DNA of 41,308 nt from Candidatus Rokubacteria bacterium CSP1-6 (GTDB lineage Bacteria; Methylomirabilota; Methylomirabilia; Rokubacteriales; CSP1-6). The stretch spans positions 1,509-42,816 of the forward strand of contig LDXP01000014.1 of assembly GCA_001443385.1 (NCBI GenBank), in the 5' to 3' direction. Of this stretch, positions 1 to 41,308 are shown piece by piece. Position numbers and translations under genes: made by a program. How positions within the stretch are numbered: position 1 is the first letter of the stretch; each line of letters starts with the position of its first letter. The notes beneath the pieces are model-generated. The model was not told the origin of the DNA, ran no database searches, and worked only from the letters and a program-made list of their open reading frames with translations.

Positions 1-1
1 C

Positions 2-733
2 GGCCTCCCGCCGCTGGCCGGCTTCTTTTCCAAGGACGAGATCCTGAAGTCGGCGTACCACGCGGGCCGCCCCGGGCTCTGGGCGGTCCTGCTGCTCGGC
101 GTCTTGCTCACCGCGGTGTATATCTCCCGGGCCTTCATCCTCGCCTTCCGCGGCGCCCCCCGCATGTCCCAGGAGGTCGCCCGCCACGTCCATGAGTCGC
201 CCCGGGTGATGACCGTCCCGCTCGGCATCCTCGCCCTGCTGACCGCCGTCGCCGGCGTGGCCGTCGGGATCCCGTCGGCCCACGGGACGGCATTCGCGCG
301 GTTTCTGAGCCCCGTGTTCCCCCTCGCCGAGGAGGCCGGCCACGGCGCGCTTTCGGCCCTGACGCTCCTCATCCTCTCCGTCATCGCCGCGGTGGCCGGG
401 GTCCTGCTCGCGTGGCTGATCTACGACAGCCGCCCCGTCAACGCGGAGGCCATCGGTCACCCGCGGAACTGGCTCCACGCCCTCGTCCTGAACAAGTACT
501 ACGTGGACGAGGTGTACGACGTCCTCTTCGTCCGGCCGCTCGTGTGGCTGGCCGGCTTCTGCGCGCGCGTCCTCGACCTGGGGTTCGTGGACGGGATCGT
601 CAACGGCGTGGGGCGGCTGGTCGTGGGCTGGGCGCGGTCGATGCGGCTCGTCCAGACCGGCTACGTCATGAACTACGCGCTCGCGACGCTCCTGGGCGCT
701 GTCGTCATCGTCGCGTTCTTCCTGTCGCGATGA
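2..733 (+). CDS. nuoL: NADH-quinone oxidoreductase subunit L, C-terminal part (5' truncated by window edge)
   Basis: Antiporter-like membrane subunit of respiratory complex I, which couples NADH oxidation and quinone reduction to ion pumping across the inner membrane. The reading frame is open from base 2, beyond the ORF-track start at 104, and begins with the family motif GLPPLAGFFSKDEIL. About 243 codons remain, roughly the last 40% of a normal NuoL of about 620 residues. They hold several hydrophobic helices and a final membrane segment ending FFLSR. The internal ATG at 104 is therefore not the start. The stop overlaps the nuoM start as ATGA, and order nuoL-nuoM-nuoN is the standard end of a nuo operon. 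Confidence 0.95.
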   Translation, partial: GLPPLAGFFSKDEILKSAYHAGRPGLWAVLLLGVLLTAVYISRAFILAFRGAPRMSQEVARHVHESPRVMTVPLGILALLTAVAGVAVGIPSAHGTAFARFLSPVFPLAEEAGHGALSALTLLILSVIAAVAGVLLAWLIYDSRPVNAEAIGHPRNWLHALVLNKYYVDEVYDVLFVRPLVWLAGFCARVLDLGFVDGIVNGVGRLVVGWARSMRLVQTGYVMNYALATLLGAVVIVAFFLSR

Positions 734-2265
734 GAGAGCCGATCCTCTCGGCGGTGACCTTTCTCCCCGTGCTGGGGGCCGTCGTCATCGCGCTCCTCCC
801 GCGGGGCCGGGCGGCCCTCGTCCGCTGGTTCGCCTTCCTCGTCGCCGTGGCGACCTTCGCCGTCTCCCTCCTCCTCTACGCCGGCTTCGACGCCGCGAGC
901 GCCGACTACCAGTTCCCCGAGCGGCTCCCGTGGATGCCGTCCTTCGGGATCTCCTACCACCTCGGGATCGACGGCATCAGCCTGCTCCTGGTGCTCCTGA
1001 CGACCTTCCTCTCGCCGCTGGCGCTCCTCTCCTCCTGGCGGGCGGTACAGGATCGGGTCAAGGAGTTCTCGATCACCATGCTCCTCCTCGAAACGGGGAT
1101 GCTCGGGGTCTTCGTCAGCCTGGACCTCTTCCTCTTCTACATCTTCTGGGAGGCCATGCTGATCCCCATGTACCTCATCATCGGGGTCTGGGGCGGGCCC
1201 GCCCGGATCTACGCGGCGATCAAGTTCATCCTCTACACCCTGACCGGCTCCGTGCTCATGCTGGTGGCCATCCTGGCGCTCTACTTCCAGCACGGCGCCG
1301 CCACGGGCACCTACACCTTCGACCTCCCGGTCCTCGCGGGCTACGTCGTCCCGGGAGGATCGCAGGTCTGGCTCTTCCTGGCGTTCGCGGTGGCCTTCGC
1401 GATCAAGGTGCCGCTGTTTCCCTTCCACACGTGGCTCCCCGACGCCCACGTGGAGGCGCCGACCGCGGGCAGCGTGATCCTCGCGGGAGTCCTCCTCAAG
1501 ATGGGCACCTACGGCTTCCTCCGCTTCTGCCTGCCGCTGTTTCCCCAGGCCAGCCTGGCCTTCGTCCCGTGGATCTTCCTCCTGTCGCTGGTCGGCATCG
1601 TCTACGGCGCCTGGGTCTCCATGGTCCAGCCGGATCTGAAGAAGCTCGTGGCCTACTCCAGCGTGAGCCACCTGGGCTTCGTCGTGCTCGGCCTCTTCAC
1701 CCTCACCCCGCAAGGGATCGTGGGCGGCATCATCCAGATGGTGAACCACGGGCTCTCCACGGGGGCGCTCTTCCTCATGGTGGGGATCCTCTACGAGCGG
1801 CGCCACACGCGGCTCATCGCCGACTTCGGCGGGCTCTGGAAGACGATCCCGGCCTTCTCCGCCCTCTTCATGATCGTGTCCCTCTCCTCGCTGGGCCTCC
1901 CCGGCCTCAACGGGTTCGTCGGCGAGTTCCTGATCCTGGTCGGCGCCTTCGCGTGGGCCTCCGGCCCGTCCGCCGCTCCGGCCGCCTACCTGGTGCCGGT
2001 CCTGGCGACCAGCGGCATCGTCTTCGCGGCGGTGTACCTGCTCTGGATGTACCAGCGCGTCTGCTTCGGGGAGATCACGAGCGAGGCGAACCGCGGGCTC
2101 GCCGACCTGACGGGGCGCGAGTGGGCCGTGCTCCTGCCGGTGCTCCTCTTCATCGTCTGGATCGGCGTGTACCCGCGTCCCTTCACGGGGATGACCGAGG
2201 CGAGCGTCCAGGCGCTCATCACCCAGGTCCAGTCCAAGGTCGCCGCGGCGCCGGGAGGGCGCTGA
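730..2265 (+). CDS. nuoM: NADH-quinone oxidoreductase subunit M
   Basis: Second antiporter-like proton-channel subunit of complex I, 511 residues, the usual family length. The ATG at 730 overlaps the nuoL stop (ATGA), so I reject the longer ORF-track start at 412. Visible family hallmarks are the helix carrying the essential glutamate (FYIFWEAMLIPMYL), the lysine helix KVPLFPFHTWLPDAHVEAPT followed by a second lysine in GVLLKMGTYG, and the broken-helix region KKLVAYSSVSHLGF. About 14 hydrophobic segments span the protein. Its stop overlaps the nuoN start by one base (TGATG), which implies translational coupling. Confidence 0.97.
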   Translation: MREPILSAVTFLPVLGAVVIALLPRGRAALVRWFAFLVAVATFAVSLLLYAGFDAASADYQFPERLPWMPSFGISYHLGIDGISLLLVLLTTFLSPLALLSSWRAVQDRVKEFSITMLLLETGMLGVFVSLDLFLFYIFWEAMLIPMYLIIGVWGGPARIYAAIKFILYTLTGSVLMLVAILALYFQHGAATGTYTFDLPVLAGYVVPGGSQVWLFLAFAVAFAIKVPLFPFHTWLPDAHVEAPTAGSVILAGVLLKMGTYGFLRFCLPLFPQASLAFVPWIFLLSLVGIVYGAWVSMVQPDLKKLVAYSSVSHLGFVVLGLFTLTPQGIVGGIIQMVNHGLSTGALFLMVGILYERRHTRLIADFGGLWKTIPAFSALFMIVSLSSLGLPGLNGFVGEFLILVGAFAWASGPSAAPAAYLVPVLATSGIVFAAVYLLWMYQRVCFGEITSEANRGLADLTGREWAVLLPVLLFIVWIGVYPRPFTGMTEASVQALITQVQSKVAAAPGGR

Positions 2266-3701
2266 TGCCCGGCGCCCTGGTGCCCCTGGCCCCGCTGCTG
2301 CTGGTGGCGGCGACGGCCGCCCTGGTGATCCTGCTCGATCTGCTCCCGCCCCGGGAGCGGAAAGGGCATCTCGCCGTCGTGGCGCTCGTCGGGGTCGTGG
2401 CCGCGCTGCTCGCGGCCCTGCTCCTCTGGGGGCGGGAGGGGCGTGCGTTCGGGGGGATGCTCGTGCTGGACAACTTCGCCGTGTTCCTCGACGTGGTGAT
2501 CTGTTACGCGGCGGCGCTGGTCCTCCTCCTGTCCATGGACTACCTCCGCCGCAACGGGATGGAGACCGGCGAGTACTACATCCTGGTGCTCCTCGCCACG
2601 CTGGGAATGATGCTGATGGCCCAGGCCGCCGACCTGATCGTGATCTTTCTGGCCCTGGAGCTGATGTCGCTGTCGCTCTACGTGCTCGCCGGACTTTTCC
2701 GGGGGAGACTGACGTCGGCAGAGGCGTCGATGAAGTACTTCCTCCTGGGCGCCTTCGCCACGGGCTTCTTCGTGTACGGGATCGCGCTGATTTACGGCGC
2801 TACCGGCACCACCGCGCTGGATCGAATCGCGGCGGCGGCGGGCGGCCTCCAGCGGGATCCGCTGCTCCTGATCGGATTCGGCCTGCTCCTCGTGGGGTTC
2901 GGCTTCAAGATCTCGTCGGTGCCGTTCCACATGTGGGTGCCGGACGTGTACGAGGGCGCGCCGACGAGCGTGACGGCCCTGATCGCCACCGGCTCCAAGG
3001 CGGCGGGGTTCGCCGCCCTCCTGCGCGTCCTCTTCTCGACGTTCAAGGTCAACCAGCCGGACTGGACCCTGCTCCTCTTGGTGGTGGCCGTGCTCACGAT
3101 GACCCTCGGGAACGTGATCGCCATCGCCCAGTCCAACCTCAAGCGGATGCTGGCCTACTCCTCGATCGCTCACGTCGGGTACATGCTGGTCGGGGTGGTG
3201 GCCGGCGGAGCGCTCGGGGTTGGAAGCGTGCTGTTCTACCTGCTGGTCTATACCTTCACGACGGTGGGGGCCTTCGGGGTGATCCTGCTCCTCGAGCGGG
3301 GGCGCCAGGAGGCGGTGGAGCTGGACGACTACGCGGGGCTGGCCGCGCGCCATCCGGTGCTGGCGCTGGCCCTAGCGCTCTTCCTGCTCTCGCTCGTCGG
3401 GATGCCGCCGACGGCGGGCTTCGCGGGCAAGTTCTACCTCTTCGGGGCCGCCGTCCGCTCGGGCTATATCTGGCTGGTGATCATCGCCGTCCTCAACTCG
3501 GCCGTGGCCGCCTACTACTACCTCCGGGTCGTCGTCTACATGTACATGCGCGAGCCCGCGGGTCTCCCCACCCGGCCGGCGCCGTCCTTCGCCGGGCGCC
3601 TGGCCCTGGCGGTCGCGCTCTGGGGCGTCTTCCAGCTCGGGGTGATGCCCGCGCCCGTCCTGGACCTCGCCCAGGCCGCGGTGGCCCCGCTGTTGCGCTG
3701 A
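2265..3701 (+). CDS. nuoN: NADH-quinone oxidoreductase subunit N
   Basis: Third antiporter-like subunit of complex I, 478 residues, about 14 membrane helices. The ATG at 2265 shares its A with the nuoM TGA. Proton-path residues typical of NuoN are present: glutamate in FLALELMSLSLYVLAG, lysine in GFKISSVPFHMWVPDVYEGA and a second lysine in ATGSKAAGFAALL. The segment SNLKRMLAYSSIAHVGYMLVG is the usual discontinuous helix. As in most nuo operons it is the last complex I gene, and here it runs directly into an unrelated HAD phosphatase gene. Confidence 0.97.
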   Translation: MPGALVPLAPLLLVAATAALVILLDLLPPRERKGHLAVVALVGVVAALLAALLLWGREGRAFGGMLVLDNFAVFLDVVICYAAALVLLLSMDYLRRNGMETGEYYILVLLATLGMMLMAQAADLIVIFLALELMSLSLYVLAGLFRGRLTSAEASMKYFLLGAFATGFFVYGIALIYGATGTTALDRIAAAAGGLQRDPLLLIGFGLLLVGFGFKISSVPFHMWVPDVYEGAPTSVTALIATGSKAAGFAALLRVLFSTFKVNQPDWTLLLLVVAVLTMTLGNVIAIAQSNLKRMLAYSSIAHVGYMLVGVVAGGALGVGSVLFYLLVYTFTTVGAFGVILLLERGRQEAVELDDYAGLAARHPVLALALALFLLSLVGMPPTAGFAGKFYLFGAAVRSGYIWLVIIAVLNSAVAAYYYLRVVVYMYMREPAGLPTRPAPSFAGRLALAVALWGVFQLGVMPAPVLDLAQAAVAPLLR

Positions 3702-3706
3702 AGACT

Positions 3707-4489
3707 TTGGGCGTCCGCCTCCCGTACCGCGGCTGGCTCTTCGATCTGGACGGCACCGTCTACCGGGGAGAGGCCCTGATCGAGGGTGCCGCCAAGGTCA
3801 TCGAGGCGCTGCGCGCGGCCGGGCGGCGCGTGGCGTTTCTCTCCAACAAGCCCATCCAGACCCGGGACGACTACGCCGCCAAGCTGACGCGCCTCGGCAT
3901 CCCCACCCGGTCGGAGGAAGTGGTCAACTCGTCCCTGGTCCTGGCCCGTCACCTGGCGCGAACGGATCCCGGCGCCGCCTGCTTCGTCATCGGCGAGCCC
4001 CCGCTGATCGGGGAGCTCCGGGCTCACGGCCTCGAGGTCCGCGACGACGAGCGGGTGGGCTGGGTGGTGATTGCCTTCGACAGGACGTTCACCTACGCCA
4101 AGCTCAACACCGCGCTCCAGGCGGTGAAGCGCGGGGCCCGGCTCATCGCCACGAACCCGGACCGGACCTGTCCCGTCGCCGGCGGCGAGATTCCCGACTG
4201 CGCGGGCATGACCGCGGCCGTGGAGGCCGTCACCGGCAAGACGGTCGAGCTGATCGTCGGCAAACCGTCCCCCCTCATGCTGGAGGTGGCGCTGGAGGTG
4301 CTGGGGCTCCCGGCCTCCGAGACGGTGATCGTGGGGGACAGGATCGAGACGGACGTCACCATGGGGAAAGCCCTGGGGCTGGGCACAGTCCTGGTCCTCT
4401 CGGGCGTCACTCCCCGCGACGATCCGCGGATCGCCGAGCTCAAGCCCGACCACGTCCTCACGTCGATCCGGGAACTCGTGGAACCATGA
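3707..4489 (+). CDS. HAD-superfamily subclass IIA (NagD-like) phosphatase
   Basis: Cytosolic haloacid-dehalogenase-type phosphatase of about 260 residues. All four HAD motifs are visible: motif I FDLDGTVYRG with the aspartate nucleophile, motif II LSNK, the motif III lysine in VGKPSPLML, and the motif IV metal site VGDRIETDV. The cap between motifs II and III is of the C2a (NagD/AraL/phosphoglycolate phosphatase) type. Related enzymes hydrolyse small phosphoesters, including glycerol-3-phosphate, nucleotides and phosphoglycolate. Its position in front of glpD makes glycerol-3-phosphate or a related phosphate a reasonable guess, not a demonstrated substrate. No ATG or GTG fits. TTG 3707 is called, but CTG 3698, overlapping the nuoN stop as CTGA, is an alternative. 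The stop overlaps glpD (ATGA). Confidence 0.88.
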   Translation: MGVRLPYRGWLFDLDGTVYRGEALIEGAAKVIEALRAAGRRVAFLSNKPIQTRDDYAAKLTRLGIPTRSEEVVNSSLVLARHLARTDPGAACFVIGEPPLIGELRAHGLEVRDDERVGWVVIAFDRTFTYAKLNTALQAVKRGARLIATNPDRTCPVAGGEIPDCAGMTAAVEAVTGKTVELIVGKPSPLMLEVALEVLGLPASETVIVGDRIETDVTMGKALGLGTVLVLSGVTPRDDPRIAELKPDHVLTSIRELVEP

Positions 4490-6111
4490 GCCGATTGGGC
4501 GGGATCGAGAACCAGCAGTTCGACGTCCTCATCATCGGCGGCGGCATGGCCGGAGGGGGAGTGGCGCGGGACCTGGCGCTCCGCGGCGCCTCGGTCGCCC
4601 TCTTCGAGAAGGCCGACTTCGCCTACGGCACCACGTCCCGCTCCTCCAAGCTGATCCACGGCGGGCTCCGGTACCTCGAGCTCTTCGACTTCAAGCTCGT
4701 CCGGGAGTCGCTCAGGGAGCGGGAAACGCTGAGCCGTCTGGCGCCCCACCTGATCCGCCCGCTGCCGTTCCTGATCCCGATCTATCGCGGCGCGCGCCCG
4801 GGCCTCATCAAGGTGCGCATCGGGCTGGCGCTCTACGACTGGCTCACGCCGGGCAAGGCGACGGACCGCTACGGCGTGATCCGGCCGGAAGCCGCCCTGG
4901 CGCTGGAGCCCGAGATCCGCGCCGAGGACCTCCGGGGCGCGGGGTACTACTTCGACGATCTCCTGCTCTCTCCCGAACGCCTGTGCCTGGAGAACGTCCT
5001 CTCGGCCTGCCGTCACGGCGCCCGGGCGTTCAACTATGTGGCGGTCGAGGAGGTCCTCAGGGGCCCCAAGGGCATCGAGGGCCTCGCCGTCCGCGATCTT
5101 CTGACGGATCAGGTTCGACGCGTGAGAGGTCAGGTCATCGTCAACGCGGCCGGCCCCTGGGTGGATCAGATCCGGGCGCTGGCCGGCGTCCAGGACCGCG
5201 GCCCCCACGTCATCCGGACCACCAAGGGCGTTCACTGTCTGCTGCCGCGGCTGACCGAGCGCGCCGTGTACCTCCCGGCGCAGGATGAGCGGATGATCTT
5301 CGTGATCCCCTGGCGCGAGTTCTCGCTGGTGGGGACGACGGACACCGACTTCGACGGCAACCTGGACCGCCTCTGGGCCACGAAGGACGAAGTGACGTAC
5401 CTGCTGGAAGAGGTTCGGCGCGTCCTCCCCGACCGGCGCGTGACGGCCGACAACGTGCTGTACACCTACGCGGGGGTCCGGCCGCTGACCCACGAGCCGG
5501 GAAAGTCTCCCTCGAAGGTGTCCCGCCAGCACCGGGTGTGGGTGGAGGGTCCGGGCGGAAAGTTTCTCACGATCACGGGCACAAAGCTGACCTGCTTCAG
5601 GAGCCTGGCCGAGGCGGCGTCGGACCTCGCGATGGAGCGGCTGGGGCGCCGCGCTGCCGCGCGCACCGCGATGCTTACGCTTGACGGGGCGGATCAGAGC
5701 GCGGGACGGGTGGAGGCGCGGGCGTGGATGGACGTCTCGGCGGAGCTGGCGGCGACGGGGCTCCGGCGGGAGACGCTCGAGCGGCTCGTCGAGACCTACG
5801 GGCGCAGCTACGTCCGCGTCCTGGACCTCGCCCGGAAACTCTCCGACGGCGCCGAGCGGCTCTGCGGGCGCAACCCGGAGATCGTCGCGCAACTGCATTA
5901 CGCCGTCGCGGAGGAGCTGACCATCTCCCTCCAGGACTTCCTGCTCCGCCGCACCGGCATCGGCACCAGCCCCTGCCAGGGCCTCGACTGCGCCGGGCCC
6001 ATCGCGGCCCGCATGGCGGACCTCTTGGGGTGGAATGCCCGGCGGCGGGAGGCCGAGCTCGACGCCTTCCACGATCAGGTGAATCAGAGCCACCGCTTCC
6101 GCGAGCCGTGA
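4486..6111 (+). CDS. glpD: Aerobic glycerol-3-phosphate dehydrogenase (FAD, quinone-linked)
   Basis: Oxidises sn-glycerol-3-phosphate to dihydroxyacetone phosphate at the inner face of the membrane and passes electrons to quinone. The protein has 541 residues, the normal range. An N-terminal FAD Rossmann motif DVLIIGGGMAGGGVARDLAL (about residues 13-32) is followed by the family signature TSRSSKLIHGGLRYLE. A central substrate domain contains VGTTDTDFDG and TYAGVRPL, and a C-terminal helical cap (about 400-541) is present. The ATG overlaps the HAD stop (ATGA). It is followed by a diesterase and glycerol kinase, so the block covers glycerophosphate catabolism. The bases just after its stop encode a permease-like tail in the same frame (see the separate entry). 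Confidence 0.95.
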   Translation: MSRLGGIENQQFDVLIIGGGMAGGGVARDLALRGASVALFEKADFAYGTTSRSSKLIHGGLRYLELFDFKLVRESLRERETLSRLAPHLIRPLPFLIPIYRGARPGLIKVRIGLALYDWLTPGKATDRYGVIRPEAALALEPEIRAEDLRGAGYYFDDLLLSPERLCLENVLSACRHGARAFNYVAVEEVLRGPKGIEGLAVRDLLTDQVRRVRGQVIVNAAGPWVDQIRALAGVQDRGPHVIRTTKGVHCLLPRLTERAVYLPAQDERMIFVIPWREFSLVGTTDTDFDGNLDRLWATKDEVTYLLEEVRRVLPDRRVTADNVLYTYAGVRPLTHEPGKSPSKVSRQHRVWVEGPGGKFLTITGTKLTCFRSLAEAASDLAMERLGRRAAARTAMLTLDGADQSAGRVEARAWMDVSAELAATGLRRETLERLVETYGRSYVRVLDLARKLSDGAERLCGRNPEIVAQLHYAVAEELTISLQDFLLRRTGIGTSPCQGLDCAGPIAARMADLLGWNARRREAELDAFHDQVNQSHRFREP

Positions 6112-6198
6112 TATATTTTGGGGCGCCTTTTCCCTGGCCCCGTCATCCTCTTCATGCAGCGGTGGTTCGTGAAGGGCCTCATCGAGAGCGACAAGTGA
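6112..6198 (+). pseudogene. Residual C-terminal tail of an ABC sugar/glycerol-3-phosphate-type permease
   Basis: The 28 codons immediately after the glpD stop, in the glpD frame, read YILGRLFPGPVILF then [14 protein letters not shown] and a stop. The second half closely resembles the extreme C-terminus of MalG/UgpE-type ABC permeases, which usually end in a pattern like QRYFVxGLxxGAVKG. Nothing of the rest of such a permease remains. Its TGA overlaps the start of the downstream diesterase as GTGA, as if it were once a full gene coupled to it. I infer a deletion that removed glpD-proximal transporter genes and left this tail. A coincidental short ORF cannot be ruled out. Confidence 0.55.
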
Positions 6199-6977
6199 GC
6201 GCGGGCGCAATCGGGGCGCGGGCGGTTGGGACGCTCCTGGCGGCTCACCGGGGGGGCGCGCAGATCTGGCCCGAGAACAGCCTCCTCGCCTTCAGGAACG
6301 CCATCGCCCTCGGCGCCGACTTCCTGGAGTTCGACGTGCACCTGAGCAAAGATGGTGAGGTGGTGGTGATCCATGACCCGACCGTGGAGCGGACCACCAC
6401 GGGGGCGGGGGCTGTGAGCGACCGGACGCTCGCCGAGCTCAGGACGCTCCGCCTGAAGGGCAGGGACGGGAAGGGTACGGAGGAGGCGATTCCCACCCTG
6501 GACGAGGTGGTCGGGCTGGCAGCGCCGACCCCGGTCCGGCTCCTGCTGGAGATCAAGGTGGACGCGCGCGGCGGCCGTTATCCCGGGATCGAAGAGAAGG
6601 CCCTCGTCATCCTCGACCGCCACGGGATGGCCGGCCGGACGCTCGTCATGGCCTTCCAGGAGGAGACGGTCCGCCGGATCAGGACGCTGCGGCCGGAGGT
6701 GTGGGTCGGGGGACTGTGCGAGAAGCGGGATCTCGCCGAGATGCGGTCCACGGTCGAACGGGAGATCGAGAGGCTCCGGGACGCGGGAGCGCGCTTCATC
6801 GGGCTCCACCAGGGGCTGGTCACCCCCGACGTGGTCGAGCAGGCCGAGCAGGCAGGGCTCCTCCTGGGCGTGTGGACGGTGAACGACGCGGGGGCCATGA
6901 AGCGGTTCATCGAGCTGGGCGTGGGGATCCTCATCACCGATCGCCCCGACGTCGCCAGGGAGCTGCTCGGCCGATGA
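6195..6977 (+). CDS. ugpQ: Glycerophosphodiester phosphodiesterase (cytosolic type)
   Basis: Hydrolyses glycerophosphodiesters (deacylated phospholipid headgroups) to glycerol-3-phosphate and an alcohol. The 260-residue protein shows the GDPD metal and catalytic motifs: [17 protein letters not shown] near residue 15, [18 protein letters not shown] near 45-62, and LLLEIKVD. The C-terminal LGVWTVND and ILITDRPD end a TIM barrel. There is no signal peptide, so it is probably cytoplasmic like UgpQ rather than periplasmic GlpQ. The GTG start at 6195 overlaps the stop of the permease remnant (GTGA) and the stop overlaps glpK (ATGA). Its product would go directly to GlpD. Confidence 0.92.
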
Positions 6978-8473
6978 CGGCCGGGCGCCACGTGCTCGCG
7001 CTGGACCAGGGCACCACGGGCTCGACGGCGCTGGTCGTGGACGCGGAGGGGGAGGTCCGCGGGCGCGGCTATGCCCTACTCCCGCAGTACTTCCCGCGGC
7101 CGGGCTGGGTGGAGCACGATCCCGAGGAGATCTGGACGACCACGGAGCGCGCGGCCCAGCAGGCCCTGGCGGCGGCGCGCGTTACCGGGGGCGAGCTGGC
7201 AGCGATCGGGATCACCAACCAGCGCGAGACCACGATCCTCTGGGACCGGAAGACGGGTCACCCGATCCACCGCGCCATCGTCTGGCAGTGCCGGCGCACG
7301 GCCGGGCTCTGCGAGCGGCTCCGGTCCGACGGCCTGGAGGTCCTGTTCAGGCGGAAGACCGGCCTCGTCCTGGACGCCTACTTTTCCGGGACCAAGATTC
7401 GTTGGCTCTTGGATGAAGTCCCCGGCGCCCGCCGTCAGGCCGAGAGCGGCGGGCTCGTCTTCGGCACCGTGGACTGCTGGCTCCTCTGGAAGCTTACCGG
7501 GGGCCGGCGGCACGCCACCGATCCGTCGAACGCGTCCCGGACGCTCTGCTTCGACATCCTGTCGCTCGGCTGGGACGCTGAGCTCGCGGGGGCCCTGGCG
7601 GTTCCGATGAGCGTCTTTCCCGAGGTGAGACCCTCGGCGGGAGTGTTCGGCGAGACCGCGGACCTGGGGTGGCTGCCCGCCGGAATCCCCGTGGCCGGGA
7701 TTGCCGGAGACCAGCAGGCCGCGCTCTTCGGGCAGGTCTGTTTCCAGCCCGGAATGGCCAAGAACACCTACGGCACCGGCTGCTTCATGCTCCTCAACAC
7801 CGGACCCACCCCGGTGCCGTCGAAGGAGGGCCTGCTCACCACGGTGGCGTGGCAGACGGGCGGGACGACGACTTACGCGCTGGAGGGGTCGGTCTTCATC
7901 GCGGGCGCCGCCATCCAGTGGCTCAGGGATGGCCTCGGCCTGATCGCTCACGCGGCGGAGAGCCAGGAGCTCGCCGAGTCGGTGGACGACACCGGCGGCG
8001 TGTACCTCGTCCCCGCCTTCGTGGGGCTCGGCGCCCCGTACTGGGACATGTACGCGCGGGGGACCATCGTGGGGATCACGCGGGGCACCGCCCGGGCGCA
8101 CATGGTCCGCGCGGCGCTGGAGGCGATCGCCTACCAGAGCCGGGACGTGCTGGAGACCATGGCGGCCGAGGCCGGCGCGTCGCTCCGGTCGCTCCGCGTG
8201 GACGGCGGAGCGGCGGCCAACGACTTCCTCTGCCAGTTCCAGGCCGACCTGCTGGACGTCCCCGTCCTGCGCCCGTCGGTGACCGAGACGACGGGGCTGG
8301 GCGCCGCCTACCTGGCGGGGGTGGGGGCCGGGCTCTGGAAGCCGGACGAGCTGGCGGGACGGTGGAGACTCGACCGACAGTTCACGCCGGCGATGGACGA
8401 GGGGCGCCGGAACGCGCTGTACGGCGGCTGGCGACGGGCCGTCGAGCGGTCCCGCGGCTGGGCAAACTCATGA
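6974..8473 (+). CDS. glpK: Glycerol kinase
   Basis: ATP-dependent phosphorylation of glycerol to sn-glycerol-3-phosphate in the cytosol; FGGY kinase family. The 499-residue length is exact for GlpK. The phosphate-1 motif [15 protein letters not shown] is at the N-terminus, followed by [16 protein letters not shown] and QCRRTA. Family signatures [26 protein letters not shown] and [12 protein letters not shown] follow, and [19 protein letters not shown] lies in the second domain. The ATG overlaps the diesterase stop. No glycerol facilitator (GlpF) gene is present in the window, so glycerol entry must be encoded elsewhere, occur by diffusion, or use the adjacent ABC importer. Confidence 0.97.
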
Positions 8474-8493
8474 CCTCAAGACAGGAGGCAACC

Positions 8494-9624
8494 ATGAAAC
8501 GCACGACGTTGACGGCCGTGGCGCTGCTGCTGGCAGCTCTGGTGGGCGGCGCCGGCCTGGCGCAGGCACAGGCGCCCATCGAGGACGAGCTGGTGCTGCA
8601 GACGCCGGTCTCCAAGTTCATCGTGGACGCGGCGCTGAAGGCCTTCGCCCAGTACGCGAAGGAGAAGTGGAACGTGAACCTCAAGACCAACGCGCTCTAC
8701 GCCGGGACCCCGGTTTCCTACGGCAGGATCGTGGAGTGGAAGGGGAAGCCCGAAGTAGACATCTTCTGGGGCGGAGAGTCGGCGCTCTTCGACAAGCTGG
8801 CCGAGCAGAAGCTCCTCGTCAAGGTCGAGATCTCCAAAGCGGCCTGGGACGCGATCCCCGCCTCCATCGGCAAGCCGAAGCCGGTCCCCCTCAAGGACCC
8901 CAACGGCTTCTGGGTCGGGACCGCGCTCGAGCCCTACGGCCTCGTCTACCATCCAAGGGTCCTGAAGCGGCTCGGGGTGGCCGAGCTCAAGGACTGGGAG
9001 GACGTGCTGAACCCCAAGCTCAAGGGCAACGTGGCCCAGTGCGCCCCGACCCGCTCCTCCTCCTCCCACGCCACCTACGAGGTTATCCTCCAGGAGAAGG
9101 GGGACGCCAAGGGATGGGAGTGGCTGCAGCGGCTGGCCGCCAACTCGGGCATCTTCACCGCCCGGAGCCGGGACGTTCCGTCGGTGGTGGCCAAGGGCGA
9201 GTTCGCCGTCGGGTTCGCGGTCCCGTCCTACATGGCCTTCGAGGAGAAGCTGGCGGGCTTCGACATCAAGTTCGTGGCGCCGAAGAACGCCTTTGTGACC
9301 CCGGAGCCCATGGGGATCCTGGCGGGCGCCAAGCATCCCAAGGCCGCCCGGGCCTTCGTGGAGTTCCTCCTGACCGAGCAGGGGCAGCGGGTGTTCATGG
9401 AGCGCGGCCTCTTCCCCATCACCCCCAAGTACAAGGTCCAGGGCCCCCCCGGCTCCACCGCGGAGCTGGCGGTCGAGTTCACCGGCGGGGTGCGTTCCTA
9501 CTTCGACGCGCCGGTCTCCAACATCTACGACGACGACATCGCGCAGAAGCGCTACAAGGAGGTCAACGAGCAGTACCGGAAGGACATCGAGGCGGTCCTC
9601 GACGACCTGAAGAAGAAGTACTAA
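8494..9624 (+). CDS. ABC importer periplasmic binding protein, FbpA/AfuA/PgtC-like family
   Basis: Periplasmic solute-binding protein of 376 residues with a cleavable signal peptide (MKRTTLTAVALLLAALVGG, cleavage likely after AQA). The fold family is that of FbpA/AfuA/PgtC, whose members bind iron(III), sugar phosphates, phosphoglycerate or polyamine-like ligands. The consecutive tyrosine pair that coordinates iron in FbpA is not evident. The corresponding stretch reads GFAVPSYMAFEEKL with one tyrosine, which argues against iron. The start is set by AGGAGG five bases before ATG 8494; an upstream ATG at 8470 overlaps the glpK stop and lacks such a site. The linked glp genes suggest an organophosphate or polyol ligand, by inference only. 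Confidence 0.88.
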   Translation: MKRTTLTAVALLLAALVGGAGLAQAQAPIEDELVLQTPVSKFIVDAALKAFAQYAKEKWNVNLKTNALYAGTPVSYGRIVEWKGKPEVDIFWGGESALFDKLAEQKLLVKVEISKAAWDAIPASIGKPKPVPLKDPNGFWVGTALEPYGLVYHPRVLKRLGVAELKDWEDVLNPKLKGNVAQCAPTRSSSSHATYEVILQEKGDAKGWEWLQRLAANSGIFTARSRDVPSVVAKGEFAVGFAVPSYMAFEEKLAGFDIKFVAPKNAFVTPEPMGILAGAKHPKAARAFVEFLLTEQGQRVFMERGLFPITPKYKVQGPPGSTAELAVEFTGGVRSYFDAPVSNIYDDDIAQKRYKEVNEQYRKDIEAVLDDLKKKY

Positions 9625-9634
9625 TGACGAAGAC

Positions 9635-10717
9635 GTGAAGATCGTCCTGCGCGGGGTCGCGAAGAGGTTCGGGAGCGTCACCGCCGTCGATCGGGCGAGC
9701 CTCGACGTCGGCGACGGGGAGCTCTTCACGCTGCTCGGCCCATCGGGCTGCGGGAAGACGACGCTCCTGCGCCTCGTCGCCGGCTTTTACCAGCCGGACG
9801 CCGGTGAAGTCGTGTTCGGGGACCGTGTCGTCAACGCGCTTCCTCCGTATGCGAGGAACATCGGCATGGTCTTCCAGAACTACGCGCTGTGGCCCCACAT
9901 GAGAGTCTTCGCCAACGTGGCCTACGGGCTCCGCCTCCGGAAGCTCGGCCGGAGCGAGATCGAATCGCGCGTGATGGAGGGGTTGAGAAAAGTCAACCTC
10001 TCGGGCCTGGAGGGGCGGTATCCGGGCCAACTCTCGGGCGGCCAGCAGCAACGGGTCGCGCTGGCGCGCGCCCTCGTGCTGAATCCGGATTTCCTCCTCC
10101 TGGACGAGCCGCTCTCCAACCTGGACGCGAAGATCCGCGTCCAGGTCCGGGCCGAGATCCGCAAGCTGCAGAAGGAGCTCGGCATCACCGCCCTCTACGT
10201 CACCCACGACCAGGAGGAGGCGCTCTCGCTCTCCGACCGGGTAGCGGTCATGCGCGACGGCAAAGTGTTGCAGGTCGGGACGCCCAAGGAGCTCTACGAG
10301 CGGCCGCTGACGCGGTTTGTCGCCGATTTCGTGGGGACCAACAACTTGCTCCAGGGTACCGTCAAGGAGCGGCGAGGGGAGGAGCTTCTCGTGGAGACGG
10401 CGCTGGGGGTCTTCCGCGCGATGCCGAACAGCGGGATCGGGCCCGGCGACGCCTGCGTGCTGGCCATCCGGCCCGAGAACGTGGCGATCGGGAGCGGACC
10501 GGCGGCGGCGTCCGACGGCAACGTGATTCGGGGGAGGGTGACCTTCGCCTCCTATCTCGGCAACACCCTCCGCTACGACGTGGAGGTGGAGCGCGGACAG
10601 GTGGTCAAGGCCGACATCCGCGACCCCTGGCACCACGAGCCGTTCGCCCTGGGGCAGGCCGTCACGGTCTCCTTCCCCCCGTCGGTAACGCTCGCCATCG
10701 CCGATGACGCCGCCTGA
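9635..10717 (+). CDS. ABC importer ATP-binding protein, FbpC/PotA-like
   Basis: Cytoplasmic ATPase of the adjacent importer, 360 residues. Walker A GPSGCGKTTLLRLVAG, Q-loop MVFQNYALWPH, signature LSGGQQQRVALARAL, Walker B FLLLDEPLSNLD and the switch histidine in YVTHDQEEAL are all intact. After about residue 240 a TOBE-type regulatory domain follows (VGTNNLLQGTV and AIRPENVAIG). The GTG at 9635 starts right after a four-codon mini-ORF (ATG ACG AAG ACG TGA) that begins on the last base of the binding-protein stop codon. The gene overlaps the permease by 14 nt. Confidence 0.93.
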   Translation: MKIVLRGVAKRFGSVTAVDRASLDVGDGELFTLLGPSGCGKTTLLRLVAGFYQPDAGEVVFGDRVVNALPPYARNIGMVFQNYALWPHMRVFANVAYGLRLRKLGRSEIESRVMEGLRKVNLSGLEGRYPGQLSGGQQQRVALARALVLNPDFLLLDEPLSNLDAKIRVQVRAEIRKLQKELGITALYVTHDQEEALSLSDRVAVMRDGKVLQVGTPKELYERPLTRFVADFVGTNNLLQGTVKERRGEELLVETALGVFRAMPNSGIGPGDACVLAIRPENVAIGSGPAAASDGNVIRGRVTFASYLGNTLRYDVEVERGQVVKADIRDPWHHEPFALGQAVTVSFPPSVTLAIADDAA

Positions 10718-12416
10718 CGGCCGCGCCACGGTCCTCGTCGCGCCCCGGCCGTGGGCGAAGGCCCTGCCGGCACTTGGCGTGGCGCTCATCTGGGCGTTCC
10801 TGATCGTCTTCCTCGTCTATCCGCTCCTCCGGCTGTTCTACGACGCCTTCACCGATGATGCGGGGCGGTTCACGCTGCTGAATTTCTACGAGTTCTTCAC
10901 CGACCGGTTCTACCTGCGCTCGCTCTGGAACTCCATCCTCCTCGGAGTCGGAACCGTCGTCGCCACCTCGGTGCTGGGCGTCGCCATCGCCTTTCTGCTC
11001 GTTCGGTACGACTTCTGGGGGCGGAGCGTCTTCTCCTACCTGACGCTGATCCCGATCATCTCGCCGCCTCTGGTGGGGGTGCTCGGGTTCACCTTCATCA
11101 TGGGGCGGGCGGGCACCATCAACGTCTTCCTGATGGATTACCTGGACATGCTCACGCCTATCAACTTCGTCTACGGGATCCACGGCGTGCTCCTGGTGGA
11201 GACCCTGCACCTGTTTCCGATGATCACCCTAAACGTCGTGGACGCGCTCGGCAAGGTGGACCCCTCGCTGGAGGAGGCGGCGGAAAGCGTCGGCGCCCGG
11301 GCCTGGCGGAAGACCTGGACCATCACCCTGCCGCTGACGACCCCCGGGTACATGGCCGGGGCACTCCTGGTCTTCATCTGGACGTTCGCCGACTTCGCGA
11401 CCCCGTTGATCCTTGGCGTCCACGACCTGCTGGCCTCTCAGGCCTACCTGAACGTCGTCCAGTTCGTGGACCGGCGCCTCTTCAGGATGGGGATCGTGAT
11501 CTCAGCGCTCATGGTGATCCTGGCCGTGCTCTTCCTGATCGCCGCCAAGCAGTATGTGGCCATCAAGGACTACTCCTCGCTCGCCTATTCCAAGGTGGAG
11601 CGGCGGCGCCTGTCCCCCGTGAAGCAGATCCTGGTCGTGGCAGCGCTCTCGTTCGTGATGCTCCTCTCCTTCATCCCCTACATCGGGGTGACGCTGGCGG
11701 CCTTTGGGAAAGGATGGTCGCTGACTCTGGTCCCCCTCCAGTACACGCTCCAGTACTTCGAGCGGGTCATTGTCGAGACGCCGAAGTACATCCTGAACAG
11801 CTTCCTGTACTCGGGCATCGCCGTGGGGCTCTGCATCCTGGTCGGGGTGCCGATCGCGTGGATGCTCGCGCGAACCCGGTTGCCGGGAAACGGGGCCCTG
11901 GACGCCTTGAACACGTTGATCCTGGCCATCCCGGGCACCGCCGTCGGCATCGCCTACATCCGCGCCTTCCACGTGGAGATCCCGGGGCTCGGAGTCGCCC
12001 TCACGAGCGTCTGGATCATCATGCCCCTGGTGCTGGCGGTGCGCCGCCTGCCCTACACGGTGCGCGGGAGCTACGCCTCGCTCCTGCTGGTCCATACCTC
12101 CATGGAGGAGGCGGCGGCCAACGTGGGGGCCACAGGGTTCCAGACGTTCAGGGACATCACGCTGCCGCTGATCTGGAAGGGGGTCCTGGTGGGCGGGCTC
12201 TTCTCTTTCATGACGTCGCTCCAGGAGGCTTCGGCCACCTTGTTTCTGTCCCTGGGGGGCTGGGAGATGATGACCGTCGGGATCTTCAACTTCTACATCG
12301 CGGGGAGCGCCAACGAGGCGGCCGCCCTGGGCTTCATCCTCATCGTGGTGGCGGCTCTCTCCCTGATCGTGATCAATAGGGTGGCGGGGACTCGCATGGG
12401 TGGCATGTTCGGCTAG
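10704..12416 (+). CDS. ABC importer permease, FbpB-like, two fused transmembrane domains
   Basis: Inner-membrane channel of the importer, 570 residues with about 12 hydrophobic helices arranged as two homologous halves. Each half carries the EAA loop that docks the ATPase: EEAAESVGARAWRKTWTITL near residue 190 and EEAAANVGATGFQTFRDITL near residue 470. This fused layout is typical of FbpB/AfuB iron or sugar-phosphate permeases, so a single gene provides the complete channel. ATG 10704 lies inside the ATPase gene with a 14-nt overlap. It is the last gene of the glycerophosphate block; about 137 bases separate it from the next coding start. Confidence 0.93.
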   Translation: MTPPDGRATVLVAPRPWAKALPALGVALIWAFLIVFLVYPLLRLFYDAFTDDAGRFTLLNFYEFFTDRFYLRSLWNSILLGVGTVVATSVLGVAIAFLLVRYDFWGRSVFSYLTLIPIISPPLVGVLGFTFIMGRAGTINVFLMDYLDMLTPINFVYGIHGVLLVETLHLFPMITLNVVDALGKVDPSLEEAAESVGARAWRKTWTITLPLTTPGYMAGALLVFIWTFADFATPLILGVHDLLASQAYLNVVQFVDRRLFRMGIVISALMVILAVLFLIAAKQYVAIKDYSSLAYSKVERRRLSPVKQILVVAALSFVMLLSFIPYIGVTLAAFGKGWSLTLVPLQYTLQYFERVIVETPKYILNSFLYSGIAVGLCILVGVPIAWMLARTRLPGNGALDALNTLILAIPGTAVGIAYIRAFHVEIPGLGVALTSVWIIMPLVLAVRRLPYTVRGSYASLLLVHTSMEEAAANVGATGFQTFRDITLPLIWKGVLVGGLFSFMTSLQEASATLFLSLGGWEMMTVGIFNFYIAGSANEAAALGFILIVVAALSLIVINRVAGTRMGGMFG

Positions 12417-12492
12417 GGGCCATCCCCGTTTGTACCACAGGGGCAGGCGGGGAGATCGGGAAGGAGCAATAAAAGCATATAGTTGCAGCCCC

Positions 12493-12532
12493 TTGCCACG
12501 GGGATAGAGGTGTGATAGTGTTCCTGTTCACA
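12493..12532 (+). promoter_or_regulatory. Candidate promoter and overlapping palindrome before the ATP synthase Fo genes
   Basis: TTGCCA (12493-12498), 17 bases, then TAGTGT (12516-12521) resembles a sigma-70-type promoter, with a good -35 and a weak -10. A separated inverted repeat TGTGA (12511-12515) and TCACA (12528-12532) straddles the -10 box and could be an operator. Its 12-nt spacer does not fit the Rex or Crp/Fnr consensus spacing. An AT-rich patch (AATAAAAGCATATAG) lies just upstream. The rest of the 12417-12553 gap shows only an imperfect CCCC...GGGG hairpin near 12426 that may end the ABC operon. Confidence 0.35.
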
Positions 12533-12553
12533 TGGCTCCGGAGGCGACTCGTC

Positions 12554-12764
12554 ATGGCGTGGGCTTGGTTCCTACGCCTTCGTCGGGACGACCCTCGTCA
12601 TGTGCATCGTCGTCGGCCTCGCCGGTGGGTACTGGGCCGACCGATGGCTCGGCACTCAACCGTGGCTGCTGTTGCTCGGCCTCGGGCTTGGCATCGCGGC
12701 AGGGTTCGTGAACCTCTTTCGCGCGATCAAACATTTGGGCGGATTCGATGATGAGGCACGGTGA
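12554..12764 (+). CDS. atpZ: AtpZ/ATPase gene 1-like Fo accessory protein with apparent 5' frameshift
   Basis: Small two-helix membrane protein found at the head of many atp operons, linked to assembly or ion supply. The C-terminal 60 or so codons clearly match: YAFVGTTLVMCIVVGLAGGY, then WADRWLGTQPW, then a second helix ending GFVNLFRAIKHLGG. That frame has no ATG, GTG or TTG upstream of ATG 12600, which would cut away half of helix 1. A well-placed GGAGG (12540-12544) serves ATG 12554, which is in a different frame. Removing one base near 12569-12573 would join the two. I infer a one-base frameshift, a real mutation or a sequencing error. The end overlaps atpI. The ORF-track product of 12512-12751 is the wrong frame. 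Confidence 0.6.
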
Positions 12765-13122
12765 TCTGTCCGGCCGCGTGACCTGGAGCGGACTCGCGGC
12801 CGTCATCGCGCTCAGCGCGGTGGCCGGCTGGGCGGCCGGTGTCGAGGGCGCGGCGGGAGTGGCCGGGGGGGGCGCCGTCGCGCTGCTGAATTTCCGCTGG
12901 CTCGCTCGCAGCGTGGCGAACGCTGCCGCTCTCGTGCGGGACGGCGGCTCGGGCGGCGCGGCCCTTCGCGGCGCGTGGCTTCGCCACCTTTCCACGGTTG
13001 GCGCCCTCGGCCTGCTCCTGGGGAGCGGCTGGACCCACCCGCTCGGGGTGATCGTGGGCCTCTCGGTCCTGCCCCCGATCCTGGTCGCTCAGGGTCTCCG
13101 CGCCGCACGAGAAGCGGACTGA
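12748..13122 (+). CDS. atpI: ATP synthase subunit I family protein
   Basis: Small hydrophobic protein of 124 residues with about four predicted membrane helices, matching the ATP synthase I family found just upstream of atpB. In other species AtpI assists c-ring assembly. Helix 1 begins at about residue 13 (VTWSGLAAVIALSAVAGWAA), a glycine-rich turn leads to ALLNFRWLARSV, and the end is ILVAQGLRAAREAD. The assignment rests mainly on topology, size and position, as the family is weakly conserved. The ATG at 12748 (or 12751) lies inside the end of atpZ, a 17-nt overlap, and atpB follows after four bases. Confidence 0.75.
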   Translation: MMRHGDLSGRVTWSGLAAVIALSAVAGWAAGVEGAAGVAGGGAVALLNFRWLARSVANAAALVRDGGSGGAALRGAWLRHLSTVGALGLLLGSGWTHPLGVIVGLSVLPPILVAQGLRAAREAD

Positions 13123-13126
13123 GGTC

Positions 13127-13879
13127 ATGGGAAGCCTCGAGCATCCACCGATCTTCGTGATCCCCGGCGTCCCCGACCACCTGACGTACACGTGGGTCGC
13201 GATGGTGCTCCTGGGGCTCCTGACGCTGATCGCGTCCCGGCGCCTCGAGATGGTTCCCCGAGGCGCCCAGAACTTCATGGAGATCGTGCTGGAGCAGTTT
13301 CTGACTCTCATCGATGACGTGCTGGGCCACGAAGGCCGTCGGTACTTCCCCCTTCTGGCGACGCTCGGGCTGTTCATTGTCACCTCGAATCTGATGGGTC
13401 TCGTGCCGGGACTGATCGCGCCCACCGCGAACCTCAACACCACGGCCGCGTGCGCGCTGATCGTCTTCTTCACCTACCACTGGATCGGCATCCGGAGGCA
13501 GGGCATGCGCGCGTATGCGAGGCACTTCATGGGGCCGGTGGTCTGGCTCGCCTGGCTGATGGTCCCGATCGAGATCGTCAGCCATCTGGCCCGGCCGCTC
13601 TCGCTGTCGCTCCGGCTCTTTGGCAACATGACCGGCGGGCATATTCTGCTCGCGGTCTTCTTTTTTCTCATGGGCTTCGACGGCATGCTGGGCTGGGCGC
13701 TGACGGGCTCGCTGGGGGGCGTCCTGCTCGGCGCTCCCGCGGCGCTGATCATGGTCGTGTTCACGGTCGGGTTCCTGTACCCGTTGAAGATCCTTGTCGC
13801 GTTCCTGCAGGCGTTCATTTTCGTCATGCTCTCGATGCTCTACATTGCCGGCGCCATTGAGGAGGCCGAGCATCACTAA
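13127..13879 (+). CDS. atpB: ATP synthase Fo subunit a
   Basis: Stator channel subunit of F-type ATP synthase, 250 residues, membrane-embedded beside the c-ring. The essential arginine is in the conserved helix ARPLSLSLRLFGNMTGGH (about residues 156-173). Other landmarks are PRGAQNFMEIVLEQ near the N-terminus, LFIVTSNLMGLVPGL, and the C-terminal FLQAFIFVMLSMLYIAGAIE. The start at ATG 13127 lies four bases after the atpI stop. It pairs with atpE 31 bases downstream. The remaining stator and F1 genes are not adjacent, so this is a split atp locus. Confidence 0.96.
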   Translation: MGSLEHPPIFVIPGVPDHLTYTWVAMVLLGLLTLIASRRLEMVPRGAQNFMEIVLEQFLTLIDDVLGHEGRRYFPLLATLGLFIVTSNLMGLVPGLIAPTANLNTTAACALIVFFTYHWIGIRRQGMRAYARHFMGPVVWLAWLMVPIEIVSHLARPLSLSLRLFGNMTGGHILLAVFFFLMGFDGMLGWALTGSLGGVLLGAPAALIMVVFTVGFLYPLKILVAFLQAFIFVMLSMLYIAGAIEEAEHH

Positions 13880-13910
13880 TGGACATCCCATCACAGAAGG
13901 AGGGCAGTCC

Positions 13911-14234
13911 GTGCGACGCTCACTCGTCTTCGCGTTGATGACCGTGCTTGCGATCCCCGGGGTGGCTCTCGCGGCCGAGCCGACAGGCGGCGAGAACTGG
14001 CTTAAACCATTCGCGGTGATCGCGGCGGGGATCGGCATGGCGATTGCCTCCGGATTGTGCGGTCTCGGGCAGGGGCGGGCGACCGCCAGCGCCGTGGACG
14101 CCATGGCGCGCCAGCCGGGTGCCGCCGGGCGCATTCAGACCGCGATGATCATCGGTCTCGCGCTCATCGAGTCGCTTGCGCTGTACGTGCTCGTGATGGG
14201 AATCCTGCTGTTGTTCGTCAAGTGGCCCGCGTAG
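13911..14234 (+). CDS. atpE: ATP synthase Fo subunit c
   Basis: Forms the ion-carrying rotor ring. The 107 residues include an N-terminal signal-like helix (MRRSLVFALMTVLAIPGV, possible cleavage after ALA at 19-21) and then the normal two-helix hairpin with loop ARQPGAAG. The carrier carboxylate is Glu87 in ALIESLALYV. Gln54 in GLGQGRAT, Ser88 and Tyr92 line up with Na+ ligand positions Q32, S66 and Y70 of the Ilyobacter ring, with identical spacing. The GTG start at 13911 is preceded by AAGGAGGG. A strong hairpin follows the stop before rex. Confidence 0.95.
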   Translation: MRRSLVFALMTVLAIPGVALAAEPTGGENWLKPFAVIAAGIGMAIASGLCGLGQGRATASAVDAMARQPGAAGRIQTAMIIGLALIESLALYVLVMGILLLFVKWPA

Positions 14235-14246
14235 GGTAGCGCGACG

Positions 14247-14272
14247 CGCGGGCATCCAGCCGGATGCCCGCG
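14247..14272 (+). terminator. Perfect 11-bp hairpin between atpE and rex
   Basis: CGCGGGCATCC, loop AGCC, GGATGCCCGCG: an uninterrupted 11-bp stem with a four-base loop beginning 13 bases after the atpE stop and ending 10 bases before the rex ATG. No U-tract follows, so it is not a classical intrinsic terminator. It could be a 3' end stabiliser or attenuator, or a structure limiting rex translation because GGGGAG, the likely rex ribosome site, abuts its 3' arm. Confidence 0.5.
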
Positions 14273-14282
14273 GGGAGCATCC

Positions 14283-14933
14283 ATGACGCCTCGGCCGAGC
14301 TTCAAGATTCCCAAGATCCCGGAGATGACCATCCGTCGTCTCTCGGTGTACACGCGCTGCCTGCTCCAGCTGGAGGAGGACGGTGTGAAGACCGTCTCCT
14401 CCGAGGAGCTGGCGGAGCGCTTCAACCTCAACTCCGCCCAGGTGCGGAAGGACCTGGCCTACTTCGGCGAGTTCGGCGTCCGCGGCATCGGGTATTACGT
14501 GTCGGGGCTGAAGGCCGAGCTGCAGCGAATCCTGGGGCTCGATCGGGAGTGGCAGGTGGCGCTGGTGGGGTTCGGAAACCTCGGGTCGGCGCTCTTCAAC
14601 TACAAGGGGTTCGCCCACCAGGGGTTCCGGATCTCGGTGATCTTCGACGACGATCCCCAGAAGGCCGGGCGCACGGTGGACGGCGTGCCGATCCTCCCGC
14701 TGCGCGAGCTGGCCCAGGAGGCCAAGGGGCGCAATCTCCAGATCGGGATCGTGGCCGTGCCGCCCGCGGCGGCCCAGGCCGTCGCCGACCGGCTCGTCGC
14801 GGCCGGGATCAAGGCCATTCTGAACTTCGCGCCGACCCGGCTCAAGGTCCCCAAGGACGTTCGCCTGCAGAACGTGGACCTGTCTATCGAGCTCGAGACG
14901 CTTTCCTTTTACCTCGCCCAGGTCAGCCGGTAA
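14283..14933 (+). CDS. rex: Redox-sensing transcriptional repressor Rex
   Basis: NADH/NAD+-responsive homodimeric DNA-binding repressor that controls respiratory and fermentative genes; 216 residues, family-typical. The N-terminal winged helix (about 10-80) contains TVSSEELAERFNLNSAQVRK and the signature DLAYFGEFGVRGIGY. The Rossmann NAD-binding domain (about 85-205) starts at VALVGFGNLGSALFNYKGF and includes FDDDPQKAG, and the C-terminal swap helix is IELETLSFYLAQ. It follows atpE with a strong hairpin between them. Location beside ATP synthase and downstream of nuo and glp genes fits control of electron-transport genes. I do not find a convincing Rex operator in the window. Confidence 0.95.
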   Translation: MTPRPSFKIPKIPEMTIRRLSVYTRCLLQLEEDGVKTVSSEELAERFNLNSAQVRKDLAYFGEFGVRGIGYYVSGLKAELQRILGLDREWQVALVGFGNLGSALFNYKGFAHQGFRISVIFDDDPQKAGRTVDGVPILPLRELAQEAKGRNLQIGIVAVPPAAAQAVADRLVAAGIKAILNFAPTRLKVPKDVRLQNVDLSIELETLSFYLAQVSR

Positions 14934-14937
14934 CCGC

Positions 14938-14973
14938 CGGTCGGTTGACGCCGACCGTCCCCGGTGGTATTCG
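14938..14973 (+). promoter_or_regulatory. Stem-loop and candidate promoter between rex and mfd
   Basis: CGGTCGG, loop TTGACG, CCGACCG (14938-14957) forms a 7-bp stem right after the rex stop, without a U-tract. The same TTGACG (14945-14950) could be a -35 box, followed after 17 bases by TATTCG (14968-14973). Initiation from it would fall near 14980, almost on the mfd start codons. Both readings are tentative. Confidence 0.3.
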
Positions 14974-14977
14974 TGAT

Positions 14978-17900
14978 ATGTCGTTCATGGCTGTGCCCGT
15001 TCAGCCCTTCCTGCTCGCCCAGTGGGCCCCGTTTCAGGCGCTCGCCGGGGCCTTCGCCGAGGGAGATCCCTGTCTTCGCGTGGACGGCCTCTGGGGATCA
15101 TCGCGCTCGCTGGTGGCCGCCGCGCTCCTTCGGGAGACCGGCCGCCCGGCCCTGGTCCTGGTCGGCGACCGCTCCGGGCTCGACCGGATGTGCCGGGACC
15201 TCCGCTTCTTCGAGCAGGCCCTGGACGTTCCGTCGCGGCTGGCGGTCGAGTTCCCGCCGGGGCAGCCCGCGTTCTGGCGGGGCCGTCCCCAGCGGGAAGA
15301 GGCGGGGGAGCGGGCGTGGGTGTGCCACCGCCTGCTCCGCGGAGAGCCGCTGACCATCGTCGCGCTTCCCGCGGCGCTGACCTCGCCCCTTCCGCCGCCC
15401 GACGACTTCCGCCGCCTCACCTTCGGCCTCAGGGTGCAAGGGGAGCTCGCGCGAGACGAGCTGCTGGAGCGCCTGGAGGCCGCGGGGTACGCGCGGGTGG
15501 AAACGGTCGTGGAGGTGGGGCAGTGGAGCCTCCGCGGCGGGATCGTGGACATCTTCTCCCCCGCGCGGGAGCGGCCGGTGCGCGTGGAGTTCTTCGGGGA
15601 CGAGGTCGAGTCGGTTCGTCTCTTCGATCCCACCTCCCAGCGGTCGCTCGAGACGCTCGAGTCCGTCGAGGTGCTGCCGCTGTCCGACGGGCAGGGCGGG
15701 GGGGCCACGCTGCTGACGTACCTCGGCGCGGACGCGCCGGTGATCCTGGACGACCCGGCCCTCCTGGAGGGCCCGCGGGACGAGGCGCCGTCCGCGATCC
15801 CGCTCGCCGAGCTCCTGGCCGGGCGGCAGCGGGTGGAGCTGGGGCTCCTGCCCGTCGCCGCGCCGGATCCCTCGGCGAGGCGCTTCACCCTCGACGTGCG
15901 GTCGGTCGGGAGCTTCCGCGGACAGTTCCGCCAGCTGGCCGCCGACCTCGTCGAGTGGCTCCGCGAGGGTTTCCGGGTCCGGCTGGTGGTTCAGGATGAC
16001 GCCCAGGCCCACCGCCTGAAGCAGATCCTCCGGGAGCACGCCCTCGAGGCCGCCGCCGACGCGTCGCTCGGGAGCCCGGAGGGGCTTGGCATCCTGGTCG
16101 GCGAGTGCTCTCAGGGGTTCGCGGTCCCTGCCCTTGGCTCGATCCTTCTCACCGAGGAGGAGCTCTTCGGCGCCCGGCGGCGGACCCTCCGCCGGCCGCG
16201 GTTCCAGCGGGGGGCCGCCGTCACGGCGTTCACGGACCTCGAGGTGGGCGATCTCGTGGTTCACGAAGAGCACGGGATCGGCCGCTACCTCGGCCTGAAG
16301 ACCCTTTCCGTGGACGACCGGCAGGGCGATTTTCTCCTCCTCGAATATGCGGAGGGGAGCCGTCTCTACCTGCCCGTCGAGCGCCTGAGCGTCATCTCGA
16401 AGTATGCGGGGGCCGACGGCGCCGCCACGCGGCTGGATCGGCTGGGCGGGACTTCGTGGCAGCGAGTAAAGGAGTCCGTGAGGGCGGCGCTCCGCCAGAT
16501 GGCCGAGGAGCTGCTCCGGCTCTACGCTGCCCGCTCGGTGCTGGACGGTCATCTCTTCGGCCCGGACGCCCCCTGGCAGCGGGAGTTCGAGGCGGCGTTC
16601 CGCTTCGAGGAGACCCCCGATCAGCTCCGCGCCATCGAGGAGGTCAAGGCCGACATGGAGAAGCCCCGCCCCATGGATCGCCTGGTCGCGGGCGACGTGG
16701 GTTACGGCAAGACGGAGGTCGCCCTCCGGGCCGCGTTCAAGGCCGCGATGGACGGCAAGCAGGTCGCGCTTTTGGCGCCGACGACGATCCTGGCCCAGCA
16801 ACACTGGGCGACCTTCACTGAGCGGTTCGCGCCGTTCCCGCTGCGGGTGGAGCTGCTCTCCCGCTTCCGTTCGCCGAAGGAGCAGAAGGCCGTGGTGGCG
16901 GGGCTCCGCCAGGGAACGGTGGACGTGGTGATCGGGACCCACCGCCTGCTCTCCCGGGACGTCGCTTTCCTGGACCTGGGGCTCCTCATCGTGGACGAGG
17001 AGCACCGCTTCGGCGTGGCCCACAAGGAGCGGATCAAGCAGCTCAGAAAGTCCGTGGATGTCCTGGCCCTGACGGCGACCCCGATCCCGCGGACGCTCTA
17101 CATGTCCCTGTCGGGGATCCGGGATCTGTCGGTCATCGAAACGCCTCCGCTGGACCGCCTGCCCGTGGAAACCGTGGTTTCCCCCTTCAGCCGGCAGCTG
17201 ATCCGCGAGGCGATCGAGCGCGAGCTGGCCCGGGGCGGCCAGGTCTTCTTCGTCCACAACCGCGTGCAGTCCCTGCCCTCCATGACGGCGTTCATCCAGC
17301 GGCTCCACCCGCGGGCTCGCGTGGTGATGGCCCACGGCCAGATGCGGGAAAAGGACCTGGAGAACGTCATGCTGCGCTTCGTCGGCGGCCAGGCCGACGT
17401 GCTGGTCTCCACGGCCATCGTCGAGTCCGGCCTCGACATCCCGGCCTCCAACACCATCATCCTGAACCGGGCGGACCGCTTCGGCCTCGCCCAGCTCTAC
17501 CAGCTGCGGGGACGCGTGGGCCGGGAGCGCCAGCAGGCGTACGCCTATCTGTTGATCCCCGCCGACGGCCGGATCGACGACACGGCCCAGAAGCGGCTCC
17601 GCGTGATCCAGGAGCTCACGGAGCTCGGCTCGGGCTTCCGGCTGGCGCTCCGGGACCTCGAAATCCGCGGGGCGGGCAATCTGCTGGGCTCCCAGCAGCA
17701 CGGGCACATCGCGGCCGTCGGGTTCGATTTGTATTCGAAGCTCCTGGCCGAGGCCGTGAGAGAATTGACGGGGGACGTGCCCCCGGAGGCCCCCGAGCCC
17801 CTGGTGACCGTGGAGGTCGAAGCGCTGCTGCCCGAGAGTTACGTGCCGGAGGTGGCCCAGCGGCTGGCGCTGTACAAGCGGCTCGCCGGGATGACGCGCG

Positions 17901-18226
17901 TGGAGGAGGTCGCCGAGATCCGCTCCGAGCTCCGGGATCGCTTCGGGCCTCTCCCGCCCCCGGTCGTCCACCTCCTGGAGGTCGTGGAGATCCGGATCGC
18001 GGCGCGTGCCCTGGGCATCGAGCGGCTGGAGGCGGTCGGGGGGAGGGCGGTCGTCACGTTCGCGCCGTCCACGCCGGTGTCAGCGGAGCGGCTGGTGCGC
18101 GCCGCCAGCGCCGAGCCCGGCCGGCTGCGCCTCAGGAAGGAGTTCGTCGTCGAGGCCCCGATCCCGCGCGGGCCGTGGTCGGCGGTGCGAGGGGCCCTCG
18201 CCGAGTTTCTGGGAACCCTCCGATGA
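14978..18226 (+). CDS. mfd: Transcription-repair coupling factor
   Basis: ATP-dependent translocase that removes RNA polymerase stalled at DNA lesions and recruits UvrA. The 1082 residues are slightly shorter than E. coli Mfd (1148). The N-terminal UvrB-like region contains WSLRGGIVDIFSPARERPVR (about 180-200). The RNA polymerase interaction domain is LEVGDLVVHEEHGIGRYLGL (about 420). The helicase core shows Walker A DVGYGKTEVALRAAF, DEEHRFG in motif II, LTATPIPRTLYMSL, and the TRG region ESGLDIPASNTIILNRADRF and QLRGRVGRERQQAYAYLL. A C-terminal D7-like domain follows. ATG 14978 or 14987 may start it; neither has a good ribosome site. The stop overlaps the next gene (ATGA). Confidence 0.96.
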   Translation: MSFMAVPVQPFLLAQWAPFQALAGAFAEGDPCLRVDGLWGSSRSLVAAALLRETGRPALVLVGDRSGLDRMCRDLRFFEQALDVPSRLAVEFPPGQPAFWRGRPQREEAGERAWVCHRLLRGEPLTIVALPAALTSPLPPPDDFRRLTFGLRVQGELARDELLERLEAAGYARVETVVEVGQWSLRGGIVDIFSPARERPVRVEFFGDEVESVRLFDPTSQRSLETLESVEVLPLSDGQGGGATLLTYLGADAPVILDDPALLEGPRDEAPSAIPLAELLAGRQRVELGLLPVAAPDPSARRFTLDVRSVGSFRGQFRQLAADLVEWLREGFRVRLVVQDDAQAHRLKQILREHALEAAADASLGSPEGLGILVGECSQGFAVPALGSILLTEEELFGARRRTLRRPRFQRGAAVTAFTDLEVGDLVVHEEHGIGRYLGLKTLSVDDRQGDFLLLEYAEGSRLYLPVERLSVISKYAGADGAATRLDRLGGTSWQRVKESVRAALRQMAEELLRLYAARSVLDGHLFGPDAPWQREFEAAFRFEETPDQLRAIEEVKADMEKPRPMDRLVAGDVGYGKTEVALRAAFKAAMDGKQVALLAPTTILAQQHWATFTERFAPFPLRVELLSRFRSPKEQKAVVAGLRQGTVDVVIGTHRLLSRDVAFLDLGLLIVDEEHRFGVAHKERIKQLRKSVDVLALTATPIPRTLYMSLSGIRDLSVIETPPLDRLPVETVVSPFSRQLIREAIERELARGGQVFFVHNRVQSLPSMTAFIQRLHPRARVVMAHGQMREKDLENVMLRFVGGQADVLVSTAIVESGLDIPASNTIILNRADRFGLAQLYQLRGRVGRERQQAYAYLLIPADGRIDDTAQKRLRVIQELTELGSGFRLALRDLEIRGAGNLLGSQQHGHIAAVGFDLYSKLLAEAVRELTGDVPPEAPEPLVTVEVEALLPESYVPEVAQRLALYKRLAGMTRVEEVAEIRSELRDRFGPLPPPVVHLLEVVEIRIAARALGIERLEAVGGRAVVTFAPSTPVSAERLVRAASAEPGRLRLRKEFVVEAPIPRGPWSAVRGALAEFLGTLR

Positions 18227-19344
18227 GCCTGCCTCGTCCGGGCCTCCGCTGCCTCTCGGTCCTGCTCCTGTTCCTCTCTCTCTTCTGGGGGGGATGCGGG
18301 TGGTTCTCCCGGTCGAAGGCCATTCCCCCCGGGCCCACGCTCTCCACCTCGGAGGCCGCCCGGGATGCCGAGCCGAAACGCCGGCCGACCCCGACCCCGC
18401 CGCAGCCGGTGGCGGCCCCGGCCCCGGCTCCCCTCCCCCGGCGCGATGCCCCGGATGTCCTGGACCGGGTGATCGCCGTGGTGAACAACGATGTCATCAC
18501 GCTGAGCGAGCTCCAGGATAGTCTGGCGTTCTACCTTTCCGGGACGAGGGAGGCGGTGAAACCCGGGGAGGAGGAAGCGCTCAAGCAGCGGCTGCTCAAC
18601 CGGATGATCGAGAACCGGCTCCAGCTCCAGGAGGCGAGCCGCGAGCAGCTCACCGTGGAGGACGCGGAGGTCGACGAGCAGCTGGCCGAGGTAAGGAAGC
18701 AGGTCAACGCCAGGACGCAGGAGGAGTTCGAGCAGATCGTCAAGGCCCAGGGGGTCACCCTGGAGGGGATCAGGAAGCGCGCCAGGGATCAGGTCCTGAT
18801 CCAAAAGGTGATCCGGCGCAAGGTGGCGTTCCGGATCACCGTGACCGAGCATGAGATCGAGCAGTACCTCGTCGAAAATCGGGAGAAGCTGGAGACGGGC
18901 CTCTCCTATCACGCGCGCCACATTCTGTTCGCCGCGACCCCGCCGGGAAGCGAGGCGGCATTGGACGCAGCGCGCGGCCGGGCCGAGGAGGTGTGGGCCA
19001 AGGTCCGCGCCGGCGAGGATTTCGTCGAGCTGGCCAAGCGGCACTCGGAGGATTCGACGGCCAAGGATGGAGGCGATCTCGGGGTCCTCAAGCAGGGAGA
19101 GCTGGCTCCCGAGGTGGAGCGGCAGATTCTCCGGCTGCGCCCCGGCGAAGCCTCGGCTCCCTTCCGTTCCCCGCTGGGCTTCCACATCTTCAAGCTCGAG
19201 TGGAAGGAGGGGCTCGCCGGTGAGACGCTGGCCCAGGCCAAGCAGCAGATCCGGGACATCCTCATCCGGCAGAAATACGCCACCCGGCTGGAGGCCTGGC
19301 TCGCGGAGATCAGGAAGCGGGCCATCATCGACATCCGCCTGTGA
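18223..19344 (+). CDS. SurA-like peptidyl-prolyl isomerase / periplasmic chaperone, probable lipoprotein
   Basis: Exported parvulin-type foldase of 373 residues, likely helping outer-membrane protein folding. The signal region CLSVLLLFLSLFWGGCGWFS ends in a possible, slightly non-canonical lipobox (WGG-C). A proline/alanine-rich linker follows (about 45-85). The SurA N-domain starts at VLDRVIAVVNNDVITLSEL, and one PpiC rotamase domain (about 240-345) carries YHARHILF, DFVELAKRHSEDSTAKDGGD and PFRSPLGFHIFKLE. Having one rotamase domain distinguishes it from E. coli SurA with two. ATG 18223 overlaps the mfd stop, an mfd-PPIase pairing also seen in deltaproteobacteria. Confidence 0.88.
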   Translation: MSLPRPGLRCLSVLLLFLSLFWGGCGWFSRSKAIPPGPTLSTSEAARDAEPKRRPTPTPPQPVAAPAPAPLPRRDAPDVLDRVIAVVNNDVITLSELQDSLAFYLSGTREAVKPGEEEALKQRLLNRMIENRLQLQEASREQLTVEDAEVDEQLAEVRKQVNARTQEEFEQIVKAQGVTLEGIRKRARDQVLIQKVIRRKVAFRITVTEHEIEQYLVENREKLETGLSYHARHILFAATPPGSEAALDAARGRAEEVWAKVRAGEDFVELAKRHSEDSTAKDGGDLGVLKQGELAPEVERQILRLRPGEASAPFRSPLGFHIFKLEWKEGLAGETLAQAKQQIRDILIRQKYATRLEAWLAEIRKRAIIDIRL

Positions 19345-19354
19345 GGGAAATTAG

Positions 19355-19384
19355 TTGACAAGCGCGCGGGCCCTGTGGGAGCAT
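19355..19384 (+). promoter_or_regulatory. Candidate rho promoter
   Basis: A perfect -35 hexamer TTGACA (19355-19360), an 18-base spacer and GAGCAT (19379-19384) sit just after the SurA-like gene. Transcription would give a leader of about 170 bases before rho. The leader (19390-19537) contains a CCACCGGTGG palindrome (19424-19433) but no other structure I can defend. A long leader is compatible with rho autoregulation, known in enterics, but I see no direct evidence here. Confidence 0.5.
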
Positions 19385-19537
19385 GGGGTGTAAGGTTCGT
19401 AGCGCCCGCGTAAAGATCAGAACCCACCGGTGGAAATAATCTCGCAGAGCTTCCTTGAGCGAGCCGTGATTGTACGTCATGGGATGCCAGCCGTTCGTTT
19501 CGATCAGGCCACGCCGCCCGAGGGCGATGCCCGCAGG

Positions 19538-19559
19538 CCAGGAGGTAACCAGGAGGTAA
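19538..19559 (+). repeat. Tandem duplication of an 11-bp Shine-Dalgarno unit before rho
   Basis: CCAGGAGGTAA occurs twice, back to back (19538-19548 and 19549-19559). The second AGGAGG lies seven bases before the rho ATG, an ideal distance, while the first is 18 bases away and should not initiate at that ATG. Both copies are exact. Confidence 0.9.
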
Positions 19560-19563
19560 AAGG

Positions 19564-20817
19564 ATGAACCTCTCCGAGCTCAAGGAAAAGACCATCACGG
19601 AACTCAACGCCATCGCCAAGGACCTCAACGTCCAGGGGTTCAGCGGCCTCAGAAAGCAGGAGCTGATCTTCAAGATCCTCCAGGGCCAGGCCGAAAAGGA
19701 CGGGCTGATCTTCGCCGAGGGGGTGCTGGAGGTGCTCCCCGACGGCTTCGGCTTCCTGCGGGCGCCCGACTACAACTACCTGCCGGGCCCCGACGACATC
19801 TACGTCTCCCCCTCTCAGATCCGCCGGTTCGACCTGCGGACCGGCGACACCATCTCCGGCCAGGTCCGCCCGCCCAAGGACACCGAGCGCTACTTCGCCC
19901 TCCTCAAGGTGGAGGCGATCAACTTCGAGACGCCGGACGCCGCCCGGGAAAAGATCTTCTTCGACAACCTGACGCCGCTCTATCCCATGGAGCGGATCCG
20001 GCTGGAGCACGATGGGGACGAGCTGACGACCCGGGTCATGGATCTGCTCACCCCGATCGGCAAGGGCCAGCGCGGGCTCATCGTGGCGGCGCCCCGCACG
20101 GGCAAGACGATGATGCTCCAGAACCTGGCGCACGCCATCGCGAAGAATCACCCCGAGGTGTATCTGATCGTCCTCCTGATCGACGAGAGGCCGGAAGAGG
20201 TCACCGACATGCAGCGCTCGGTCAAGGGGGAGGTCATCTCCTCCACCTTCGACGAGCCGCCGCAACGGCACGTCCAGGTGGCCGACATGGTCATCGAGAA
20301 GGCCAAGCGGCTGGTGGAGCACAAGAAGGACGTGGTGATCCTCCTGGACTCCATCACGCGATTCGCCCGGGCCCACAACGCCATCATCCCCTCGTCCGGC
20401 AAGGTGCTCTCCGGCGGCCTGGACGCCAACGCCCTCCAGCGCCCGCGCCGTTTCTTCGCGCAGGCGCGGAACATCGAGGAGGGCGGCTCGCTGACGATCA
20501 TGGCCACGGCCATCGTGGACACCGGCAGCCGGATGGACGACGTGATCTTCGAGGAGTTCAAGGGCACCGGCAACATGGAGGTGCACCTGGACCGGCGCCT
20601 GATGGACAAGCGCGTCTTCCCATCGATCAACATCGAGCAGTCCGGGACCCGGAAGGAAGAGCTCCTGCTGGAGAAGGACGAGCTCTCGAAGGTCTGGCTC
20701 CTCCGGAAAGTCCTCTCGCAGCTGAATCCCGTGGAGGGCATGGAGCTCCTGCTGGACAAGCTCAAGCTGACGAAGACCAACAAGGAGTTCCTGGCCGCGA
20801 TGAACCAGCTCGGGTAG
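19564..20817 (+). CDS. rho: Transcription termination factor Rho
   Basis: Hexameric RNA-dependent ATPase that terminates transcription; 417 residues, close to E. coli length (419), with no insert. The N-terminal helix bundle (about 1-45) includes [19 protein letters not shown]. The cold-shock-type RNA-binding domain is [20 protein letters not shown]. In the motor domain are the P-loop [27 protein letters not shown], the Walker B stretch [16 protein letters not shown], the Q-loop region [20 protein letters not shown] and [17 protein letters not shown]. The start is fixed by AGGAGG seven bases upstream. The P-loop reads PRTGKT where E. coli has PKAGKT, which touches the bicyclomycin site. Confidence 0.98.
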
Positions 20818-20852
20818 GCTGGAGGCGGGATCCTGCCAGAAGCGCAAATTCC

Positions 20853-20881
20853 TTGAGTTTTTCCCGCCTGACTGGTATGCT
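20853..20881 (+). promoter_or_regulatory. Promoter for rpmE
   Basis: TTGAGT (20853-20858), exactly 17 bases, and TATGCT (20876-20881) form a good sigma-70-type promoter in the 88-base gap between rho and rpmE. Start of transcription would be near 20888, giving a leader of only about 18 bases that contains AAGGAGGT. Confidence 0.65.
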
Positions 20882-20905
20882 TTGCCATTCACAAGGAGGT
20901 GCGCC

Positions 20906-21121
20906 GTGAAGGCGGGCATTCATCCTGAGTACGTCGAGACGACGATCACCTGCGCGTGTGGGGAGGTCATCCACACCCGCTCCACCCATCCCCAGATCCG
21001 GGTGGAGGTGTGCTCGAAGTGCCATCCCTTCTTCACCGGGAAGCAAAAGCTGGTGGACACGGCCGGCCGGATCGAGCGCTTCCAGCGGAAGTACAAGAGG
21101 AAACCGATTACAGAAGGGTAA
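20906..21121 (+). CDS. rpmE: 50S ribosomal protein L31, zinc-binding type
   Basis: Large-subunit protein of 71 residues bridging to the small subunit. GTG 20906 is chosen because AAGGAGGT lies five bases upstream and gives the family start [16 protein letters not shown]; the ORF-track start at 20882 adds an unrelated extension. The four zinc cysteines are kept (CAC in TITCACGE, and CSKC in [16 protein letters not shown]), so this is the C+ form. The tail is basic. It sits between rho and prfA, a common arrangement. Confidence 0.97.
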
Positions 21122-21129
21122 GGTCCGGT

Positions 21130-21151
21130 CCGGCGGCCCCGGGCTCGCCGG
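21130..21151 (+). other. Short inverted repeat after rpmE
   Basis: CCGGCG, ten bases, CGCCGG directly after rpmE could form a 6-bp GC stem. There is no U-tract and such repeats arise easily at this GC content. The rest of the 164-base gap up to prfA shows nothing I can name. Confidence 0.2.
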
Positions 21152-21285
21152 GTCGGGGAGGGTGTCGGTCCTGGGGCTGCGTCCCTCGGTGTTTGTCCCC
21201 CACGCGTGCCTCCTTCTCGCCTTTCGCGTCCCCCGCCCGCGGTCCTTCGGCCCCGTGGTGCGTCCGCCGACGATGAGGTTCCAGC

Positions 21286-22356
21286 GTGTTTGAGCGGCTT
21301 CGCCAGATCGAGGAGCGGTATCAGGAGCTCTCCCGCCTGCTCGCCGACCCGCAGGTGATCGGGCAGCCCGCGCAGTATGCCCGCCACGCCAAGGCCGCGA
21401 GCGACCTCAGCCTCGTCGTCGAGCGCTTCACCGAGTACAAGGCCGTGCTCGCGCGGATCACCGAGGCGCGCCACATCCTGGCCGAGGAGCCCGACCGCGA
21501 GCTGCGCGAGTTGGCCCAGTCGGAGCTGGACGAACTCACCGCGCGCCAGACGGCGCTGGAGGAGGAGCTCCGGCGCCTCCTGACGCCTCGCGATCCCAAC
21601 GACGAGCGGAACGTCTTCGTCGAGGTCCGGGCCGGCGCCGGGGGCGACGAGGCGGGGCTGTTCGCCGCCGACCTGGCCCGCATGTACGTGAAGTACGCCG
21701 AGCGCCAGGGGTGGAAGGTGGAAACCGTTGAACGCCACCCGACGGGCGTCGGCGGGTTCAAGGAAGTGATCCTGTTCGTCCAGGGGAAGGGGGCCTGGAG
21801 CCGCCTTAAGTTCGAACGGGGGGTCCACCGCGTCCAGCGCGTGCCAGTCACCGAGTCGGCGGGCCGGATCCACACCTCGACGGTGACCGTGGCGGTCCTG
21901 CCCGAGGCCGAGGACGTCGAGGTCAAGGTGAGCGATCAGGACATCCGGGTGGACGTGTATCGTTCCTCGGGCCCCGGCGGCCAGGGGGTCAACACGACCG
22001 ATTCCGCCGTGAGGATCACCCACATCCGGACGGGGCTCGTCGTGACCTGCCAGGACGAGCGCTCCCAGATCAAGAACCGGGCCAAGGCCATGCGGGTGCT
22101 CAAGGCGCGGCTCCTCGAGCGGGCCCAGGAGGAGCAGCGGGCTCAGATCGCCGCCGACCGGCGGAGCCAGGTGGGAACCGGGGAGCGCAGCGAGCGGATC
22201 CGCACGTACAACTTTCCCCAGGCGCGGGTCACCGACCACCGGATCGGAATGACGCTCCACAAGCTGCCCCAGGTCCTCGAGGGGGAGCTGGACGAGTTGA
22301 TCGAGGCGCTAGCGGCTGCCGACCAGGCCGAGCGCATGGCTCAGGTCACCCCGTGA
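21286..22356 (+). CDS. prfA: Peptide chain release factor 1
   Basis: Terminates translation at UAA and UAG; 356 residues, typical. The GGQ peptidyl-tRNA hydrolysis motif is in [18 protein letters not shown] (about residue 230). The stop-codon recognition tripeptide is PVT in [15 protein letters not shown], the PxT form of RF1 rather than the SPF of RF2. The N-terminal coiled domain includes [16 protein letters not shown]. The GTG at 21286 gives the normal N-terminus [12 protein letters not shown]. The stop overlaps prmC (GTGA), whose product methylates the GGQ glutamine. Confidence 0.97.
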
Positions 22357-23248
22357 AGGCATTGACCGTAGAGCCCACGGTGGGCGGGCTGCTGGCGGCG
22401 GGTGCTGCCTTGCTGGACGAGGCGGGACTGCCGTCGCCGCGCCGGGATGCCGAGTGGCTGCTGGCCGACGCGCTCGGGACCGACCGGCTCAGGCTCGTCC
22501 TGGGGCTCGACCGCGTCGTCCCTGCGGAGCTCGCCGGGCGCTTCAGGGAGCGGATCGCGCGGCGGATGGCTCACGAGCCGCTCCAGTACATCCTGGGCTA
22601 CGAGGAATGGAGAGGGCTCCGTCTGAAGACGGCGCCCGCCGCGCTGATCCCCCGCCCCGAGACGGAGCTGCTGGTGGAGTGGGCGGTGGAGCTGGAACGG
22701 GCGGAGGGTCCCTGGCGGCTGGCCGCGGACGTCGGCGCCGGGACGGGGGCCATCGCATGCGCCCTGGCCGCGGCGGCTCCACGCCTCGAGGTCGTGGCGG
22801 TGGAACGCTCGACGGGGGCGCTGGTGCTCGCGGCGGCCAACGTCGAGGCCCTGGGGCTGGGGCGGCGGGTGCGGCTGGTGGCGGGCGACCTTTTCGACCC
22901 GCTGGGCGGCCTCCAGGCCGCCGTCGATCTCGTGGTCTCCAATCCGCCGTACATCGCGAGCGGTGACATCGAGGGCCTTCCGCCGGAGGTCAGAGACTGG
23001 GAGCCGCGCGAGGCGCTGGACGGGGGGCCGGACGGCATGGCGGTTCATCGGAGGCTCGTGGCCGAGTCTCCCCGTATCCTCAGGCCCGCAGGCTGGCTCC
23101 TCATGGAGATGGGAGAGCGACAGGCTGAGCCGCTCCGGGCCTCCATGGAGGCGAACGGATTTGAGCGGGTCGAGGTGCGCCGGGACCTGCGGGGCGTGGA
23201 GCGGATGATCGCGGGGCGGGTACCCGCGCCGGAGGCGTGGGTGCGCTG

Positions 23249-23249
<1 letters not shown>
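22353..23249 (+). CDS. prmC: Peptide chain release factor N5-glutamine methyltransferase
   Basis: S-adenosylmethionine-dependent methyltransferase that modifies the glutamine of the GGQ motif in release factors; 298 residues. An N-terminal helical domain (about 1-75) precedes the motif [20 protein letters not shown] and the [12 protein letters not shown] segment. The SAM motif is [15 protein letters not shown] (about 125-139) and the catalytic NPPY is in [20 protein letters not shown]. The GTG at 22353 overlaps the prfA stop. Adjacent, translationally coupled prfA-prmC is a widespread functional pair. Confidence 0.96.
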
Positions 23250-24501
<1,252 letters not shown>

Positions 24502-24505
<4 letters not shown>

Positions 24506-25143
24506 AGAAGCTGCTCACGCTGGCGCTCCCGAAGGGCCGGCTGCTCCGGCCCGCGCTCGAGATCCTCCGGAGCATGGGGCTGGCCGGCGTGGAGGCCGAT
24601 TCGCGCAAGCTCATCTTTTCCGACGAGAAGCACGGCCTCAGGTTCCTGATCCTGAAGCCCGCCGACGTCCCGACCTACGTGGAGTACGGGGCGGCGGACC
24701 TGGGCATCGTGGGCAAGGACATCCTCCTGGAGCAGGAGCCGGATGTCTACGAGCCTCTCGACCTGGGGTTCGGCTTCTGCCGGCTGGTCGTGGCGGAGCC
24801 CCTGGCCCTCTGGGAGCGGGACGATCCGTCCAAGTGGTCGTGGGTGCGCGTGGCGACGAAGTACCCGGTGCTGACCGAGCGGTACTTCTCCGAGCGGGGG
24901 ATCCAGGTGGAGATGGTCCGGTTGGACGGCTCCATCGAGCTCGCGCCGCTGGTCGGCCTCGCCGACCGGATCGTGGACCTCGTTCAGTCGGGGGAAACGC
25001 TCCGCGCGAACGGCCTGGTCGAGGTCGCCGAGATCACGCGCTCGACGGCGCGGCTGATCGTCAACCGCGCCTCCCTCAAGACCGAGTACTCGCCGGTCAG
25101 CCAGCTGATCGAGCGGCTGAAGAAGCAGGTGGCCCGGTCATGA
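24502..25143 (+). CDS. hisG: ATP phosphoribosyltransferase, short form
   Basis: First enzyme of histidine synthesis, joining ATP and PRPP. At 213 residues it is the short form (HisG-S), which lacks the C-terminal allosteric domain and in other organisms needs HisZ for activity. Motifs: [16 protein letters not shown] at the N-terminus, [16 protein letters not shown], and the PRPP loop region [22 protein letters not shown] overlaps the murA stop. No hisZ is in the window. Normally hisD would follow at once; here an 85-base insertion-like spacer intervenes. Confidence 0.96.
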
Positions 25144-25233
25144 CGGTTCCGCAGTTTCGAGCGACGGCTTCGCCGGCGCAACCCCTGGGGGGAGGTGTCG
25201 GAAGGGGGGCGGAGCCCCCCTCCGAAGTATGAC
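25140..25233 (+). repeat. Palindromic insertion-like element with a 30-codon ORF at the hisG/hisD junction
   Basis: The hisG stop and the hisD start are each embedded in ATGAC (25140-25144 and 25229-25233), so a 5-bp direct repeat flanks an 84-base spacer. Inside is the hairpin AGGGGGGC, loop GGA, GCCCCCCT (25203-25221). A small ORF of 30 codons starts at ATG 25140, overlapping the hisG stop, and ends at TGA 25230-25232, overlapping the hisD ATG. It can therefore relay ribosomes from hisG to hisD, which has no ribosome site of its own. The peptide ([19 protein letters not shown]...) resembles nothing I know. REP/MITE-like origin is inference. Confidence 0.5.
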
Positions 25234-26542
25234 CTGCCGAAGGCTGGACACTCGGGCTTTGGGAGTCCCCGGCGTGGTCCGAGCGCTCGAGCGGTCGCCC
25301 GTGGACGTCGATCCCGACATCCATGGCCAGGTGGAGGCGATCCTCTCCGCCGTCAGGGTGCGGGGGGATGCGGCCCTCCTGGAGTTCACCGAGCGCTTCG
25401 ACCGTGTGCGGCTCCAGGCGCCAGAGCTGGCCGTCACGGCTGCCGAGTACGACGCGGCCGAGCGGGCGGTGGGAGCAAACACGCTCGGAGCCCTCCAGTA
25501 TGCGGCGGGTCGAATCGAAGAGTTTCACCGGCACGGGCTCCCCCGCTCCTGGTGGGTGGAGGACGCCAACGGCTCACTGCTCGGGCAGCAGGTGCGCCCG
25601 CTCGACCGCGTCGGGATCTACGTGCCAGGCGGCCGCGCGGCCTATCCCTCCACAGTTCTGATGACCGGCGTCCCGGCGCACGTGGCGGGGGTGCCCGAGA
25701 TCGTCCTCGTCTCGCCGCCGTCTCAGGACAAGTCGCTCAATGCCGCCGTCCTGGCGGCCGCCCGGGTCGCGGGGGTCACGGAGGCCTACCGCGTCGGCGG
25801 GGCCCAGGCCATCGCCGCCCTGGCTTACGGGACCGACACCATCCGGCGGGTGGACAAGATCGTGGGACCCGGCAACATCTACGTGGCCCTGGCCAAGAGC
25901 AAGGTGTTCGGCCAGGTGGGGATCGATATGGTGGCCGGCCCCAGCGAGGTGCTGGTCGTGGCCGACGAGACGGCCGATCCCCAGTGGGTCGCCGCCGATC
26001 TCCTCGCCCAGGCGGAGCACGACCCGATGGCGCGCGCGGTGCTGCTGACGCCGGCGGCCGGGCTCCTCGAGGGGGTGGCCGCCGCGCTGGACAAGCGCCT
26101 GGTCGGGCTCGAGCGCGGCGCCGTCGCGGCCAAGGCGCTCGAGAACAACGGCGCGCTGGTCCTGACGCGGGACCTCGACGAGGCCGTCGCCATCGCCAAC
26201 GCCCTGGCGCCCGAGCACCTCGAGCTTCAGGTCGGCGACCCGTTCGCGCTGCTCTCGCGCGTCCGCCACGCGGGGGCGATCTTCCTCGGGCGCCACACCC
26301 CCGAGGTGATCGGCGACTACGTAGCGGGACCGAATCACGTCCTGCCCACCGGCGGCACGGCCCGGTTCTCCTCGGCGCTGGGCGTCGAGGACTTCGTGAA
26401 GCGCTCCAGCCTCATTCACTACTCTGCCAAGGGGCTGAGGGAGGCCCGGCCGCACGTCGATGCTCTGGCCCGCGTGGAAGGGCTTCAGGGGCACGGCGCA
26501 GCGGCGGAGGTCCGCCTCAGCGAGCGAGGGCACCCATCATGA
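25229..26542 (+). CDS. hisD: Histidinol dehydrogenase
   Basis: Zinc enzyme that oxidises L-histidinol to histidine in two NAD-dependent steps; 437 residues, standard. NAD-binding and family motifs are GIYVPGGRAAYPSTVLMTGV, RVGGAQAIAALAYGT and KIVGPGNIYVALAK. Zinc ligands expected by homology are present in LLAQAEHDPMARAVLL (Gln and His) and VAGPNHVLPTGGTARFSS, with the C-terminal histidine in GLQGHGAAAEVR. ATG 25229 overlaps the stop of the 30-codon ORF upstream and shows no Shine-Dalgarno sequence. Confidence 0.97.
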   Translation: MTCRRLDTRALGVPGVVRALERSPVDVDPDIHGQVEAILSAVRVRGDAALLEFTERFDRVRLQAPELAVTAAEYDAAERAVGANTLGALQYAAGRIEEFHRHGLPRSWWVEDANGSLLGQQVRPLDRVGIYVPGGRAAYPSTVLMTGVPAHVAGVPEIVLVSPPSQDKSLNAAVLAAARVAGVTEAYRVGGAQAIAALAYGTDTIRRVDKIVGPGNIYVALAKSKVFGQVGIDMVAGPSEVLVVADETADPQWVAADLLAQAEHDPMARAVLLTPAAGLLEGVAAALDKRLVGLERGAVAAKALENNGALVLTRDLDEAVAIANALAPEHLELQVGDPFALLSRVRHAGAIFLGRHTPEVIGDYVAGPNHVLPTGGTARFSSALGVEDFVKRSSLIHYSAKGLREARPHVDALARVEGLQGHGAAAEVRLSERGHPS

Positions 26543-26571
26543 GCCAACCGACGCGAGGAGGAGGGTCGCTG

Positions 26572-27159
26572 GTGCCGCGCCAGGCCCGGATCGAGCGGAA
26601 GACCCGGGAGACGGAGGTCCTGCTCCAGCTCAACCTGGACGGCAGCGGGGCCGCCAAGGTGGAGACCACGATCCCGTTCTTCAACCACATGCTGGAGGCG
26701 TGGGCCAAGCACGGCCTCATGGACCTGACCGTGGACGCCCGGGGCGACACCGAGGTGGACCTGCACCACACGGTGGAGGACGTGGGGATCTGCCTCGGCA
26801 AGGCGCTGAAGGAGGCCGTGGGGGACAAGAAAGGGATCGTCCGGTTCGGCGTGGCGTCCATCCCCATGGACGAAGCCCTGGTCTCGTCCTCCCTGGACAT
26901 CTCCGGGCGCCCCTTCCTGGTGTTCAACGTGCCGCTGATGCGGACCCGGGTGGCGAACTTCGACCTGGATCTCCTCAAGGATTTCTTCAGGGCCTTCGCC
27001 TTCAATTCCGAGGTCACGCTGCACGTCAACCTCCATTACGGGGAGAACCTCCACCACATCTCGGAAGCGGTCTTCAAGGCCGTGGGGCGCGCCTTGGCCC
27101 TCGCCACGCGGCTCAACCCGCGCATCGAGGGCGTCCTCTCGACGAAAGGGGACCTGTAG
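26572..27159 (+). CDS. hisB: Imidazoleglycerol-phosphate dehydratase
   Basis: Dehydrates imidazole glycerol phosphate to imidazole acetol phosphate. Monofunctional IGPD without a phosphatase domain. Metal-binding motifs are FFNHMLEAWAKHGLMDL and DLHHTVEDVGICLGKAL in the first repeat, and HYGENLHHISEAVFKAVGRA in the second. GTG 26572 is preferred because GAGGAGGAGGG (26555-26565) lies about seven bases upstream and gives the family length of 195 residues starting near RIERKTRETEV. ATG 26539, overlapping the hisD stop and with a weaker GAGGG, would add 11 residues. A histidinol-phosphate aminotransferase (hisC) often found before hisB is absent. Confidence 0.95.
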   Translation: MPRQARIERKTRETEVLLQLNLDGSGAAKVETTIPFFNHMLEAWAKHGLMDLTVDARGDTEVDLHHTVEDVGICLGKALKEAVGDKKGIVRFGVASIPMDEALVSSSLDISGRPFLVFNVPLMRTRVANFDLDLLKDFFRAFAFNSEVTLHVNLHYGENLHHISEAVFKAVGRALALATRLNPRIEGVLSTKGDL

Positions 27160-27279
27160 CGCCATGCCGATAACCGTCGCATCCCGGCGTTCTCGGTCGT
27201 CGGCCGTCCTCACCGTACAACTGCGTACGCCTCCGGTGGCCTCCTCCCTCGGGCCTTGGGCTGCTCGCTTCTCGCCATG
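27160..27279 (+). repeat. Repeat-like spacer between hisB and hisH
   Basis: A 135-base gap breaks the otherwise overlapping his genes. A 7-bp direct repeat CGCCATG flanks most of it (27160-27166 and 27273-27279), and the interior carries the small hairpin CGTAC-aactgc-GTACG and pyrimidine-rich GC sequence unlike coding DNA. The pattern matches an inserted short intergenic element. Without the genome I cannot show that it is repeated. Confidence 0.35.
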
Positions 27280-27294
27280 GCGCGGGTGTGGCAG

Positions 27295-27909
27295 ATGATT
27301 GCGATTGTGGATTACGGGCGGGGGAATCTGGGGAGCGTCGAGAAGGCCTTCGTCCGCGTCGGGATGGACGCCGTGGTGACCCAGGACCCGCGCCTCGTCG
27401 CGGACTCGGAGGCGGTGGTGCTGCCGGGGGACGGCGCCTTCCACGACGCCATGCTGAGCCTCGAGGGCCTGGGCCTGCTGGGGCCCCTCCGCCGGGCGCT
27501 CGAGAGCGGCCGGCCGTTCCTCGGGATCTGCCTCGGCTACCAGCTGCTGTTCTCCGAGAGCGAGGAGTTCGGCCAGGGCAAGGGCCTCGACCTGATCCCC
27601 GGGGTGGTCCGCCGCTTCCCGAAGGGGCTCAAGGTCCCGCACATGGGGTGGAACCAGGTCGAGCACGCCGGCGACCTCGCCATCTTCGACGGCATTCCGA
27701 GCGGCGCCTACTTCTACTTCGTCCACTCCTACTACCCCGAGGCGCTGGACGGGACGCTCCGGGTGGCGACCTGCACCTACGGCGTGACGTTCCCCGCGGC
27801 GATCGGGAAGGGCAATCTCTTCGCCACCCAGTTCCATCCGGAGAAGAGCCAGCGCTGGGGGTTGCGGCTGATCGAGAACTTCGCCGCCTTCGTCCGAGGG
27901 GCGCGGTGA
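27295..27909 (+). CDS. hisH: Imidazole glycerol phosphate synthase, glutamine amidotransferase subunit
   Basis: Supplies ammonia from glutamine to HisF. Class I glutamine amidotransferase of 204 residues. The nucleophile cysteine lies in FLGICLGYQLLFSESEEFG, and the His-Glu pair of the triad in FATQFHPEKSQRWGLRLI. The N-terminus MIAIVDYGRGNLGSVEKAF is family-typical, so ATG 27295 is chosen over TTG 27256 and ATG 27277, which start inside the repeat-like spacer. The stop overlaps hisA (TGATG). Confidence 0.96.
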   Translation: MIAIVDYGRGNLGSVEKAFVRVGMDAVVTQDPRLVADSEAVVLPGDGAFHDAMLSLEGLGLLGPLRRALESGRPFLGICLGYQLLFSESEEFGQGKGLDLIPGVVRRFPKGLKVPHMGWNQVEHAGDLAIFDGIPSGAYFYFVHSYYPEALDGTLRVATCTYGVTFPAAIGKGNLFATQFHPEKSQRWGLRLIENFAAFVRGAR

Positions 27910-28631
27910 TGATGGTGATCCCTGCCGTGGACCTGAGGGGTGGACGGTGCGTCCGTCTGAGGCAGGGGCGGCCCGAGGCCGAGACCGTCTTCTCGGACGA
28001 TCCCCTGGCGGTGGCCCGCGCGTGGGCCCAGCAGGGCGCCCCGCGGCTCCACGTCGTGGACCTGGACGGCGCCTTCGCCGGAACGCCCAAGCAGCTCGGG
28101 CTGATCGAGGAGATCGCCCGCGGCATCCCGGTGCCCGTGGAGGCCGGCGGCGGCCTCCGGAGCCTTGAGGCGGTCGAGACGCTGCTGGCCTCCGGAGCCC
28201 GGTGGGCGATACTGGGGACGCGCGCCGCCCTGGATCCCTCGTTTCTGGAGGAGGCCTGCCGACGCTTTGCCGGCCGGATCATCGTGGCGGTCGATGCCTC
28301 GGACGGCAGGGTCGCCGTGGACGGTTGGACCCAGCGGCTGGACATCCCGGCCGTGGATCTGGCCCGGCGCGCCGCCCAGGCGGGAGCCGCGGAGATCCTC
28401 TACACCGACATCGCCCGCGACGGAACCGAGACGGGCCCCAATCTCAGCGGCACGGCAGCCGTGGCGGCAGCGGCAGGTCTCCCGCTGCTCGCCTCGGGGG
28501 GTGTCGGGAGCCTGGAGGATCTGAGACGGCTCGCGGGGATCCCGGGGGTGATCGGCGCCGTCGTCGGGCGGGCGCTGTACACGGGGGCCGTCGACCTGAA
28601 ACAGGCGCTCGTGGAGCTGGCCGGGTGCTAG
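27909..28631 (+). CDS. hisA: ProFAR isomerase (phosphoribosylformimino-5-aminoimidazole carboxamide ribotide isomerase)
   Basis: Amadori rearrangement step of histidine synthesis; (beta/alpha)8 barrel of 240 residues. The catalytic aspartates are in [17 protein letters not shown] at the N-terminus and in [17 protein letters not shown] in the second half. Phosphate-binding glycines appear in [11 protein letters not shown] and [15 protein letters not shown], the two-fold repeat typical of HisA/HisF. ATG 27909 overlaps the hisH stop by one base. The alternatives GTG 27906 and ATG 27912 differ by one residue. Confidence 0.96.
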
Positions 28632-29386
28632 CCAAGCGCGTCATCCCGTGCCTGGACGTCAAGGACGGGCGAGTGGTCAAGGGCGTCCAGTTCCTGGACC
28701 TCCGCGACGCCGGCGATCCCGTGGCCGCGGCCCAGGCGTACGATGCTCAGGGCGCGGATGAACTCGTGTTCCTCGACATCACCGCCTCCCACGAGGGGCG
28801 CGCCATCATGCTGGACGTGGTGCGGCGCACGGCCGAAGGGATCTACATGCCGCTGACGGTCGGCGGCGGGATTCGCGGTGTGGACGATATCCGGACGCTG
28901 CTCCGCGCGGGCGCGGATAAGGTGTCGCTGAATACCGCCGCCCTTGAGCACCCGCAGGTGATCCGCGAGGCGGCCGAGCGCTTCGGGAGCCAGTGCATCG
29001 TGGTGGCGATCGACGCCAAGCGGTCGAACGGCGGGTGGACGGTGTACAGCCACGGGGGGCGCCGTCCGGCGAGCCGCGAAGCCGTGGCCTGGGCGCGGGA
29101 GGCCGAAGGCCTGGGGGCGGGGGAGATTCTGCTGACCAGCATGGACCGGGACGGGACCCAGGACGGCTATGACCTGGAGCTGACGCGCGAGGTGGCCGAG
29201 GCCGTGTCGGTCCCGGTCATCGCCTCGGGCGGGGTGGGAACTCTCGAGCACCTCAGGGAGGGGCTCGTCGAGGGGAAGGCCGATGCCGCGCTGGCCGCGT
29301 CCATCTTTCACTTCGGAACTCACACGGTCAGGGACGCCAAGGCGTACCTGCGCGACCGGGGCGTCCCGGTGAGGCTCGAAGAGTGA
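28625..29386 (+). CDS. hisF: Imidazole glycerol phosphate synthase, cyclase subunit
   Basis: Barrel partner of HisH: cyclises PRFAR with ammonia to give imidazole glycerol phosphate and AICAR. 253 residues. The catalytic aspartates are in [19 protein letters not shown] and [18 protein letters not shown]. Other landmarks are [32 protein letters not shown] and [16 protein letters not shown] 28625 lies seven bases inside the end of hisA and gives the expected [11 protein letters not shown] start. Confidence 0.97.
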
Positions 29387-30066
29387 GCCGTGAGCCGCAC
29401 GTGACGGCGATCGACGACCTCCAGTGGGATTCCCAGGGGCTGATCCCGGCACTGGCCCAGGAGGCCGAGACCGGCGAGCTCCTGATGCTGGCCTGGATGG
29501 ACCGCCAGGCGCTCACCCGGACCCTGGAAACCGGGCTCGCGCATTACTGGTCGCGCTCCCGCCAAGCGCTCTGGCAGAAGGGCGAGACGTCCGGCCACCG
29601 CCAGCACGTGGAGGCGATCTACGCCGACTGCGACCGGGACGCGCTGCTGCTCCTGGTGCACCAGGAGGGTGTGGCGTGCCACACGGGGAGCCGGACGTGC
29701 TTTTTCAACACGGTCCGCGATGGATCGCAAGGAGCCCGGTCGTTCCAGGGCCCGGGGATCCTCGACCTCGTCGAGCGCGTGATCCAGTCCCGGAAGGCGG
29801 AGCCGCCGCCGGGGTCGTACGTCGCAAGCCTGTTCCAGAAAGGGGAGGCGCAGATCTGCCTGAAGATCGGGGAGGAAGCGCAAGAGGTGATCAGGGCGGC
29901 AACGAAGGGCGAGGGGGATGCCCGCCTCGTGGAAGAGGTGGCCGACCTCTGGTTCCACACCATGGTCCTCCTGGGTGGGCGCGGGATCTCCCTCCGCCGG
30001 GTGTTCGAGGAGCTCGGGCGGCGCCACGCGAAGAGGATGGCCGGGCCCGAGGGGAGCGCGCCCTGA
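29383..30066 (+). CDS. hisIE: Bifunctional phosphoribosyl-AMP cyclohydrolase / phosphoribosyl-ATP pyrophosphatase
   Basis: Steps 2 and 3 of histidine synthesis in one 227-residue chain. The HisI domain (about 1-118) shows [30 protein letters not shown] and the metal cysteines in [20 protein letters not shown] and SRTCFFN. The HisE domain (about 125-215) shows [13 protein letters not shown] and [16 protein letters not shown], the acidic helices of the all-alpha NTP pyrophosphatase fold. GTG 29383 overlaps the hisF stop (GTGA). It ends the histidine run; the next gene overlaps it as CTGA. Confidence 0.96.
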
Positions 30067-30581
30067 CGCCGAGTCGCCGACTGCGCGCGTCGCTGGTCGC
30101 GGGGGGAATCCTGCTCCTCCTGGGGGGCGCGGCGTGCGCGGGAAGCCGGATCGAGGGGGGCGTGTTTTACTCCGCGAAGGGCTACCGGATCGCGCTCCCC
30201 GCGGCCCGGGAGTGGCAGGTCGCTGCCGACGGGCGCGCGGATCTGGAACTGCGCCGGCCGGCCTCCCGGTCGGGGATCCTGGTCAACGCGACGTGCGAGG
30301 GGCTGGCGCCGACGCGCCCGCTGGCCGTCCTGGCGCGTCACCTGACCTTCGGCATTCAGGGCAAGGAGGTGCGAGAGCAGTCGGAGCTCACGGTCGCCGG
30401 GCATCCGGCCATCAAGGTGCTCCTCACGGGACGCCTGGACGGCGCCCCGGTGGAGGTGGAGGCGTACGTGGTGAAGGGAGAGCGCTGCGTCTACGACCTC
30501 GTCTACGTGGCGTCTCCCGGCGAGTTCGCCGCCGGCAAAGCCGATTTCGAAGCGTCCCTTTCAAGCTTTAACGGCCCATGA
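30063..30581 (+). CDS. Small secreted lipoprotein upstream of mlaEFD, function unknown
   Basis: Predicted 172-residue exported protein. A basic N-terminus and hydrophobic core ([20 protein letters not shown]) end at a likely lipidation cysteine. The mature part is mostly beta-like, with [36 protein letters not shown] and [15 protein letters not shown], and resembles small PsbP-like or stress-type lipoproteins in general pattern only. No ATG, GTG or TTG occurs before the signal core; the only upstream candidate is CTG 30063, overlapping the hisIE stop as CTGA. Its position 13 bases before mlaE suggests an envelope lipid-transport role by inference. Confidence 0.7.
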
Positions 30582-30594
30582 CGCGAGACATTTC

Positions 30595-31374
30595 ATGACT
30601 GCCGGGACCTATCTGAGACAGCAGGGGCGGCAGGCGATCATCTGGTACGGGGGGCTCGGCCTGCTCACCACCCAGGTGGTGCGGAACCTCAGCCTCCCCC
30701 CCTCCTACTGGCGGCTGGTCCTCCTGGAGGTGGACGCCATGGGCGTCCGCTCCGTGGCCGTCGCCCTGACCGCCGCCGTCTTCACGGGGATGGTTCTGGC
30801 GCTCCAGAGCGCGGTCAACATGGCCCGCTTCGGGGCGGAGAACTACGTGGGGCCGGTGGTGGCGCTCTCCATCCTCCGGGAGCTGGGCCCGGTGCTCACC
30901 GCCATCCTGGTGGGCGGGAAGGTGGCCTCGGGGATCACCGCCGAGCTGGGGTCGATGAAGGTCACCGAGCAGATCGACGCGCTCCGGGCCATCGGCGTCA
31001 ACCACATCAAGAAGCTCATCGTTCCCCGGCTGCTGGCGGCGCTCGTGATCTTTCCCCTCCTGACCATCCTCGCCGACTTCGTCGGTCTCGTGGGAGGGAT
31101 GGCGGTCGCTGTGTTCGAGCGGCAGGTGGACGTGTACGTGTACTGGAACAACATCTTCTACTGGGTGACGCTGCGCGACTTCTTCACGGGCGTCGGGAAG
31201 AGCTTCTTCTTCGCCGCCATCGTCACGCTGATCGGCTGCTACAACGGCCTCAGCACCGAGGGCGGCACGGAGGGGCTGGGCCGCTCCACCACCGCCACGG
31301 TGGTGCAGGTGGCGATGGGCGTGATCATCGCGGATTATTTCCTGACGAAGCTGTTTCTCTTCCTCTTCTGGTGA
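30595..31374 (+). CDS. mlaE: MlaE-family ABC lipid transport permease
   Basis: Inner-membrane permease of the Mla/Mce lipid transporter that moves phospholipids between inner and outer membranes. 259 residues with an N-terminal amphipathic segment and about five membrane helices. Family motifs are FTGMVLALQSAVNMARFGAE, SILRELGPVLTAILVGGKVA, the ELGSMKVTEQIDALRAIGV coupling stretch and the C-terminal VVQVAMGVIIADYFLTKLF. Start at ATG 30595. The ATPase gene follows directly, with a possible GTGA overlap at 31371. Confidence 0.95.
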   Translation: MTAGTYLRQQGRQAIIWYGGLGLLTTQVVRNLSLPPSYWRLVLLEVDAMGVRSVAVALTAAVFTGMVLALQSAVNMARFGAENYVGPVVALSILRELGPVLTAILVGGKVASGITAELGSMKVTEQIDALRAIGVNHIKKLIVPRLLAALVIFPLLTILADFVGLVGGMAVAVFERQVDVYVYWNNIFYWVTLRDFFTGVGKSFFFAAIVTLIGCYNGLSTEGGTEGLGRSTTATVVQVAMGVIIADYFLTKLFLFLFW

Positions 31375-31385
31375 GGCCGAGCGGA

Positions 31386-32135
31386 ATGGCGGACCAGCCG
31401 GTCGTCGAGCTGCGGGGGGTGAGGAAGGCCTTCGACCGCAACGAGGTCCTCCGCGGCGTGAGCCTCGGCCTCTCCAAGGGGACCACGCTGGCCGTGATGG
31501 GGGGCAGCGGCGCGGGCAAGACCGTCCTCCTGCGGCTCTGCGCGGGCCTCATCTACCCGGATGCGGGCGAGATCCGGCTGTTCGGGCAGAACATCGAGCG
31601 CCTCCGGGAGGAGGCGATGCTGCCATTGAGACGCCGGACGGGCTTCGTCTTTCAGGGGGCCGCGCTCTTCGACTCGCTCTCGGTGTTCGAGAACGTGGCC
31701 TACCCCCTCCGTGAGCACACCTCCTGGAGCGAGGGGGAGGTCACGGACCGGGTCCACCGGTTCCTGTCGCTGGTGGGGTTGCCCGGCACCGATTCCCTCC
31801 TGCCGGCGGAGCTGTCGGGGGGGATGAAGAAGCGCGTCGGGATCGCCCGGGCCCTGGTGCTCGAGCCCGAGGTGGTCTTCTTCGACGAGCCCACCGCGGG
31901 CCTCGATCCCACCAACGCCCGCGTGGTGGGGGAGCTGATCGCCGAGCTCCGGAGCGGGGTGTGCGACACCGCCATCGTGGTCACCCACGACGTCGAGTTC
32001 GCCGGCATGGTGGCCGACCAGATGGCGATCCTCCACGACGGCCGGTTCGCGGCGATGGGGACGCCGGCGGAGATCCACGGCTCCGCGGTGCCGGCGGTCC
32101 AGGCGTTCCTGGCCGGGGAGCTCCGGGGGAACTGA
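31386..32135 (+). CDS. mlaF: MlaF-family ABC lipid transport ATPase
   Basis: ATPase partner of MlaE, 249 residues. Walker A VMGGSGAGKTVLLRLCAGL, Q-loop GFVFQGAALFDSLSVFENVA (the ALFDSL stretch is typical of MlaF), signature LSGGMKKRVGIARALVLEPE, Walker B VVFFDEPTAGLDP and switch histidine VVTHDVEFAG. ATG 31386 is chosen because TGAGG lies nine bases upstream and yields the normal MADQPVVELRGVRKAF. GTG 31371, overlapping the mlaE stop, would add five residues. Confidence 0.94.
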   Translation: MADQPVVELRGVRKAFDRNEVLRGVSLGLSKGTTLAVMGGSGAGKTVLLRLCAGLIYPDAGEIRLFGQNIERLREEAMLPLRRRTGFVFQGAALFDSLSVFENVAYPLREHTSWSEGEVTDRVHRFLSLVGLPGTDSLLPAELSGGMKKRVGIARALVLEPEVVFFDEPTAGLDPTNARVVGELIAELRSGVCDTAIVVTHDVEFAGMVADQMAILHDGRFAAMGTPAEIHGSAVPAVQAFLAGELRGN

Positions 32136-32138
32136 GAC

Positions 32139-33308
32139 ATGCCCGAAGACCGAAAACAGCTGGCGCTCCAGATCCGCATCGGCCTCTTCGTCCTGGGGTC
32201 GCTGGTCGTCCTCATGGGCCTCATTTATCTGTTGGGCGCGCAGGCGCGCTACTTCGAGCCGCGGTACGAGCTCGTCGCCGAGTTCACGGAGGTCGGCGGG
32301 CTCACGCCCGGCGCCACGGTCCGGCTGGCGGGCGTGCAGATCGGCCGCGTCGCGCGGGTCTCGCTCCCCGAGAAGCCCGGCGCCAAGGTGCGGGTGTCGC
32401 TCTCCATCGCCCGGCGCTTCGGAGACCGGATTCGCAGGAACTCGGTCGCCCGGATCGAGACCCAGGGCCTGCTGGGAGACAAGATCGTGGAGATCAGCCT
32501 GGGCAGCCCCGAGGCGCCGGCGCTCAAGCCCGGCGAGGTCATCGCCTCGCGCGATCCCGTGGAGGTGAGCCGGCTCGCAGGGGAAGGCGTCGAGATCTTG
32601 AAGAACGTCGCGGCGCTCTCGGGGAGCCTTCGGACGACGGTGGAGAAATTCAACGAGACCCGGGCCCTGGAGGACCTTTCCGCGGTGCTCCGCTCGACCC
32701 GCCGCATGACGGAACAGGTGGAGAAGGGATCGGGGTGGCTGCACGTCCTGATCTACGAGGAGCCCGAGGCCCTGAAGCGGCTCAACCAGGTGCTCGCCGC
32801 CACTCAGGAGCTGCTGGCCCGCAAGCCGGGCGAGAGCGCCGTCGGGGTGCTGCTCTCCGCCGAGAGCGGCCGGGCGGCGCGCCAGCTCCTCCAGGCGATG
32901 GACGCCGTGGGCAGGCTGGCCGAGAAGGGAAAAGCCGACGAGGGGCTCGCGGCCGCGCTCCTCTTCGATCCCCGCTACAAGTCCGTGGCCGAGGACCTCC
33001 AGGTCGTCGCCCGGAACTTCCGTACGGTGTCCGAAGGCCTCGCGCAGGGGAAGGGCATCGCGGGGAGCCTCCTCCAGGACGAAGGTGGCGGCCCCATGGG
33101 GCAGGCTGCGCAGGATTTCAGAATCGCGGTGGCCAACCTGAGGGCCATCACCGACCGCCTGGCCGCCGGAGAGGGCACGATCGGGGGCCTCCTGGAGGAC
33201 CCGACCGTGTACGAGAACCTGGCCGCGTTCCTCGAGGGGGCCCAGCGGAGCGTCCTCCTGCGCTACTTGATCCGGTCGACGATCGGCGCCGGTCAGGAGA
33301 AGAAATAG
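32139..33308 (+). CDS. mlaD: MlaD/MCE-domain lipid transport protein
   Basis: Periplasmic, membrane-anchored MCE protein that binds MlaEF and forms a ring or tube for lipid passage. One N-terminal helix (IRIGLFVLGSLVVLMGLIYL, about 12-32) precedes a single MCE domain (about 40-120) with EFTEVGGLTPGATVRLAGVQ, IGRVARVSL and the LLGDKIVEISLG strand. The C-terminal 250 residues are alpha-helical, with repeated low-complexity segments such as GKGIAGSLLQDEG and GEGTIGGLLEDPTVYENL, also seen in long MCE proteins. At 389 residues it is about twice E. coli MlaD, so it is closer to longer Mce-type proteins. No mlaC or mlaB follows. Confidence 0.92.
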   Translation: MPEDRKQLALQIRIGLFVLGSLVVLMGLIYLLGAQARYFEPRYELVAEFTEVGGLTPGATVRLAGVQIGRVARVSLPEKPGAKVRVSLSIARRFGDRIRRNSVARIETQGLLGDKIVEISLGSPEAPALKPGEVIASRDPVEVSRLAGEGVEILKNVAALSGSLRTTVEKFNETRALEDLSAVLRSTRRMTEQVEKGSGWLHVLIYEEPEALKRLNQVLAATQELLARKPGESAVGVLLSAESGRAARQLLQAMDAVGRLAEKGKADEGLAAALLFDPRYKSVAEDLQVVARNFRTVSEGLAQGKGIAGSLLQDEGGGPMGQAAQDFRIAVANLRAITDRLAAGEGTIGGLLEDPTVYENLAAFLEGAQRSVLLRYLIRSTIGAGQEKK

Positions 33309-34687
33309 TGGCTCGCGAAGGATCGGTGTACCGTTGCCAGGAGTGCGGCTTCGCCGCCACCAAGCCCGGCACCTGCCCGGACTGCGCGCGCCAGGAGCAT
33401 TACGTTCAGCTCGTGGAGGAGCGCACGGCGCCGGCGAAGGGTCGGCGTGCCCCAGCGGCCCCCGTCGCGAGCGTGCCCGTCAGGCTGACGGACGTCAGGA
33501 TCGAGGCCGGGGAGCGGACGCCGACCGGGGTAGGCGAGCTCGACCGCGTCCTGGGGGGCGGGGTTGTCAGGGGCTCGCTGGTCCTGATCGGCGGGGATCC
33601 GGGGATCGGGAAGAGCACATTGCTGTTCCAGACCTCCCGCGCGCTGGCCGACCTCGGCGCGCCAGTCCTTTACGTCTCGGGCGAGGAGTCGGCGGCCCAG
33701 GTCAAGCTGCGGGCCGACCGGCTGGGCATCTCGCCACAGGGGCTCTACTTCCTGGCCGAGACCAATCTCGAGGCCATCGAGGCCCATGCGACGTCCCTGA
33801 GGCCCCGGGTGCTCGTCGTGGACTCCATCCAGACCGTGTACCTCCCCGACCTCGAATCGGCGCCGGGGAGCGTGAGCCAGGTGCGCGAGTGCGGGGGCCG
33901 CCTCATGCTCCTGGCCAAGCGGACGGGAATGGCCACCTTCCTGGTGGGTCACGTCACCAAAGAGGGGGCGCTGGCCGGTCCGCGGGTGCTGGAGCACCTG
34001 GTGGACACCGTCCTCTACTTCGAGGGAGAGCATCACCATTCCTACCGGGTGCTGCGGGCGGTGAAGAATCGCTTCGGCTCCACCAACGAGATCGGGGTTT
34101 TCGAGATGACCGAGCGCGGCCTGGCCGAGGTGAAAAATCCCTCGGGGTTCTTCCTCTCCGAGCGCCCTAAGGGCGCGCCGGGGTCGGTGGTCGTCTCGAG
34201 CCTGGAGGGAAGCCGCCCGCTCCTCCTGGAGCTCCAGGTGCTGGTGAGCCCCGCCAGCTTCGGGACGCCCCGCCGCACGGTGCTGGGCATGGACTATAAC
34301 CGCGTCTGCCTGCTCCTGGCGGTGCTCGAAAAGCGCCTGGGGTTTCCCTTCCAGACCCAGGACGTGTTCGTGAACGTGGCCGGGGGGGCTCGGGTGGTGG
34401 AGCCCGCGGCCGACCTGGGGCTCATCGTGGCCGCGGCGTCGAGCTACACGGATCGCCCGGTCAAGGAGGACCTCGTCGTCTTCGGCGAGGTGGGGCTCGC
34501 CGGGGAGGTTCGCGCCGTCACCGGCCTCGATGTGCGCCTGCGGGAGGCCGCGGCGCTCGGGTTTGCCGGCGCGGTGGTTCCTCGAAACAACCTGTCGGCC
34601 GACACGCCGCTCCCGCTGGACGCGCGCGGAGTGGCCTCCATCGACGAGGCGATTCAAACGCTGCTGGGATTTTCGAATCCATCTTGA
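33308..34687 (+). CDS. radA: DNA repair protein RadA
   Basis: RecA-related DnaB-like branch-migration helicase acting in recombinational repair; 459 residues. N-terminal zinc finger CQEC...CPDC (about 9-28). RecA-like core: Walker A LIGGDPGIGKSTLLFQ, VSGEESAAQVKLRADRL, Walker B-like VLVVDSIQTVYLPDLES, and the RadA-specific KNRFGSTNEIGVFEM. The Lon-protease-like C-terminal domain (about 290-459) contains VFVNVAGGARVVEPAADLGL and FGEVGLAGEVRAV. The GTG at 33308 overlaps the mlaD stop by one base (TAGTG). A PIN-TRAM gene follows after 15 bases. Confidence 0.97.
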   Translation: MAREGSVYRCQECGFAATKPGTCPDCARQEHYVQLVEERTAPAKGRRAPAAPVASVPVRLTDVRIEAGERTPTGVGELDRVLGGGVVRGSLVLIGGDPGIGKSTLLFQTSRALADLGAPVLYVSGEESAAQVKLRADRLGISPQGLYFLAETNLEAIEAHATSLRPRVLVVDSIQTVYLPDLESAPGSVSQVRECGGRLMLLAKRTGMATFLVGHVTKEGALAGPRVLEHLVDTVLYFEGEHHHSYRVLRAVKNRFGSTNEIGVFEMTERGLAEVKNPSGFFLSERPKGAPGSVVVSSLEGSRPLLLELQVLVSPASFGTPRRTVLGMDYNRVCLLLAVLEKRLGFPFQTQDVFVNVAGGARVVEPAADLGLIVAAASSYTDRPVKEDLVVFGEVGLAGEVRAVTGLDVRLREAAALGFAGAVVPRNNLSADTPLPLDARGVASIDEAIQTLLGFSNPS

Positions 34688-34702
34688 GGGGATTTCGCTG
34701 CT

Positions 34703-35713
34703 ATGACGATCATCATCGCGCGACTCGTCATTCTTCTTCTTGCCGCGGGCGGTGGTGTCGCCGTGGGACATGCGCTCGGCCTCACCTCGCCCTGGCCCTT
34801 TCTGGCCCTGGCGGGGTCGGCCGTCGGGCTGGGCGTCCTGCTCGCGGAGCGGGGGTTTCAGCGGGTACCCATCGAGCGGATCGTCTGGGGAGGCCTCGGC
34901 GCGCTCTTCGGCCTGGTGCTGGGCCTGGTGCTGGGGGCGGCGCTGGAGGCATTTGTCCCGGGCGCCCGGGGTCCCGGCCGTGGGCTCCTGGCGCTGCTGC
35001 TCGGCTACCTGGGGGGCGCCGTCGCGCTCCGGAAAGGCGAGGAGCTCGAAGGGCTCTCGTCGGTCCTGTTTCCGAAGGTGGCGGCGCGGCGGGATCTCTA
35101 CAAGATCCTGGATACCTCCGTCATCATCGACGGGCGGATCGCCGACATCTCGGAGACCGGCTTCCTCGAGGGGACGCTGATCGTCCCCCAGTTCGTGCTC
35201 CGCGAGCTCCAGCAGATCGCCGACTCCTCCGACAGCCTGAAGCGCAACCGCGGCAAGCGCGGGTTCGACGTCCTTCAGAAGATCCAGCGCATCCCCAAGG
35301 TGAAGGTCCAGATCCACGACCTGGACTTTCCCCACGTGCGCGAGGTGGACCGGAAGCTCATCGAGGTGGCCAAGGCCCTGGGCGGCAAGGTCATCACCAA
35401 CGATTACAACCTGAACAAGGTGGCCGAGCTCTCGGGCGTGTCGGTCCTCAACATCAACGAGCTGGCCAACTCGCTGAAGCCCGTCGTCCTGCCCGGCGAG
35501 CTCATGCACGTGCATGTGCTCAAGGAGGGCAAGGAGTCCGGGCAGGGGGTGGCCTACCTGGACGACGGCACCATGGTCGTGGTGGACCACGGGAAGAAGT
35601 ACCTGGGCCAGAGCGTGGACGTGACCGTGACGAGCGTGCTCCAGACCACCGCGGGGCGAATGATCTTCACCCGGCTCCGGGAGGAGGAAACGATGCCCGG
35701 AGGCCGCGGGTGA
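34703..35713 (+). CDS. Membrane PIN-TRAM domain protein, YacL-like
   Basis: Predicted membrane-anchored nuclease-fold protein of 336 residues. Three or four N-terminal helices (about 3-110; for example ARLVILLLAAGGGVAVGHAL) are followed by a PIN domain. Its acidic metal-site residues lie in LDTSVIIDGRIADISETGF, VLRELQQIADSSDSLKRNRG and KVITNDYNLNKVAELSG. A C-terminal TRAM RNA-binding domain (about 265-330) contains MHVHVLKEGKESGQGVAYLD and GQSVDVTVTSVLQTTAGRMI. The domain order is that of Bacillus YacL; the cellular substrate is unknown. It sits between radA and ispD, as YacL does in Firmicutes. The stop overlaps ispD (GTGA). Confidence 0.9.
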   Translation: MTIIIARLVILLLAAGGGVAVGHALGLTSPWPFLALAGSAVGLGVLLAERGFQRVPIERIVWGGLGALFGLVLGLVLGAALEAFVPGARGPGRGLLALLLGYLGGAVALRKGEELEGLSSVLFPKVAARRDLYKILDTSVIIDGRIADISETGFLEGTLIVPQFVLRELQQIADSSDSLKRNRGKRGFDVLQKIQRIPKVKVQIHDLDFPHVREVDRKLIEVAKALGGKVITNDYNLNKVAELSGVSVLNINELANSLKPVVLPGELMHVHVLKEGKESGQGVAYLDDGTMVVVDHGKKYLGQSVDVTVTSVLQTTAGRMIFTRLREEETMPGGRG

Positions 35714-36414
35714 GCACGCCGTCCTTGAGCGTCGTGGCGATAGTCCCGGCGGCGGGGAGCGGGAGCCGCATGGGCGTCGCGTCGCCCAAGCAGTTCCTGC
35801 GCCTCGGGGGCGTCCCGGTGCTGGTTCGGACGCTCCGGATCCTCGCCGGGAGCCGCGTCGTCGGGGGAATCGTCCTCGTCGCGCCTCCCCCAGCCGTGGA
35901 GCGGACGCGCCGGCTCCTCGCCCGCCATCGGGTGCCCCGGGTGCTGGCCGTTGTCCCGGGCGGAGCGGAGCGCCAGGAGTCGGTGTGGCTCGGTCTCCAG
36001 GCGGTCCCGGCCGCGGCGGACCTGGTGGTCGTGCACGACGGGGTGAGGCCGTTCATCACGGGGACGCTGGTGCGGGACGTGGTGGAGGCCGCGGGGCGTT
36101 TCGGGGCGGCTATCTGCGGGATCCCGGTGCGCGAGACGGTCAAGCGGCACCGGGAGGGATTCGTCGAGGCGACCGTTGACCGGGGCGGGCTCTGGCTCAT
36201 CCAGACCCCCCAGGCCTTTCGCCGTACCCTCTTGTGGGAGGCTCACGACAAGGCCCGGCGGGACGGGTTCCTCGGGACCGACGACGCCGTGCTCGTCGAG
36301 CGGCTCGGCGTGCCGGTGAGGATGGTCGCCGGCCTCCAGGAGAACCTCAAGATCACGACGCCGGACGACCTGGCGCGGGCGCGGGTCTTCGCGAGCGCAC
36401 GGGGACACCGGTGA
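35710..36414 (+). CDS. ispD: 2-C-methyl-D-erythritol 4-phosphate cytidylyltransferase
   Basis: MEP pathway step 3 of isoprenoid synthesis: adds CMP to methylerythritol phosphate. 234 residues. The nucleotide-binding loop is VPAAGSGSRMGVASPKQFLR at the N-terminus. Other motifs are VPGGAERQESVWLGLQAVP, VVVHDGVRPFIT, the GIPVRETVKR stretch and IQTPQAFRRTLL, with a C-terminal ENLKITTPDDLARA. The GTG at 35710 overlaps the PIN-TRAM stop. ispF follows with the same GTGA overlap, so the two MEP enzymes are coupled. Confidence 0.96.
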   Translation: MSTPSLSVVAIVPAAGSGSRMGVASPKQFLRLGGVPVLVRTLRILAGSRVVGGIVLVAPPPAVERTRRLLARHRVPRVLAVVPGGAERQESVWLGLQAVPAAADLVVVHDGVRPFITGTLVRDVVEAAGRFGAAICGIPVRETVKRHREGFVEATVDRGGLWLIQTPQAFRRTLLWEAHDKARRDGFLGTDDAVLVERLGVPVRMVAGLQENLKITTPDDLARARVFASARGHR

Positions 36415-36890
36415 ACCGCGTGGGGCTGGGCTTCGATCTCCACCCCACCACGCCGGAGCGCCCGCTGATCCTCGGCGGGGTCGCCGTCCCTGCGGAGCGC
36501 GGGTTGGCCGGCCACTCGGACGCCGACGTCCTGAGCCACGCCGTGGCCGAGGCGCTGCTGGGGGCGCTGGCCCTCGGCGACCTGGGGCGCCATTTCCCGG
36601 ACTCCGACCCCCGCTATCGAGGCGTGTCGAGCCTTCGGCTGCTCGGCGAGGTCCTCGCGCTCGTGACGGCGCGGGGCGCCCGGCTGATCAACGTGGACGC
36701 CACGGTCATCGCCCAGTCGCCGCGCCTCGGTCCCTGGCTCCCCGAGATGGCCAAGCGCCTGGCCGAGACCCTGCGGGTGGATCCGGAGCGGGTGAGCGTG
36801 AAGGCCAAGAGCCCGGAAGGGCTCGGTCTGCTGGGCCGGCAGGAAGGGATTGCCGCCATGGCGGTCGTGAGCGTCGAGGTCGCCGAGTGA
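36411..36890 (+). CDS. ispF: 2-C-methyl-D-erythritol 2,4-cyclodiphosphate synthase
   Basis: MEP pathway step 5: cyclises CDP-methylerythritol phosphate. 159 residues, a trimeric zinc enzyme. Zinc ligands lie in GLGFDLHPTTPERPLILGGV (Asp and His) and GLAGHSDADVLSHAVAEALL (His); DLGRHFPDSDPRYRGVSSL and the C-terminal VSVKAKSPEGLGLLGRQEGI are signatures. The start is GTG 36411 in a GTGA overlap with ispD; the stop overlaps gltX as GTGA. Confidence 0.97.
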   Translation: MNRVGLGFDLHPTTPERPLILGGVAVPAERGLAGHSDADVLSHAVAEALLGALALGDLGRHFPDSDPRYRGVSSLRLLGEVLALVTARGARLINVDATVIAQSPRLGPWLPEMAKRLAETLRVDPERVSVKAKSPEGLGLLGRQEGIAAMAVVSVEVAE

Positions 36891-38290
36891 CGGTTCGGGT
36901 AAGGTTCGCGCCGAGCCCGACCGGTTCCCTCCACATCGGGAACGCCCGCACCGCGCTCTTCAACTGGCTCTTCGCCCGGAGGCACGACGGGCGCTTCATC
37001 CTCAGGATCGAGGACACCGACCGGGAGCGGTCGAAGCCGGAGTTCGAAGCGGAGATCCTCCAAGATCTGCGATGGCTCGGCCTCCGCTGGGACGAGGGGC
37101 CCGATGCGGGAGGGGAAGCGGGGCCGTACCGGCAGTCCGAGCGGCTTTCCGCCTACCGCGCTGCCGTGGATCGGCTCCTCGATGAGGGCAAGGCCTATCA
37201 CTGCTTCTGCACTCCCGAGGCTCTTGAGGCCCAGCGGCGGGAACTCCTGGCGCGGGGTTTCCCGCCGCGGTACGACCGCCGCTGCCGGGCCCTCCCGTCC
37301 GAGGAGGTCTCGCACCGGCGCCGGGCGGGGGCGGCGGCGGCCGTCAGGTTCGTGATGCCTCCAGACCGGATCCAGGTCCTCGACCTTGTGAAGGGAGACG
37401 TCCAGTTCCTCGGGAGCGACCTCGACGACTTCGTCATCCTCCGGGCCGACGGGACTCCCTCGTACAACTTCGCGGCGGCAATGGACGACTGCCGGATGGG
37501 GGTGACCCTGGTGATCCGGGGCGACGATCACCTGGCGAACACTCCCCGCCAGATGGCCGTGGCGCGCGCGCTGGGGTGGGAGCCGCCGCGCTTCGCCCAC
37601 GTCCCTCTCATTCACGGGGCGGACGGCGGGCCGCTGTCCAAGCGCCACGGCGCCGTGACGGTGGCCGAGCATCGCGCGGCGGGGATCCTGCCGGAGGGGC
37701 TAGCCAATTACCTGGCCCTGCTGGGCTGGTCGCCCCCGCCCGGCACGAATGAGGTGATGGACCTCCCGACCCTCAGCCGCCACTTCGCCCTGGACCGTGT
37801 CTCGCGGTCGCCCGCCAGGTTCGACGCCGAGCGCCTGGCCTGGTTCAACCGCCAGCACCTCCGCCGGGCGTCCGTCGAGCGCCTGATCGAACAACTCGGG
37901 GTGGTAGCGACCCCGCTCACCCGGCGCGCCGTGGAGGTGCTTCGCCGGGACGCCTCGGGCCTGGCGGCCATCCGGGAGTCCGTTTCGGCCCTCATGGAGG
38001 AACCGGCATCGCCGGTCGGGGGACCGGACTACGCCGTGCTCGTGGCGGCACGCCGCGCGCTCGCGGAGGAGCCGGCCACCGAGGCCGAGGCCGGATCCCT
38101 CTTGGACGAACTGGGCCGCCAGCTGGGTCTGCCCAAGCGCGCGATCATGCACGCGCTCCGCGGGGCCCTGACCGGGCGGGAGCACGGGCTGCCCGTCGCG
38201 TCCATCCTTTACATCCTCGGTGGCGAGGAGACACGGCGCCGTCTCGAGCGGGCGATTGGCGCGCTGCCGGCCGCCCGGGGGGCCTCGTGA
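36887..38290 (+). CDS. gltX: Glutamyl-tRNA synthetase
   Basis: Charges tRNA-Glu (and tRNA-Gln if non-discriminating; no gatCAB or glnS is in the window to decide). Class I synthetase, 467 residues. HIGH motif SPTGSLHIGNARTALFNWLF; RIEDTDRERSKPEFEAEIL; KMSKS equivalent GGPLSKRHGAVTV. The putative zinc knuckle keeps CFC and the third cysteine (YDRRCR), but the residue aligned with the E. coli zinc histidine is alanine. The C-terminal anticodon-binding helical domain starts near residue 310. GTG 36887 overlaps ispF, and the stop overlaps cysS. Confidence 0.96.
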   Translation: MTVRVRFAPSPTGSLHIGNARTALFNWLFARRHDGRFILRIEDTDRERSKPEFEAEILQDLRWLGLRWDEGPDAGGEAGPYRQSERLSAYRAAVDRLLDEGKAYHCFCTPEALEAQRRELLARGFPPRYDRRCRALPSEEVSHRRRAGAAAAVRFVMPPDRIQVLDLVKGDVQFLGSDLDDFVILRADGTPSYNFAAAMDDCRMGVTLVIRGDDHLANTPRQMAVARALGWEPPRFAHVPLIHGADGGPLSKRHGAVTVAEHRAAGILPEGLANYLALLGWSPPPGTNEVMDLPTLSRHFALDRVSRSPARFDAERLAWFNRQHLRRASVERLIEQLGVVATPLTRRAVEVLRRDASGLAAIRESVSALMEEPASPVGGPDYAVLVAARRALAEEPATEAEAGSLLDELGRQLGLPKRAIMHALRGALTGREHGLPVASILYILGGEETRRRLERAIGALPAARGAS

Positions 38291-39714
38291 TCAAGGTCTT
38301 CAACACGCTGACGCGGAAGAAGGAGGAGCTGGTTCCGCTCCGGCCGGGCGAGATCCGGATGTACGTCTGCGGGGTCACCGTGTACGACCTCTCGCACATC
38401 GGCCACGGGCGAAGCGCCCTGGCCTTCGACGTGATCCGGCGCTACCTCAGGTACCGCGGGTACGAGGTGCGCTTCATCCGGAACTTCACCGACGTGGACG
38501 ACAAGATCATCAAGCGCGCCCACGAGGAAGGCGTGCCCCCGGGGGAACTCGCCGAGCGCTACATCGAGGAGTACCGGAAGGACATGGCGGCGCTGGCGAT
38601 CCTCCCGGCGGACGTCGAGCCCAAGGCCACCGATCACATTCCCCAGATGATCAAGCTGATCGAGCGGCTCGTGGCGAAGGGGGTCGCCTACCCCCTGGAC
38701 GGCGACGTGTACTTCGAGGTGAAGCGCTTTCCCCGCTACGGCCGGCTCTCGGGGAAGAATCTGGACGAGCTCCAGGCGGGGGCGCGGGTGGAGGTGGACG
38801 AGCGGAAGCGGGACCCGCTGGACTTCGCGCTCTGGAAGGCCTCCAAGGAGGGGGAGCCGGCCTGGCCGAGCCCGTGGGGGCCCGGCCGCCCCGGCTGGCA
38901 CATCGAGTGCTCGGCCATGTCCATGCAGTACCTGGGGGAGAGCTTTGACATCCACGCCGGCGGGGAAGACCTCGTGTTCCCCCACCACGAGAACGAGATC
39001 GCCCAGTCGGAGGCAGCCACGGGGCGCCCCTTCGTCCGCTACTGGATCCACAACGGGTTCGTGAACCTCGGCGCCGAGAAGATGTCGAAATCCCTGGGGA
39101 ACGTGCTCACGCTCAAGGAGCTCCTGCGGCACCACGAGCCCGAAGCGCTCCGTCTCTACCTGCTCGGCACCCACTACCGGAACCCGCTCGACTTCTCGAA
39201 CGAGCGGGTGGCCGAGGCGGCGCGGGCGCTCGAGCGCTTCAGGAATCTGTTCGAGGAGGCCGACCGCCTGGCGGCCAAGGGGACGCCGGCGCCGGGACGG
39301 GATCAAGGGCTCCTGGAGGAAGTGGCCGAGGCGCGCCGCCGCTTCGAAGAGGTGATGGATGACGACTTCAACACGGCGCAGGCTGTCGCCGTGCTCTTCG
39401 ATCTCGCCCACCGTCTCCAGTCGTTCAAGAGCAAGGTGACCCAGCGGGAGGCGGCCGCCGGGGCGTTCCTGCTCGGCGTCGGGGAGCTGATGAGCCTCGG
39501 CCGGGTGCTCGGGCTCTTCGAGGAACCCTCGCGGCCGTCCCAGGCCGTGGATCCCGAGCTCCGGGGAAAGATCGAGGCTCTCGTCAACGCCCGAGCTGAA
39601 GCGCGGCAGCGGCGGGACTGGGCCGGTGCCGATCGCCTCCGAGACGAGCTCGCTCGGCTCGGCGTGACCGTGGAGGACGGGCCGGAGGGCACGACCTGGA
39701 AGTGGAAGCCGTGA
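38287..39714 (+). CDS. cysS: Cysteinyl-tRNA synthetase
   Basis: Class I synthetase of 475 residues charging tRNA-Cys. The substrate-zinc cysteine and HIGH motif are in MYVCGVTVYDLSHIGHGRSA; further zinc ligands are in HIECSAMSMQYLGES and FPHHENEIAQSEA; the KMSKS loop is GAEKMSKSLGNVLTL. FIRNFTDVDDKIIKRA is also typical. The C-terminal helical DALR/anticodon region ends with the small domain RQRRDWAGADRLRDELARLG. The GTG at 38287 overlaps gltX (GTGA), and the end overlaps rlmB in the same way. Confidence 0.97.
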   Translation: MIKVFNTLTRKKEELVPLRPGEIRMYVCGVTVYDLSHIGHGRSALAFDVIRRYLRYRGYEVRFIRNFTDVDDKIIKRAHEEGVPPGELAERYIEEYRKDMAALAILPADVEPKATDHIPQMIKLIERLVAKGVAYPLDGDVYFEVKRFPRYGRLSGKNLDELQAGARVEVDERKRDPLDFALWKASKEGEPAWPSPWGPGRPGWHIECSAMSMQYLGESFDIHAGGEDLVFPHHENEIAQSEAATGRPFVRYWIHNGFVNLGAEKMSKSLGNVLTLKELLRHHEPEALRLYLLGTHYRNPLDFSNERVAEAARALERFRNLFEEADRLAAKGTPAPGRDQGLLEEVAEARRRFEEVMDDDFNTAQAVAVLFDLAHRLQSFKSKVTQREAAAGAFLLGVGELMSLGRVLGLFEEPSRPSQAVDPELRGKIEALVNARAEARQRRDWAGADRLRDELARLGVTVEDGPEGTTWKWKP

Positions 39715-40499
39715 GCGTGGGAGGGCGCGGGATCCGCTACGGCCGGCACCCGGTGCTGGAGCTGCTGCGGGGGGACGCGCGCCGGATCGAAGAGATCGCG
39801 ATCCTTCGCGACGGGCGCGGCCCGGTGCTGCAGGAGATCCTCGGCCTCGCTGCGAGCCGCGGGGTGAAGGTCTCCTACCGAACGCGCGACCAGCTGACCG
39901 ACGCGGCGCACACGCCCCACCACCAGGGGGTCGTAGCCCGGGTAGCCGAGACGGGTTACGCGACGCTGGAGGAACTGCTGGCGATCCCTGCCCGGCGGGG
40001 AGAGCCCGCCTTTTTCCTGGCCCTGGACCAGGTTCAGGACCCCGGGAACCTCGGAGCCCTGCTCAGAACGGCTGAGGCCGTCGGGGTCCATGGGGTCGTG
40101 GTTCCCAAACACCGATCTGCCGGACTCACCGGGGGGACGGCGAAGGCCGCCGCGGGAGCGGTGGAATTTGTCCCGGTGGTCAGGGAAACGAACCTGGTGG
40201 CGGTGCTGGAAGAGCTTAAAAAACAAGGAGTTTGGATCGTCGGATCCGTTTCTAAAGGGGGGAGTCCCATCTGGGAGGCCGACCTCAAGGGGCCGATCTG
40301 CCTGGTCCTGGGGGGGGAGGGCCCCGGCCTTCGACCGCTCGTGGCCAGGACCTGCGACCTCCTGGTGACCCTTCCCATGCGCGGGCGGGTCGGCTCCCTC
40401 AACGTGGCGGCGGCCGGCGCGGTGGTCTGCTACGAGGTCTTGCGCCAGCGGACGACTTCAGATAAAAAAACCGTTGACTTCCAAAGGGTCGGAAAGTAG
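39711..40499 (+). CDS. rlmB: SPOUT family 23S rRNA (guanosine-2'-O) methyltransferase, RlmB/TrmH-like
   Basis: AdoMet-dependent RNA ribose methyltransferase of 262 residues. An N-terminal substrate-binding domain (about 1-85; RYGRHPVLELLRGDARRIEE) is typical of RlmB rather than TrmH. SpoU motifs follow: motif 1 DQVQDPGNLGALLRTAEAVG, motif 2 LVLGGEGPGLRPLV, and motif 3 VGSLNVAAAGAVVCYEVLRQ, forming the trefoil knot. GTG 39711 overlaps the cysS stop; GTG 39702 is an alternative. A promoter for the tRNA-tuf operon lies inside its last codons, and the TAG stop forms part of that -10 box. Confidence 0.92.
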   Translation: MSVGGRGIRYGRHPVLELLRGDARRIEEIAILRDGRGPVLQEILGLAASRGVKVSYRTRDQLTDAAHTPHHQGVVARVAETGYATLEELLAIPARRGEPAFFLALDQVQDPGNLGALLRTAEAVGVHGVVVPKHRSAGLTGGTAKAAAGAVEFVPVVRETNLVAVLEELKKQGVWIVGSVSKGGSPIWEADLKGPICLVLGGEGPGLRPLVARTCDLLVTLPMRGRVGSLNVAAAGAVVCYEVLRQRTTSDKKTVDFQRVGK

Positions 40500-40502
40500 C
40501 AT
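40474..40502 (+). promoter_or_regulatory. Promoter of the tRNA-tuf operon
   Basis: TTGACT (40474-40479), exactly 17 bases, TAGCAT (40497-40502): a strong sigma-70-type promoter preceded by an A-run (GATAAAAAAACC). It lies within the 3' end of rlmB and its -10 box includes the rlmB TAG stop. Initiation near 40509 is only about eight bases before the first tRNA. Confidence 0.75.
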
Positions 40503-40516
40503 GGAGTTTTGTCTGT

Positions 40517-40591
40517 GCTGGCGTAGCTCAGAGGTAGAGCGGCTGCCTTGTAAGCAGCGGGTCGGGGGTTCGAATCCTCTCGCCAGCTCCA
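40517..40591 (+). tRNA. tRNA-Thr (anticodon TGT)
   Basis: Complete cloverleaf: acceptor GCTGGCG/CGCCAGC, D-arm GCTC...GAGC, anticodon stem GCTGC/GCAGC with loop CTTGTAA (anticodon TGT), T-arm GGGGG-TTCGAAT-CCTCT, discriminator T and an encoded CCA end. First gene of the tRNA-tuf operon. Confidence 0.97.
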
Positions 40592-40628
40592 GCCGTTTCG
40601 GGCGTTTAGGGAGCATCCGGTTGGGCTC

Positions 40629-40714
40629 GGGGAGGTACCCAAGTGGCCAAAGGGGGCAGACTGTAAATCTGCTGGCGCACGCCTTCGGGGGTTCAAATCC
40701 TCCCCTCCCCACCA
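40629..40714 (+). tRNA. tRNA-Tyr (anticodon GTA)
   Basis: Class II tRNA with long variable arm. Acceptor GGGGAGG/CCTCCCC, anticodon stem GCAGA/TCTGC with loop CTGTAAA (anticodon GTA), variable arm around TGGCGCACGCCTTC, T-arm GGGGG-TTCAAAT-CCTCC, discriminator A and encoded CCA. Confidence 0.97.
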
Positions 40715-40742
40715 TCTCGACGGCGGTGGCTTCGGGAGCCGA

Positions 40743-40772
40743 GCGCTTCGCGGGGCTGGGGCCCCGCAGCGC
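40743..40772 (+). other. Hairpin in the spacer between tRNA-Tyr and tRNA-Gly
   Basis: GCGGGGC-TGGG-GCCCCGC (40750-40767) is a 7-bp stem extended by flanking GCGC/GCGC across a small internal loop. It fills part of the 81-base spacer and may be a processing or stabilising structure in the tRNA precursor. No U-tract, so termination is unlikely. Confidence 0.4.
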
Positions 40773-40795
40773 GCAGGCGACCAGAAGAAACAACT

Positions 40796-40870
40796 GCGGG
40801 AATAGCTCAGCGGTAGAGCGCCAGCCTTCCAAGCTGGGGGTCGCGGGTTCGAATCCCGTTTCCCGCTCCA
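40796..40870 (+). tRNA. tRNA-Gly (anticodon TCC)
   Basis: Acceptor GCGGGAA/TTCCCGC, D-arm GCTC...GAGC, anticodon stem CCAGC/GCTGG with loop CTTCCAA (anticodon TCC), T-arm GCGGG-TTCGAAT-CCCGT, discriminator T and encoded CCA. Confidence 0.97.
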
Positions 40871-40882
40871 GGTCTTGCGAGC

Positions 40883-40958
40883 GCCCATGTAGCTCAGTCG
40901 GCAGAGCACGTCCTTGGTAAGGACGGGGTCACCGGTTCAAGTCCGGTCATGGGCTCCA
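40883..40958 (+). tRNA. tRNA-Thr (anticodon GGT)
   Basis: Acceptor GCCCATG/CATGGGC, D-arm GCTC...GAGC, anticodon stem CGTCC/GGACG with loop TTGGTAA (anticodon GGT), T-arm ACCGG-TTCAAGT-CCGGT, discriminator T and encoded CCA. Ends 49 bases before tuf. Confidence 0.97.
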
Positions 40959-41007
40959 GGAAAAGTGTCGCGCCACTGAACCGATAGCAGAACGGGGGGA
41001 GTCAGGA

Positions 41008-41308
41008 ATGGCCAAGGCGAAGTACGAGCGGACGAAGCCGCACGTGAACGTGGGGACGATCGGGCACATCGATCACGGCAAGACGACGCTGACGTCCGCG
41101 ATCACGAAGGTGCTGCACACGAAGGACAAGAAGGTGGCGGTGCGGGACTTCGGGTCGATCGACAACGCCCCGGAGGAGCGGGAGCGGGGGATCACGATTG
41201 CGGTGGCGCACGTGGAGTACGAGACGGCGAAGCGGCACTACGCGCACATCGACTGTCCGGGGCACGCGGACTACATCAAGAACATGATCACGGGGGCGGC
41301 GCAGATGG
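41008..41308 (+). CDS. tuf: Elongation factor Tu, N-terminal part (3' truncated by window edge)
   Basis: GTPase that delivers aminoacyl-tRNA to the ribosome. About 100 residues of roughly 400 are present. G1 P-loop [18 protein letters not shown] (isoleucine where GHVDHGKT is usual), the G2 effector region [17 protein letters not shown] and G3 [19 protein letters not shown] are intact. ATG 41008 has a purine-rich GGGGGGAG and AGG just upstream. It follows four tRNA genes, as in the E. coli thrU-tyrU-glyT-thrT-tufB operon. Confidence 0.97.

Follow-up and report, generated by a model that had tools for sequence, protein, structure and literature searches.

A probable deletion scar of a ugpB-ugpA-ugpE importer between glpD and a glycerophosphodiester phosphodiesterase gene in Candidatus Rokubacteria

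The short segment between the glpD-like gene and the glycerophosphodiester phosphodiesterase (GDPD) gene in the 41,308-nucleotide stretch of the Candidatus Rokubacteria bacterium CSP1-6 genome analyzed here (the window) is very probably the deletion scar of a ugpB-ugpA-ugpE importer. The stub left in the segment is the 3' end of ugpE, relatives retain the ancestral gene order at this place, and UgpB and UgpE are absent elsewhere in the genome that carries the window (G000). A preliminary description made from the window alone had interpreted the segment as the remnant of ABC transporter genes that once followed glpD and were almost entirely deleted; that interpretation is correct in substance and largely supported by our comparison. 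The features of the locus are collected in Table 1. The glpD-like gene to the left of the scar scores 349.8 bits against NF008899, just under the cut-off of 360.

Table 1. Features of the glpD-GDPD interval and its neighbors, in window coordinates.
Feature	Coordinates	Strand	Basis or remarks
glpD-like glycerol-3-phosphate dehydrogenase, left of scar	4486..6111	+	PF01266, PF16901; stop TGA 6109-6111
TGATATATT, extended -10 promoter-like element	6109..6117	+	from ugpB upstream region; overlaps glpD stop
glpD-ugpB intergenic remnant	6112..6141	+	aligns with G016 glpD-ugpB spacer TATAGTTTGAGCGCCTTCTCCCGAACCCCGT
Deletion junction	6140..6143	+	CCGT common to both parental sequences
Last 18 codons and stop of ugpE	6142..6198	+	profile match, 57-base DNA match, own-genome match
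GDPD, glycerophosphodiester phosphodiesterase	6195..6977	+	PF03009, E 9.3e-47; GTG start overlapping ugpE stop
51 bases (17 codons, signal-peptide-like segment) missing relative to G001	6211..6212	+	alignment; G001 and G002 N-termini
glpK glycerol kinase	6974..8473	+	ATGA overlap with GDPD; named by sequence resemblance
FbpABC-like ABC importer genes	8494..12416	+	named by sequence resemblance and the preliminary description

Translation of positions 6112-6198 on the forward strand, directly after the glpD stop, gives a 28-residue tail whose stop codon (6196-6198) shares bases with the GTG at which the diesterase gene starts (6195-6197); the resulting GTGA, reported in the preliminary description, is indeed present at 6195-6198. 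A search of this peptide against NCBIfam (18,950 models, E<=10) returned a single match, to the C-terminus of UgpE (NF008210, profile positions 258-281 of 281, E 4.9e-4, 19.9 bits), and a Pfam search with the same very short piece returned no match, including none to PF00528. The full UgpE of a relative, searched against the window's own genome, finds window positions 6115-6195 (E 1.4e-4). At the DNA level, the last 57 bases of the stub are identical at 53 of 57 positions to the intact ugpE ends at three loci (L045, L060, and L076) and at 55 of 57 to a similar stub in the relative G001, and the best other 57-base stretch on either window strand reaches a maximum of 34/57. The ugpE match is far beyond chance. 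The preliminary description had read the tail as a MalG/UgpE-type permease C-terminus. The UgpE profile match bears this out, but only for the 3' two-thirds of the tail, about 18 of its 28 residues; ugpE begins at about 6142, and thus the first ten residues, YILGRLFPGP, are a read-through of glpD-ugpB spacer DNA rather than permease sequence.

The assignment to UgpE rather than to another permease of this fold family is based on profile comparisons. The MalG/SugB permeases (PDB 2r6g, 7cad, 8ja7) belong to the same fold family and possess a similar C-terminal FVxGL motif, but the intact UgpE of relative G016 scores 68 bits against the MalG profile NF008231 (cut-off 261), far weaker than against UgpE, where it reaches 326 bits (NF008210, cut-off 297). 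MalG identity was rejected on this better match to the UgpE profile, and the earlier suggestion that the lost genes were possibly ugp-type is confirmed by the same score and by the UgpE identity of the stub. These matches identify the permease as UgpE, the sn-glycerol-3-phosphate ABC permease. Although the tail fits the C-terminus of the UgpE profile, its 19.9 bits lie below the curated cut-off of 297, and the stub is therefore a fragment without permease function and not a functional UgpE member. The permease core (PF00528, EAA loop) is deleted at the site, and contig C14 near 7600 has no PF00528 match.

The relatives belong to Candidatus Rokubacteria, and at most of their loci the order is glpD-ugpB-ugpA-ugpE-GDPD(-glpK), placing intact ugpB-ugpA-ugpE exactly between glpD and the diesterase gene at the junction proposed for comparison in the preliminary description. 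In G016, whose GlpD is 85% identical, glpD is followed by ugpB, ugpA, ugpE (protein ending in ALLPPVAVILFMQRWFVKGLIESEK), GDPD, glpK, and then an FbpA-like gene; the first 124 residues of its UgpB-like neighbor match NF008211 with an E of 5.9e-33, the bits of this piece being below the whole-protein cut-off. The FbpABC-like importer of the window is not a replacement for the lost genes, because it is found 3' of glpK also in genomes that keep ugpBAE; it is an old neighbor of the locus.

In the alignment to G016, the window corresponds to the glpD-ugpB spacer between the glpD stop and about 6143, and to ugpE from about 6140 onward. The four bases shared at the junction by the parental sequences (G016 left flank ..ACCCCGTAGG, G016 ugpE ..TTGCCGTCATC) may represent a 4-base microhomology. 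An element of the form TGnTATA[G/T]T lies between glpD and ugpB at 26 of 31 cassette loci; shuffling gives an expectation of 0.06. At the five cassette loci without the element in this position, other cassette types come first, and three of these five carry tandem cassettes in which the element precedes the second cassette. It occurs as a single copy in the 41-kb window, both strands considered. The stricter GTGnTATAGT is present in five copies elsewhere in G000, in several cases shortly 5' of an open frame, a placement that fits a general extended -10 promoter. We infer promoter activity for the window element.

No match to UgpB was found in G000, G001, or G014, all of which carry stubs, and the closest UgpE-like protein elsewhere in G000 is only 29% identical. 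Relocation of ugp to another place in the genome was rejected on these grounds; because no UgpB or UgpE is detected elsewhere, the importer appears to have been lost from the window genome and not moved, with the qualification that G000 is a draft of 158 contigs and 90.9% completeness from which a relocated copy could be missing.

The sister genomes bear on whether one deletion or two took place. By the bases of glpD and GDPD, G002 is nearest to the window (93% and 90%, with 87% and 83% for G001), and it carries an intact ugp cassette of a different type (L043, 11797-14843), the nearest type being that of GWC2_70_16 (L046). The G002 UgpE shares 81% identity with its L046 counterpart and about 50% with the common types. 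A chimeric ugpE tail arising by recombination between tandem cassettes was considered for G002 and rejected, as the gene pairs with that of L046 over its whole length (81%; last 40 residues 85%), and the G002 genes can be regarded as a separate cassette type. This suggests replacement or re-acquisition in G002. The stub in G001 contains more of ugpE and less of the spacer than that of the window. The window stub does share the glpD frame, as the preliminary description stated, but this is a coincidence, since the G001 stub lies in another frame. A junction test of G000 against G001 gave 10/14 against 7/14 matches (simulated P ~0.01), and the junction sequence thus favors deletions with different breakpoints in the two genomes. 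Their spacers, however, are nearly equal in length (83 and 84 bases). If G002 is included, parsimony favors one deletion followed by re-acquisition.

Forty-one loci carry glpD, namely the window and 40 named records, and all but L074, which ends at glpD, were informative (40 loci). A full-length or nearly full-length ugpE follows glpD at 28 of the 40, the cassette is partly seen at three (L054, L058, and L073), only a 3' ugpE stub is present at six (the window, L056, L049, L062, L066, and L071), and the remaining three (L044, L051, and L059) have no ugp. The extent of UgpE retained is about 126 residues at L049, 68 at L071, 44 at L062, and 66 at L066, and because these extents differ, the four stubs are best explained as separate losses. 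At L066 (11729-12382), two collapsed ugp cassettes lie in a row; in the first, which precedes the 66-residue stub, the start of a UgpB-like gene runs in frame into the end of another UgpE. Two ugpBAE cassettes of unlike type stand in tandem between glpD and GDPD at L055 (11693-17939) and L079 (9472-15668), and another such pair is found at L058 (6855-10541), its second cassette cut by the contig end. In G016 (L045, 14779-14880), an insert with the GC-rich inverted-repeat-like sequence GAGCGCCGGCTTGGCCGGCGCAACC is located between ugpE and GDPD; sequences like it also occur close to these genes in G021 (L006) and G018 (L036).

The diesterase gene of the window also differs at its 5' end. The 51-base gap is in frame, and the missing bases account for most of a hydrophobic, signal-like stretch in the G001 protein, the two sequences compared being VSAGAILAAALGLGLLVALGGSAGARAVG and one of 12 residues. 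Both G001 and G002 GDPD have a signal-peptide-like segment. It is plausible that the window GDPD is now cytoplasmic, following the loss of the importer. A GDPD without a signal peptide directly follows ugpE at L050, L052, L057, L063-L066, L076, and other loci; often a second GDPD comes after such signal-less enzymes, and in several instances its N-terminus is hydrophobic.

Other origins for the segment were weighed against deletion. A chance match between permease C-termini and a short GC-rich spacer might be entertained for so short a peptide, given the simple composition of MalG-type C-termini, but the profile search returned a single family at E 4.9e-4 and the syntenic orthologues match at 53/57 bases against no better than 34/57 elsewhere; the syntenic comparison refutes this explanation, to which we give almost no weight. 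Misjoining of contig ends, one with glpD and the other with ugpE-GDPD, is conceivable in a draft metagenome assembly where the ugp cassettes of relatives are of several types and some tandem. It is nonetheless highly improbable, because a second genome, G001, has a similar stub; stubs of varied lengths occur in five other independently assembled genomes, and the junction lies outside any repeat.

The stub might instead function as a short gene or leader peptide of 14 residues, beginning at the ATG at 6154 and selected to couple translation to the diesterase. The stop/start overlap is retained, and the stub in G001 is 55/57 identical even though the flanking genes have diverged by 27-34% at fourfold sites; this identity is compatible with either constraint or recent deletion. 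No Shine-Dalgarno-like sequence is found 5' of the ATG, synonymous conservation is not clearly raised at the 3' end of intact ugpE, and elsewhere GDPD comes after glpD or has no stub in front of it (L044), making a selected leader peptide unlikely. Purifying selection on the ugpE 3' DNA as a ribosome-binding region for GDPD was not supported, synonymous conservation in intact genes being only z ~1 above the gene average. A structured leader was rejected, as the RNA folds in no unusual way (z-score 0.45). With these results, and with relatives L044, L051, and L059 having no stub at all, a regulatory role for the stub can only be tentative.

In the deletion reading, the ancestral locus would have been glpD-ugpB-ugpA-ugpE-GDPD-glpK, with the ugp trio forming an importer of sn-glycerol-3-phosphate or a glycerophosphodiester. 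A deletion of about 3 kb would have started immediately 3' of the ugpB promoter, a short way past the end of glpD, and reached the codon of ugpE 18 from its end, leaving the -10-like element some 60 bases from the overlap of the ugpE stop and GDPD start. The former promoter of the importer operon, if active, would now drive GDPD-glpK directly, and the stub may persist as the holder of the GDPD leader and start region. On the simplest reading, surviving deletions must spare the GDPD start, because the permease end overlaps it.

A comparison with the E. coli ugpBAECQ cluster shows both likeness and disparity. The intact UgpE (NF008210) of the relative adjoins a glycerophosphodiesterase gene and is accompanied by UgpB-like and UgpA-like genes. 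In the window, in contrast, ugpB and ugpA are missing entirely and less than 10% of the permease is left, and, unlike in E. coli, none of the relatives' clusters showed ugpC and theirs are flanked by glpD and glpK. Prokaryotic gene remnants and pseudogenes arising by deletion are well described (surveys PMC522871, PMC9336565), and the window scar is an ordinary, well-documented gene-loss scar of this kind, a short 3' piece of a lost gene between conserved neighbors. It differs from the remnants in those surveys in recurring at one slot in one family with the ugpE 3' end always kept, and in also keeping a promoter-like element. No account of this glpD-GDPD slot was found in the open-access literature, and the ugpE stubs at this slot are new, as are the cassette replacement and tandem doubling. 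A broader reading, which we put forward tentatively and consider somewhat doubtful, is that the glpD-GDPD interval of Rokubacteria serves as a cassette slot where ugp importers have been repeatedly swapped, doubled, or deleted, that some deletions captured the promoter, sparing both that of ugpB and the end of ugpE and thereby maintaining expression of the diesterase and glycerol kinase, and that the window lineage lost first the importer and then the export signal of the diesterase.

In conclusion, the scar shows, from both parental sequences, how an importer was cut out of an operon's interior without separating the genes 3' of it from a promoter-like element. At this one slot, an uncultured lineage of soil and groundwater has lost or replaced its glycerol-phosphate uptake several times independently. 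The metabolic reading of such draft genomes is also helped, as Ugp uptake should not be credited to the window genome.
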